Origin: Spirochaetaceae bacterium
GTDB lineage: Bacteria; Spirochaetota; Spirochaetia; CADAEX01
Direction of reading: 5' to 3'
NCBI GenBank assembly: GCA_009780675.1
Contig: WQZP01000020.1
Location: 1-45,703, forward strand
DNA: 45,703 nt
The notes below the pieces were generated by a model, which was given only the letters and a program-made list of their open reading frames with translations, ran no database searches and was not told the DNA's origin. A program made the position numbers and the translations under genes. Shown piece by piece: positions 1 through 45,703 of the stretch. Numbering within the stretch: position 1 is the stretch's first letter; the number at the start of each line of letters is the position of its first letter.

Positions 1-1
1 A

Positions 2-1666
2 TATGGCCATACAGTTGGGGTAGAGACAACAACAGGCCCTTTGGGCGCAGGATTTTCCAATGCAGTAGGGATTGCGATAGCAGAAGTAATGCTTGCGGCA
101 AAACTTAATACAGGGAATGCAAAGATTATAGATCACTTTACCTATGTGTTTGCGGGTGACGGCGATATCATGGAGGGTGTATCAAGCGAGGCAGCTTCTC
201 TTGCAGGGCACTTGGGGCTTGGAAAACTTATAGTTCTTTATGATGCCAATGATATAACAATAGAAGGGAAAACAGATCTTGCATTCAGCGAAAATGTAGA
301 AGAGCGGTTTAAATCGTGCGGGTGGCAGGTATTAAGTGGCAATGGTTATGATATAGATGGGATATTAAAATGTATTAATGAAGGGAAAAAAGAAGAGAAT
401 AAGCCGACCCTTATAATATTGAAAACAATAATTGGAAAGGGGAGTAATGCTCTTGCCGGCACAAGCAAAGTGCATGGAGCGCCGCTTGGAGCAGAAGAGG
501 TAAAAGCAACAAAGAAGAATCTTGGGATATCCGAGGACGCAGATTTTTTTGTGTTCCCCGAAGCAAAATCTTTTTTTGAAGAAAAAAAGAAAGAGCTTAA
601 AAAAATATATGACAAATGGCAGGATGATTTTAAATCATTAAAAAGTAAAGACAGCAATTTTGCTGCTCTGTGGGATAAGTATACAAAAGCGGGTGGGGTA
701 AAGCTGGATGATTCTGTGCTTCCTGAATTCAAGATAGGCGAAAGTATTGCTACAAGGGTGGCAAGCGGAAATACGCTGGTAAAGATTTGCGCGGTAGCGC
801 CAAATATTGTTGGAGGTTCTGCAGATCTTGCGCCGTCAAACAATACTCTGGTGCCTGATAACGGAGATTTTTCAAAAGCAAACAGACTTGGAAGAACAAT
901 AAGGTATGGGATAAGGGAACACGCGATGGGTGGAATTGCAAATGGAATAATTTTGCATAGTGGATTAAGAAGTTATTGCGCCACATTTCTTGTTTTCTCT
1001 GATTACATGAGGCCGACCATAAGACTTGCGGCATTGATGGGTATACCAACAACATTTATCTTTACCCATGATTCAATATATGTTGGGGAAGATGGTCCTA
1101 CGCATCAGCCTGTTGAGCATGTGGAATCATTAAGAGTTATACCAAATGTGACAGTTATAAGACCCGGCGATGCTCAGGAAACAGTTGCTGCATGGCAGAT
1201 AGCTATGGAAAAAGAGGATGGCCCTGTAGCATTGATACTTACAAGGCAGAATCTTAAGGTGTATGAAAAGAAAGATAAAGACTGGAAGAAGAATATGAGA
1301 AAGGGAGCATACCTTGTAAAAGATACAGATGGAAAACCAGATGTAGTTGTGTTGGCGAGCGGGTCAGAAGTAACGCTTGCTCTGGATGCAATAGCTCTTA
1401 CAAATAAAAAAGTTAGGGTAGTATCTGTGCCATCAAGAGAATTGTTTGAAAAGCAGGGAAAGGATTACAGAAACAACTTAATACCCGAAGGGGTTAGGGT
1501 AGTGGCAGCAGAATGCGGAGTATCTGTAGGCTGGAGATGTTATGTAAAAGATGAAAAAGATATACTTGCTGTAGATACATTTGGAATGTCTGGAAACAGT
1601 AAAGATGTTACAAAAAGATATGGCTTTACAGCAGAAAACCTTGCAGCAATAATTGATAGAGCCTGA
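2..1666 (+). CDS. tkt: Transketolase (5' end cut by window)
   Basis: This is a thiamine-diphosphate enzyme of the non-oxidative pentose phosphate pathway that moves two-carbon units between sugar phosphates in the cytoplasm. The frame is open from base 2, so the true start lies outside the window. About 554 codons are present, against a usual length near 650-670, so roughly the first 110 residues are missing. The first visible residues (YGHTVGVETTTGPLGAG) match the transketolase N-domain. The ThDP motif begins with GDG near bases 155-163 and ends with Asn near 247. The signature EDGPTHQPVEH near bases 1088-1120 belongs to the pyrimidine-binding domain. The C-terminal domain is complete and ends at a TGA. 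The gene is convergent with the patatin gene, with an inverted-repeat element between them. The family call is secure. Confidence 0.96.
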   Translation, partial: YGHTVGVETTTGPLGAGFSNAVGIAIAEVMLAAKLNTGNAKIIDHFTYVFAGDGDIMEGVSSEAASLAGHLGLGKLIVLYDANDITIEGKTDLAFSENVEERFKSCGWQVLSGNGYDIDGILKCINEGKKEENKPTLIILKTIIGKGSNALAGTSKVHGAPLGAEEVKATKKNLGISEDADFFVFPEAKSFFEEKKKELKKIYDKWQDDFKSLKSKDSNFAALWDKYTKAGGVKLDDSVLPEFKIGESIATRVASGNTLVKICAVAPNIVGGSADLAPSNNTLVPDNGDFSKANRLGRTIRYGIREHAMGGIANGIILHSGLRSYCATFLVFSDYMRPTIRLAALMGIPTTFIFTHDSIYVGEDGPTHQPVEHVESLRVIPNVTVIRPGDAQETVAAWQIAMEKEDGPVALILTRQNLKVYEKKDKDWKKNMRKGAYLVKDTDGKPDVVVLASGSEVTLALDAIALTNKKVRVVSVPSRELFEKQGKDYRNNLIPEGVRVVAAECGVSVGWRCYVKDEKDILAVDTFGMSGNSKDVTKRYGFTAENLAAIIDRA

Positions 1667-1685
1667 TGGTTCATATGTTCCTGGA

Positions 1686-1775
1686 TTTCTCGCAGAGTCG
1701 CGAAGGCGCAGAGGAAATATAAGTTTTATCTTCCTGTTGTGCTCTTTGCACCTCCGCGAACTGGCGCGAGGAATT
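1686..1775. repeat. Imperfect intergenic inverted repeat
   Basis: Two arms, about 1686-1715 (CTCGCAGAGTCGCGAAGGCG at its core) and 1742-1775 (CCTCCGCGAACTGGCGCGAG at its core), are imperfect reverse complements of each other around a 26-base AT-rich centre. The arms are far richer in G+C than the surroundings. The element fills the gap between two convergent genes, where it could act as a two-way terminator. It resembles the dispersed palindromic repeats seen between genes in many bacteria, but copy number cannot be judged from this window. Confidence 0.55.
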
Positions 1776-1804
1776 TTTTAAGATAAGTAGAAAGCCAATG
1801 CTGA

Positions 1805-2707
1805 CTAACTGCGACTCAGTATCAAATTCATTTTTTCTTTTGCTTCATCATAACCTTCGTCATAAAGCTCAAGAAGTTTTTCTATATCTCTGCCAGTAGT
1901 CTCATTAATTTGGAGAGGCTTAAGTGGGCGGATAATAACTGCTTTTCCTTCGCTTTCAAGTTGTTCGCAAAGAGCAAGCTGGCGATTATAAATAATATGA
2001 CGGTTTAAAACCGCTTCAATTACTTTTGGATATTTTTTGTAAAATAGTTTTAAAATATGTTTGTATTTAAAAACAGGTTTTTGATACCCTTTGTTTCTGG
2101 TAAGAACTATAACATGAAATGTATTGCCATCAGAAATAGATTTCTCAATAGGAATAGGATCAGCAATTCCTCCGTCAAGAAATTTATGTCCCCGGAATTT
2201 AAATATTGGCGAAAGCAGAGGAACAGAGCAGGAAGCTATAGTTGCTTCAAGATTGGGAGTAATATCACTTTTGTTAAACCAAGCCGTCTCCCCTGTATTG
2301 CAATCCAAAGCGCCGGTAAAAAAAGTAATATCCTGCTTGTTAAACATTTCCCAGTCAAGAAATATATGCTTTTGAGGAACTTCATGAAAAATAAATTTCA
2401 TACCAAACATGGAGCGATGAAGCAAAAGATTGCGCTTGCTTACATATTTTGGATTCCCAACATATTTTTCTACGATTTGACGATTGCGACCATTCTGACC
2501 TGTGATATATGATAATGCATTTGCAGCCCCTGCAGAGACCCCAATAATATATGGAAACATAATACCTGCGCCCATAAATGCGTCAAAGACACCAGCGCTG
2601 TAAAAACCACGCGTGCCACCGCCTTCAAGTACCAGGCCGCAACCTTTTGGCAATATTTTTTCCGGAGCTTTGCCGGGTATAGGTTTTTGTGTATAGCTTT
2701 GCGTCAT
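1805..2707 (-). CDS. Patatin-like phospholipase (RssA/YjjU type)
   Basis: This is a predicted lipid acyl hydrolase of the patatin family with a Ser-Asp catalytic dyad. At 300 residues it is of normal length. The oxyanion-hole motif GGGTRG lies near residue 30, the nucleophile elbow GVSAG near residue 57 and the dyad motif DGG near residue 178. No signal peptide is visible, so it is probably cytoplasmic or loosely membrane-associated. It stands alone, convergent with transketolase. A promoter-like pair lies upstream. The substrate cannot be told from sequence; family members range from phospholipase A to regulators of stress sigma factors. Confidence 0.9.
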   Translation of the reverse strand: MTQSYTQKPIPGKAPEKILPKGCGLVLEGGGTRGFYSAGVFDAFMGAGIMFPYIIGVSAGAANALSYITGQNGRNRQIVEKYVGNPKYVSKRNLLLHRSMFGMKFIFHEVPQKHIFLDWEMFNKQDITFFTGALDCNTGETAWFNKSDITPNLEATIASCSVPLLSPIFKFRGHKFLDGGIADPIPIEKSISDGNTFHVIVLTRNKGYQKPVFKYKHILKLFYKKYPKVIEAVLNRHIIYNRQLALCEQLESEGKAVIIRPLKPLQINETTGRDIEKLLELYDEGYDEAKEKMNLILSRS

Positions 2708-2748
2708 TTTACTTCACAACCTCTTTTTTATTGGTCAACGAGTATAAA

Positions 2749-2776
2749 ATAATATTGATTCTATTATATATATCAA
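2749..2776 (-). promoter_or_regulatory. Candidate sigma-70 promoter for patatin gene
   Basis: Read on the minus strand, TTGATA (2776-2771) is separated by 16 bases from TATTAT (2754-2749), about 40 bases upstream of the ATG. The match is reasonable, but the region is AT-rich, so chance similarity is possible. Confidence 0.4.
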
Positions 2777-2793
2777 GAGGTTAAATAAAAAAC

Positions 2794-4647
2794 TCAAAAG
2801 AAAATTTCTATTGTCTCTTTTTCCTGTCTGTGCTGGAGCTTTATAAAAAGGGTTTGTGTTTCGCTGTTGTATGTCCAGCCTGTAGCTTGCCCTTCAAAGC
2901 CAAGCGATGGGCTCCAGTTGATTCCATGAAGCAACATTCTTGAAACCAAAGGAATTCCCTGCACAACAATATATTCTGTTTCGCCAATTGGAAAAGTTGT
3001 TTCAATAGTAACTCTGGTGTCATCTGGTTTTATAATGTTAATACTGTCTGCGCATGTTGCAATCCATGCACCAGGAGAAAAGTAATCTATAAGAGGCCTT
3101 ATTGATGGCATATATCTGGCAATCGACAATGCAGGATATATATATTCCGGTTCAAGCCTTCCTTCAGTTCTTTTTATACCTCTTTCATCCACATAAATAT
3201 ATTCAGGCAAAAATCCAGTCTCATCCATAAGCAAAATTATAGAATGCACCAGCCTGCTGCCAATTCTTTCTAGTATTGGCCGCTCTGTTATCTTTGCAGC
3301 TTTTCTAAAAAGAGTCGCAACTTTAGCGGTATAAAAAGATTCTGATCTGTCTTCTGCTATTGTCAAAAATAAACCATCTTCATTTATAACAAGCCTGTTA
3401 AGTATTATTGTATCTACTATAGTATTGAACCTTTTTAATGATGTCTCGCTTTCTATATTAATAAAAACAAAATCAAGATAAGCTGAGGCAACGCCAATTG
3501 CCATTTTAACATCAAGAGATTTTATATCAAATCTTTCAGCCATTAAAAAAAGTTCCTGCGCAAGAGAAAATGGCCCGTTGTTTACTATTGTTTTTACAAG
3601 ATCATCAATTAAAAATACCGAAGGGTCATTGCGCCTTATTCTTGATGTTATTTCCTGCACAAAAGCAATATTCCGCTCCTGGCTCTGGAGGTGCGCAAGA
3701 AAAAGATTCCCATTCACAAGCGCTGTTTCTAAATATCTTATGTCATTGTTTCTTTCTGCAAGGCGGACTATCCACTGATTTATGGCAACTGCTCTGCGCC
3801 TGACAACTTCGCTGCCAAGAGCAGATAAGATCTCTCTTGAATATACAAGCTGTCTGTTTTTATCAAGCCACCTGCCCTCGGTGCGGTTAAGCCTGTCGAT
3901 TCGCCAGCCTCTGAATGCATTGTCAGCAAATAATTGCTCTGCAATATCTTCTTCTATGTCTCTCTGCAAAATATCAGGCTTATTTTTGGCAAGCCAAAAT
4001 GTGTTTGGATCTTTAAGCCCTTCTTTTGCTTTTGAAATAGTTATTGCAAAATTGTTGTTGCTGTCCGGTAAAAGGGCAATCTCTTTCTGCCTTATATCAA
4101 TAGTTGAATAATTTCCGCCAGCAGTAAGAAAATAGATTGCCCCATCATTTGTATAGCCAAAGACAGGAAAAATAGAAGAGGGAAACAGTGTTTTGCTTCT
4201 ATCAATATCAAAAGAAATTGCTATCTTTTTTATTCCCCCATTAGTATTGTCGAAGGCAATTGTTTGTGGACTTATAGTGAAACCATTTTCTGTATCTGTT
4301 TGAGCAATATTTATTTTAAAGTCATCTGTAAAAAAAAGGTCAACACCATTATCGTTTTTTTGATACCCTATAATATAAAAATTCGATATTATTCCATTGT
4401 TGCTTTCTATTTGTAAAGGCATTGAATCCGAAAAGCTGAACTTTATACTGGAAATAATCACATCAAGCGACAAAACATTTTCTGCATGGCTTTTATTTGC
4501 TGATTTTGTAGTTCCAGTTAGTATTATATTCAAATGGTTTTCTAAAAACTGATTGTTTGCTCCAAAATGTCTGGAGACAAGAAGTATAATTACTAATAAA
4601 TATATAGCAGGTATTATATAATATTTTTTGTTATTTTTTTTCTCCAT
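2794..4647 (-). CDS. Anchored/exported protein of unknown function
   Basis: I do not recognise the family. Starting at the ATG at 4647 it has 617 residues. A short Lys/Asn-rich N-terminus is followed by one hydrophobic segment (about residues 9-27), so the rest should lie outside the cytoplasm, anchored or after cleavage. No lipobox Cys is seen. The N-terminal half looks beta-rich; the middle (about 230-480) looks helical and repeat-like. An in-frame TTG at 4683 would add 12 residues; neither start has a clear ribosome-binding site. It is divergent from the TPR lipoprotein gene, with about 130 bases between the starts. The style resembles treponemal hypothetical envelope proteins. Confidence 0.75.
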   Translation of the reverse strand: MEKKNNKKYYIIPAIYLLVIILLVSRHFGANNQFLENHLNIILTGTTKSANKSHAENVLSLDVIISSIKFSFSDSMPLQIESNNGIISNFYIIGYQKNDNGVDLFFTDDFKINIAQTDTENGFTISPQTIAFDNTNGGIKKIAISFDIDRSKTLFPSSIFPVFGYTNDGAIYFLTAGGNYSTIDIRQKEIALLPDSNNNFAITISKAKEGLKDPNTFWLAKNKPDILQRDIEEDIAEQLFADNAFRGWRIDRLNRTEGRWLDKNRQLVYSREILSALGSEVVRRRAVAINQWIVRLAERNNDIRYLETALVNGNLFLAHLQSQERNIAFVQEITSRIRRNDPSVFLIDDLVKTIVNNGPFSLAQELFLMAERFDIKSLDVKMAIGVASAYLDFVFINIESETSLKRFNTIVDTIILNRLVINEDGLFLTIAEDRSESFYTAKVATLFRKAAKITERPILERIGSRLVHSIILLMDETGFLPEYIYVDERGIKRTEGRLEPEYIYPALSIARYMPSIRPLIDYFSPGAWIATCADSINIIKPDDTRVTIETTFPIGETEYIVVQGIPLVSRMLLHGINWSPSLGFEGQATGWTYNSETQTLFIKLQHRQEKETIEIFF

Positions 4648-4775
4648 AGTTGTTATTCTATCAGTATGCTTATAAAAAAGCAACCTTGAGCAACCTTGGC
4701 TTTTTATTGTAATATTATATCAAAATAGTGTTTGGATACAAGAAACACGTTTCCGATATTTGGGATGAGGCATAA

Positions 4776-6176
4776 ATGATAAGATTTTTTTTAAAAATAA
4801 TAATAAGTTTCTCTTTAATCATAACTATTTGCATGATTTCTGGCTGTGCAACAAAGCCCCCGGTTGACAGGAGGCCGCCAGACAGGCCAATGGTAGCTCC
4901 TGTAGTAGGCCCCCCTGCGGATGAGGTCATAGCAGAAATAGATGATGACCTTCTTGAAAGAATTACAATTGAAGCTGAAATGGGGAATATGGAAAGAGCG
5001 TTGCAGATATTTGAGGCAGAGCGCGGGCAAGACCAGCTTCTTCATGTTATATTGCTGATCCAGAACAGAAGACTTGATGAAGCAGAAGCAATACTTTCTC
5101 AAATAATCAGAGAAGATGACTCGAATATAACCGCGCTATACCATCTTTCTTTTATTCACAGTCTTAGAGGTGATGTAGGCAATGAAAGAAAAATTCTTGA
5201 AAGAATAACCATGCTTGATTCCAATCATATTGAGGCTAGTGTTTCATTAGGGAGGATTTACGCAAGAGAAAGAAGACATGGTATGGCCGAGTCCATTTTT
5301 AGAAGAGTAATATCATCACATGGTTATGTAGAAGATGCTGTTCTGGGTTTGGGAATAGTTCTGCTTGCACAGGAAAAAAGTCTGGAAGCGCTTGATCAAT
5401 TTGATACTATAATAAGAAATAACCCGGACAATATGTTTGCTTACACTTACAGGGCGCGGATAAGAGCTTCTAATGATGATTTTGGAGGGGCAGAACGAGA
5501 CCTTAATGAAGCTATCAGGCTTGACCCGGATTTTATTTGGAATTATCTTGATAGAGGAAGGGCAAGGTTATATAACGGTAACTATAACGCTGCTATAGAA
5601 GATTTTACAAGAGTTATTTCGCTCGATAGTTCTATTTTTATAGCTTATATTCACAGGGCTTGGGCTTATGAAGGGGTGAACAAACATGATCTTGCATTAG
5701 CTGATTATAGAAGAGCATTGGAGTTGAGAGGAGATTATCAAAGAGGTTTTGTCCCTTTTGCGCTGCAATTATATAGAGCCAAGCAATACAGGGATGCTGC
5801 GATTTATTTTATTAGAGCGTATGATATAGATCGAAGTCCGGAATTTTTGTTATTTGCCGCAGCATCTCTTATGCGCGCAGGCGAGAATGGGTTGGCAGAC
5901 AGGCTTATTAGGGATAATATGAATAGGATACCGAGAGAGAATTTGCTTTTCCATATAGCAAGGCTGTTCGTTGATCCTCATTATGAGCCAATGGTCTTAA
6001 ATTTGCTTAGACAAGAGAGAGATAACTTTGACAGAATGAAAGGGAATTTTTATCTTGCATTATATTATGATATTTTTGGAAGAAATATGCTTAGTGAACA
6101 ATTTTTTGCAGAGGTTCTGGATTCCGGATTTATTCAATCATTGGAATACAGAATGGCGAGTTGGAAAGTTCAATAA
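4776..6176 (+). CDS. TPR-repeat lipoprotein
   Basis: This is a predicted membrane lipoprotein built mostly of tetratricopeptide repeats. The N-terminus has a hydrophobic signal sequence ending in the lipobox ISGC, with lipidated Cys24, then a Pro/Arg-rich linker. From about residue 60 onward helical pairs with TPR consensus positions run to the C-terminus; segments such as AIEDFTRVISLD are typical. The total is 466 residues. The ATG is preceded by GGATGAGG at a suitable distance. TPR lipoproteins usually serve as scaffolds for envelope complexes; the partner is unknown. The next gene follows after 80 bases, perhaps on the same transcript. Confidence 0.85.
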   Translation: MIRFFLKIIISFSLIITICMISGCATKPPVDRRPPDRPMVAPVVGPPADEVIAEIDDDLLERITIEAEMGNMERALQIFEAERGQDQLLHVILLIQNRRLDEAEAILSQIIREDDSNITALYHLSFIHSLRGDVGNERKILERITMLDSNHIEASVSLGRIYARERRHGMAESIFRRVISSHGYVEDAVLGLGIVLLAQEKSLEALDQFDTIIRNNPDNMFAYTYRARIRASNDDFGGAERDLNEAIRLDPDFIWNYLDRGRARLYNGNYNAAIEDFTRVISLDSSIFIAYIHRAWAYEGVNKHDLALADYRRALELRGDYQRGFVPFALQLYRAKQYRDAAIYFIRAYDIDRSPEFLLFAAASLMRAGENGLADRLIRDNMNRIPRENLLFHIARLFVDPHYEPMVLNLLRQERDNFDRMKGNFYLALYYDIFGRNMLSEQFFAEVLDSGFIQSLEYRMASWKVQ

Positions 6177-6256
6177 AATAATACGTTCCGAAGTCCCATT
6201 GGTAAACGAGGTGGTTTTGCCACTGCAGTCGGGTAAGGGCGTTCAAGGAGATAAAT

Positions 6257-7444
6257 TTGTTAGTCACTGAAGACAGCGACACTATTACAAAAATAGAAGT
6301 TGATGATAGGGAAATAATAATTGTTGGTACAGCCCATGTTTCAAAAGAAAGTGCCGAAGAGGTTTCAAAAACAATACGCGAAGAAAGTCCGGACAATGTG
6401 TGTGTGGAGATTGATGCTTCACGTTATAAGTCATTGCAATCGCCCAATTCATGGAAAGATCTTGATATATTTAAAGTTATAAAAAAGAAGCAGGGCTTTC
6501 TTCTGCTCGCAAATCTTGCTCTTTCTTCATTCCAAAAAAAAATAGGAAAATCTCTTGATATAAAACCTGGCGAAGAAATGAAGGCTGCGATCGATACAGC
6601 TACAGCCGAAGGGATTCCATTTACATTTGCAGACAGGGATATTCAAATAACTTTGAGAAAAGCCTGGAGGAAATCAAGTCTCTGGGGAAAGAATAAGCTT
6701 TTCGCTGTTCTTTTTGCTAATGTTTTTTTTAATGAAAAAATTTCAGATAGTGATATTGAAAGTATGAAAAAGAAAAGCGAGCTTGATGGAATGATGAGTG
6801 AACTTGCAAACTTTCTTCCATCTGTAAAAGAGGTTTTAATAGATGAGAGGGACAAGTTTCTTGCATCTAAAATATATACTGCCAATGGAAAAAAAATTGT
6901 AGCAGTTGTTGGCGCAGGTCATGTTCCGGGAATTATTAACTGGATAAAAAAGTTTAGTGAAGGAGAAGATACAAATATTGAACCACTTAATGTTGTACCG
7001 CCTCCAAAGAGTATTTCAAAAATTTTCCCTTTTATAATTCCTGCTGCTGTTATTGCTTTATTTGTCACAGGGTTTTTAAAATCAGGGTTAGATACAAGTC
7101 TTTCAATGATGATGTGGTGGGTAATTATTAATGGCTCTCTGGCAGCTCTTGGCGCATTGATTGCAATGGCTCATCCACTTACAATACTTTCTGCTTTTGT
7201 TGCAGCTCCTATTACAACCATGAGTCCGGGAATAGGTGTAGGTATGGTTACAGGTCTTCTTGAAGCTGTTTTAAGAAAACCAAAAGTTATAGATTTTGAA
7301 AGACTTTCTGAAGATATTACATCGCTTAGAGGGTTTTGGAAAAACAGGATAACCCATATACTTCTTGTATTCTTTTTATCTTCGATAGGAAGCAGTATAG
7401 GAACATTTATTGCTATACCGTATATTACATCACTGTTATCGTAA
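6257..7444 (+). CDS. TraB/PrgY-family membrane protein
   Basis: This belongs to the TraB family, known from the Enterococcus pheromone-shutdown protein and from archaeal, bacterial and mitochondrial relatives. The biochemical role in spirochetes is unknown. The N-terminal domain (about 1-240) has the family signature GTAHVSKESAEEV near residue 19 and a conserved GAGHVPGI segment near residue 219. The C-terminal third has about four hydrophobic membrane segments. The start is TTG, chosen because AAGGAG lies 6 bases upstream and the alignment begins there. It is convergent with radA, with only 15 bases between the stop codons and no visible terminator. Confidence 0.88.
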   Translation: MLVTEDSDTITKIEVDDREIIIVGTAHVSKESAEEVSKTIREESPDNVCVEIDASRYKSLQSPNSWKDLDIFKVIKKKQGFLLLANLALSSFQKKIGKSLDIKPGEEMKAAIDTATAEGIPFTFADRDIQITLRKAWRKSSLWGKNKLFAVLFANVFFNEKISDSDIESMKKKSELDGMMSELANFLPSVKEVLIDERDKFLASKIYTANGKKIVAVVGAGHVPGIINWIKKFSEGEDTNIEPLNVVPPPKSISKIFPFIIPAAVIALFVTGFLKSGLDTSLSMMMWWVIINGSLAALGALIAMAHPLTILSAFVAAPITTMSPGIGVGMVTGLLEAVLRKPKVIDFERLSEDITSLRGFWKNRITHILLVFFLSSIGSSIGTFIAIPYITSLLS

Positions 7445-7459
7445 GTTTTGGCAATGAAC

Positions 7460-8851
7460 TTATTTAAATAAAATTTTTATGATTTCGTTTATTGTCCCTG
7501 CGGTTATATGCTTGCTGAGTGGCGACTTGCAATCGCCATCTTCTTTTGAAAAGTTTTTTGAAGAATCTTCCGAAGAGTAAAATTCTTTTATTCCGCAACT
7601 TGAAGCGGATTTTAATCTTTTACTTATAAACAGAACAGGTCTTATTTCTCCTGTGAGGCTTAATTCACCTGCTGCGGCTGTACCCTGATTTATTGGAATA
7701 CCTGTGCGGCTGGAGTAGAGTGCAAGGGCTGCCGGAAGATCCACTCCAACTTCTTTTATTTTCATCCCGCCTGCAACATTTATATAAATGTCCTGATCAG
7801 AAAACCGTACCCCTGTTTGTTTTTCAAGAACAGCAGCGATCCTTGAAATTCTTGAGCCATCAATTCTGTCTGAAAAAACTCTTGAGAGCCCTCCTTTTGC
7901 AGGAACAGTAAGCGCCTGTATTTCAACAAGAAAAACTCTTGACCCCTCATGGATCGTTGCTATGCAAATTCCCGGAGGATTATTTTTTTCCCTATGTATA
8001 AGAAAACTGTTTTCCGGCGAAGTTATCTGCTGTAGCCCATTGCCGCCCATTTTAAAAAGAGCAAGTTCATCTATAGAGCCAAATCTGTTTTTTACAGCGC
8101 GCAATATCCGCATCTCGTTTTCTGAATGCTCAAAATATAGAACAGTATCTACCATGTGCTCTATTGATTTTGGGCCTGCTATTATCCCTTCTTTGGTAAC
8201 ATGAGCAATCAGAAAAATAGAAGCATCAGCTAATTTAATTATATCGATAAGTTCCTGACAGCAATACTTGAGTTGATTAATTGTTCCAGCGACCGACCCT
8301 GCTTCCGGAGAAAAAAGAGTTTGTATTGAATCAACAATTACTGTATCTGGTTTTAAATTAGTAATAGTCTCTTTTATGGTATATAAATCGGAAGTAAAAA
8401 TAAAAACAAGTTCTCCGCCCTCTTTTATCCCAAGCCTGTCCAGCCGCAATCTTATTTGGGGTTGTGATTCTTCTCCGGATATATAAAGAACTTTGCTGCT
8501 CTCTGAAATTTTTTGAGCAAGCTGCATCATCAGTGTAGATTTGCCTATCCCTGGCTCTCCGCCAATGAGTATGGCGCTTCCGGAAACAATGCCGCCCCCC
8601 AGCACCCTGTTTATTTCTTCTATGCCGCAATCTTTAAGTACTACATTATTTTTATCTGATGCTATCTCTGCTATAGAAACAGCTTGCTTTGTTGGATCTA
8701 AATTTTTTTTAGCTGAGCTATGCTTCCTCCCAGGAGGCAGGGAGATTTCAGAAAAACTGTTCCACGAAAAGCAGGCAGGACATTTGCCTGCCCACTTTGC
8801 CTCTTCATGGCCACATATATCGCATATATATTTTATTTTTTCTTTTTTCAT
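7460..8851 (-). CDS. radA: DNA repair protein RadA
   Basis: RadA is a RecA-like ATPase that drives branch migration in recombinational repair. It has 463 residues, the usual length. The four-Cys zinc finger uses Cys10, Cys13, Cys24 and Cys27. The Walker A motif GEPGIGKST is at residues 98-106, and the RadA signature KNRFGS lies near residue 255. A Lon-like domain fills the C-terminal third. One oddity is that a stretch near the C-terminus (GDCKSPLSK, near 7520-7540) is encoded by a small palindrome and looks like a repeat inserted in frame. It lies 11 bases downstream of the immunophilin gene on the same strand, so the two may be cotranscribed. Confidence 0.97.
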   Translation of the reverse strand: MKKEKIKYICDICGHEEAKWAGKCPACFSWNSFSEISLPPGRKHSSAKKNLDPTKQAVSIAEIASDKNNVVLKDCGIEEINRVLGGGIVSGSAILIGGEPGIGKSTLMMQLAQKISESSKVLYISGEESQPQIRLRLDRLGIKEGGELVFIFTSDLYTIKETITNLKPDTVIVDSIQTLFSPEAGSVAGTINQLKYCCQELIDIIKLADASIFLIAHVTKEGIIAGPKSIEHMVDTVLYFEHSENEMRILRAVKNRFGSIDELALFKMGGNGLQQITSPENSFLIHREKNNPPGICIATIHEGSRVFLVEIQALTVPAKGGLSRVFSDRIDGSRISRIAAVLEKQTGVRFSDQDIYINVAGGMKIKEVGVDLPAALALYSSRTGIPINQGTAAAGELSLTGEIRPVLFISKRLKSASSCGIKEFYSSEDSSKNFSKEDGDCKSPLSKHITAGTINEIIKILFK

Positions 8852-8862
8852 ATTCCATATAG

Positions 8863-9888
8863 TTAGAAATCAATAAGTTCTACTTCAAATACAAGATATG
8901 CATTGGGAGGAATCACTCCGCCTGCCCCTCTGCTCCCATATCCAAGTTGCGGAGGAATTATCAAAGTTCTTTTCTCTCCCCTTCTCATAGTCATAAGAGC
9001 TTCATTCCACCCCTCGATTACTTGCCCAACAGAAAATTGCAAAGGCTCTCCCCTTTGATGCGAACTGTCAAAAACTCTTCCATCAAGAAGCATCCCTGTG
9101 TAATGAGTTGTAACACGACTCCCCATTCTTGGCGTAGCATCTCCGCTCCCTTCTCTTTCTACTATATACATAAGCCCGCTGGGAGTTCTTGTTGCATTTG
9201 GCCATCTTTCACGAGCAATTCTTTCCTGTCTTCTTATTTCTTCCTCTGCTCTTCGCTGTTCTCCTGCACCAGCCTGTCTTACGAGTTCCTGAAAAGCTTG
9301 TTGATCATTTCTAAAAGCTTCTGCCCTTTGCCCAACTCTGATAATCCTTATTGAGTTGATAGTATCTCCCTGTCGTATTGAATTAACAACATTTTGTCCG
9401 CTGACTACATTGCCAAAAACAGTGTGCCTGTTGTCTAAGTGCGGTTGTGCAGTATGTGTAATAAAAAACTGGCTTCCATTGGTGTTTGGCCCACTGTTTG
9501 CCATTGATAAAATACCTGGTCCCGAATGTCTAAGTGAAGGATCAAATTCATCAGGGAAATTGTATCCTGGTCCCCCTGTGCCAGTTCCAAGAGGGCACCC
9601 TCCCTGTATCATAAAATTATTTATTACTCTGTGAAACCTAAGTCCGCTATAAAAAGGTCTACCAGCTCCACGTCCCCCATCGATTTTACCTTCTGCCAAT
9701 CCTGTGAAATTCGCAACAGTCATTGGTGTTTTTTCAAATTCGAGATTAACAACAATTGTGCCTCTGTTAGTAATTATTTCTGCATAAAGCCCATCTGCCA
9801 AGTTCGCAGTTTGCGCGTCGCTGTCAATTGCAGCCAGTGAAAATAACATTATAAATAGTGCTCCTTTTAGTATTAATTTTTTTTTCAT
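8863..9888 (-). CDS. Secreted dual immunophilin (cyclophilin + FKBP)
   Basis: This single protein carries two unrelated peptidyl-prolyl isomerase domains. With the start at the ATG at 9888 (GGGAGG upstream) it has 341 residues. A signal peptide covers about 1-25. A cyclophilin domain follows (about 34-190), with active-site motifs FHRVINNFMIQGG and GSQFFITHTAQPHLDNRH. A charged Arg/Glu-rich linker (about 190-232) leads to an FKBP domain (about 235-341), with GMLLDGRVFDSS, the VIEGWNEAL segment and GYGSRGAGG. Fusions of this kind are known in Treponema and Flavobacterium. It should help fold proteins in the periplasm. In-frame TTG codons at 9891 and 9906 are possible alternative starts. Confidence 0.95.
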   Translation of the reverse strand: MKKKLILKGALFIMLFSLAAIDSDAQTANLADGLYAEIITNRGTIVVNLEFEKTPMTVANFTGLAEGKIDGGRGAGRPFYSGLRFHRVINNFMIQGGCPLGTGTGGPGYNFPDEFDPSLRHSGPGILSMANSGPNTNGSQFFITHTAQPHLDNRHTVFGNVVSGQNVVNSIRQGDTINSIRIIRVGQRAEAFRNDQQAFQELVRQAGAGEQRRAEEEIRRQERIARERWPNATRTPSGLMYIVEREGSGDATPRMGSRVTTHYTGMLLDGRVFDSSHQRGEPLQFSVGQVIEGWNEALMTMRRGEKRTLIIPPQLGYGSRGAGGVIPPNAYLVFEVELIDF

Positions 9889-10209
9889 CAAGATAAATCC
9901 TCCCAAATCCCATAGTTTGTTAATTAAACTGATTAAGATATTAAAAATAAAGCCTTGCCCACAAAGCCAGTCAGATTTTGTGTCATTGCTGATTAAAAAT
10001 TAGCATACTGAAAAATAAAAGGCAACCAGTCCCAGCCTGATCATCCTGTATGCTGCTTCGTTAGTGCAGATAATCCACAAGTACGCTCGTGTTGACAATC
10101 GTTATTTTATCCGGTATAAAATATACAAACAAAGGAAAAATAGCAATTGTTACACTCATTCTTGCTAATGTGTTGATCGCATAAATAAACTCAGAAGGAG
10201 AAACGAAAT
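9889..10209. other. Intergenic region between immunophilin and DUF1015 genes
   Basis: This gap of about 320 bases separates two divergent genes. It holds a consensus sigma-70 promoter for the right-hand gene at 10092-10120 and a 5' leader of roughly 80 bases ending in AGAAGGAG before the ATG. A weak dyad, TGCTGATT with ATTAGCA, lies near 9987-10005. No open frame of note, tRNA or riboswitch fold was recognised. Confidence 0.6.
10092..10120 (+). promoter_or_regulatory. Consensus sigma-70 promoter for DUF1015 gene
   Basis: TTGACA at 10092-10097 is followed, after exactly 17 bases, by TATAAA at 10115-10120. That is a full match at -35 and five of six at -10. Transcription would start near 10127 and give a leader of about 80 bases. 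Confidence 0.75.
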
Positions 10210-11457
10210 ATGGCAATTATAAGACCTTTTAAAGCTTTTCGCCCAAAACCCGAATTATGCGAAAAAGTAGCGGAACTTCCTTATGATGTCCTGGATCGCG
10301 AGCAGGCATTAAAACTGGCAAAAGACAATCCTTATTCATTTTTGCATGTGGATAAGTCAGAGATCGATCTGGATCCCTCTGTCAATCCCTATGATGACAT
10401 AGTTTACAAAAAAGCTGCGGAAAACCTGAATAAGCTTATTTCCGATGGTGTTCTAATCCAGGATACTGCTCCCTGTTATTATATTTATAGCCTGACAACA
10501 CGTGGCAGGACCCAGACAGGTTTGGTTGCCTGTTCTTCGATTGACGACTATCTGAACTCGGTTATCAAGCGTCACGAGTTTACCCTGTCAGCAAAACAGC
10601 AGGATCGCATACGTCACGTAGATACATTGGATGCAAATACAGGACCTATATTTCTGGCGTGCCGCCGTAATGCTTCACTGTCTGATACACTAAAGAGCTG
10701 GATGGGTGCGCATAAACCAGTTTGCGATTTTACAACAAATAGCGGACTAACCAACAAAGTATGGGTAATCAACGATGCTTCTGTTATTGATAAGCTGACA
10801 ACAATTGTTAGTGGGATAAATGCTCTCTATATTGCTGATGGGCACCATAGAACTGCTTCTGCTGCTGAGGTTGGTCAGATGCGCCGCAAAGCGCACCCAG
10901 GTTATACTGGCAATGAAGAATTCAATTATTTTCTCTCGGTCATTTTCCCTTCTGACGAGTTGCTGATTGTAGATTACAATCGTGTGGTGGCAGACCTGAA
11001 TGGAAATACAACCGAGCAGTTTTTTGGTAAACTGGCAGAAAATTTTACTGTTGCGCCTTATGAAGGAAAAGGGTCTTTTAGCCCCAAACAAAAACGCGCC
11101 TTTGGTATGTATTTGGAAAACAAGTGGTATCAGCTTACAGCCAAACCACATATTTGTGATGATACTGACCCGGAAAAAGGGCTGGATGTCTGGATCCTCC
11201 AGAACTATTTGCTGGATCCTATTCTTGGCATTCAAAATCCCCGCACAGACAAACGTATTGAGTGTCTCGGCGGCGTAGATGGACTTGGAGAGCTGGAGGA
11301 CAAAGTACACGCAGGCATGAAGGTTGCTTTTTCTCTTTTCCCAACTTCAATGGATGAGTTCATGGCTATTGCGGATATCGGCAAAGTGATGCCCCCAAAA
11401 TCCACATGGTTTGAACCAGTTCTTCTAAGCGGCCTGTTTATACATAAACTTAGTTGA
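10210..11457 (+). CDS. DUF1015 family protein (serine-cluster associated)
   Basis: This is a 415-residue member of the DUF1015 family, with no signal peptide or membrane segment. The N-terminal motif RPFKAFRP and the PYDVL segment near residue 25 are typical. The most conserved stretch is ADGHHR at residues 209-214, which resembles the nucleotide-binding motif of ParB-fold enzymes such as serine kinase SerK (inference). In many anaerobes DUF1015 genes sit beside serA and serC; here the gene converges on serA. Codon use differs from the neighbours: CTG, CGC and CGT are frequent and G+C is clearly higher, which suggests recent transfer. A strong AGAAGGAG site precedes the ATG. The exact function is unproven. 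Confidence 0.88.
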   Translation: MAIIRPFKAFRPKPELCEKVAELPYDVLDREQALKLAKDNPYSFLHVDKSEIDLDPSVNPYDDIVYKKAAENLNKLISDGVLIQDTAPCYYIYSLTTRGRTQTGLVACSSIDDYLNSVIKRHEFTLSAKQQDRIRHVDTLDANTGPIFLACRRNASLSDTLKSWMGAHKPVCDFTTNSGLTNKVWVINDASVIDKLTTIVSGINALYIADGHHRTASAAEVGQMRRKAHPGYTGNEEFNYFLSVIFPSDELLIVDYNRVVADLNGNTTEQFFGKLAENFTVAPYEGKGSFSPKQKRAFGMYLENKWYQLTAKPHICDDTDPEKGLDVWILQNYLLDPILGIQNPRTDKRIECLGGVDGLGELEDKVHAGMKVAFSLFPTSMDEFMAIADIGKVMPPKSTWFEPVLLSGLFIHKLS

Positions 11458-11463
11458 TTTGAT

Positions 11464-11544
11464 ACCAGTGAAAGCTGGTGTGATGGTCCCCGATCCCGAA
11501 GGATCGGGGTGACGATTGTGGCTGTCCGATAAGTAAGGACAGCC
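11464..11544. repeat. Three consecutive hairpins between convergent genes
   Basis: Three dyads lie in 81 bases between DUF1015 and serA. They are ACCAG/CTGGT (11464-11479), CCCCGATCC-CGAA-GGATCGGGG (11488-11509, perfect 9-bp stem) and GGCTGTCC/GGACAGCC (11520-11544, perfect 8-bp stem). None is followed by a T-run on either strand. They may stop or stabilise both converging transcripts, or be remnants of mobile palindromic repeats. Confidence 0.6.
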
Positions 11545-11554
11545 GCGATTAGCG

Positions 11555-12730
11555 CTACTTCTTTATATCTATTTTTCTTACAGAAATAATCCCATCAATT
11601 GTTTTTAATTTATTGATAACATCATCTGAAACATCAGAATCAATATCTATAATATTATATGCAACATCGTTTCTGTGCTTATTAAGAAATTCACTAATAT
11701 TTATTTTGCTTTCAGCAAGCGCAGAAGAAATCTGCGCGATTATATTAGGAACATTTTTGTTTGTAATAGTAAGCCTTGTTGTTCCGTTAAAATCCATTTT
11801 ACAATCAGGAAAGTTTACAGAATTTTTTATATTACCTGTTTCAAGAAAATCCATTATTTGCATTGCTGCCATTGTCGCGCAATTTTCCTCTGCTTCTTCT
11901 GTAGATGCGCCAAGGTGAGGAATACATATAACGTTATCTGTTTTAATAAGATCTTCTTCCGGAAAATCTGTTATGTAGTTTGACACGGTCCCCTCTGCAA
12001 GAGCTTCTTTAATATCCGCATTATTTACAATACCGCCACGGGCAAAGTTGATTATCTTAACGCCTTTTTTCATGATTTTGAATTTATTTTTATTTATTAT
12101 CCCTTTTGTCTCATCATTGATTGGCATGTGTATTGAAATAAAGTCTGAATCAGCAAGAACACTGTCAAGGCTTATCCCTTTTTTCACATCTCTTGATAAG
12201 CCCCATGCAGACTCTACAGAAATAAATGGGTCAAATCCTGTTACCTTCATTCCCAATGCCGAAGCATCATTTGCAACCATTACTCCAATTGCTCCAAGCC
12301 CCACAACTCCAAGACGTTTGCCTTTTATTTCTGTTCCAGCAAAAAGAGATTTCCCTTTTTCTATAAGTTTTGGAACTTCTTCGCCTGAATTCACAATGGA
12401 TTTTGTCCATGCAATTGCATTGCTTAGGTTTCTCGCAGAAATAATTATAGAAGCAATAACCATTTCTTTAACACTATTTGCATTAGCTCCTGGAGTATTA
12501 AAAACAATGATTCCTCTTTCTGTACATTTTGGAATAGGGATATTGTTTGTTCCAGCTCCTGCTCTTGCAATACCAAGAACAGATTCGGGTATCTCTATAT
12601 CGTGCATATTAAAGCTTCTTAAAATTACTGCATTGGGATTTACTATTTCAGATGCAGTTTCATATTTATCTCTTGGCAGAAGATTAAGTCCTGCTGATGA
12701 TATTTTGTTTAAAGTTTGTATTTTGTACAT
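11555..12730 (-). CDS. serA: D-3-phosphoglycerate dehydrogenase
   Basis: SerA oxidises 3-phosphoglycerate to 3-phosphohydroxypyruvate with NAD+, the first step of serine synthesis. It has 391 residues, the short form with a C-terminal ACT domain. The NAD-binding motif GLGAIG is at 144-149, and catalytic residues are Arg231, a Glu near 258 and His272 (PHLGAST). The ACT domain covers about 317-391 and may sense serine. The ATG overlaps the serC stop as TAATG, which implies translational coupling. It is the last gene of the rex-serC-serA operon and converges on DUF1015. Confidence 0.95.
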   Translation of the reverse strand: MYKIQTLNKISSAGLNLLPRDKYETASEIVNPNAVILRSFNMHDIEIPESVLGIARAGAGTNNIPIPKCTERGIIVFNTPGANANSVKEMVIASIIISARNLSNAIAWTKSIVNSGEEVPKLIEKGKSLFAGTEIKGKRLGVVGLGAIGVMVANDASALGMKVTGFDPFISVESAWGLSRDVKKGISLDSVLADSDFISIHMPINDETKGIINKNKFKIMKKGVKIINFARGGIVNNADIKEALAEGTVSNYITDFPEEDLIKTDNVICIPHLGASTEEAEENCATMAAMQIMDFLETGNIKNSVNFPDCKMDFNGTTRLTITNKNVPNIIAQISSALAESKINISEFLNKHRNDVAYNIIDIDSDVSDDVINKLKTIDGIISVRKIDIKK

Positions 12731-13803
12731 TAGCTGTTTTCCTTTTCAAATTTTTTCATAATTTCTACAAGTTCTTTAACACCCTGCACAGGCATTGCAT
12801 TATAGATACTTGCCCTCATTCCGCCTACAGACCTATGTCCTTTAAGCTCCACAAATCCCTGCTTCTTTGCAGTATCGATAAATTTTTTGTTTAATTCATC
12901 ATCAGGAAGAACAAAAGGGATATTCATAAGAGATCTGTCTTCTTTTACAACAGTTCCCTTAAACAGTTTTGAGTTGTCAAGAAAGTTATATAATATAGAA
13001 GCTTTTTCAATATTTCTTTCTTCAATAGCTTTGAGGCCACCTTCATTTTTAAGCCACTCTAAAACAAGTTTAAGAATATATATAGGAAAACATGGTGGGG
13101 TGTTGTAAAGAGATTTATTTTCATCATGTATTTTGTACTGAAGCATTGTAGGAGTAATATCGAGACAATTTGCAATAAGATCTTTTCTTGCAACAACAAG
13201 AGTTACTCCGGATGGCGCCAGATTTTTTTGCGCTCCAGCATATATCAGTCCAAATTTTGATACATCGATTTTCTCGGAAAGAATGTTTGAAGACATATCC
13301 GCGACAAGAGGGATGTTTCCGGTTTGAGGGATCCATGTATAGCGGGTGCCATAGATCGTGTTATTCATTGTTATGTGAACATAGTCAGAATCCTGATTAA
13401 AAGTATTGACCTTTGGGATGTATGAAAAGTTTTTATCTTTTGAAGATGCCAATACTCTTACTTCACCATATATTTGAGCTTCCTTTATTGCTTTATCTGC
13501 CCATGCACCTGTTAAAATGTAATCTGCTTTTTTATTTTTATAGAGATTAAGAGGAACCATTGCGAACTGTGTTGATGCTCCTCCCTGCAGAAACATAACC
13601 GAATAATTTTCAGGAACTCCCATAAGCTCTCTTACAAGTTCTTCAGCTTTTTTGATTATTTCCTCAAAAGCTGCTGATCTGTGACTCATTTCCATTACAG
13701 ACATTCCTGTTCCATTGTAATTGGTAAGTTCTGATTGTGCTTTTTTTAACACCTCGAGCGGAAGCATTGAAGGTCCCGCTGCAAAATTAAATACTCTGTC
13801 CAT
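12730..13803 (-). CDS. serC: Phosphoserine aminotransferase
   Basis: SerC converts 3-phosphohydroxypyruvate and glutamate to O-phosphoserine, the second step of serine synthesis, using pyridoxal phosphate. From the ATG at 13803, preceded by AAAGGAG, it has 357 residues, the family's usual length. The N-terminal FNFAAGPSMLP is diagnostic and the PLP lysine is Lys193 in GAQKNLAPSG. The frame is open upstream into the rex end, but the ribosome-binding site and homology fix this start. It begins 16 bases after the rex stop. No serB (phosphoserine phosphatase) gene is in the window. Confidence 0.96.
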   Translation of the reverse strand: MDRVFNFAAGPSMLPLEVLKKAQSELTNYNGTGMSVMEMSHRSAAFEEIIKKAEELVRELMGVPENYSVMFLQGGASTQFAMVPLNLYKNKKADYILTGAWADKAIKEAQIYGEVRVLASSKDKNFSYIPKVNTFNQDSDYVHITMNNTIYGTRYTWIPQTGNIPLVADMSSNILSEKIDVSKFGLIYAGAQKNLAPSGVTLVVARKDLIANCLDITPTMLQYKIHDENKSLYNTPPCFPIYILKLVLEWLKNEGGLKAIEERNIEKASILYNFLDNSKLFKGTVVKEDRSLMNIPFVLPDDELNKKFIDTAKKQGFVELKGHRSVGGMRASIYNAMPVQGVKELVEIMKKFEKENS

Positions 13804-13819
13804 TTTATCTCCTTTAATT

Positions 13820-14455
13820 TTATAGCTGCTGAAAATTTGTTGCATTCAATGCAGAAAGCAACCTTAATTCCTCAACAAGATATATATTTCTTATTTGAAC
13901 GCCATTTTTTGGCGCTATAATTACAGGTGAAAAGTTAAGTATCCCCTTTACACCACCAGCAATAAGCCTTTCCGCAACTCTGGCTGCTTCTTCTGGACTT
14001 ACAGCAAGTATTGCATATTCAATTCCAAGTTCTTTTACTTTTTCTTCTATCTTATAGAAGTGAAATAAAGGAACTTTGGTAGAAATCATCTCCATTCTGT
14101 TTATATTGCTGTCAAAACCAGCAATAATTTCAAATTCCGAAAACCCTGCGTCAGGATTATTGAGCATTGCAGCCCCAAGCATATCAAGCCCTGCGACACA
14201 CACTTTTTTTTTCCTTTCAAAGCCAAAAGTGCTGCTTATAAGGCTTTCAAGGCTTTTTATGCTATATCCACCTTTGCCGCTTTCTATAGAACCTATTGCG
14301 CTAATATCTTTACGGATATTGTGAGCATGAAATCCTGTAAGACTACCAAGTTCTGTAGAAGAAATTTTCTCTTTTCCCCCTTGTTCTGCTTTAAGCAAAA
14401 GGCTAAAGAGCTTGGTCAATCTTTCAATAGCAGGAAAAGCTATATTTGTTTTCAT
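13820..14455 (-). CDS. rex: Redox-sensing transcriptional repressor Rex
   Basis: Rex represses target genes until NADH displaces NAD+ and releases it from DNA. From the ATG at 14455 (AAGGA just upstream) it has 211 residues, normal for the family. The winged-helix domain (about 1-75) has the conserved NIRKD segment at 46-50 typical of Rex. A Rossmann domain follows. Its nucleotide loop reads GLDMLG at 89-94, so the second Gly of the usual GxGxxG is Asp91, which is unusual. A longer frame reaches 14530 but would cover the operator palindrome, so the shorter start is preferred. It heads the rex-serC-serA operon and is probably self-regulated. Confidence 0.93.
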   Translation of the reverse strand: MKTNIAFPAIERLTKLFSLLLKAEQGGKEKISSTELGSLTGFHAHNIRKDISAIGSIESGKGGYSIKSLESLISSTFGFERKKKVCVAGLDMLGAAMLNNPDAGFSEFEIIAGFDSNINRMEMISTKVPLFHFYKIEEKVKELGIEYAILAVSPEEAARVAERLIAGGVKGILNFSPVIIAPKNGVQIRNIYLVEELRLLSALNATNFQQL

Positions 14456-14474
14456 AAAATCCTTGCCCACTCTT

Positions 14475-14500
14475 CTATCTGTGAAATATTTCACAGATAG
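14475..14500. promoter_or_regulatory. Perfect 26-bp palindrome, probable Rex operator
   Basis: CTATCTGTGAAAT is followed at once by its exact reverse complement. The core TGTGAAATATTTCACA matches the known Rex-box pattern (TTGTGAA...TTCACAA and related forms). It sits 20 bases upstream of the rex start codon, where bound protein would block transcription of rex-serC-serA. Confidence 0.87.
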
Positions 14501-14706
14501 CTTAACCCCTTTTCCCTCTGCTGTCAACATATTTAAAATAAAAAAATAACTAAAATAAAAAAATCATTTTGATCAAAAAAAGAATAGCGTTTTGGGGGCA
14601 AAGTAAAGTAAAATAATAGGGTGTTTAAAAATTGGCGGGGACTAGTTAGCTGGTTCTAAATTTTAAAACTATTGTGAAAAAATTAAAAAATATAGAAATT
14701 ATATTA

Positions 14707-14723
14707 CAAGTAATTATTACTTG
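14707..14723. promoter_or_regulatory. 17-bp palindrome next to the V-ATPase promoter
   Basis: CAAGTAAT-T-ATTACTTG is a perfect dyad with 8-bp arms. It ends one base before the TTGACA box at 14725-14730, a position typical of an operator or activator site. The cognate regulator is not evident in the window. Confidence 0.6.
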
Positions 14724-14724
14724 C

Positions 14725-14756
14725 TTGACATTTTGTGCTTATTGAATAAATATAGT
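14725..14756 (+). promoter_or_regulatory. Candidate promoter of the V-ATPase operon
   Basis: TTGACA at 14725-14730 is a perfect -35 box. The -10 is less certain. TAAATA (14747-14752) lies at 16-base spacing and TATAGT (14751-14756) at 20-base spacing. The start codon of the first gene is about 42 bases further on. Confidence 0.6.
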
Positions 14757-14797
14757 GAATGTTTAGAATATAAATCCACCTTGTGCGAGGAATGTTT

Positions 14798-15418
14798 ATG
14801 GAAGTACAACTTAAGGAATTGATTGATAAGATCAAAAGCGATGGTGTAAATGTTGCTGAATCAAAAGCAGCTGAAATAGTTAAAAACGCCGAAGCAAAAT
14901 CTCAGGAAATTATTGAAAGAGCTAGAAAAGAAGCTTCTCAAATAGTTGCAAAAGGCAAAGAAGATGCACTTAGGCTAGAAAATTCAGGGAAAGAGGCGCT
15001 AAGTCAGGCAGGAAGAGATCTTGTTTTAAATCTTCAGTCAAAAATAACAGATCTTTTTAATATAATAGTTAAAAACGAAGCTGCAGCGGCAATGGATGAA
15101 AAACTCCTGGGAGATGCAATTACAAAGCTAATTACTTCATGGAATGGCGATGTTTCAAATCTTAAAATACTTCTTTCAGAAAAAGATTATGAAAAGGTAG
15201 AAAAAGGTTTAACCTCAAAATTAGCAGAACAGATTAAAAAAGGTCTTGATATAAAGCTTTCTTCACAAATAGGAGCAGGTTTTCTTGTTTCTGTAAAAGA
15301 TGGTTCTGCATATCATAATTTTTCAGCTGAAGGAATCGCAGAGGTGCTTTCAGAGTATTTAAACCCCAAACTTTCAGCGCTGCTTGAAAAAGGGGTCAAA
15401 GGGAAAGCGGAGGCATAA
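14798..15418 (+). CDS. atpE: V-type ATPase subunit E
   Basis: Subunit E forms the peripheral stalk that holds the A3B3 head still against the membrane part. Of the three in-frame starts (GTG 14783, ATG 14792, ATG 14798) the last is chosen because GAGGA lies 6 bases upstream; it gives 206 residues. The N-terminal half is a long charged helix rich in Ala, Lys and Glu, as expected, and the C-terminal half is a globular cap. It is the first gene of the E-DUF2764-A-B-D-I-K operon; the next gene starts 3 bases after its stop. Confidence 0.93.
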   Translation: MEVQLKELIDKIKSDGVNVAESKAAEIVKNAEAKSQEIIERARKEASQIVAKGKEDALRLENSGKEALSQAGRDLVLNLQSKITDLFNIIVKNEAAAAMDEKLLGDAITKLITSWNGDVSNLKILLSEKDYEKVEKGLTSKLAEQIKKGLDIKLSSQIGAGFLVSVKDGSAYHNFSAEGIAEVLSEYLNPKLSALLEKGVKGKAEA

Positions 15419-15421
15419 GCC

Positions 15422-15976
15422 TTGGCAAATCATTATTATTATTTAATTGCTTCATTACCTACGCTCTCTTATGATATGGAAAATCCCGTATCAGAAGAGG
15501 AATTTTTTGGTGAGTACGAATCCGTATTAACAGAAAAAGACTATAAAATTTTAAAAAGCGCAAAACTTATCCCACTTGAAGAAAAATCCGAAAATGTTAC
15601 TCTCGAAAAATGGAACAACTGGGAAAGAAGTCTTAGAAACGAACTTGTAAGGATGAGAGCAGGTAAAAAAGGCATTGATGGTGAAAAATATGTTGCTGGC
15701 GAAGGATTTGAAGCAGGTATTCCTGAAATTGCGCGAGAAGCGTTTCAGGCTCCTTCCCCTTTAGATGCTGAATCGATTTTAAATAAAGCAAGATGGGATT
15801 GTTTGGAAACCCTTGAATCAGGGCATTATTTTGATTTTGCTAAAATTATTATCTATTTTTTGAAATTGCAGGTAGTACAAAGGAAACTGCAAATTAGTAA
15901 AGAAAAAGGGAAAACTGCTTTCTCTGAGATTTATGCTGCTATTCATGATAAAAATAGCGCACAGAAAAACAGTTAA
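15422..15976 (+). CDS. DUF2764 protein of the V-ATPase operon
   Basis: This is a soluble protein of 184 residues that begins with a TTG; GGAGG in the end of atpE lies 8 bases upstream. The N-terminal pattern HYYYLIASLPTLSYDMENP is typical of DUF2764. The family occurs at this place in V-ATPase operons of treponemes and chlamydiae, which have no recognisable subunit C or F gene. It may stand in for one of these central-stalk parts (inference). No membrane segment is present. A hairpin with a T-run follows the stop. Confidence 0.85.
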   Translation: MANHYYYLIASLPTLSYDMENPVSEEEFFGEYESVLTEKDYKILKSAKLIPLEEKSENVTLEKWNNWERSLRNELVRMRAGKKGIDGEKYVAGEGFEAGIPEIAREAFQAPSPLDAESILNKARWDCLETLESGHYFDFAKIIIYFLKLQVVQRKLQISKEKGKTAFSEIYAAIHDKNSAQKNS

Positions 15977-15993
15977 ATATAGTAGATATATCT

Positions 15994-16027
15994 TTACAAA
16001 CTAAACATAGATGTTTGTAACTTTTTT
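15994..16027 (+). terminator. Attenuator-like hairpin inside the V-ATPase operon
   Basis: TTACAAAC (15994-16001) pairs with GTTTGTAA (16013-16020) around an 11-base loop, and a run of six T follows at 16022-16027. The stem is AU-rich, so it is probably a weak terminator or an mRNA-stability element rather than a full stop. Confidence 0.5.
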
Positions 16028-16077
16028 AAAGAATATATGAAAATGTGAATGAGGAATATTTGTTGTAGGGGTAGTTT

Positions 16078-17865
16078 ATGGCGGATATAAAAAGTATGGG
16101 TAAAGTTGTCGGAGTAAATGGCAACATGGTAACTGTCGAGTTTGAAGGCGAAGTTCTCCAGAATGAGGTTGGCTATGTTCAGGTAGTCGCAGCAGAAGGA
16201 AAGAGCAGTCTTAAAGCAGAAGTTATTAGGATAAAAGGTAACAGAGCAGATTTGCAGGTCTTTGAAATGACCCGCGGTATAAGTATTGGGGATAAAGTAG
16301 AATTTACTGAAAATCTTCTTGCAGTAACTTTAGGACCAGGTCTTTTGGGACAGATTTATGATGGTCTTCAAAACCCTCTTCCACAGCTTGCGGAAAAAGA
16401 GGGATTCTTTCTTAAAAAAGGTGTTTATTTAAATCCACTACCAGATGATAAAAAATGGGAATTTACACCTTCTGTAAAAATAGGGGATACGGTAGTTAGA
16501 GGAGATTCTATTGGGGTTGTTCCCGAAGGAATTTTTCAACACCAGATAATGATTCCCTTTGGTATGTATGATACATACAAGGTCAAATCGATCGTTGGTC
16601 AGGGCTCTTATACAATAAATGAAAAAGTTGCTGAAGTTGAAGATTCAAAAGGAAAAGTTATTCCTCTTACAATGAAATTTCAGTGGCCTGTAAAAAGAGC
16701 AGTAGATGCTTATGCAGAAAGGTTAAAACCTGTTGAGCCAATGATCACAAAGTTAAGACTTATAGATACATTTTTTCCTGTTGCAAAAGGGGGTACATAT
16801 TGTGTACCTGGTCCGTTTGGCGCTGGAAAAACAGTTTTGCAGCAGATAACAAGCCGAAATGCAGAAGTAGACTTGGTAATTATTGCAGCGTGCGGTGAAA
16901 GAGCTGGAGAGGTTGTTGAAACACTTAAAGAGTTTCCGGAACTTATTGACCCAAGAACCGGACGCACCCTAATGGAAAGAACAATAATAATATGTAACAC
17001 AAGCTCCATGCCTGTTGCGGCAAGAGAAGCTTCTGTATATACAGCTGTAACTCTTGCAGAATATTATCGGCAAATGGGCCTTGATATTCTTCTTCTTGCA
17101 GACTCAACATCAAGATGGGCGCAGGCGATGAGAGAGATGTCAGGTCGTCTTGAAGAAATCCCGGGAGAAGAAGCATTCCCAGCATACCTTGAATCTGTTA
17201 TAGCTTCTTTTTATGAAAGAGCAGGTATTGTAAAGCTTAAAAATGGCAAAACAGGGTCTGTAACAATAGGTGGTACAGTAAGCCCTGCTGGTGGAAACTT
17301 TGAAGAACCAGTTACTCAGGCTACTCTTAAAGTAGTAGGGTCTTTCCATGGACTTTCAAGAGAAAGATCAGATGCAAGAAAATACCCTGCAATTGATCCT
17401 CTTTCAAGTTGGAGCAAGTATAAAACTTCTCTTGATTCAAAAGCAGTAGAATATGCAAGAAAACTTCTTTTTAGGGGAAGCGATGTTGCGCAGATGATGA
17501 AAGTTGTAGGAGAAGAGGGAACAAATATAGAGGATTATATTTTATACCTCAAAGGCGATTTTCTTGATTCTGTTTATATGCAGCAGAACTCTTTTGACCC
17601 TGTTGATAACTCTGTTATTCTTGAAAGACAGAAACATATTTTTAAAATAATACTTGAAATTCTTGGAACAATTTTTAACTTACCTACAAAAGAAGAGGCA
17701 AGACAGTATTTTAACCAGTTAAGACAGCTTTTCCTTGACTTTAATGGAACAAGTTGGCAATCAGAGGGATTTAAGGCGAAGGAAAAAGAACTTCTTCAAT
17801 TGATTTCTTCAAAACAAAAAAGTGTTGAAGAAACTGTATCAGCTATGCTGGAAAATACAAAGTAA
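16078..17865 (+). CDS. atpA: V-type ATPase catalytic subunit A
   Basis: Subunit A carries the nucleotide-hydrolysing site of the A3B3 head. It has 595 residues, the normal size, including the non-homologous region that separates A from F-type beta subunits. The P-loop GPFGAGKT is at 245-252, and the GERAGE and SGRLEEIPGEE segments follow as expected. The start is the ATG at 16078; the ribosome-binding site is weak (GTAGGGG). It lies 101 bases after DUF2764, beyond an attenuator-like hairpin. Confidence 0.98.
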   Translation: MADIKSMGKVVGVNGNMVTVEFEGEVLQNEVGYVQVVAAEGKSSLKAEVIRIKGNRADLQVFEMTRGISIGDKVEFTENLLAVTLGPGLLGQIYDGLQNPLPQLAEKEGFFLKKGVYLNPLPDDKKWEFTPSVKIGDTVVRGDSIGVVPEGIFQHQIMIPFGMYDTYKVKSIVGQGSYTINEKVAEVEDSKGKVIPLTMKFQWPVKRAVDAYAERLKPVEPMITKLRLIDTFFPVAKGGTYCVPGPFGAGKTVLQQITSRNAEVDLVIIAACGERAGEVVETLKEFPELIDPRTGRTLMERTIIICNTSSMPVAAREASVYTAVTLAEYYRQMGLDILLLADSTSRWAQAMREMSGRLEEIPGEEAFPAYLESVIASFYERAGIVKLKNGKTGSVTIGGTVSPAGGNFEEPVTQATLKVVGSFHGLSRERSDARKYPAIDPLSSWSKYKTSLDSKAVEYARKLLFRGSDVAQMMKVVGEEGTNIEDYILYLKGDFLDSVYMQQNSFDPVDNSVILERQKHIFKIILEILGTIFNLPTKEEARQYFNQLRQLFLDFNGTSWQSEGFKAKEKELLQLISSKQKSVEETVSAMLENTK

Positions 17866-17880
17866 GAGAGGCTAAAAAGA

Positions 17881-19176
17881 ATGCGAAAGGTTTATAGTAA
17901 AATAGAATCAATAGCAGGAAACGTTATTACAGTTTCTGCAGAAGGGATAAAATATGATGAGCTTGCCGAAGTTACATCGGCACACGGCAAATCTCTTGCC
18001 CAGGTTATAAAACTGAGTGATGATAAAGTTTCTCTCCAGGTTTTTTCGGGCGGAAGAGGTGTTTCCACAAATGATGAGGTACGCTTTCTTGGCCACTCAA
18101 TGCAGATATCTGTTTCAGATAATCTATTAGGTCGTATTTTTAATGGTAGCGGCGAGCCAAGAGATAATGGACCTTCTCTTTATGAAAACATGACAGAGAT
18201 AGGCGGACCATCTGTTAACCCTGCAAAAAGAATTATTCCAAGGAATATGGTACGAACCGGTATTCCAATGATAGATGTTTTTAATTCTCTTGTTGAATCA
18301 CAAAAGCTTCCTATTTTTTCTTCATCAGGAGAGCCATATAACGAACTTCTTGCGCGTATAGCGATGCAGGCAGAAGTTGATATGATCATTCTTGGGGGAA
18401 TGGGTCTTAAATATGACGACTACCTCTTTTTTAAAGATGCGCTTGAAGAGGGCGGAGCTCTTAGCAGAACAGTCTTTTTTGTTCACACAGCATCTGACCC
18501 AATAGTTGAGTGTCTTCTTGTACCAGATGTTTCGCTGGCTGTTGCAGAACAGTTTGCGCTTAAGGGCAAAAAAATACTTGTACTTCTTACAGATATGACA
18601 AACTTTGCAGATGCTCTTAAGGAAATTGCTATTACAATGGAGCAAGTACCTTCCAATAGAGGTTATCCTGGAGACTTGTATAGTCAGCTTGCGGCCAGAT
18701 ACGAAAAAGCTGTTGACTTTGAAGGGGCAGGATCCATAACACTTTTGGCTGTAACAACAATGCCTGGAGATGACGTAACTCATCCTGTACCTGATAACAC
18801 AGGATATATTACAGAAGGACAGTTCTATCTTAAAGGTGGAAGAATCGAACCTTTTGGATCTCTTTCAAGACTTAAGCAGATGGTAAATAAAGATACCAGA
18901 GAAGATCATAGGTCTCTTATGGATGGTATGATAAAACTTTACGCTGCATACAAAGAAACAGTTGAAAAGAAGTCAATGGGTTTTAGAATGTCAGACTGGG
19001 ATACAAAACTCCTTAAATATGGTGCCATATTTGAGAGAGAGCTTATGGATCTCACTGTAAATATTTCTCTTGAGAAGGCTCTTGATAAAGGTTGGGAAAT
19101 TCTCGCAGAGTGTTTCAAGTCAGAGGAGACAGGAATGAGATCAGAACTCCTTAATAAGTTCTGGCCTAATAAATAA
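17881..19176 (+). CDS. atpB: V-type ATPase regulatory subunit B
   Basis: Subunit B alternates with A in the head and completes its nucleotide site but lacks a P-loop of its own. It has 431 residues. The segments [11 protein letters not shown]-like (near 92-100) and [17 protein letters not shown] fit the family; the latter sits where A has its P-loop. The start follows subunit A by 15 bases and subunit D follows by 14, so it is well inside the operon. Confidence 0.97.
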
Positions 19177-19190
19177 GGAAGAGAGATAAA

Positions 19191-19787
19191 ATGGCAAAAA
19201 TCAAGCTTACTAAAAATGAGCAGAAAAAAGAAAAAGACAGTTTAAAAAGATATAAAAGATATCTGCCTACTCTTATACTCAAAAAACAGCAACTCCAACT
19301 TGTAATAAGACAGGTTGAAAATGCGCTTAAAGAGAAAAAAGAAGAAAGGGACAAATTCCAGAATGAAGTTTATTCATGGGTTGATGTTTTTGGTGAAAAA
19401 ATTGATTTTGATAGCCTTTTAGGGATTAAATCTCTTGAAATTGAAAGTGGAAATATAGCTGGTGTGGATATTCCTATTTTTAAAGGGATATCTTTTGACC
19501 TGCCTGAATATGATCTTTACACAAAACCGCTGTGGGTTGATGCAGCAGTTGAAAAAGTCTCAAAATTGCTTGCTTTTGACGAAGAGGTAAAAATACTTGA
19601 AAAGCAGATTGAACTTCTGGGGATTGAGTTAAGAATAACTACCCAGCGTGTTAATCTTTTTGAAAAAGTAAAAATACCAGAGACAAAAGAAAATATCAGG
19701 AAAATACAGATATACCTTGGCGACCAACAAACTGCAAGCGTTGTGCGCGGAAAAATGGCCAAGAATAAGTTGGTAAAGGTGTCATAA
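19191..19787 (+). CDS. atpD: V-type ATPase subunit D
   Basis: Subunit D is the central rotor shaft that turns inside the A3B3 head. It has 198 residues and is dominated by two long charged helices at its ends, as expected. The N-terminus IKLTKNEQKKEKDSLKRYKR is typical. The ATG is preceded by GGAAGAGAG. The next gene starts 2 bases after its stop, so translation is probably coupled. Confidence 0.93.
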   Translation: MAKIKLTKNEQKKEKDSLKRYKRYLPTLILKKQQLQLVIRQVENALKEKKEERDKFQNEVYSWVDVFGEKIDFDSLLGIKSLEIESGNIAGVDIPIFKGISFDLPEYDLYTKPLWVDAAVEKVSKLLAFDEEVKILEKQIELLGIELRITTQRVNLFEKVKIPETKENIRKIQIYLGDQQTASVVRGKMAKNKLVKVS

Positions 19788-19789
19788 TT

Positions 19790-21610
19790 ATGATAGTAAA
19801 AATGAAAAAAGTTTCTCTTGTAATTCTTGACTCAACCAGGGAAGAATCACTTGAAAAACTTAGAAAGTTGGGTGTTGTTCACATTGCTAGAGAATATAGA
19901 GCAACTGAAGCAACCAATGCATTAATTGAAAAGAAAACTTTTTTTGAAAAAACTATTTTTGCTCTTCCCAAACTAAAGAAAGAAACAAAATCAACATCTG
20001 GAAAACCAGATCTTGCTGAAGCTGAAAAAGTTGTAGCAGAAGCAAATAGTATTATGGACAAAATAAATGGTCTGCAAGATGGAAAAGAAAAAGATAAAAA
20101 AGAAATTTTAAATCTTGAGCCATGGGGGGATTTTAACCCTTCAACTGTATCCAGTCTTGAGCAAAGTGGATTTTCTCTTGGATTTTATGTACTTACAAAA
20201 GAGCAGTTTAAGAATCTGCCTAAAGATGTAAAATATGTAAAAGTAAACAAGATAAAAGACACAGTTTATATTCTTGCTATCTTTTTAAAGGGTGAGGCTC
20301 CTGTTGAAATTGCAGGCGAAAAACTTTTTTTACCTGCTGCGGGCCTAAAACAGCTTTCTGAAAATATTAAAAAGAAAGACGAAGAAATTGTAAACTTAAA
20401 GAAAGAGCTGGAAAAATTCGCAGAGAAAAAAAATGTTATTGAAGAAGGGCTCAAAGAACTTAATGTAGCTATTGAGTTTGAGAGTGTTAATGCTGAAATG
20501 AATACGGAAGATCGCTTTTCCTATATTTCAGGTTATTTGCCTGTTAATCTTGTTGATGAGTTAAAAGCAGAAGCTAGTGTAAATAATTGGGCGCTTCTTA
20601 TAAGAGACCCAAGTAGTGAAGACAATCCTCCTACGCTTATTAAAAATAATAGGTTTGTAGAATTCCTGAAACCACTCCTTACTTTCCTTGATGTAACACC
20701 TGGCTATAAAGAATTTGATATAAGTTTTTTCTTTCTCCTTTTCTTTATACCGTTTGTAGGAATGATTGTTGGCGATGCAGGATATGGGGCAGTATTTTTA
20801 ACAGCTACAATTCTACTGCGTTTTACTGTGCCAAAATTCAGAGGAAGGATTTTTGGGCTTTTCTTTGTATTAAGTTGTTCTATTATTGCATGGGGAACAA
20901 TGACCGGAAACTGGTTTGGTTCGGAAACAATATCAAAATTACCACTAATTGCAGCATTGACAATACCTCAAATAGCAGCTTTTTCAGAGGTTGATACTTC
21001 GGAAACTGTTAGACAGCTTGCGCTTGGAATTGGTATGGTGCAGCTTACTGTGGGTATATTAATAAATTTTGCAAGAAAAATGCCTTCATTGGTTGCATTT
21101 GCGAATTTTGGCTGGCTTTTTGTTCTTTATGGAATGTATTTTGTAGTACAGTTTTTTGTAATAGGAGGAGATTCAATAAATCCTCTTGCCCTAAAGTTGA
21201 TTTCAATAGGATTTTTTCTTTTAATAATTTTCTCTTATCAGGAAAAAGGGAAAAACTTTTTTAAGGGAACATTGGTTGGATTAGCATGGTCGCCGCTTAC
21301 AGCGCTTAATTGTATAGATATTCTTGCAAACATTATCTCTTATATTAGGCTTTTTGCTGTAGGTCTTGCGGGTTGGGCAGTAGCTTCAAACTTTAATGCT
21401 ATAGCTGCTGGAGTTGCCAATACCGGTGGAACTGCCGCTATAATAGGTGCAGCAGCTATTGTTGTTGTTTCGCAAACATTTAATATAGCGCTTTGTACTT
21501 TGGCTGTGGTTGTTCATGGTGTAAGGCTTAATATGCTTGAATTTGGAAGCAAGGTTGGGATGGAGTGGACTGGGTATCCTTATAGTCCATTCAAAAAAGA
21601 AGGTGTTTAA
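19790..21610 (+). CDS. atpI: V-type ATPase membrane subunit I (a-subunit)
   Basis: Subunit I is the membrane stator, which provides the ion half-channels and the essential arginine facing the c-ring. It has 606 residues. The N-terminal half is soluble and coiled, and about seven to eight membrane segments follow from residue 310. The motif NIISYIRLFAVGLAG carries the expected arginine at about Arg520. A conserved GDAGYG segment lies near the first membrane helices. It binds the peripheral stalk (E) on one side and subunit K on the other. Confidence 0.96.
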   Translation: MIVKMKKVSLVILDSTREESLEKLRKLGVVHIAREYRATEATNALIEKKTFFEKTIFALPKLKKETKSTSGKPDLAEAEKVVAEANSIMDKINGLQDGKEKDKKEILNLEPWGDFNPSTVSSLEQSGFSLGFYVLTKEQFKNLPKDVKYVKVNKIKDTVYILAIFLKGEAPVEIAGEKLFLPAAGLKQLSENIKKKDEEIVNLKKELEKFAEKKNVIEEGLKELNVAIEFESVNAEMNTEDRFSYISGYLPVNLVDELKAEASVNNWALLIRDPSSEDNPPTLIKNNRFVEFLKPLLTFLDVTPGYKEFDISFFFLLFFIPFVGMIVGDAGYGAVFLTATILLRFTVPKFRGRIFGLFFVLSCSIIAWGTMTGNWFGSETISKLPLIAALTIPQIAAFSEVDTSETVRQLALGIGMVQLTVGILINFARKMPSLVAFANFGWLFVLYGMYFVVQFFVIGGDSINPLALKLISIGFFLLIIFSYQEKGKNFFKGTLVGLAWSPLTALNCIDILANIISYIRLFAVGLAGWAVASNFNAIAAGVANTGGTAAIIGAAAIVVVSQTFNIALCTLAVVVHGVRLNMLEFGSKVGMEWTGYPYSPFKKEGV

Positions 21611-21632
21611 TTACTGTCCGGGAATGTTTTCC

Positions 21633-21662
21633 TTGATAGAATTAGAATAAATATAATATAAA
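21633..21662 (+). promoter_or_regulatory. Possible internal promoter before atpK
   Basis: TTGATA (21633-21638) and TATAAA (21657-21662) are 18 bases apart in the only wide gap of the second half of the operon. An extra start here would raise the level of the c-ring subunit, needed in many copies. The region is AT-rich, so support is modest. Confidence 0.4.
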
Positions 21663-21693
21663 CTTAAAATTTTTTAAGGAAGGGGTTAATAAT

Positions 21694-22125
21694 ATGGATA
21701 TCACTCAATTAGGAATAGGCGCGGTATTTGCTATTGCATCAGCTGGTTCAGCATATGGTTTTGCAGTAGTTGGACAGGCAGTAATAGGTGCATGGAAAAA
21801 ATGTTATGCTCAAAATAAGCCAGCTCCTTTTATTCTTATGGTCTTTTTTGGTATGCCGTTTTCACAGGTAATTTATAGTATGATTCTTATGAATCAGCTT
21901 CATGGCGCTGTTGCAACAACAGATCCAGGGCTTATTCTTGGCGCTGGTCTTTTTGGCGGTGTAGGTATGGCTTTGTCAGCATGGTCACAGGGTGTAGTTG
22001 CTGCTGCTGCTGCTGATTCTTATGCAGCTACTGGTAAAGGATTTGTTAACTATATTATTCTTTTAGGTGTTATAGAATCTGTAGCGCTCTTTATCATGGT
22101 TTTCCTCATGGGAATTTTGGGATAA
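21694..22125 (+). CDS. atpK: V-type ATPase proteolipid subunit K (c-ring)
   Basis: Subunit K forms the rotating ion-binding ring. It has 143 residues and four membrane helices, that is two fused hairpins. Only the second hairpin has the ion-binding carboxylate, Glu128 (GVIESVALF); the first has Gln58 at the matching place. Ser57-Gln58 in MPFSQVIY and Gln99 in SAWSQGVV line up by eye with the residues that, with the Glu, hold Na+ in Enterococcus NtpK, so the ring may use sodium (inference). AAGGAAGGGG precedes the ATG. A strong terminator follows. Confidence 0.96.
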   Translation: MDITQLGIGAVFAIASAGSAYGFAVVGQAVIGAWKKCYAQNKPAPFILMVFFGMPFSQVIYSMILMNQLHGAVATTDPGLILGAGLFGGVGMALSAWSQGVVAAAAADSYAATGKGFVNYIILLGVIESVALFIMVFLMGILG

Positions 22126-22192
22126 ATCGGGGTATAAAAAAAGAACAATAGTTGAGAAAAAATTATAAAAAGATATAATTTTTCAATGTATT

Positions 22193-22236
22193 AAAAGAGC
22201 TGTCCAGGACAAAACAGTCGGACAGCTCTTTTTTTA
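22193..22236 (+). terminator. Rho-independent terminator of the V-ATPase operon
   Basis: AAAAGAGCTGTCC (22193-22205) pairs perfectly with GGACAGCTCTTTT (22220-22232) around a 14-base loop. A run of T continues to 22236. It lies about 70 bases after the atpK stop. Confidence 0.93.
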
Positions 22237-22302
22237 TACAGCAAGGAAAAAAGGGCAGGGGAGCGCCTGCCTAATTGTATAGCATTATATTATTAAAAAT
22301 AT

Positions 22303-22331
22303 TACACTGGTGTATGAAAAATAATACACCA
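22303..22331. promoter_or_regulatory. Half-site array upstream of the sigma-54 promoter
   Basis: Three related half-sites lie in 29 bases. They are TACAC (22303-22307), GTGTA (22310-22314) and TACAC (22325-22329). TGGTGTAT and ATACACCA form a perfect 8-bp dyad with an 8-base centre. The array is about 115-140 bases upstream of the predicted transcript start, the usual place for an enhancer-binding activator of sigma-54. Confidence 0.6.
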
Positions 22332-22418
22332 CTCCAATCTGCTTATTAATCATGGTTTCTATCTCTTGGTAACTCTTTATATTATAAGCAATTATTTTAA
22401 TTAAAAAAATATTAAACA

Positions 22419-22434
22419 TGGCACAAAAATTGCA
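22419..22434 (+). promoter_or_regulatory. Sigma-54 (-24/-12) promoter
   Basis: TGGCAC at 22419-22424, five A and TTGCA at 22430-22434 match the sigma-54 consensus TGGCACR-N4-TTGCW at every fixed position. The GG and GC pairs are separated by the required 10 bases. The start would be near 22445, about 29 bases before the TTG start codon of the next gene. Confidence 0.85.
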
Positions 22435-22473
22435 TAATAGTTATTAATTACTAAATAAATATTGGAGTGACTT

Positions 22474-23100
22474 TTGAATAATTTACTAGCTGGTATTACT
22501 GCAAAAGCTTTTCCGAAAAGTATTCTGGAATTAAGAACAGAATTATTCAGGAAAAGTCTTCATATGCTTATAGCGATGATTCCAATGATAGCTGCAATTG
22601 ACAAAGGCATTGCGTTTGCTCTTCTTTCTGTAGGGGCGATTATATATACTTACTCAGAAATTTTAAGGGGAAAAGGGTATAGCCTTATATATATATCAGA
22701 TTTTAAAAATTTTGGATTAAGAGAAAAAGAAAAAAATTGCTTTGCAGGAGGGCCTGTTACTCTTGCTCTTGGCGCAATGGCTGCTCTTCTTTTTTATCCA
22801 TCAGATATAGCAAAAATTGCTATCTATGCTCTTGCATTTGGAGATGGCTTTGCAAGTCTTGTAGGAAAAGTTTTTGGCACAATTAAAATACCTTTTACAG
22901 GTGGAAAAACTCTTGAGGGAAGCATGGCTTGTTTTTTTGCTGTGTTGCTTTCAACATATACTGTTACATCAAATATTGGTGTTTCTTTTGCAACAGCTTT
23001 GACAGTTATGATAGCAGAAGCATTTCCTCTTGGTGATTATGATAATTTTATTATTCCTGTAGTTGCAGGCACAACAGCTTTTTTAATGCTTGGGGCATAA
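22474..23100 (+). CDS. Polyprenol/dolichol-kinase-like integral membrane protein
   Basis: This is a 208-residue membrane protein of the SEC59/DGK1/VTE5 group, enzymes that phosphorylate polyprenols, diacylglycerol or phytol with CTP and are related to phosphatidate cytidylyltransferases. About six hydrophobic segments are present. The conserved motifs GDGFASLVGKVFG near residue 128 and GGKTLEGSMA near residue 147 match the family's substrate and CTP site. The start is TTG with GGAG upstream. It is transcribed from a predicted sigma-54 promoter, separate from the V-ATPase operon. The real substrate is unknown; undecaprenol or diacylglycerol are likely choices. Confidence 0.82.
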   Translation: MNNLLAGITAKAFPKSILELRTELFRKSLHMLIAMIPMIAAIDKGIAFALLSVGAIIYTYSEILRGKGYSLIYISDFKNFGLREKEKNCFAGGPVTLALGAMAALLFYPSDIAKIAIYALAFGDGFASLVGKVFGTIKIPFTGGKTLEGSMACFFAVLLSTYTVTSNIGVSFATALTVMIAEAFPLGDYDNFIIPVVAGTTAFLMLGA

Positions 23101-23112
23101 TATTTGTCTTTA

Positions 23113-23904
23113 TTAATCCCATTTATAAATTTCGCGTAGTTTATATGAGAATAAAATTGTTCCACCAATCATAAATACCATTCCGCCTGAAAAATATGGA
23201 ATTGAGGCCATATAAAATGTTATTTCTCTGCCTATAATTATAAACATCATACCTAATGCAAGGTAAAAGTATTCACTACTTCTTTTTTGAAAATAATTTA
23301 TAACAAAAATAAGTATTGCAAGGAATCCTATAAAAAGGAGTGTAAAAAAATAATGGTAAAAAAAGCCAGGCATATAATAACTGTTATCAAGCATATTGTC
23401 TGAAAGTGGGATTGCAGAAGAAAACATAAGTGAAATAGCAACTATAATTATTGTCAGTATATTAAATTTATTGATTCTTATATCAGAAGAAGCCAATGCT
23501 GAAAGGAAAAGAGCAAAAAAACCGCACATTTTACTAAAATAAGCTACCCTTGATAAAAATATTGTATAGACAAAAGATGAATTAAGTTCTTCAAGTATTA
23601 AAATAAATGATCTGGAAGATTCAAAAATCAGGGTAACAAGATAAACCATAAAGAAAAAGACTTCTGCGCTGTTTGTTTTGTAAAAAGAAAATCGTAAAAT
23701 GAATAAACTTATCACAGAGTAAAGAACTAGTGAAAAACCAAATATATAGTTATTGGATGTCCATAGTTTTTTATAAGCCAGATCAATACTTTCTATTTCT
23801 CCGATTTTATAAAGAAAATATGGAGCAAGCGCCAGAAGTATAAGGATAGTTACAGATATTCCGATAATAAATAGTAGGGTATTATTTCTTTGAGCTATAG
23901 TCAT
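23113..23904 (-). CDS. Multi-pass membrane protein, unknown
   Basis: I do not recognise the family. The 263 residues hold about seven to eight hydrophobic segments with short loops and a short charged C-terminus (KLREIYKWD). The topology resembles seven-helix sensor modules, but there is no attached kinase or cyclase domain. It is convergent with the polyprenol-kinase-like gene (12 bases between the ends) and divergent from the next secreted protein. It may belong to a spirochete-specific group. Confidence 0.75.
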   Translation of the reverse strand: MTIAQRNNTLLFIIGISVTILILLALAPYFLYKIGEIESIDLAYKKLWTSNNYIFGFSLVLYSVISLFILRFSFYKTNSAEVFFFMVYLVTLIFESSRSFILILEELNSSFVYTIFLSRVAYFSKMCGFFALFLSALASSDIRINKFNILTIIIVAISLMFSSAIPLSDNMLDNSYYMPGFFYHYFFTLLFIGFLAILIFVINYFQKRSSEYFYLALGMMFIIIGREITFYMASIPYFSGGMVFMIGGTILFSYKLREIYKWD

Positions 23905-23992
23905 ATAATTCGATAATAATATAAAAAACTTTTATTAAAGACAATGTTCTTTACGATAAATGAAGTATAAAGAAGTATAAGGAAGGAAAAAA

Positions 23993-24670
23993 ATGCGGAA
24001 AATATCAATGGTGGTTCTGTTTATTTTAGCAGGAGCACAATTTCTTTTAGCAGGTGACATTGCTAATTATGTAAATATCGGATTTTCCGGAGATTCACGC
24101 TACTTTATGTTTGCGCAGTATGGTGTGACAGGTACGGAGACATATTCAGATATATTTGCTGTAGATGTTATAAATAACAGATTTGTTACAAATGGTATTA
24201 ATAGGCAGAGACACCCTATTAGAGCTCATTCAATGGACAATGGTTCAGGCGCTTTCCTTAGAGGTTTACTTGCATCAAATCCAGTTATTCAAAGAATTGG
24301 AATAGATCCTCTATTAAAAGGGCGCTACATATATGTAAATATAAATAGCGGTCCTGTACATGATATTGAATTTCGTGATTTTAGAACAGGAAAAACATAT
24401 AGAATAAATTTACGGGAAAGAAGCGAAAACAGAGCTGGTGTTTATGAATCATCATTTTCTTTAAATATTCTTGTTACACAGGAAGGCGCTCCTGCCAGAG
24501 TATATTCTGCTGGTTCTCCAAGCATTGTAAGAAGAGGGGTAAAAGGTTATAGCATTAGAAGTGTTTTTCTTTCTCCAAATGAACAAAATATGGTACTTGT
24601 TATTGAAAGAACTGAAGTTGATAGAGGTTCTGTCTCCATAAGATATATGGTTGAGACATTACCTTTGTAG
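23993..24670 (+). CDS. Predicted secreted protein, DUF2259-like
   Basis: This is an exported protein of 225 residues with a signal peptide of about 20 residues (hydrophobic core MVVLFILAGAQFLLAG) and a beta-rich body. The opening after the signal, NYVNIGFSGDSRYFMFAQYGV, fits the DUF2259 family of predicted secreted proteins, common in treponemes; the assignment is from memory of the pattern. A good GGAAGG site lies before the ATG. The function is unknown. It leads a run of three same-strand genes for exported proteins. Confidence 0.75.
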   Translation: MRKISMVVLFILAGAQFLLAGDIANYVNIGFSGDSRYFMFAQYGVTGTETYSDIFAVDVINNRFVTNGINRQRHPIRAHSMDNGSGAFLRGLLASNPVIQRIGIDPLLKGRYIYVNINSGPVHDIEFRDFRTGKTYRINLRERSENRAGVYESSFSLNILVTQEGAPARVYSAGSPSIVRRGVKGYSIRSVFLSPNEQNMVLVIERTEVDRGSVSIRYMVETLPL

Positions 24671-24680
24671 TAATAAAAAA

Positions 24681-25886
24681 ATGATAGAACACATTTGTGG
24701 AATAAACGCTTTGTTACCCCGCAAATTTGCTGCGGAACAGCGGCGAAGCCACATATCCAAAGTTCTGCTATGGAGTGTATTATCTATTTTGCTTTTTTCT
24801 TTTCTGCAAACAGGGTGCTCGAAAAGACCAGAAATACTTTCTCATGGCGAAGAAGTATATATATATCCTGTCTCAATTTTTTTATTACCCCCTGCACATG
24901 GGGAAGAATGGTTTTATAATGTTAAAGATTTTTCAATAATTACAATGCAGGCAAGACCTCTTATTCCATGGCCCCAGGCTATAAGGATCACAGATATAGC
25001 AGAAACAGAAAATGGAACAATAGTTATTTTAATAAATAGAAAAGGTGTTGTTAGCGTTTGCAGTAATAATGAAGGAGCGCCATTTTGCGGGTCTGAATTT
25101 TTTTCAACAAAAATAACAAATGAAAGTCTTGCTAAATTTACATCTGGCAAAATAATTACAGACAATAATTTTATTTTATGCCATATCTATGCTGATACTT
25201 TTTTTAATGACAATTTTTATGTGCCGCTGTCCCCTTTTATTAAAATTGATATTGATAATAAAAAAAGTATACACAGCCAGCATAATTACCCTGCTATTAT
25301 TAATGATTTTTCACTTATAAATCTTAAAAAAAGAGATGGTAACTGGTTCTCTGCGTGGAAAAAAGTAGATGCCCATGCAACAGTGTTTAAATATTTTATG
25401 CATAATAGTTCTTTGGGTGAGAATGCAATAGAAATAGCAGAATCAAGATTTAAACAGGCCAACTGGTTTTTAAATAATAGCAGTTTATCCGATAGCATAA
25501 AAAAGTTTATTTCAAATATTGCAAAAGCTGAAATAGATAACAATTATATTATTGAAGTTGAGTTAAGAAGCAAAGATAATCCGGTTGTTACAACATATTT
25601 ACTGGGAACAGCAGGAAGCAATAGCAATCATTTTGAAAAAATGTGTATCGCAATAGAGGAAGAAAAACATTTTATTTCTTATAAAGGGAAGATATATTTT
25701 ATTGAAAATGACAGTTTATATCTTCTTTCTGGGGTTGAAAAACTTCCGCCCAATTTCAGATACACTGTATTATATGCTTCCGGGGGAATACTTTATGCAG
25801 CATGGGAAGAGCAGAGCTTTTTTCTTACTGGAGCTTCTGGTCTTACAATAATAGATAAAAAAAGGGTTGATAAAATTCTGCAATAG
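24681..25886 (+). CDS. Predicted lipoprotein, unknown
   Basis: I do not recognise the family. From the ATG at 24681 it has 401 residues. A hydrophobic segment ends in the lipobox LQTGC with Cys46. The 25 or so residues before the hydrophobic part are unusually long, and they are partly encoded by a GC-richer palindrome-like stretch (24716-24750), so the true start may be later, or a repeat may have been inserted. No clear ribosome-binding site is visible. The body looks beta-rich. Its end overlaps the leader of the next gene, and the two probably form one transcript. Confidence 0.75.
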   Translation: MIEHICGINALLPRKFAAEQRRSHISKVLLWSVLSILLFSFLQTGCSKRPEILSHGEEVYIYPVSIFLLPPAHGEEWFYNVKDFSIITMQARPLIPWPQAIRITDIAETENGTIVILINRKGVVSVCSNNEGAPFCGSEFFSTKITNESLAKFTSGKIITDNNFILCHIYADTFFNDNFYVPLSPFIKIDIDNKKSIHSQHNYPAIINDFSLINLKKRDGNWFSAWKKVDAHATVFKYFMHNSSLGENAIEIAESRFKQANWFLNNSSLSDSIKKFISNIAKAEIDNNYIIEVELRSKDNPVVTTYLLGTAGSNSNHFEKMCIAIEEEKHFISYKGKIYFIENDSLYLLSGVEKLPPNFRYTVLYASGGILYAAWEEQSFFLTGASGLTIIDKKRVDKILQ

Positions 25887-25893
25887 TAATTTA

Positions 25894-26589
25894 ATGAAAA
25901 AGATGCTTTATAAAAGATTGGTTCTATTTTTAACTTTATTTTTTCTCACTTTTACGCTTTATGGATTTAATTTCGAATCATACGGCATAAGAGGCGGAGT
26001 TATGTATATCAGGAATACGCACGAGGATAGCGCTCCTTCGCCAGTACTCCCATTTATTGGGGCAAATGTTGGTTTTTCTTTTGGAAGATTTTCTTTCATT
26101 GAGCCTGCTGTTGAGCCTTCTATTACTTTTACCAGGAGTGAACATTTTTGGGCAGAAGATTTGCAAATGGCATTGCCTGCTGAAATCGAATATGCTGATG
26201 CTATTCGATTTTTAAACATTGTTCTTGATTGCCCTCTTATTATAAAATTCACGCTAAAAGAAAATATTGCTTTAGGCGTTTTTGCTGGTCCGGCTATTAT
26301 TATTAGAGTTCCTCTAAAAGCATGGGGGGAAGGGGATTCGCACAGAGCAGATATGTTATCTTATTTTTATGGTGAAAGGTTCTTTTATGCTGAAGTTGGA
26401 GTTCTTTTTGATTGGGTCTATTCTCCAAGACATTCGTTTAAAGCAAGGCTTGATGCATTACTGCCTGTTGATCAGCTGGCAATAAGAGCAAGCGTAACAT
26501 TTTCTTTTATGACTAAAAGCGCTCAGCAGAGAAGAGCTGCTCTTGCACAAGCTTCCACAACAATTGATACTGATACTACTCAAGAATAG
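25894..26589 (+). CDS. Predicted outer-membrane or periplasmic beta protein
   Basis: This is a predicted exported protein of 231 residues starting at the ATG at 25894, 7 bases after the previous stop. A signal peptide of about 22 residues ends near TLYGFNFES. The body alternates polar and hydrophobic residues with many Gly and aromatic residues (YGIRGGVMYIR, IGANVGFSFGRFSF, ASVTFSFM), the pattern of a small eight-strand beta-barrel. A short Ala/Thr-rich tail follows the last strand, unusual for a barrel that ends in Phe. The family is not recognised. Confidence 0.72.
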   Translation: MKKMLYKRLVLFLTLFFLTFTLYGFNFESYGIRGGVMYIRNTHEDSAPSPVLPFIGANVGFSFGRFSFIEPAVEPSITFTRSEHFWAEDLQMALPAEIEYADAIRFLNIVLDCPLIIKFTLKENIALGVFAGPAIIIRVPLKAWGEGDSHRADMLSYFYGERFFYAEVGVLFDWVYSPRHSFKARLDALLPVDQLAIRASVTFSFMTKSAQQRRAALAQASTTIDTDTTQE

Positions 26590-26608
26590 CGCATACTAAG
26601 CAAAGTTT

Positions 26609-27844
26609 TTAAATAAAATCTCTAATATACGCATCGTTTCTGTTATCTTTACTACGGTAAGAAATTATAAGCGAACAAAACCCAGCTGCAATAACATCTA
26701 TAAGAACAGCAAAACCTATAAGAATAGGAATTATTGGCATGAATAATAAATAGCCATCTTCTACCCCTCTACCGTACATTGAACACACAATTGCAAGAAG
26801 CATTATAACACCAGTTCCGGGAACAGAGCAAAGAACAAAAGAAATTATAAAAATAAGAAGCGCTATATAAAGAATTTGTGAAAATTCCACTCCAGTATTT
26901 GTATAAGACCTTAGCATCACTATAAAACAAATTGCCGAAACCATTGCTGTTCCAGGCCTTCCAAGTATTGAAAACAGGGAAATTGAAACAGCGCCTGTTG
27001 GTCTTGATATACCAAGATTTTTATGACAGTGGTGGATAAGCACATTATTTGCCAAATAATTATCTCCGGAAAGAAAACCAGCAATCCCTGCGCCTAAAAT
27101 ACCATAAAGGTATTTATACGGATTTTCCTTAAGCCCTATCAAGTATAAAACAGCTGGAAAAATGAGACAAATTACAAGAACAGATGCAACAAATAAAATC
27201 AGAAAAAGCTGAGAGTAAAGAGCTATCTGGGTTACAGAAGATATCGCAAAAAACATATATGCAGAGAAAAATCCCATGACTGGAGCCATTATTTCTATTA
27301 TAAGACAATTGACGTTATACATTATACGGTTAAATGAATCAAAAAGACTTACAACAGGTTTTGTTATTACTTTGTCAAAACCAAAATTAATTCCAAGAAG
27401 TAAAGCAAGAAACACTGTAGGAATTATAAAATTACCGCCCTCTGAAAAAATACTAAAAAGATTTTTGGGAAATATTTCAAGAAGCTGTGAATAAAAAGAA
27501 GGCAGAGTTTCGATCGTTCTTCTTTCAAGAATAACAGGGATCCTGTCCGGTGAAAAAAGCAATGTTATAAGCACTCCCACTATTGTTGTAACAAACACTG
27601 TGAGGACCAAAACCATTATGGCATTTTTATATACCTGAAAAAATCTTTTGTTAAGAATAAGTTCGTGTACTCCGATTGCCAGAGAAAAAAACACGAGCGG
27701 GTAAAAACTATATCGTCCAATATTTATAAAAACATCAACAAAAGGTCTTATTGCCTGCGCAGCTGCAGCAGAATTATTTGAAAAAATAAGTCCGGCAATA
27801 AGGCCAAGTATAAGGCCTATAAGATACTTAATCCATATTTTCAT
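26609..27844 (-). CDS. Dicarboxylate/amino acid:cation symporter (SDF family), divergent
   Basis: This is a secondary transporter of the SDF/DAACS family, which imports glutamate, aspartate or C4-dicarboxylates with H+ or Na+. From the ATG at 27844 it has 411 residues and about eight helices. The start MKIWIKYLIGLILGLIAG is typical. The family's NMDGT motif is not seen; the corresponding region reads LFSILGRPGTAMV, so ion and substrate use may differ. It lies downstream of the SDR-like gene on the same strand, with repeats between them, and converges on the preceding gene without a visible terminator. Confidence 0.82.
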   Translation of the reverse strand: MKIWIKYLIGLILGLIAGLIFSNNSAAAAQAIRPFVDVFINIGRYSFYPLVFFSLAIGVHELILNKRFFQVYKNAIMVLVLTVFVTTIVGVLITLLFSPDRIPVILERRTIETLPSFYSQLLEIFPKNLFSIFSEGGNFIIPTVFLALLLGINFGFDKVITKPVVSLFDSFNRIMYNVNCLIIEIMAPVMGFFSAYMFFAISSVTQIALYSQLFLILFVASVLVICLIFPAVLYLIGLKENPYKYLYGILGAGIAGFLSGDNYLANNVLIHHCHKNLGISRPTGAVSISLFSILGRPGTAMVSAICFIVMLRSYTNTGVEFSQILYIALLIFIISFVLCSVPGTGVIMLLAIVCSMYGRGVEDGYLLFMPIIPILIGFAVLIDVIAAGFCSLIISYRSKDNRNDAYIRDFI

Positions 27845-27901
27845 AGAAAAACAATATAGAATTACCAATTATAAGTCAATTACTTTATTTAGCCTGCCCC
27901 A

Positions 27902-27940
27902 TACTTGTTTCGGGAAAGTCCCGTACTTGTTTCGGGACGG
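27902..27940. repeat. Short direct and inverted repeats
   Basis: TACTTGTTTCGGGA occurs twice (27902-27915 and 27924-27937) at a 22-base period. Between the copies, CGGGA-AAG-TCCCG forms a small hairpin. It looks like the remains of a dispersed GC-richer palindromic element in the gap between two same-strand genes. Confidence 0.6.
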
Positions 27941-27946
27941 CTTCGC

Positions 27947-28615
27947 CTAAAAAAGTGTGTAACGAAACTGCTTAAACCATTTTCCTTTGGCAGACTTCTT
28001 TTTATCCTGCAATATTGAAAAAACATAGTCTGCCAAAGATTCTGGTGTTTCTTTTCCTGCTTCAAATGCATTTACATTTACAGGCAGGGTGTTATCTTCA
28101 AGAACAGTATTTATAAAACTTTTAAAAAACTCTTTAAATGGATTATTTGAATTTTCCAGCACAAAAAAAAGAGTGGCAGACTTATTATTTCTTGAAAGTT
28201 CGTTTAAAAGCTCGCATGCAATAGAAAGTTGGCTTTTAATATATAAATCAATTGTTTTTTGTATTTCTATTTGACTATATCTATAGAGAACAGTATCTCT
28301 CTCTGGCATGGAAAAGACAATAATAAAATTTTTTGTATCAGGATAGCTTTTAAGATTGAGAATAATATTTTTGGCAGAAAAAGGAGATTTGTAGTTCCAG
28401 TGAAGCTCTGTAAGCATACTTTCTGTTCCCGATTCCAGAGCTTCGGCTTCGCTTTGCTGCTCATTTATTGTTTTTACAACTTTATAGTTGTTTGCTAAAA
28501 ATTTATCAGTAATTTTTTTCCCATAACGGGAACCCTGAGTTATGATAATAACAGACTCTTCCATAGATATAGAAGATTGTATAAATATTTCGTCACTTGT
28601 GTCAACAAAGACCAT
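27947..28615 (-). CDS. Short-chain-dehydrogenase-like protein, probably not a standard enzyme
   Basis: This is a soluble protein of 222 residues. Its second segment (VIIITQGSRYGKKITDKFL) has the strand-loop-helix shape of a Rossmann SDR start, but the Gly-rich motif is degraded. No YxxxK catalytic pair is clear. It may be an SDR-fold protein that has lost catalysis, or an unrelated fold. The ATG at 28615 comes 6 bases after the stop of the M23 peptidase gene, which implies coupled translation. A second ATG at 28564 (MEESVIII) would remove 17 residues and start right at the fold. Confidence 0.6.
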   Translation of the reverse strand: MVFVDTSDEIFIQSSISMEESVIIITQGSRYGKKITDKFLANNYKVVKTINEQQSEAEALESGTESMLTELHWNYKSPFSAKNIILNLKSYPDTKNFIIVFSMPERDTVLYRYSQIEIQKTIDLYIKSQLSIACELLNELSRNNKSATLFFVLENSNNPFKEFFKSFINTVLEDNTLPVNVNAFEAGKETPESLADYVFSILQDKKKSAKGKWFKQFRYTLF

Positions 28616-28621
28616 TGCTCT

Positions 28622-29998
28622 TTAGTGTTCTCTCCAGGCTAAGCGAACATCAATGTATTTTTCATCAATTTCTTGCCTTGCTACAAGAAATCGCTCAAGT
28701 TCACTTCCTGTTAATCTTCTTTCCGGAGGAGTTCTAAGTGTTGAAGGATTTATCTGCTGCCCTCTAAAAATAACCTCATAATGGAGGTGATATCCCGTAG
28801 AAACCCCTGTTGTTCCCACAAACCCAATAACTTCTCCCTGCCTTACGTGTCTTCCCCTTCTCATGCCACTTGCAAAAGCATTCATATGAGCGTAAAGTGT
28901 TTTAAACTCATTTGGATGGCGGATAATAATACAATTACCATATCCTCCGTTCCAGCCAATGAATTCTATTACGCCAGAACCTGCTGCAAGTATTGGAGTA
29001 TTTCTTGGCGCTGCAAAATCAAGGCCCCTGTGCATATGAGTGTAACCTCTAATGGGGTGTGTTCTTCTGCCAAACCCAGATGATAATCTGGCTCCATGTA
29101 TTGGTGTTTTTAGCAAAGTTTTCCTTGCACTATTTCCTTCTCCAGTAAAAAAGTCTGTTCTCCCATCATCCCCTGTAAAACTGTAAATTTTTAAAGTATC
29201 CCTTGCAGTCTCAAGTTCTGCAAAAAGAATATTACCCCTTAAAACAGTTTTCCCATCCAGATTGACCATATCTCTAAAAAGCACTTTAAACCTGTTGCCT
29301 CTATATATATCTCTCTGAAAATCAACATCAAATGAGAAAAGGTGAAACATATCCATAATAACAGAAGAAGGTATGCCCACGCTTCTGGCATCGCTATATA
29401 AGCTACTCTCAATGACCCCGCTTTTTGCAAAATAGCGAGGTACTGTTTCTACTTCAACCACTTTTGCTTCATATGAACCATCTTTATAAACTACCCTTAT
29501 TTCTTCACGCGGAGATCGCCCGATCGTAAGAAGTTCTATAAGCGGAGTTGAATGTTCCCCTTCCTGAGAAATGATAAATTTTATATTTGTGCCTGGCTGA
29601 AGCCTTCTAAGATTAAACAAAGGAGAAAGGCTGTCTATTATTGCCCTTGAGTGGTTGTTTTGTGTCCCAATCTCATTAAGAATTGAAGAAATTGTTTCTC
29701 CCCGCCTTACAGTCACCTCTTTTTCATATCTTATCTGTTCTGCTCTTATCTGCTCTACCAGAGGAATATGTGTGTCGATCCGTTCAATAGCGATATATGG
29801 TCTGGCTCTTCCATTAGCGATATATTGACGACTTTCTACATACTGAATTGTTATTATCAAGAACGTAAAAGCAGCAAAAGCAAATAAAATAGAAAAAATT
29901 TTCCATTTACCTATGTTTTTTGTTATTTTAAAAATTGTATTTTTTATTTTTTGATATGATGATTTTGATTCTTCTTGCCCGAAGCCCTGTAATTCCAT
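28622..29998 (-). CDS. M23 peptidase (MepM-type peptidoglycan endopeptidase)
   Basis: This is a predicted inner-membrane-anchored zinc endopeptidase that cuts peptidoglycan cross-bridges. It has 458 residues. One membrane segment lies at about 33-52, followed by a LysM-like/OapA-type region (about 94-145), a middle domain and an M23 domain (about 295-420). Zinc ligands are His323 and Asp327 in HRGLD and His406 in HLHYE; His371 and His404 complete the site, so it should be active. GGGGG precedes the ATG. The SDR-like gene follows after 6 bases. Confidence 0.93.
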   Translation of the reverse strand: MELQGFGQEESKSSYQKIKNTIFKITKNIGKWKIFSILFAFAAFTFLIITIQYVESRQYIANGRARPYIAIERIDTHIPLVEQIRAEQIRYEKEVTVRRGETISSILNEIGTQNNHSRAIIDSLSPLFNLRRLQPGTNIKFIISQEGEHSTPLIELLTIGRSPREEIRVVYKDGSYEAKVVEVETVPRYFAKSGVIESSLYSDARSVGIPSSVIMDMFHLFSFDVDFQRDIYRGNRFKVLFRDMVNLDGKTVLRGNILFAELETARDTLKIYSFTGDDGRTDFFTGEGNSARKTLLKTPIHGARLSSGFGRRTHPIRGYTHMHRGLDFAAPRNTPILAAGSGVIEFIGWNGGYGNCIIIRHPNEFKTLYAHMNAFASGMRRGRHVRQGEVIGFVGTTGVSTGYHLHYEVIFRGQQINPSTLRTPPERRLTGSELERFLVARQEIDEKYIDVRLAWREH

Positions 29999-30172
29999 TT
30001 AAAAAATCCCCCGAAACAAACTAGGATAAGATACCATAATTGTCGGCACAACACAAGGGTTTCATAACCGCGTATTAATTTCTGCTCTTAGTGTATCTGC
30101 TAAAGAGATACTTAGTCTTCCATCAGCTTTTCAGGTTGCGGTCTTTTTAAAATAGTCAATATATTGCTATTA

Positions 30173-31603
30173 TTAGTCAAAATTTTTGTTAACAGGTATT
30201 TTGATAACAAAAACTACACTATCTTTTTTATTATATGTACTGATGCTCCCGCCATGCTTTTCTATGGCAGCTTTAGCTATTGTAAGCCCAAGACCAGACC
30301 CTTTTGTTGATCTTCCGAATTCACCTCTGTAGAGCCGGTCAAAGATTTTTTCTGCTTCGTTTTCAGGGATATTCCCTTTGTTTTCTATTGTAAATATAGC
30401 CAGATTATCTTCCTTATAAAACCTGATATTTACTTCGGAATCTTGTCCCGCAGAATTATACTGAATACTGTTTTGCACAAGATTGCTAAGCGCTCTGGTT
30501 AAATTATTTATGTCACAGTTGATTGTAAAAGGGTCTACTGTAGCTATCAATTTTATTTTTTTCTCCTGTGCCTGAAACCCAAATCTTTCTTCCAGGATGG
30601 CAATAAGATCATTTGAAGTAATATCTGCGTAAGAAAGCGTTATTTCCTCAGATTCGATTTTTGTCAAGCGATCTACATCTTCAACAAGAATTTCAAGCCT
30701 GTTTAATTCTGTAAGAAGCTTTTCCAACCTTGTTTTTTCCGGAGTCAGAACCCCATCTGCCATTGCCTCAAGCTGAACTTTTATTGCGGTTACCGGAGTT
30801 CTTAAATCGTGCGTTATATCCTGGGTCCACTGTTTTCTTGCTTTCTCTTCCCTGTCAAGAGTTTCCTGAAGAATAGAAGCGCTTTTCCCTATTGATGAAA
30901 TTTCATTCAGGCTGCTTTCCTTAAAAACAACATCTCTGCTGCCCAAAGCGATTTTTTCAAGGCCTGCAGATACAATAGAAGCTTCTTTTGTTATTTTTCC
31001 CGATATAATAGATGTAAAAATCATGGCAACAGCAATAGATGATATTATCCCAAGTAAAAGTATGATTATAACATTTCTGACAAGACGCTGATTTATTGTA
31101 TCACCATCTGTAAACTGTATGGATTGTACCCAAATAAATACTTTGGGTTCTCCGTTTATTATTATTGGAGTCGCCCACGTCAAAAGTTCATTAAGAAACC
31201 GCCTTCCCATCCTCTCTTCGCGCTCTGGAGATCTTTCCTCCGAGTGTCGATTTCCCCTTCTTTCATACCGCTGGAACGATCGCAGAGGGATGTATGGTTT
31301 TTCTATATTGTGGGAAAAAATAATTCCTCTGTCCGGAGATATCAGGAGAAGGTGGAATCTGTCATTAAGATATTGCTCTATTGCCCTTATAAGCGCATCA
31401 TCAGAAACATGAGTTCCATTGCTGCTTTCGTATAACTTCTCAACAGCTCTTGTAATAGAAGCAGCATATCTTTCTTCAGAAGCCTGATACCACCCTTTTA
31501 ACGCAGCATTAAGCCCGGAGAAAATAATAACCGAGACAAATATTAAAAAAATTCCCAAGCTTATGGCAAAGGAAAGTATTACTCTTTTTCGCAGAGATAC
31601 CAT
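30173..31603 (-). CDS. Sensor histidine kinase
   Basis: This is a membrane sensor kinase of a two-component system. It has 476 residues. Two membrane segments (about 8-30 and 177-200) enclose a periplasmic sensor region that holds an odd Arg/Glu-rich stretch (about 112-134). HAMP-like and dimerisation regions follow. The phospho-accepting His265 is in ITHDLRTP, the N-box is LVQNSIQYN and the G-box GSGLGLTIA, so the kinase looks intact. Its ATG overlaps the stop of the response regulator as TAATG. The signal is unknown. Confidence 0.94.
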   Translation of the reverse strand: MVSLRKRVILSFAISLGIFLIFVSVIIFSGLNAALKGWYQASEERYAASITRAVEKLYESSNGTHVSDDALIRAIEQYLNDRFHLLLISPDRGIIFSHNIEKPYIPLRSFQRYERRGNRHSEERSPEREERMGRRFLNELLTWATPIIINGEPKVFIWVQSIQFTDGDTINQRLVRNVIIILLLGIISSIAVAMIFTSIISGKITKEASIVSAGLEKIALGSRDVVFKESSLNEISSIGKSASILQETLDREEKARKQWTQDITHDLRTPVTAIKVQLEAMADGVLTPEKTRLEKLLTELNRLEILVEDVDRLTKIESEEITLSYADITSNDLIAILEERFGFQAQEKKIKLIATVDPFTINCDINNLTRALSNLVQNSIQYNSAGQDSEVNIRFYKEDNLAIFTIENKGNIPENEAEKIFDRLYRGEFGRSTKGSGLGLTIAKAAIEKHGGSISTYNKKDSVVFVIKIPVNKNFD

Positions 31604-32301
31604 TATGATTTTTCCTGTTTGCCTTCAAACTTGTAACCAAAACTCCTTATTGTTTTGATCCAGTTCTGGCTTTTCATTTTTGATCTGATATTTTTTATGT
31701 GAGTATCAATGATCCTTTCAGAGCCATCATAAAGATAATCAAGACTTTCCCCAAGCAGTTTTTCGCGGGAAAGAACTATCCCTGAATTCTCGGAAAGATA
31801 ACTTATTATTTTCCACTCTGCTGCGGTTAGATCAATACTCTTTCCATTCTCTTTGATTGTATGGCTGTTTTTATCGATCTCAAGAATATCATTTTCTAAA
31901 ATCCATTTTGATGTAACATTGCCACTTTCCGGCAAAGAGGGCGCTGTTCTTTTTAAAACTGCCTCAACACGCAGCACCAGTTCGCGCGGGGAAAAAGGCT
32001 TTACAACATAATCATCAGCCCCTATTTCAAAACCTGTAATCCTGTCAGACTCCTGGTCTCTTGCTGTAAGAAATATAAAAGGGACATTGCTTTTTTTTCT
32101 TATCTGTTTCGCGAGATTAAAGCCATTTCCATCCGGCAACATTACATCGATAATAATTATGTCTGGCTTTTTTACATCTATTGATTCAAGTACATTGGCG
32201 GTCTTGCCAAATTGCACAACTTCGTGCTCATTTAGTTCAAGATACCCTTTTACAGCTTCGCGTATAGCTTCGTTATCTTCGATAATATATATTCTTGCCA
32301 T
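31603..32301 (-). CDS. OmpR/PhoB-family response regulator
   Basis: This is the partner of the histidine kinase encoded just downstream. It has 232 residues. The receiver domain (1-118) has the acidic pair Glu8-Asp9, phospho-accepting Asp52 (IIIDVMLPDG) and the conserved Lys in VVKPFSP. A winged-helix DNA-binding domain covers about 130-225 and ends with IRSFGYKFE. No Shine-Dalgarno site lies close to the ATG. A -10-like box ends 6 bases before it, so the message may be leaderless. Confidence 0.95.
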   Translation of the reverse strand: MARIYIIEDNEAIREAVKGYLELNEHEVVQFGKTANVLESIDVKKPDIIIIDVMLPDGNGFNLAKQIRKKSNVPFIFLTARDQESDRITGFEIGADDYVVKPFSPRELVLRVEAVLKRTAPSLPESGNVTSKWILENDILEIDKNSHTIKENGKSIDLTAAEWKIISYLSENSGIVLSREKLLGESLDYLYDGSERIIDTHIKNIRSKMKSQNWIKTIRSFGYKFEGKQEKS

Positions 32302-32307
32302 ATTGGT

Positions 32308-32336
32308 AGTATAAAACTCCTGATGAAAATGATAAA
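32308..32336 (-). promoter_or_regulatory. Candidate leaderless promoter of the two-component operon
   Basis: On the minus strand TTTATC (32336-32331) is 17 bases from TATACT (32313-32308), and the ATG follows after only six bases. Transcription would start at or next to the start codon. The -35 match is weak and the -10 match good. Confidence 0.4.
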
Positions 32337-32441
32337 TCTGTTTTTTGGGGATTTTACCTGGTTTTTATGAAGAATTTGTGTAGAAAACAGGCCGGACATC
32401 GCAGGGCAGGTCATTTTGGTGCGTCGCGGCAGCGCAATCCA

Positions 32442-32471
32442 TTGCAATAGCAGCTTTCTATAGTATATATT
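32442..32471 (+). promoter_or_regulatory. Candidate leaderless promoter of pepT
   Basis: TTGCAA (32442-32447) and TATATT (32466-32471) are 18 bases apart; the ATG follows the -10 box by 7 bases, and no ribosome-binding site is present. The arrangement mirrors that of the divergent response-regulator gene. Confidence 0.4.
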
Positions 32472-32478
32472 TAACCCT

Positions 32479-33738
32479 ATGCATGATCATAGCAGATTAA
32501 AAAATGAAGAAAAAAAACTTCTCGAAAGATTTATAAAATATGTAAAAATTGAAACTACCTCTTCGGCTGATTCGCAGAGTTCACCATCAACAAGTTGCCA
32601 GTGGGATTTGCTAAATCTGCTCAAGCAGGAGCTTATTGAAATTGGGGCAGAAGATGTACTTCTCGATGAAAACGGATATATAATCGCAAGGATTCCCCCT
32701 TCTATTGGATATGAAAAAACCCCTGCGATTGGTTTTCTTGCCCATGTTGATACAGCTGCGGATGTTTCAGGGAAAAATGTTAACCCTATTGTCCATGAAA
32801 ATTATAATGGAGAAACCATAAAACTTGACGGAACAGAGATTGCCCCCTCAAAATTTCCTGACCTTGAAAAATATAAAGGCGAGACGATTATCACTTCTGA
32901 TGGTAATACTCTTTTGGGCGCAGATGATAAGGCAGGTGTTGCGGAAATTATGACTGCTGCTGAGTATATCATCACCCATAAAGAGATAAAACATGGCCCT
33001 ATAGAGATTTTTTTTACCCCTGATGAAGAAATAGGGCGCGGAATGGCAAAATTTCCTCTTGAAAAAGTAAAATCACTCTTTTGTTATACACTTGATGGTG
33101 ATGGCGAAGGATCAATAGAAATGGAGTGTTTTAATGCATGTTCCGCAACTGTAGAAATAAAGGGAAATGTAATACATCTTGGAAAAGCGCGCGGAAAACT
33201 TATAAATGCTGTAAAACTTGCTTCTGAGTTTGTGCAGATGTTCCCTTCGCAGGAGAGCCCGGAAGCCACAGATGGCAGGTATGGCTACTATTGCGCGCAC
33301 GGAATATCCGGCAATCTTGGGGAAGCTAAAGTAGATCTGTTATTAAGGGATTTTGATAAAACTAATATGGAAAAGCGGATGAAAGCAGTAGAATCAGCAG
33401 CGAAAACACTGAAATTTTTATATCCCGGAAGTTCAGTAGATGTATCTTTTAAACGACAGTACAGTAATATGGTAGATCATATTGGCAAAGAGAGTTTGGG
33501 AATAAAACTACTTTTTGAGGCTGTAAAAAAAAGCGGAACAGAGCCTGTTGAGAAAATAATCCGGGGTGGAACAGATGGGGCAAGACTTAGCGAGATGGGT
33601 ATTCCTTGCCCAAATATTTTTACAGGCGGGCATAATTATCACAGCAGGGAAGAGTGGGCAGTTCTTTCCTCTATGGTCAAAGCTTCAGATGTGATTATTA
33701 CACTTACAGAACTTTGGGCTAATTCTACAAAGCAATAG
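32479..33738 (+). CDS. pepT: Peptidase T (tripeptide aminopeptidase)
   Basis: PepT is a cytoplasmic zinc aminopeptidase of family M20B that removes the N-terminal residue from tripeptides. It has 419 residues, the usual size. Metal and catalytic motifs are visible in order: GFLAHVDTAADV, LGADDKAGVAE, FTPDEEIGRGM and, near the C-terminus, IRGGTDGARLSEMGIPCPN and GGHNYHS. The ATG at 32479 has no visible ribosome-binding site. It probably serves peptide nutrition in a host- or community-associated organism. Confidence 0.96.
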   Translation: MHDHSRLKNEEKKLLERFIKYVKIETTSSADSQSSPSTSCQWDLLNLLKQELIEIGAEDVLLDENGYIIARIPPSIGYEKTPAIGFLAHVDTAADVSGKNVNPIVHENYNGETIKLDGTEIAPSKFPDLEKYKGETIITSDGNTLLGADDKAGVAEIMTAAEYIITHKEIKHGPIEIFFTPDEEIGRGMAKFPLEKVKSLFCYTLDGDGEGSIEMECFNACSATVEIKGNVIHLGKARGKLINAVKLASEFVQMFPSQESPEATDGRYGYYCAHGISGNLGEAKVDLLLRDFDKTNMEKRMKAVESAAKTLKFLYPGSSVDVSFKRQYSNMVDHIGKESLGIKLLFEAVKKSGTEPVEKIIRGGTDGARLSEMGIPCPNIFTGGHNYHSREEWAVLSSMVKASDVIITLTELWANSTKQ

Positions 33739-33855
33739 CAGTTTCTTCTGGTGCTGTCATCCTGTTGAAAGGCGGAATCTATGCCTCGATACTCAGTTTT
33801 TTGTAAATAATATGTTGTTTTGATGTGATATTGATGCTAATATTATAGTGAGAAA

Positions 33856-35610
33856 ATGTATTTAAAATATTTTTCTATAATATTAATAAGCAGTCTCATT
33901 TTTTCCTGTACAGGGCCATTCAATTCAAATGAATTAGATGAAGATGTAACAGTGTTTACAATAAGAAATGGTTCAATACTTGAAGCAGGCGCGAATTTGC
34001 CTGTAACTCTTGTTTACGATGAGTTTGAATTTGGGTTTGATTACCTTAGAATAGTGCTTTTTGATGATGAAGGAAAAGAAATTGCTGTAAATCAAATAGC
34101 AAGAAGCCAAGTTGGGAGTAATAGAAGAAGAGAAATATTGCTGCCTAATAACCTTGAAAAAGGAATTTATCATGTAAGATTTGAGCTTTTCCGCAATAAT
34201 CGCATAGTTTTTTCAAATATAACAAACTTTTTTTATGAGGATAGTTCTTTTAGATTAAATAATACTCAGTCTTATCCACCTAATCCTGCTCCAGGAGAAA
34301 GAGTTCTTTTTATTACTGATTTTACAGCGCCAATAGGTTCTGACCCTTATTTTAGATGGATAATAGGGAGAAATATTGTTTCTGAGGGGTTTTTTTCAGA
34401 AGGTGGTAATAGATTTAGCTGGACAACGCCTTCTATCGAAGGGGCATATTCTGTAAGTGTTGAGCTTTTCCCTTTCAAGCCTTTGGACAAAGTTTTTCAA
34501 AGGTTTAATTCAGCTATATCCAGCAGTTCATCTGTTATTGTTTCTGAATCCAATAGAATGAGGCTTGGAGAATTTTTGCCTAAAGAATCATACTCCACAC
34601 TTTTCCATTTTAGAGGTGAAATTTATGACTCTGGGTATCTGGCTGCTGGTAATGACAATTTAAAAGTAATTGGAGACCCTTTGCCTGATTTCAGGGGCGG
34701 GGTATTTGGATATCATTTTAATAAAAATGAATTTATTGAAATTTCAAACATAGTAATCCCTTTTTCAAATGAAGGTGTTTTACAGCCATTTTCAATAAAG
34801 CTTAAATTTATAAATGATTACTCAGTTTCTCCTGACCATTCACAAAATTCCCCTTTTTTTAGTGTTTTTTCCGAAGATGAAAGTTTTAGGATTTCTCTGT
34901 GGCAAGATAGCAGAGTTCAATATTTTTCTGAAATTGTTTCAGGTGCAAATAGATTCAGAAGCAATGCGCTTCGAAACAGAGATACTTTAAATTCCACACT
35001 AAATCTTACTGTTTCTTTTTATCCAGGCAGAAATTCATGTACTATTGTCTGGATGATGAATGGTGAAACTGTGGCGCGCGAAACTATCCCATTTTTACCG
35101 ACTTTAGCTGTGAACCAGGGAAAAACCACAATAGGCAGTGGATTATTCCCCATGCTTTTTGATGAAGCAGGTGTTTTTTCAAGAATCAGCAGTGTAGGGA
35201 ATTCTGTAGCTCCATTTTGTTTTAGAGACTATAATTTAGATATATTGGGTCGAAGTTTTATTTTTGCAGAGGGATTTGACTATTTGGAAACTCTTTCCCC
35301 TCTTAAAAAAGAGAGCGCTGTGGTTAATAATGGTCTTGCAAATATTAGCCCAGGCGGGTGGATACGCGCAGGAAATGATGTTCGTCTGTCTGGTAATATG
35401 GAAGTAAATATCGTTATGGGAGCAGGCGTTTGTACTTTTGTAATAAGAAATTCATCGGGCGTTGATATTTTTTCACGCAATATTATAAGCGGGAGTGAAA
35501 ATTTTATGATTGATAATATTGCTTCCGGAAATTATGATATTTATATACTGAATAATAATGAAACAAGATCAACTTTTGTTGACAGTTTATTAATTGCTAA
35601 CGTACAATAA
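33856..35610 (+). CDS. Predicted lipoprotein with a lectin-like region
   Basis: This is a predicted lipoprotein of 584 residues with signal lipobox LIFSC and lipidated Cys18. The body is beta-rich. Residues about 30-110 look like an Ig-like domain. The part from about 275 to 455 (from VFGYHFNKNEFIEIS to FPMLFDEAGVFSRI) has the feel of a LamG/ConA-like sandwich, but the match is by eye only. A compact beta domain ends the chain. No ribosome-binding site is visible; TATAGT lies 6 bases before the ATG with TTGATG 18 bases upstream, again a leaderless pattern. The next gene follows after 32 bases. The family is not recognised. Confidence 0.78.
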   Translation: MYLKYFSIILISSLIFSCTGPFNSNELDEDVTVFTIRNGSILEAGANLPVTLVYDEFEFGFDYLRIVLFDDEGKEIAVNQIARSQVGSNRRREILLPNNLEKGIYHVRFELFRNNRIVFSNITNFFYEDSSFRLNNTQSYPPNPAPGERVLFITDFTAPIGSDPYFRWIIGRNIVSEGFFSEGGNRFSWTTPSIEGAYSVSVELFPFKPLDKVFQRFNSAISSSSSVIVSESNRMRLGEFLPKESYSTLFHFRGEIYDSGYLAAGNDNLKVIGDPLPDFRGGVFGYHFNKNEFIEISNIVIPFSNEGVLQPFSIKLKFINDYSVSPDHSQNSPFFSVFSEDESFRISLWQDSRVQYFSEIVSGANRFRSNALRNRDTLNSTLNLTVSFYPGRNSCTIVWMMNGETVARETIPFLPTLAVNQGKTTIGSGLFPMLFDEAGVFSRISSVGNSVAPFCFRDYNLDILGRSFIFAEGFDYLETLSPLKKESAVVNNGLANISPGGWIRAGNDVRLSGNMEVNIVMGAGVCTFVIRNSSGVDIFSRNIISGSENFMIDNIASGNYDIYILNNNETRSTFVDSLLIANVQ

Positions 35611-35642
35611 CGTTAGGCTAAATTTTATTTTAAATTTGCATC

Positions 35643-36971
35643 ATGAGCTGGAATAAATATATTAAAAAAAAACTTATCTTTGTAATTTTTTTGCTTTTTA
35701 CATTTCATTTGTATTCTGTTGAGCAGCATAAAGAAACCCTCTCTGTTTATTACAGTGGCGTAACATGGGCAATTGTGCAGCAGAAGGCAGAGGAAGAGGT
35801 GCGGGAAGTAGATTTATTGGGGATGGATTTATTAGAAGTAGATCTATTAGAAGTGGATTTATTGGGAATAGACTTACTGGAAGTGGATCTATTGGAACCA
35901 GAGGTCTCAATAGATCTATCAATAGAAGAACGTAAAAATATAGTATCATTTTTAAATGAAAATTTTATAAATATGCTTACTGCTTCGGGAGTTTTCACTG
36001 TTTTTGATTTTTCTGATTATCCGGAAAAAGATGCGGAAAGAATAGGAATGTACAGATATTTGCTTTCTCCAAAAATAACAGAGTTTAATATTACAGAATC
36101 AGAAACAAGTGGTCTGTTTTTAAAAATCAGTATAAATTTTACATTTGAAGATAATATAAATAATACCAGGAGAAATTTTTCTACTTCCGCCATAGGCTGG
36201 GGCAATAACAGAAACAGGATGATCGCTAACGCGCTTGATAAAGTTATTAATCAGTTTGAATCTGTTATAGTTGAGTTTGAGGAACTGGCAGAGAGATTCA
36301 GGATAATCGATATATTTCAGGGAAGTGTTGTAATCAATGCTGGCAGAAATAGGGGAATAAGAAAAGGGGACTTTTTTTACACTTATGATTATCTTACAGG
36401 AGAAAAAACAGGGAATTTTATTGTTGAGAACGTGGAAGAAAATCTGGCATTCGCGAGGATTCTGGATACAAAAGTAACGCCGGAAGTAGCAAGTTTATTG
36501 CGGCCATATAATTATACAGGCCTTTTATCAAAGGCATCTGTAAGTTATTTTACAGGACGCTTTTTTTCGGGAAATGTTGTTGGGGCAAGGGTTTTATGGA
36601 CAAAGGGGTTTTATACTATTAACCCTATTTTGGGATTAAATAGATATGGTCTTGCTGATGCTAATAATAACAAAGTAGCTGTAATAAGTCCCTACATGGG
36701 GCTTAGGATCGTAAGATATATAAGATCATTTACTATTTCTTCTGTTGCTTCATTTGATGTGGGTTATGTATCAGAAAATAAAATATGGGGCACAACTTCT
36801 GGGTGGGAATATTTTGGAGGAACAGTAAAGCTGGAAGTTTCAAGGAGAATTACGGACCATTTTTCCATACACATAGAAGGGGGATATACAGGATTCTTTT
36901 CTCCTAATCACGAATATTTTCCGGAGATCACTGGGTTTGTTTTTGGCGCAGGTGTAGGTTATAGATTTTAG
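35643..36971 (+). CDS. Predicted outer-membrane protein with CsgG/FlgT-like region and beta-barrel
   Basis: This is an exported protein of 442 residues with a signal peptide of about 25. A tandem pentapeptide block, VDLLE-like and six units long, covers residues 56-85. The next region (about 95-200) resembles the CsgG/LpoB/FlgT fold, with FLNENFINMLTASGVFTVFDFS. A FlgT-like segment (about 220-285, VVINAGRNRGIRKGDFF) follows. The last 150 residues alternate polar and hydrophobic residues and end in GAGVGYRF, a beta-barrel with the C-terminal Phe expected for outer-membrane insertion. Domain names are by resemblance only. It probably shares a transcript with the lipoprotein before it. Confidence 0.78.
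   Translation: MSWNKYIKKKLIFVIFLLFTFHLYSVEQHKETLSVYYSGVTWAIVQQKAEEEVREVDLLGMDLLEVDLLEVDLLGIDLLEVDLLEPEVSIDLSIEERKNIVSFLNENFINMLTASGVFTVFDFSDYPEKDAERIGMYRYLLSPKITEFNITESETSGLFLKISINFTFEDNINNTRRNFSTSAIGWGNNRNRMIANALDKVINQFESVIVEFEELAERFRIIDIFQGSVVINAGRNRGIRKGDFFYTYDYLTGEKTGNFIVENVEENLAFARILDTKVTPEVASLLRPYNYTGLLSKASVSYFTGRFFSGNVVGARVLWTKGFYTINPILGLNRYGLADANNNKVAVISPYMGLRIVRYIRSFTISSVASFDVGYVSENKIWGTTSGWEYFGGTVKLEVSRRITDHFSIHIEGGYTGFFSPNHEYFPEITGFVFGAGVGYRF
35808..35897 (+). repeat. 15-bp minisatellite in a coding region, six units
   Basis: Six 15-base units, each close to GTAGATTTATTAGAA, run head to tail in frame. They encode VDLLG-MDLLE-VDLLE-VDLLG-IDLLE-VDLLE. Because 15 is a multiple of three, gain or loss of units changes protein length without shifting the frame. 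Confidence 0.92.
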
Positions 36972-36994
36972 TATATGATTGCTGGAAATGAAAT

Positions 36995-38371
36995 ATGAAA
37001 TATTATGAATATGATACTGATGATATGATTGCTGCGCTTGCAACTCCCTGGGGCGAGAGCGCTATTGCTGTAATAAGAACAACAGGGCAAGGGTGTATTG
37101 AAGCGTTATCTGCTGCTTTTGATGGGCGCAAAAAACTTGATGAGTCTGCCCCTTATTTAATGAATTACGGAACTCTTAAGGATCCGGGAACTGGAAGAAA
37201 GATGGATGAAATCATTGCTGGAATTTATAAAAAGCCCCGCAGCTATACAGGCCAGGATATGGTTGAAATATTTTGTCATGGAAGTATGGCAGGTATAATG
37301 GAAATATTGAAGATGCTGCGCTCTATTGGTTTCCGGGACGCAAAGCCAGGCGAATTTACATTAAGGGCTTTTTTAAATGGCAAAATGGATCTTACGCGCG
37401 CAGAAGCAGTAAATGAAATAATAAAATCAAAATCTGTAAAAGCCATGGATATTGCTCTTCAAAGATTATCAGGAACTGTTTTTAACAGAATAAATCATAT
37501 AAAAAATTTAGTTGCGGAAATTCTTGCAGGAACAGAGCTTATGCTTGACTATGCGGAAGATGAAGCAGATCCGGAAGCAACGCTTGATAAAGAAAAAATA
37601 GAAGAGGCTATTTCTTTGCTTAAAGAACTTGCCTCTACATACAAGATTGGAAAAATAATCCAGGATGGTGTTTCTGTTGTTCTTGCGGGAAAAACAAATG
37701 CAGGGAAATCTTCGCTCTTTAATCTTTTTAATAAAAGGGAACGTTCTATTGTTTCTGAGATTCACGGCACTACAAGAGATTATATAGAATCATTTCTTCT
37801 TATAGGCGAAATACCTGTAAAACTTTACGATACAGCAGGGCTGAGGGATGCTGAAAATCCTGTTGATAATCTTGTTGAACAGCAGGGAATAAAAAAAACT
37901 ATTGAGATAATGGAAAAATCTGACATCATACTGTATCTTGTAGATGGGAAAGCAGGGCTTGATAATGATGATATATCAAGAATAAATTCGTTTGATTCAA
38001 ATAAGCTTATAAAAATATGGAACAAGGCAGATATAGCTTTGGAAAAATCGCCTATTGGTTTTATTGATATATGCGCTCTTACTGGAGAAGGATTTAAAGA
38101 GCTTGAGTTGGAAATAAAAAAAAGAATAGGGGCAGAAAAAATCGAAGTTAATGATGCTGTTATTATTGATTCAGAACGGCAAAAAAACCTTATTGATGAA
38201 GCAATAAAGGCGCTTTCAAATTCGCTAGTTTCGGTTAACGAAAATATGCCGCTTGATCTGATTGCTGTTGATATAAAAGAAGCGCTGGATAGCCTTGGTG
38301 AAATTACGGGCGAAATTACAAGTTCTGATATACTTGAACTTATGTTTTCAAAATTTTGTGTAGGAAAATAA
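36995..38371 (+). CDS. mnmE: tRNA modification GTPase MnmE
   Basis: MnmE, with MnmG, installs the carboxymethylaminomethyl group on the wobble uridine of certain tRNAs. It has 458 residues. The N-terminal tetrahydrofolate-binding domain begins [20 protein letters not shown]. The G domain has GKTNAGKSS at 232-240, DTAGLR at 279-284 and NKAD near 342. The C-terminal Cys motif reads FCVGK where FCIGK is usual, so the essential Cys is kept. It is the first gene of mnmE-mnmG-rsmG; mnmG starts 13 bases after it. Confidence 0.97.
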
Positions 38372-38384
38372 TCAGGAAAATAAT

Positions 38385-40247
38385 ATGGATTTTGATGCAA
38401 TTGTAATAGGTGGCGGGCACGCTGGAATCGAAGCAGCTCTTTCTCTTTCGAGATTATCTTTTAATACACTTATTATTACCCAAAATGTTGATACAATAGG
38501 GAAGCTCTCCTGTAACCCTGCTGTTGGCGGGCTTTCCAAAGGAAATATTGTAAGAGAAATAGATGCTCTTGGCGGCGAGATGGCAAATTTTGTTGATAAT
38601 ACAATGATACAGTTCAGAATGCTTAATAAGAGCCGTGGCAGCGCTGTACAGTCACCAAGAGCGCAGGCAGACAAATTTGCATATAATCAGCTTGCAAAAT
38701 GGACACTTGAGAAGCAGAAGAATTTAGTGATTTTTCAGGATACTGTTACAGATTTTATTCTAAATGAAAACAATAATAAAATAAAAGGTGTTCTGACTGA
38801 ACGGGGGAGAACTTTTTCCTCACGAGCAGTTGTTCTTGCAGCAGGAACTTTTTTGGAGGGGAGAATCTTCATAGGAGATTATACTGCTGTTTCCGGCCGC
38901 ATTGGGGAGCCTGCAGCGCTTGGGCTTGGGAGCAATTTGCGGAAAATGGGGTTTAAAGTAGGGAGGCTAAAAACAGGAACTTCGGCAAGGATTAAAAGAA
39001 GTTCTCTTGACTTTAGCAAAATGGAAATCCATGAAGGGGACAAGGATATGGAGCCATTTTCTTTTACCAGGGAAAAAATCGAAAGGCCGCGATTACCATG
39101 TTATATGACATATACAAATGAGAATACGCACAAAATAATTACAGACAACATTGGCAGATCTCCGTTATATGGAGGCAAGATTGTCGGGAAGGCTCCAAGA
39201 TACTGCCCTTCGATCGAAGATAAGGTTGTAAAATTTCCTGACAGAAAAAGACACCAGATATTTGTTGAGCCAGAAGGACTTGAGTCAGAAGAGGTGTATC
39301 TTAATGGAATATCTTCTTCTCTTCCGGAAGATGTGCAGGAAGCTTTTCTTAAAACACTTCCCGGGCTGGAAAATATTGAGATAATGAGGCCTGGATATGC
39401 TGTGGAGTATGATTATATTGACCCGCGCCAGTTAAAGCCCTCGCTTATGACAAAAATAGTGGAGGGGCTGTTTATTGCTGGTCAAACTAATGGAACTTCT
39501 GGGTATGAAGAAGCAGCTTGCCAGGGGCTTATGGCAGGAATAAACGCATCTCTCTATCTTGCCGGAAAAGAGCCTCTTATCCTGTCAAGGACAGAGGCGT
39601 ACATAGGTGTTCTTATAGACGATCTGGTAACGCTTGGAACAGAAGAGCCCTACAGAATGTTTACATCAAGGGCAGAGCACAGGCTTTCATTAAGGCATGA
39701 TACTGCGGATAAAAGGCTTATGCCAAAATCAAAAGAAATAGGGCTTCTAAGTAATGAGGCTTATGAAAAATTCCAGGAAAAGCTTTTGAAAACCGAAGAG
39801 ATAAAAGAGCTCCTAACCCAAAGGAAAGTAACAGAAGATGCAATAAAAATTTTTGATGAACAAACTGCGGATTCTTTAAGAAAACATTATGGCGAGAGTT
39901 TTGCCCAGGCAATAAGGGACCCAAAAATCACGATATGCAATATAAAAAATATTGATGAGAAAATCAACAGTGCAAAACAGGAACTGCTTACGTTAGTAGA
40001 GCTGGATATAAAGTACGAAGGATATATCAAGCTGCAGGAGCGGCAGATAAAACGTTTTGAAAAAATGGAAAAGATAAAAATTCCGGATGGTTTCAATTTC
40101 AATGATATTGAAGGGATTTCAAATGAATCAAGGCAAAAGTTAAAGGAAATAGCTCCTGCAACGATTGGCCAGGCATCAAGAATTTCCGGAGTAAGCCCGG
40201 CAGATATTGCAGTTCTTATGGTTTACCTGAACAAGAGAAATAAATGA
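38385..40247 (+). CDS. mnmG: tRNA uridine 5-carboxymethylaminomethyl synthesis enzyme MnmG
   Basis: MnmG (GidA) is the FAD-dependent partner of MnmE. It has 620 residues, the full-length form. The FAD-binding motif GGGHAG is at residues 8-13, and the signature GPRYCPSIE-like segment ([12 protein letters not shown]) lies near residue 268. The [14 protein letters not shown] motif near 365 is typical. The C-terminal helical domain that contacts MnmE is present. Its stop overlaps the rsmG start as ATGA. Confidence 0.98.
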
Positions 40248-40870
40248 AAGATTTTTTTATTAAAGGATTAGAGCTTATTGGTATTTCTCATAATGACGCG
40301 CAACTTAATAAGCTGCTTGCGTTTTATGAAGAGCTTTCTATATGGAATAAAAAAACAGGATTTCTAAAAGCAGAAGGGAGAAGTCTTGTTGTAAAACATT
40401 TTTTTGATTCTCTTGCCGGAGCGCCTCTCCTTTCACAAATGAGTTTTAAAACAATTGCAGATATAGGAACAGGAGCAGGTTTTCCGGGAATCCCTTTATC
40501 TATATTTTTTCCGGATAAACAGTTTACTCTTGTAGAGAGGTCTGGGAAAAAAACCGCATTTCTTAATAATTGCAAATTGTTGTTTGCGCTTGATAATATT
40601 GTAATAGAAGAACTGGAGCTTGAAAATGTAAGAAGTATTTTTGACGCAGTAACGTTTAGGGCTTTCAGAAATTTTGTTGAATATTATAAAGCAATATCTG
40701 CTATAGTAAGTCCGGAAGGATTCTTTTTTTCCTATAAGGGCAGAAAAACAGAGATAGAGACAGAGATGCGCGAAACAGGGATAAAGTTATTTAAAATTGA
40801 AAAAATAGATGTCCCTTTTCTTGAAGAAGAGCGGCACATAGTAATTACAAAAAAGGAAAATATTGTTTAA
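40244..40870 (+). CDS. rsmG: 16S rRNA (guanine527-N7)-methyltransferase RsmG
   Basis: RsmG (GidB) methylates guanine 527 of 16S rRNA using S-adenosylmethionine. It has 208 residues, the normal size. The SAM-binding motif [13 protein letters not shown] is near residue 75. The ATG overlaps the mnmG stop by four bases, so translation is coupled. The 3' end overlaps the end of the convergent TPR gene by four bases. Confidence 0.95.
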
Positions 40871-42222
40871 TCGCCTTTGGAAGCTTTTGTCAAAATACTC
40901 ATAAGCTCTTTTCCACTTATAAGATCTATGGTCCTTGCTTCAACAAATTTTGAAGCTGTGTCGGTAAATGCACCTGCTGTAAGACAGAATGACTGTCCTG
41001 CTCTTACATCTTTGCCTTTAAAATAGAGGTCTCTGAGTATAATATCTCCTACAGGAGTTGTTGCTCTCATAAATCTAAAAAGCGCAATATCTTCCATTTG
41101 GCTAGATGTTACTTCTGCTACAACATCTACATAGTCATTTTTCGAGGCTGTAATATCTGTAATTTTGACCTGTGCATTTGGATACAATAATGGAGTAATT
41201 TTTTTGCATAAATTCAAAAATTCAGAACTGGAAGACATAAGGTATGTTTTTAAATTTTTATTGGACGCGAGTTCTGAGTATTTTGATTTTAATGACTGAA
41301 CATCTTTATAAGTACCGGCAATACTTAATATTGTGTCAAAATTTTTAATTGCTGAATTTACTTTATTTTCCAATATATATGTATTACCAAGCTGATAAAG
41401 AAGCTCAAGCCGTATCTTTGGGTCAATCTCTTTATGCCTTAACCCAAGCTCCATATCTTCAACTGCCTTGACATAGTTTTTTTTCTTTATATCTATTTTC
41501 CCTGCTTCAAGAGAGGCTGGAGGGCCGTAAATAGGGTCTGCCCTTAAATGGCTGAATATTTTATACCCATTTTCACTTTGACCTGCTTCGCTGTATGCCT
41601 GACCAAGTGTATATAAAATATCTTTATCTCCTGGGGAAAGTTCAAAGCATTTTCTAAGATATCCTACAGCATCTTTAAACCTGCCCAGGTGGAAAAGAAT
41701 TTTGCCTATATATTGTAATGTAGCTACGTGTTCGGGCATAAGATTTTTTGCAGCAATAAAGGAAGAAAGAGCTTTATCGTAAATTTTTCTGTCAAAATCT
41801 ATAACACCCAGATTATAATTTACTTCAAATACATCTTTATTTTTTTTCTTGGCATAATCAAGGTATTTATATGCTTCGTCGATTTTGCCTGTTTTAAGGG
41901 CAGATATTGCATATTTATATATTATATCAACCTCATTCTCCTGGGAGGTCCCTTCGGGCTTATCAAGTAATAACTTAAAAAGATGGAGCGACTTATCGTA
42001 TGTCTCTTCGGAGTAGTAGAGGTTTGCCAACTCCATTATGGCTTGTGTATCTTTAGGGTTTTGTTCAAGTCTCTTGTTTGCGTATTTTATTATTGAATTT
42101 CTGTCTTTGTTTTTAGGGGTGTCAGAAGCGCTTTCACCACCTGAAAGCTTTTTTACAATAATAAAAATAAGCGCCACAACAATCACTATAACAAGAACAA
42201 CAGCAAGCATTACTATATTCAT
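40867..42222 (-). CDS. Membrane-anchored TPR protein
   Basis: This protein of 451 residues has one N-terminal membrane helix (about 5-25) and a soluble part with six or more TPR-like repeats (about 40-290). The repeats read like FKDAVGYLRKCFELSPGDKDILYTLGQAY. The C-terminal domain (about 310-445) is not a TPR and is not recognised. It ends near a hydrophobic, Ala/Thr-rich segment. It is convergent with rsmG and overlaps it by four bases. No clear ribosome-binding site is visible. The role is unknown; a scaffold in the inner membrane is likely. Confidence 0.85.
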   Translation of the reverse strand: MNIVMLAVVLVIVIVVALIFIIVKKLSGGESASDTPKNKDRNSIIKYANKRLEQNPKDTQAIMELANLYYSEETYDKSLHLFKLLLDKPEGTSQENEVDIIYKYAISALKTGKIDEAYKYLDYAKKKNKDVFEVNYNLGVIDFDRKIYDKALSSFIAAKNLMPEHVATLQYIGKILFHLGRFKDAVGYLRKCFELSPGDKDILYTLGQAYSEAGQSENGYKIFSHLRADPIYGPPASLEAGKIDIKKKNYVKAVEDMELGLRHKEIDPKIRLELLYQLGNTYILENKVNSAIKNFDTILSIAGTYKDVQSLKSKYSELASNKNLKTYLMSSSSEFLNLCKKITPLLYPNAQVKITDITASKNDYVDVVAEVTSSQMEDIALFRFMRATTPVGDIILRDLYFKGKDVRAGQSFCLTAGAFTDTASKFVEARTIDLISGKELMSILTKASKGD

Positions 42223-42366
42223 ATTTTTATGTTTTTATTATTAATAATCGGTGAGATATTGTCAATAATGTATTAAAAACAACATAAAACTGGAAAATCT
42301 CGTGCAAGGCGCCCCAGTCCACAAAAGGGGAAAAGTACGCGGAATTTTGCTGATTTTCACAGATTT

Positions 42367-42826
42367 ATGAGAGAAAAAGCTAAAAATAAAATTATTTTTT
42401 TTCTTTACTTATTTAAGTGTAAGAGTTACTAATATACCTTCAACATATCACGGCAATAATTGGTGGGGAGGGTTGGATTTGGTTATTCCAGAAACTTGGT
42501 ATTATGATTGGAGTGAAACAGAAATAACAGGTTCTTCGGCTACTTTTCACTTTTGGTTTGCTTCTACAGGGATTTATACTGTTCTTTTTTATGTTAGCAA
42601 TATGACTATGTGGGCTGAGTTTACTATACCTTCAAGAAACATATCTGCACCCACCACCACTATACCGTGGTCTGCTTTTACTTTTCTTGATAGCGGCACT
42701 TCTGGGATGCCCAGCCCCTCTATTTCTTCTGGAAGCAGAAATTTTTCTGAATCTATAGAATCTATCGAACGCTCAGAGCAGCGCTTGCCTGGCAGGCCTA
42801 TGACACCTTTGTTAAGAACACGCTAA
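42367..42826 (+). pseudogene. Small secreted protein interrupted at a poly-T tract (frameshift or phase switch)
   Basis: An ATG at 42367 opens a signal-peptide-like frame (MREKAKNKIIFF), but it stops at once after a tract of eight T (42395-42402). The next frame is open across the tract and runs on to a stop at 42826. It encodes residues such as TNIPSTYHGNNWWGG and PETWYYDWSETEI that look like a real secreted protein. Removal of one T would join the two into about 152 residues ending in a Ser-rich tail. A strong terminator follows 9 bases after the stop. Whether this is a dead gene, a phase-variable one or a sequencing error cannot be told. A shorter unbroken frame could start at TTG 42473 or 42479. 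Confidence 0.5.
42395..42402 (+). repeat. T8 homopolymer at the frameshift point
   Basis: Eight consecutive T lie in the hydrophobic core of the predicted signal peptide. Loss of one T restores a frame of about 152 codons. Confidence 0.85.
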
Positions 42827-42834
42827 CAGCAGTA

Positions 42835-42872
42835 TACCGCAAGCCCTCTGTTTTAGGGTTTGCGGTATTTTT
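42835..42872 (+). terminator. Rho-independent terminator
   Basis: TACCGCAAGCCCT (42835-42847) pairs with AGGGTTTGCGGTA (42855-42867), with one G-T pair, around a 7-base loop. TTTTT follows at 42868-42872. It ends the small secreted-protein transcript. Confidence 0.93.
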
Positions 42873-43104
42873 AACGGGACAAGCACCCCTTGAAAGCTTT
42901 GGTGGCTATATTACCCTATTATATAGAAGAAATAATGATCCAAAAGGCAAAAAACCTTAAAAAATAGTGCTTGCATCAGTATTTTTCATTATTCTGCATG
43001 ATTTATGAGAGTGAAAAAGTTTATTGACAAAATACCCTCACAGCGATAGGCTTTATTTGTATAAATAGAATTTTAGCTAAACTAGAGATTACGGAGGCTA
43101 TAAA

Positions 43105-44124
43105 TTGGAAAGCCCTACAATAGGAATAAGAATTGCCAATGGAACATATTTTCCCATTTTAAAGCAGGATGATAGCGCTAAAAAAAAGGTAGTTCTTTCG
43201 CCTGTAAAAGAAAACCAAACAGATGTAAAAATCGATATTTTTAGGGGAGAAGGCGAGGGGATGTACAATCCTGTATATGTTGGAAGCCTTATTCTCAATA
43301 ATATTGATCAAGAATCTGGAAAAGTTCCTGATGTTGAGCTACTTTTAAGTGTAAATGACGATGGCATACTTGATGCGCAGGCATTTGAACCAATATCTGG
43401 CGTTAAGCAGTTTTTATCTGTAAGTCTTGATTCAATTGATAGCAATTTCAGCTTTTATGATATGCCGGATTCTTCTGAAGATAGCGATTCAATTGATGAA
43501 CCCCGTTTTTCATCTGATTTTGAAGATGATGAGAGCGAAAATAGTCAGGATGATACAGAAGATAGTATAGAAGATGAAGAAGAAAAATGGTCCTATGAGC
43601 GTGAAGATGACGATGAATATGAAAGAGAAGAAAGAAGAAGAAAAAGCAAAATAATAGCTATAATATTGATAGTTTTGTTAGTGCTTTTACTCGGTTTTCT
43701 TGCCTATGTGCTTATTATGAGGCCTGCTTTTGCTAGAAACGCTGATGGCAGCGGCTCTGCGGTAGTTCAAAGAGAATTGGAAACACCGCCTCCTGCAGCG
43801 CGACCAGAGACGCCTCCTCCTGTTGCAGCGCGACCGGAAACACCACCTCCTGCAGCGCGGCCAGAGACGCCTCCTCCTGTTGCAGCACGACCGGAAACAC
43901 CGCCTCCTGCAGCGCGACCAGTAACACCTCCTGCGGCACAGCAAGCGCCTGATGCAAGAGGGCAAGATATAGTATACACTATAAGATGGGGCGATACCCT
44001 ATGGGATATTTCAAATACCTTCTATAGAACTCCATGGCTTTATAGAAAAATTGCCAGAGATAATAATATTAGGAATCCAAACCGCATATATGCAGGCCGG
44101 CGCTTAATAATAAAACCTGAATAG
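43105..44124 (+). CDS. Hsp70-SBD-like / TM / LysM fusion protein
   Basis: This protein of 339 residues has an unusual domain order. Residues 1-108 resemble the beta substrate-binding domain of DnaK/Hsp70, without any ATPase domain: IGIRIANGTYFPIL, ENQTDVKIDIFRGEGE, LGSLIL-like and VNDDGILDAQAFE fit in order. A very acidic stretch (110-178) follows. One membrane helix (about 182-206) comes next, then a Pro/Ala repeat (225-272) and a LysM peptidoglycan-binding domain (288-339, YTIRWGDTLWDIS). The expected topology is Hsp70-like part inside and LysM in the periplasm. The start is TTG with GGAGG seven bases upstream. It is followed by ftsK after about 90 bases. The function is unknown. Confidence 0.85.
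   Translation: MESPTIGIRIANGTYFPILKQDDSAKKKVVLSPVKENQTDVKIDIFRGEGEGMYNPVYVGSLILNNIDQESGKVPDVELLLSVNDDGILDAQAFEPISGVKQFLSVSLDSIDSNFSFYDMPDSSEDSDSIDEPRFSSDFEDDESENSQDDTEDSIEDEEEKWSYEREDDDEYEREERRRKSKIIAIILIVLLVLLLGFLAYVLIMRPAFARNADGSGSAVVQRELETPPPAARPETPPPVAARPETPPPAARPETPPPVAARPETPPPAARPVTPPAAQQAPDARGQDIVYTIRWGDTLWDISNTFYRTPWLYRKIARDNNIRNPNRIYAGRRLIIKPE
43780..43935 (+). repeat. 57-bp Pro/Ala-encoding minisatellite
   Basis: A 57-base unit encoding ETPPPAARPETPPPVAARP is repeated twice in full (43780-43836, 43837-43893) and once in part. It forms the periplasmic spacer between the membrane helix and the LysM domain. In-frame changes in copy number would alter the spacer length. Confidence 0.88.
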
Positions 44125-44216
44125 TTTTTCCATTCATTCCATTGGGAATAATTGAATTTTGATGGTTGAATCAGTAATCATAAAATTGGTATTCTTAATG
44201 AGAATGGAGAAAATTA

Positions 44217-45703
44217 GTGTTTAAAAATAAAAAAAAGGCTATAGCAACAGCGGTAATTACTGTTATAGCCATATATCTTATATTTGCAATCTTTTCTGCC
44301 AAATCAGGCGCTGCAAATCTGTTACTATTTCCAGGACTTTTTCTATATAACTATTACTTTGACTCAGCATTTTATATCCCCATATATCTTTTGATTTGCA
44401 CGTTCTTTTTGCTAAAACATAGGTTTAATAAAAGCAATATAATTCTGCTTATCCTTACAATTTTTCCTTTTTTGACAGTTAGTCTTGCACTGCGCCTTAT
44501 ATATGTTGAAATAGGTTTAAGCGCAATTGAAAGAGGGCTTTTGAATTCATTTGGGCTATTTGCCCCATTTGTTCTATTCCTTCTGGCAATAGCACAGCTT
44601 ATTCTTATTGTAAAACTTGGCGTTTTTCTGCATGAAAAAATGAAAAAAGAAGATGCTGTTGTTATCGAAAATGCTGCTGTCGAGGGTAGCGTTGTAGAAG
44701 CTGGCGTTGTGGAAGATAGTGTTGCAGAAGATGATGAAGATTACGAGGGAAGTTATGAGCCTGTTCTGCAAGTTCATAACCCAATTGAAGTTAATAACGC
44801 TGAGGACGACGAAGCGGATAACGATGATATCCCGCACTCCCCTGCAAGAGCAAAATTTACCGAATTAAATTTCAACTATTCTCCTGCTGAATATGGCGTT
44901 TCTGCTCCTGATTTGGAAGATAAAAAAGAACAGAAAATACTGACAACAGAAAATATTCCCGACAATGTTGATGATGAAATTTATAATCAGCCTGCATACT
45001 ATAGAATGGGAAAAGAAGCAGAAGAAATAAAAGATTTTTCAGAGTTAGATAATCTTCCTCTTGACCCAGACCCGGAAGAAGCAGAGATGGATCAGTATGA
45101 AGAAGATGAAGAGGGGAATGAAAAAGAAGATATTCTTGAAGCAGAAGATGCTCTGGAAGCAGAGGCAGATAAAAATATTGCCGAAGTTTTAACACAGTCG
45201 GATAATAACCCTGTTGTTGTAAAAGAGTATTTTGCATCACAGAAAAAAATTAATCTTAAAAAAGCAAGTTATAAAATTCCTGTTGATATACTTGATGAAT
45301 ATGAAGAAACCGGTTTTGTGGCAATTGATGAGCGTACTAAGGAAGAGGCCAGGATATTAAAGCAAACTCTCGCGGAATTCAGAATAGAAGCAGAAGTTAC
45401 TGGAATAAAAAGAGGTCCTGTAATTACAATGTTTGAAATACTTCCTGCGCCTGGAGTAAAGCTTTCAAAAATTACAAATCTTGCAGATAATATTGCGCTG
45501 CGTCTTGCTGCGTCAAGGGTAAGGATTGTTGCCCCAATCCCTGGAAAGCATGCAGTTGGAATAGAGGTGCCGAACAGAAAAAGGGCTATTGTTTCTTTTC
45601 GGGAACTTATTTATGTGGATTATCCGCAATATTCAAAATATCATCTTCCGATTATTCTTGGAAAAGATATAACAGGCGAAGAGCAAATAATCGATCTTAC
45701 GCA
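44217..45703 (+). CDS. ftsK: DNA translocase FtsK/SpoIIIE (3' end cut by window)
   Basis: FtsK pumps chromosomal DNA through the closing septum and helps resolve dimers. The frame begins at GTG 44217, with GGAG seven bases upstream, and stays open to the window end (495 codons so far). About four membrane segments occupy residues 1-135, a short form. An acidic, low-complexity linker (about 140-330) follows. The alpha domain of the motor starts near residue 350, with GPVITMFEILPAPGVKLSKI and GKHAVGIEVPN. The Walker motifs lie beyond the edge. Confidence 0.94.
   Translation, partial: MFKNKKKAIATAVITVIAIYLIFAIFSAKSGAANLLLFPGLFLYNYYFDSAFYIPIYLLICTFFLLKHRFNKSNIILLILTIFPFLTVSLALRLIYVEIGLSAIERGLLNSFGLFAPFVLFLLAIAQLILIVKLGVFLHEKMKKEDAVVIENAAVEGSVVEAGVVEDSVAEDDEDYEGSYEPVLQVHNPIEVNNAEDDEADNDDIPHSPARAKFTELNFNYSPAEYGVSAPDLEDKKEQKILTTENIPDNVDDEIYNQPAYYRMGKEAEEIKDFSELDNLPLDPDPEEAEMDQYEEDEEGNEKEDILEAEDALEAEADKNIAEVLTQSDNNPVVVKEYFASQKKINLKKASYKIPVDILDEYEETGFVAIDERTKEEARILKQTLAEFRIEAEVTGIKRGPVITMFEILPAPGVKLSKITNLADNIALRLAASRVRIVAPIPGKHAVGIEVPNRKRAIVSFRELIYVDYPQYSKYHLPIILGKDITGEEQIIDLT

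Follow-up and report, generated by a model that had tools for sequence, protein, structure and literature searches.

The kinase-like gene and its upstream region

The window analyzed here is a whole contig of 45,703 nucleotides (G000:C20) from a Spirochaetaceae genome of 2.4 Mb that is 99% complete (G000). A gene for a predicted 208-residue integral-membrane kinase-like protein of the CTP-transferase/dolichol-phytol kinase type is located on the forward strand at positions 22474-23100 and starts with TTG. The V-ATPase operon upstream ends on the same strand at an intrinsic terminator (22193-22236), in which a 13-bp perfect inverted repeat (22193-22205/22220-22232) is followed by a T run; the stretch 22190-22240 has a predicted fold of -22.7 kcal/mol. 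The strength of this terminator implies that the kinase gene needs a promoter of its own. An intergenic forward-strand sigma-54 promoter, TGGCACAAAAATTGCA (22419-22434), was found about 40 bp 5' of the TTG start, with no mismatch to TGGCACN5TTGCW and with both the GG at -24 (G at 22421) and the GC at -12 (C at 22433). Transcription is predicted to start at 22445 on the forward strand, 12 bp past the -12 C, which would give a leader of 29 nt carrying a ribosome-binding site, GGAGTG (22464-22469, forward strand).

Two further forward-strand elements precede the promoter. The distal one is an inverted repeat, GTGTAT-N8-ATACAC (22310-22329), centered at about -125.5, within the range of approximately 80-200 bp upstream in which activator sites of sigma-54 promoters are located, and it is a candidate enhancer-binding-protein site. 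The earlier note had described an array of three half-sites here, TACAC (22303-22307), GTGTA (22310-22314), and TACAC (22325-22329), at approximately -143 to -117 relative to the predicted start. The positions are correct and the GTGTA/TACAC combination is conserved as one inverted pair; the first TACAC (forward strand) is changed to TGCAC and TGTAA in two relatives and probably lies outside the site. The second element, overlooked in that note, is a 25-bp palindrome, TAACTCTTTATATTATAAGCAATTA (22370-22394), between the distal repeat and the -24 element and centered at about -63, at which a second dimeric regulator may bind.

Kinase upstream regions of three species of the same genus were aligned, namely G000 and two metagenome bins labeled Spirochaetaceae/Spirochaetes, WRFK01 and WQTU01 (protein identity 81% and 73%, respectively), which, judging by isolate names, we take to be termite-gut samples. 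The -24/-12 element is invariant at 13 of 16 positions, with the orthologous sites reading TGGCACAAATATTGCA and TGGCATGAAAATTGCA in the two relatives from the genus in which the gene is present. All 19 core bases of the distal repeat GTGTATGAAAAATAATACA and 21 of the 25 palindrome positions are also invariant, against a background of 10/40 between the distal repeat and the palindrome and 34/157 in the terminator region. The three elements are thus conserved islands amid diverged flanks. The TTG start is kept in the relatives, and the ribosome-binding site has the equivalent GAGGTG in both. In the sister genus, orthologues of the kinase gene lie in a different neighborhood and lack such a promoter.

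The sigma-54 promoter had been called in the earlier note from the one sequence and made dependent on conservation of its -24/-12 element in related species. With the position and sequence of the perfect site kept in two related species, this comparison indicates that the promoter was correctly called, on stronger grounds than that sequence alone could offer. The retention of the -24/-12 element and the distal repeat in both relatives, together with the RpoN and three enhancer-binding proteins encoded by G000, supports the view that the sigma-54 promoter is functional and has an activator site upstream.

The window protein had no match in Pfam and NCBIfam, and PF01148 (CTP_transf_1) was matched by four of the eight aligned family members (best 4.4e-5). 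The invariant family residues fall in the motifs F.D..A..VGK..G, K...GS.AC, and E..P..D.DN..IP, which in our judgment recall dolichol/phytol kinases. These features point weakly to a CTP-dependent lipid kinase. An AlphaFold model built from three sequences reached a pLDDT of 37, too low for use; the family profile found no relative among solved structures, and tblastn found no match in plasmid sequences. Use of CTP is likewise suggested by family resemblance, with polyprenol (Und-P salvage) and diacylglycerol (phosphatidate) both possible as substrates. Given these Pfam results, the lipid-carrier recycling proposed in the earlier note is a guess, and conversion of diacylglycerol to phosphatidate is equally possible. 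Further along the window, at 23993-26589, there is a predicted secreted DUF2259 protein and, after it, two open reading frames of 411 and 240 aa that match nothing in Pfam or NCBIfam.

A palindrome and sigma-54 composite promoter

Six perfect sigma-54 sites were found in G000, compared with none for the reversed control pattern; relaxing the search to one mismatch gave 129 matches. Three of the six are intragenic, and the three intergenic ones precede the window kinase gene, an Hsp20 gene, and a gene for a sigma-70-family factor. The palindrome is located 15-24 bp 5' of all three intergenic sites and of none of the three intragenic ones; by a rough binomial estimate, the chance of finding it at three of six sites is approximately 1e-11. 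Across the genus, it stands 14-24 bp 5' of a perfect -24/-12 site before the kinase (three genomes), Hsp20 (three), and sigma-70-family factor genes (two), the last encoding 292 aa in G000 (C11:9627) and G010. A Na/Pi-cotransporter-like gene (three genomes) has the palindrome approximately 35-38 bp 5' of its sigma-54 site. Palindrome centers across the regulon range from -53 to -77. Near the Na/Pi-cotransporter-like locus, G009 and G010 encode a fourth enhancer-binding protein of the receiver type, which was not found in G000.

The composite pattern, defined as the palindrome, 10-40 bp, and a sigma-54 site, was searched in 394 Spirochaetia genomes, and a narrower order-level pattern search covered 11 genomes. 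There were 18 composite matches in 12 of the 394 genomes, compared with three matches for the reversed control. Outside the own genus, ten matches stood against the three of the control (P ~0.001), an excess so small that lone distant matches may be due to chance. The repeated occurrence before the same kinds of gene is the stronger argument: five of the ten precede sigma-70-family genes and two precede Hsp20 genes. The other three precede single-case targets, named from sequence reading as a divergent polysaccharide-deacetylase-like protein, a solute-binding protein, and a TPR protein. The composite-linked sigma factor matches both the RpoD and RpoS models, each below the equivalog cut-off. 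None of the seven sister-genus genomes has a composite promoter, though rpoN is present.

The distal element was also found at other composite promoters. With up to one mismatch allowed, TGTRT-N7/8-AYACA lies 5' of the palindrome at 14 of the 21 composite promoters (mean in shuffles 1.3, maximum 6); it occurs without mismatch at nine (mean 0.06, maximum 1). These figures are generous, since the motif definition drew on some of the promoters counted and promoters of orthologous genes are not independent cases. In G207 and G127, the kinase-type form TGTAT-N8-ATACA also lies before the gene for the sigma factor. The two spacings, N7 and N8, suggest that different activators may act at these promoters.

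In the earlier note, recycling of the lipid carrier had been suggested to be "stress- or nutrient-controlled". The shared promoter architecture before Hsp20 and a sigma-70-family factor supports the stress part indirectly, and no evidence was found for the nutrient part, so that stress appears to fit better. A PAP2 phosphatase gene follows the Hsp20 gene, and its best NCBIfam match is an undecaprenyl-diphosphatase, below the cut-off. A single sigma-54 operon of these two genes, with the kinase as functional partner, was considered and rejected because a strong terminator is located in the gap and different genes stand there in the other two genomes.

The palindrome was also found apart from sigma-54 sites. 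It is located between dnaA and gyrB in G000 (C70; L069:1501-1525) and G010 (C84; L054:1501-1525), so the protein that binds it may have a role close to the replication origin as well. It also lies near a STAS-domain anti-anti-sigma-like gene in three species belonging to the genus (L060:1501-1525, L051:1501-1525, and L057:942-966). AT-rich near-consensus palindromes beside tRNA genes (L073, L068, L071, and L074) are terminator-like and probably not regulatory.

RpoN and the candidate activators

The G000 genome has a single RpoN gene and three genes for clear enhancer-binding proteins. EBP1 (C11) and EBP2 (C7, near rpoN) carry receiver domains, and the EBP1 gene lies approximately 6 kb from the sigma-factor gene on the same contig. 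EBP3 (C14) has AAA+ and Fis domains only, and its gene directly follows an rpsA-like gene. Orthologues of EBP3 of approximately 500-517 aa, also linked to rpsA, were found in G109, G113, G127, G150, G207, G242, and G277. The G109 orthologue (L173), the sole one scanned, has an N-terminal GAF domain. This sensor domain is missing from the rpsA-linked protein in the own genus (L010:1450-2427).

The EBP3 helix IQRTYLSRLIKEL is identical in the own genus, G109, G113, G127, and G207. Of the 12 composite-positive genomes, 10 have EBP3, and none of seven composite-negative relatives does (Fisher P 0.0007); phylogeny confounds this co-occurrence, since all seven negatives belong to one genus. In G299 the composite is present and no clear EBP3 orthologue was found. 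On the strength of its co-occurrence with the composite promoter, EBP3 is the best candidate for the activator of the regulon.

A proposed stress regulon and its relation to known systems

The promoter, its conservation, the common architecture, and the presence of RpoN and a candidate activator can be read directly from the sequences. Taken together, they suggest that the kinase gene probably belongs to an enhancer-dependent sigma-54 stress regulon. In G000 this would be a small regulon comprising the singly transcribed kinase gene, Hsp20, and the sigma-70-family (RpoD/RpoS-like) factor. RNA polymerase with RpoN would be poised at -24/-12, and an activated enhancer-binding protein on the distal repeat would loop over to open the complex, with a second dimeric protein on the palindrome assisting, bending, or gating the loop. 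The activator would most likely be the GAF-type protein encoded after rpsA, in the form without GAF domain that the own genus has. Under stress, the cell would make the membrane kinase along with a chaperone and a second sigma factor, and the kinase would rephosphorylate polyprenol or diacylglycerol and so support envelope repair. We infer the pairing of proteins with sites, the signal, the stress inducibility, and the kinase substrate from these features.

That the sigma-54 match is due to chance and has no function is hardly credible. Half of the perfect genome sites being intragenic would suit such a reading, but two related species have this site conserved in both place and sequence, and its palindrome is common to unrelated genes. 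It is also quite improbable that the kinase gene is mainly transcribed from a sigma-70 promoter with the -24/-12 site minor or decaying: the conserved islands are the -24/-12 element and both upstream elements, and the weak sigma-70-like matches offered by this AT-rich region number four against 2.1 expected, the sole one on the forward strand lying upstream of the terminator.

The assignment of the upstream elements and of the activator is less settled. The palindrome could itself be the enhancer-binding-protein site, with the distal repeat serving another regulator, and it is the more constant of the two, occurring at nearly every composite promoter versus 14/21 for the distal motif. This constancy is partly built in because the composite promoters were partly collected by searching for the palindrome, which moreover is found without a sigma-54 site. 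At several promoters it is centered at -53 to -56, unusually close for activator looping, and the distal repeat, with its TGT...ACA form, is similar to sites known for NifA, NorR, and other activators of the GAF type; we consider this exchange of roles unlikely. Doubtful, yet to be taken seriously, is a regulon driven by a receiver-type activator, EBP1 or EBP2, rather than by the rpsA-linked protein. G000 has just three activators, and EBP1 shares its contig with the sigma-factor gene; however, EBP1 is retained in the sister-genus genomes checked, which are without the composite promoter, and among the proteins compared a close EBP2 orthologue outside the genus was found only in G113.

The proposed regulon, with the rpsA-linked protein acting at the distal repeat, has partial counterparts elsewhere. 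The E. coli ibpB and rpoH genes have sigma-54 promoters, so that a small heat-shock protein and a stress sigma factor receive sigma-54 input there as here. We know of no equivalent palindrome at these promoters, and E. coli is an independent lineage. The closest experimental system is the Rrp2-RpoN-RpoS/BosR cascade of Borrelia burgdorferi, in which a spirochete likewise has a sigma-54 promoter before an alternative sigma-70-family gene (PMC3037356). The BosR protein binds a TAAATTAAAT repeat adjoining the -24/-12 element of rpoS (PMC3037356), and a second DNA-binding protein just 5' of -24/-12, besides the enhancer-binding protein, is the putative arrangement here. The logic is thus alike and the proximal element different: no TAAATTAAAT direct repeat was found next to the -24 element, and the 25-bp palindrome differs in sequence from both that repeat and the Per box (TTATAAT-N-ATTATAA). 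Unlike the Borrelia cascade, the regulon proposed here also has Hsp20 and a membrane lipid kinase. The Leptospira EbpA-RpoN system also pairs a GAF-domain enhancer-binding protein with RpoN in a spirochete, with amtB and lipoprotein genes as targets in a nitrogen context (PMC12655853) instead of a chaperone, a sigma factor, and a lipid kinase.

Prenol kinases acting on dolichol, phytol, and farnesol are represented by SEC59, VTE5, and FOLK (PMC9782597). Relatives of the spirochete protein match PF01148, and the similarity of the window protein to these enzymes is too low for direct assignment. To our knowledge, no spirochete member of this type of kinase has been assayed.

The same two kinds of gene are jointly induced in the core stress response of Treponema denticola, a likeness by kind. 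Under heat, oxygen, and osmotic downshift, the sigma-70-family gene TDE0937 was induced 2.8-, 21.8-, and 14.0-fold and the Hsp20 gene TDE1029 approximately 9.5-, 8.5-, and 6.7-fold, respectively (PMC2965109). This response has no known controller in an organism without homologues of RpoS or sigma-B, and that study proposed a factor of the sigma-70 family; it describes no promoter, a word that does not occur in it (PMC2965109). We tentatively suggest, with less than even confidence, an old general stress circuit of Spirochaetia in which a two-site sigma-54 promoter, with a distal activator site and a proximal 25-bp palindrome bound by a dimeric regulator, drives a sigma-70-family factor and Hsp20, joined by the lipid kinase in some lineages. 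The Borrelia Rrp2/BosR-RpoN-RpoS system would be a derived form of this circuit, which would explain stress control in treponemes such as T. denticola. Since other spirochetes have the composite architecture before a sigma factor of this kind and before Hsp20, it offers a testable controller for a T. denticola-type response, consisting of RpoN, one enhancer-binding protein, and one palindrome binder. If true, the circuit would provide an evolutionary setting for the sigma-54-to-sigma-S cascade of Borrelia and would place a membrane lipid kinase within the same stress response.

Follow-up and report, generated by a model that had tools for sequence, protein, structure and literature searches.

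Introduction

The polar landmark proteins FimV and HubP combine a periplasmic LysM domain, one membrane region, an acidic cytoplasmic part and a client-binding TPR domain, and the LysM domain of FimV binds peptidoglycan (PMC12918733). MapZ has a cytoplasmic N-terminus, one helix and an outer domain (PMC7055233). Peptide binding by Hsp70 proteins is normally understood as being controlled by ATP. DnaK beta domains lacking the lid have already been solved (PDB 1dg4 and 1q5l), so the substrate-binding domain (SBD) can fold alone.

Here we describe the computed domains, fold, conserved groove, lost coupling features and conserved neighbourhood of a protein encoded in the window (the whole stretch of DNA analysed, 45,703 nucleotides), and infer its topology, peptide binding, wall binding and position in the cell. 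The chance seems about even that it is a peptide clamp needing no ATP, mounted on a single-pass scaffold that is anchored in the wall; it would work in the manner of FimV/HubP or MapZ and be a member of neither. No description of a protein joining an SBD, a membrane helix and a LysM domain was found in the literature searched, which excludes most subscription journals; as far as that literature shows the combination is undescribed, as a reading made from the sequence alone had already proposed.

Results and discussion

Domains and topology

The gene, read as an open reading frame (ORF) at 43105-44124 on the forward strand, encodes 339 amino acids, begins with TTG and ends with a TAG at 44122-44124. 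A Shine-Dalgarno-like GGAGG (43093-43097, +) lies seven bases 5' of the start codon, and no small RNA or tRNA was found in the 880-base gap upstream of the gene. Residues 1-112 (43105-43440, +) are an Hsp70 beta-SBD. They are followed by an acidic, low-complexity linker, predicted to be cytoplasmic, at residues 113-182 (43441-43650, +), which ends in the basic cluster EERRRKSK. Across the family this linker averages 32% D/E and ranges from 19 to 521 residues. Near its start, at residues 118-123 (43456-43473, +), is YDMPDS, by alignment a degenerate copy of a family motif described below, which is coil of low confidence in the models. A single membrane helix (residues 183-205; 43651-43719, +) leads to a proline-rich spacer, putatively periplasmic, in which ETPPP(V)AARP is imperfectly repeated (residues 206-288; 43720-43968, +), and the chain ends in a LysM domain (residues 291-337; 43975-44115, +) matching PF01476 at 39.4 bits against a cut-off of 20.9 (E 5.9e-10), which bears out its earlier recognition by eye. 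Orthologues in three other genomes of the same genus are 62-68% identical to the window protein.

The helix is preceded by an excess of lysine and arginine, and the N-in/C-out orientation is predicted for that reason. In the 12 residues before it the mean K/R count over 106 members is 3.66, vs 1.63 after it, and the count is higher before than after in 90 of the 106. This supports a cytoplasmic SBD and a periplasmic LysM domain, ie the arrangement about one membrane helix that the sequence-only reading had predicted.

An Hsp70 domain without its ATPase

The Pfam HSP70 model matches residues 7-169 of the window protein, at model positions 395-559 of 599 only (39.4 bits, cut-off 20.6, E 3.1e-10), and a phmmer search of PDB sequences with the first 110 residues returns Hsp70 SBDs. 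The AlphaFold2 model of residues 1-123, made from an alignment of 65 relatives, contains eight strands at a mean pLDDT of 79.6. With this model as query, Foldseek returns nothing but Hsp70/DnaK SBDs among its best 50 PDB matches (lowest E 5.2e-8, query TM 0.70-0.78). The predicted fold therefore agrees with the earlier proposal of a stand-alone DnaK-type beta-SBD; the suggestion of an FHA-like module, made at the same time, finds no support, the best 50 matches being Hsp70 SBDs only.

The actin-like ATPase domain is absent: the ORF starts at the SBD, and there is no Pfam match before model position 395. The helical lid (SBD-alpha) is also absent, as judged from the sequence, because the beta domain is followed by the low-complexity acidic stretch and the membrane helix. 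In the 65-sequence alignment both the VLLL interdomain linker of Hsp70s and D393 are missing. P419 is deleted in all 65 of these sequences and in all 38 of the orthologue sample described below, T420 is deleted with it, and the position of K414 is mostly E. With ATPase, linker and lid missing, the protein is not an Hsp70.

In a tree built on 110 residues the family stands apart from all Hsp70s on a long branch. An origin from the short, BB0264-like Hsp70s of spirochaetes was considered and dropped, since the same tree sets the family apart from them as from all others and does not resolve its origin. Two observations concern these short paralogues. The one in a Borrelia-like genome (L066:14078-15586, 503 residues) ends soon past its beta-SBD, where a full lid would not fit, and several others (among L223-L234) share a contig with fliF, about 25 kb away. 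Besides the SBD protein the window genome encodes one complete DnaK; a third HSP70 match (C1:3028-3309, model positions 136-235) is probably MreB. Pairing with a second Hsp70 was rejected, DnaK being the only one carried.

Conservation of the groove

A first test of groove conservation used loci found by a pattern scan and was biased, because the scan patterns themselves lie on the groove. It was replaced by a test on 38 non-redundant orthologues, which came from a whole-genome search and not from groove motifs. The groove positions, in E. coli numbering, were 401, 403, 404, 426-429, 433, 436-438 and 472, and the E. coli SBD was checked against the PDB. Mean entropy is 1.02 at these positions vs 2.10 elsewhere (p=1e-5), and a comparison with matched core-type residues also finds it lower (p=0.003). 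All 38 orthologues have hydrophobic residues at the pocket positions 401, 426, 436, 438 and 472, and 36 of them have Q at position 433. The arch residues are not those of E. coli (M404 to A, A429 to V), a change that could make peptide binding weaker.

Part of the groove conservation could reflect the fold. Taken to its end, that argument makes the SBD a worn-down beta-sandwich, a structural or dimerising module with a groove conserved for folding alone, and the changed arch and the long branch from all Hsp70s are in keeping with it. It is nevertheless unlikely, as the groove is more conserved than other core-type positions and the residues facing the peptide are hydrophobic in every member. 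Judged from the alignments, the family has retained its peptide-binding face and lost the one that couples to the ATPase: the groove is conserved, VLLL and D393 are missing, P419 is deleted, and E mostly stands in place of K414. Such a pattern is more in keeping with a passive clamp than with a chaperone in decay.

In most members the SBD is immediately followed by the motif Y-[DE]-[IV]-P-[DE]-F, with P in 63 of 65 and F in 63 of 65, and in some members with long linkers P-[DE]-F is repeated many times. In AlphaFold2 models the motif has low confidence and no secondary structure. Docking of the motif (YDIPDFEL) into the groove in cis was tried and discarded; in the AlphaFold2 model of a central member it is coil, with a pLDDT of about 50.

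Distribution

The SBD protein is present in 42 of 60 sampled Spirochaetia genomes, the window genome included and full-length Hsp70s set aside. From a scan of genome contigs (375 relatives) 80 loci were kept, all spirochaetal or unassigned, and in 69 of these a single complete ORF encodes SBD, helix and LysM. Recurrence in so many spirochaete genomes rules out a chance or assembly fusion, and by sequence comparison the gene is a spirochaete-wide orthologue group. Among other classes of the phylum the protein was found in three genomes (G060, G081 and G072), the TPR gene described below adjoining it in two of the three; most genomes from these classes have DnaK or short Hsp70s only. The LysM domain is missing from the Borrelia-like L066 and L067 and from L055, L057, L060, L061, L062 and L068; since several lineages lack it, wall binding is not essential to the core role of the family. 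Two genomes, G037 and G017, each encode two SBD proteins with a membrane helix (L057/L058 and L068/L241), the copy near ftsK being without LysM and the copy elsewhere with it.

Gene neighbourhood

The usual gene order is mnmE-mnmG-rsmG, a divergent TPR gene, the SBD gene, an SLT lytic transglycosylase gene, uppP and ftsK. The membrane TPR gene lies upstream of the SBD gene and divergent from it in 60 of the 74 loci that extend far enough to show it, SLT immediately follows the SBD gene in at least 39 of 70, and ftsK is downstream in 29 of the 49 loci of sufficient extent. The position beside ftsK, which the sequence-only reading had noted, holds for the family to which the window belongs; the more usual setting is the whole run from TPR to ftsK and not ftsK alone. 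In the window the divergent neighbour is a membrane-anchored TPR protein identified by profile match (40867-42222, -). Its family (78 proteins) has a mean of 0.2 K/R before the N-terminal helix and 6.8 after it, and because so many follow the helix the TPRs are predicted to be cytoplasmic. Residues 353-442 of this neighbour also match Mrr_cat, a restriction-endonuclease fold, just over the cut-off. Downstream is the 5' part of ftsK (44217-45703, +; FtsK_alpha, E 3.4e-31), which runs off the window. Elsewhere in the window an ORF at 35643-36971 (+) has the short repeat EVDLLGMDLLEVDLLEVDLLGIDLLEVDLL near its N-terminus, and a run of ORFs at 14783-21610 (+) resembles, by eye, a V-type ATPase operon.

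In the genomes read from the window's family the SBD gene directly precedes ftsK with a gap of about 6-100 bp; neither SLT nor uppP lies at the locus, and the adjacency of SBD gene and ftsK persists. The window genome (G000, 99% complete) encodes an SLT protein away from the locus, and uppP (BacA, PF02673) was not found in it, where many relatives have uppP beside ftsK. In a T. pallidum-like genome of 1.14 Mb, SBD-LysM, SLT and mnmG are consecutive; from the gene order, the gene numbering and TP0048 as a CcmA-like protein, we take this SBD gene to be probably TP0042. A Borrelia-like genome has the order ftsK, uppP, SLT, SBD with membrane helix and no LysM, TPR, an M23-like gene, lepB and the 503-residue Hsp70, and by order its SBD gene is presumably BB0260, adjoining the SLT counterpart BB0259. 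No relevant paper naming BB0260, BB0261 or TP0042 was found in the literature searched.

These neighbours bear on two other explanations. As a membrane-tethered holdase, the SBD would capture membrane or exported proteins that are unfolded or nascent and hand them to DnaK, LysM merely keeping it near the envelope. The kept groove and the complete DnaK of the host would suit such a role, which is hardly probable all the same: there is no lid, ATPase or linker for release and hand-over, the wall anchor would not be needed, and it is wall and division genes, not dnaJ or grpE, that are conserved beside the SBD gene. As a division-site marker of the MapZ type, the protein would contact the FtsZ tail or FtsK through its P-[DE]-F motif or its SBD, and so connect the division ring with wall, whether old or new. 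The layout, N-in with one helix and a wall-facing exterior, is that of MapZ, ftsK stays adjacent in the window's family after other neighbours are lost, and the family motif bears a loose likeness to FtsZ tails encoded in the same genomes (eg DLDIPAIFRDR and DIDVPTFLRN), a lead only. But only about four residues are alike, the basic residue of FtsZ is lacking, the window protein carries a degenerate motif, and ftsK was not found beside the gene in the T. pallidum-like and several Treponema-type genomes. We consider this role distinctly doubtful.

The SBD gene sits beside cell-wall and division genes, and its product is for that reason probably a wall-anchored docking point.

Flagella

The Borrelia SLT counterpart BB0259 is needed for proper periplasmic flagella, which are disturbed by its loss (PMC8517470). 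Since SLT so often follows the SBD gene, the protein might regulate or position the opening of peptidoglycan for periplasmic flagella, tethering or timing SLT while the SBD reads flagellar export or basal-body proteins. All nine genomes without FliF (of good completeness or in the FliF-negative clade) also lack the SBD protein. The loci readable past rsmG in that clade (L186, L191, L194 and L197) run from rsmG to uppP-ftsK with the TPR-SBD-SLT block missing, a clean loss of the module. One genome that is 58% complete (G002) has the SBD protein and no FliF was found in it.

The correlation does not, however, establish a dependence on flagella. In a quick version of the MnmG tree all its FliF-negative genomes form one clade (SH-aLRT 98), so the joint loss is a single event. 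Nine of 50 FliF-positive genomes are without the SBD protein, which is therefore dispensable in some flagellated spirochaetes, and in the window's family SLT has left the locus while ftsK has stayed. We regard the flagellar role as rather unlikely. The single joint loss, the nine FliF-positive genomes, the ftsK linkage in the window's family and the SLT linkage in Treponema-type genomes together favour a general wall-remodelling and division setting in which flagella are not singled out.

Proposed function

In the passive clamp that we prefer, the cytoplasmic SBD, having lost ATPase, linker and lid and kept its peptide groove, would passively grip short hydrophobic stretches in its partners, with no ATP cycle involved. 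Additional weak contacts would come from the acidic linker and its P-[DE]-F motifs, a region that is probably disordered, and the outer LysM domain would fix the complex to peptidoglycan. Because of that fixing, cytoplasmic partners would be held where the wall is opened or built, ie near the lytic transglycosylase, FtsK and the membrane TPR protein. Put more boldly, and only tentatively, the protein may be a transenvelope landmark of the spirochaetes' own, unrelated by descent to HubP, FimV or MapZ: an Hsp70 clamp without its ATP motor, mounted on the wall and gathering cytoplasmic proteins at sites of wall remodelling. A family that keeps the groove and lacks the motor would show that the Hsp70 clamp can be turned to passive docking. 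Little is understood of how spirochaetes position their flagella, wall enzymes and division sites, and the protein is a concrete candidate for an organiser of them.

Comparison with known systems

The FimV/HubP/TspA polar landmarks share with the window protein a periplasmic LysM domain, one membrane region and an acidic cytoplasmic region (the topology of the window protein being inferred from charges), and a module at the cytoplasmic end, which binds clients in FimV/HubP and is predicted to do so here. They differ in that the domain order is reversed, the cytoplasmic end of the window protein being N-terminal, and an Hsp70 SBD replaces the TPR domain of FimV. The window protein has no TPR match and no FimV model among its best 25 NCBIfam matches; the TPR domain sits in the neighbouring gene. 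The FimV model TIGR03505 matches none of 60 relatives, though the control was also without a match.

With MapZ/LocZ, the streptococcal division-site marker, the window protein shares an N-terminal cytoplasmic part, one helix and a C-terminal outer domain facing the wall. Here, however, the outer domain is a LysM domain and the cytoplasmic part begins with a folded SBD, and the protein reaches 14 bits with the MapZ model NF047909, whose cut-off is 700. The short spirochaete Hsp70 paralogues (BB0264-like, about 500-600 residues) also have an Hsp70 SBD, belong to the same phylum and lie a few genes away in Borrelia-like genomes, but they keep the ATPase. To the DnaK/Hsp70 SBD (PF00012; PDB 1dkx, 4f01 and 1dg4) the likeness lies in the beta-sandwich fold, the groove positions and about 23% identity with the SBD of E. 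coli DnaK; the window protein differs in being without the ATPase, the VLLL linker, the P419/T420 loop and the helical lid, and in being fused to a membrane helix and a LysM domain.
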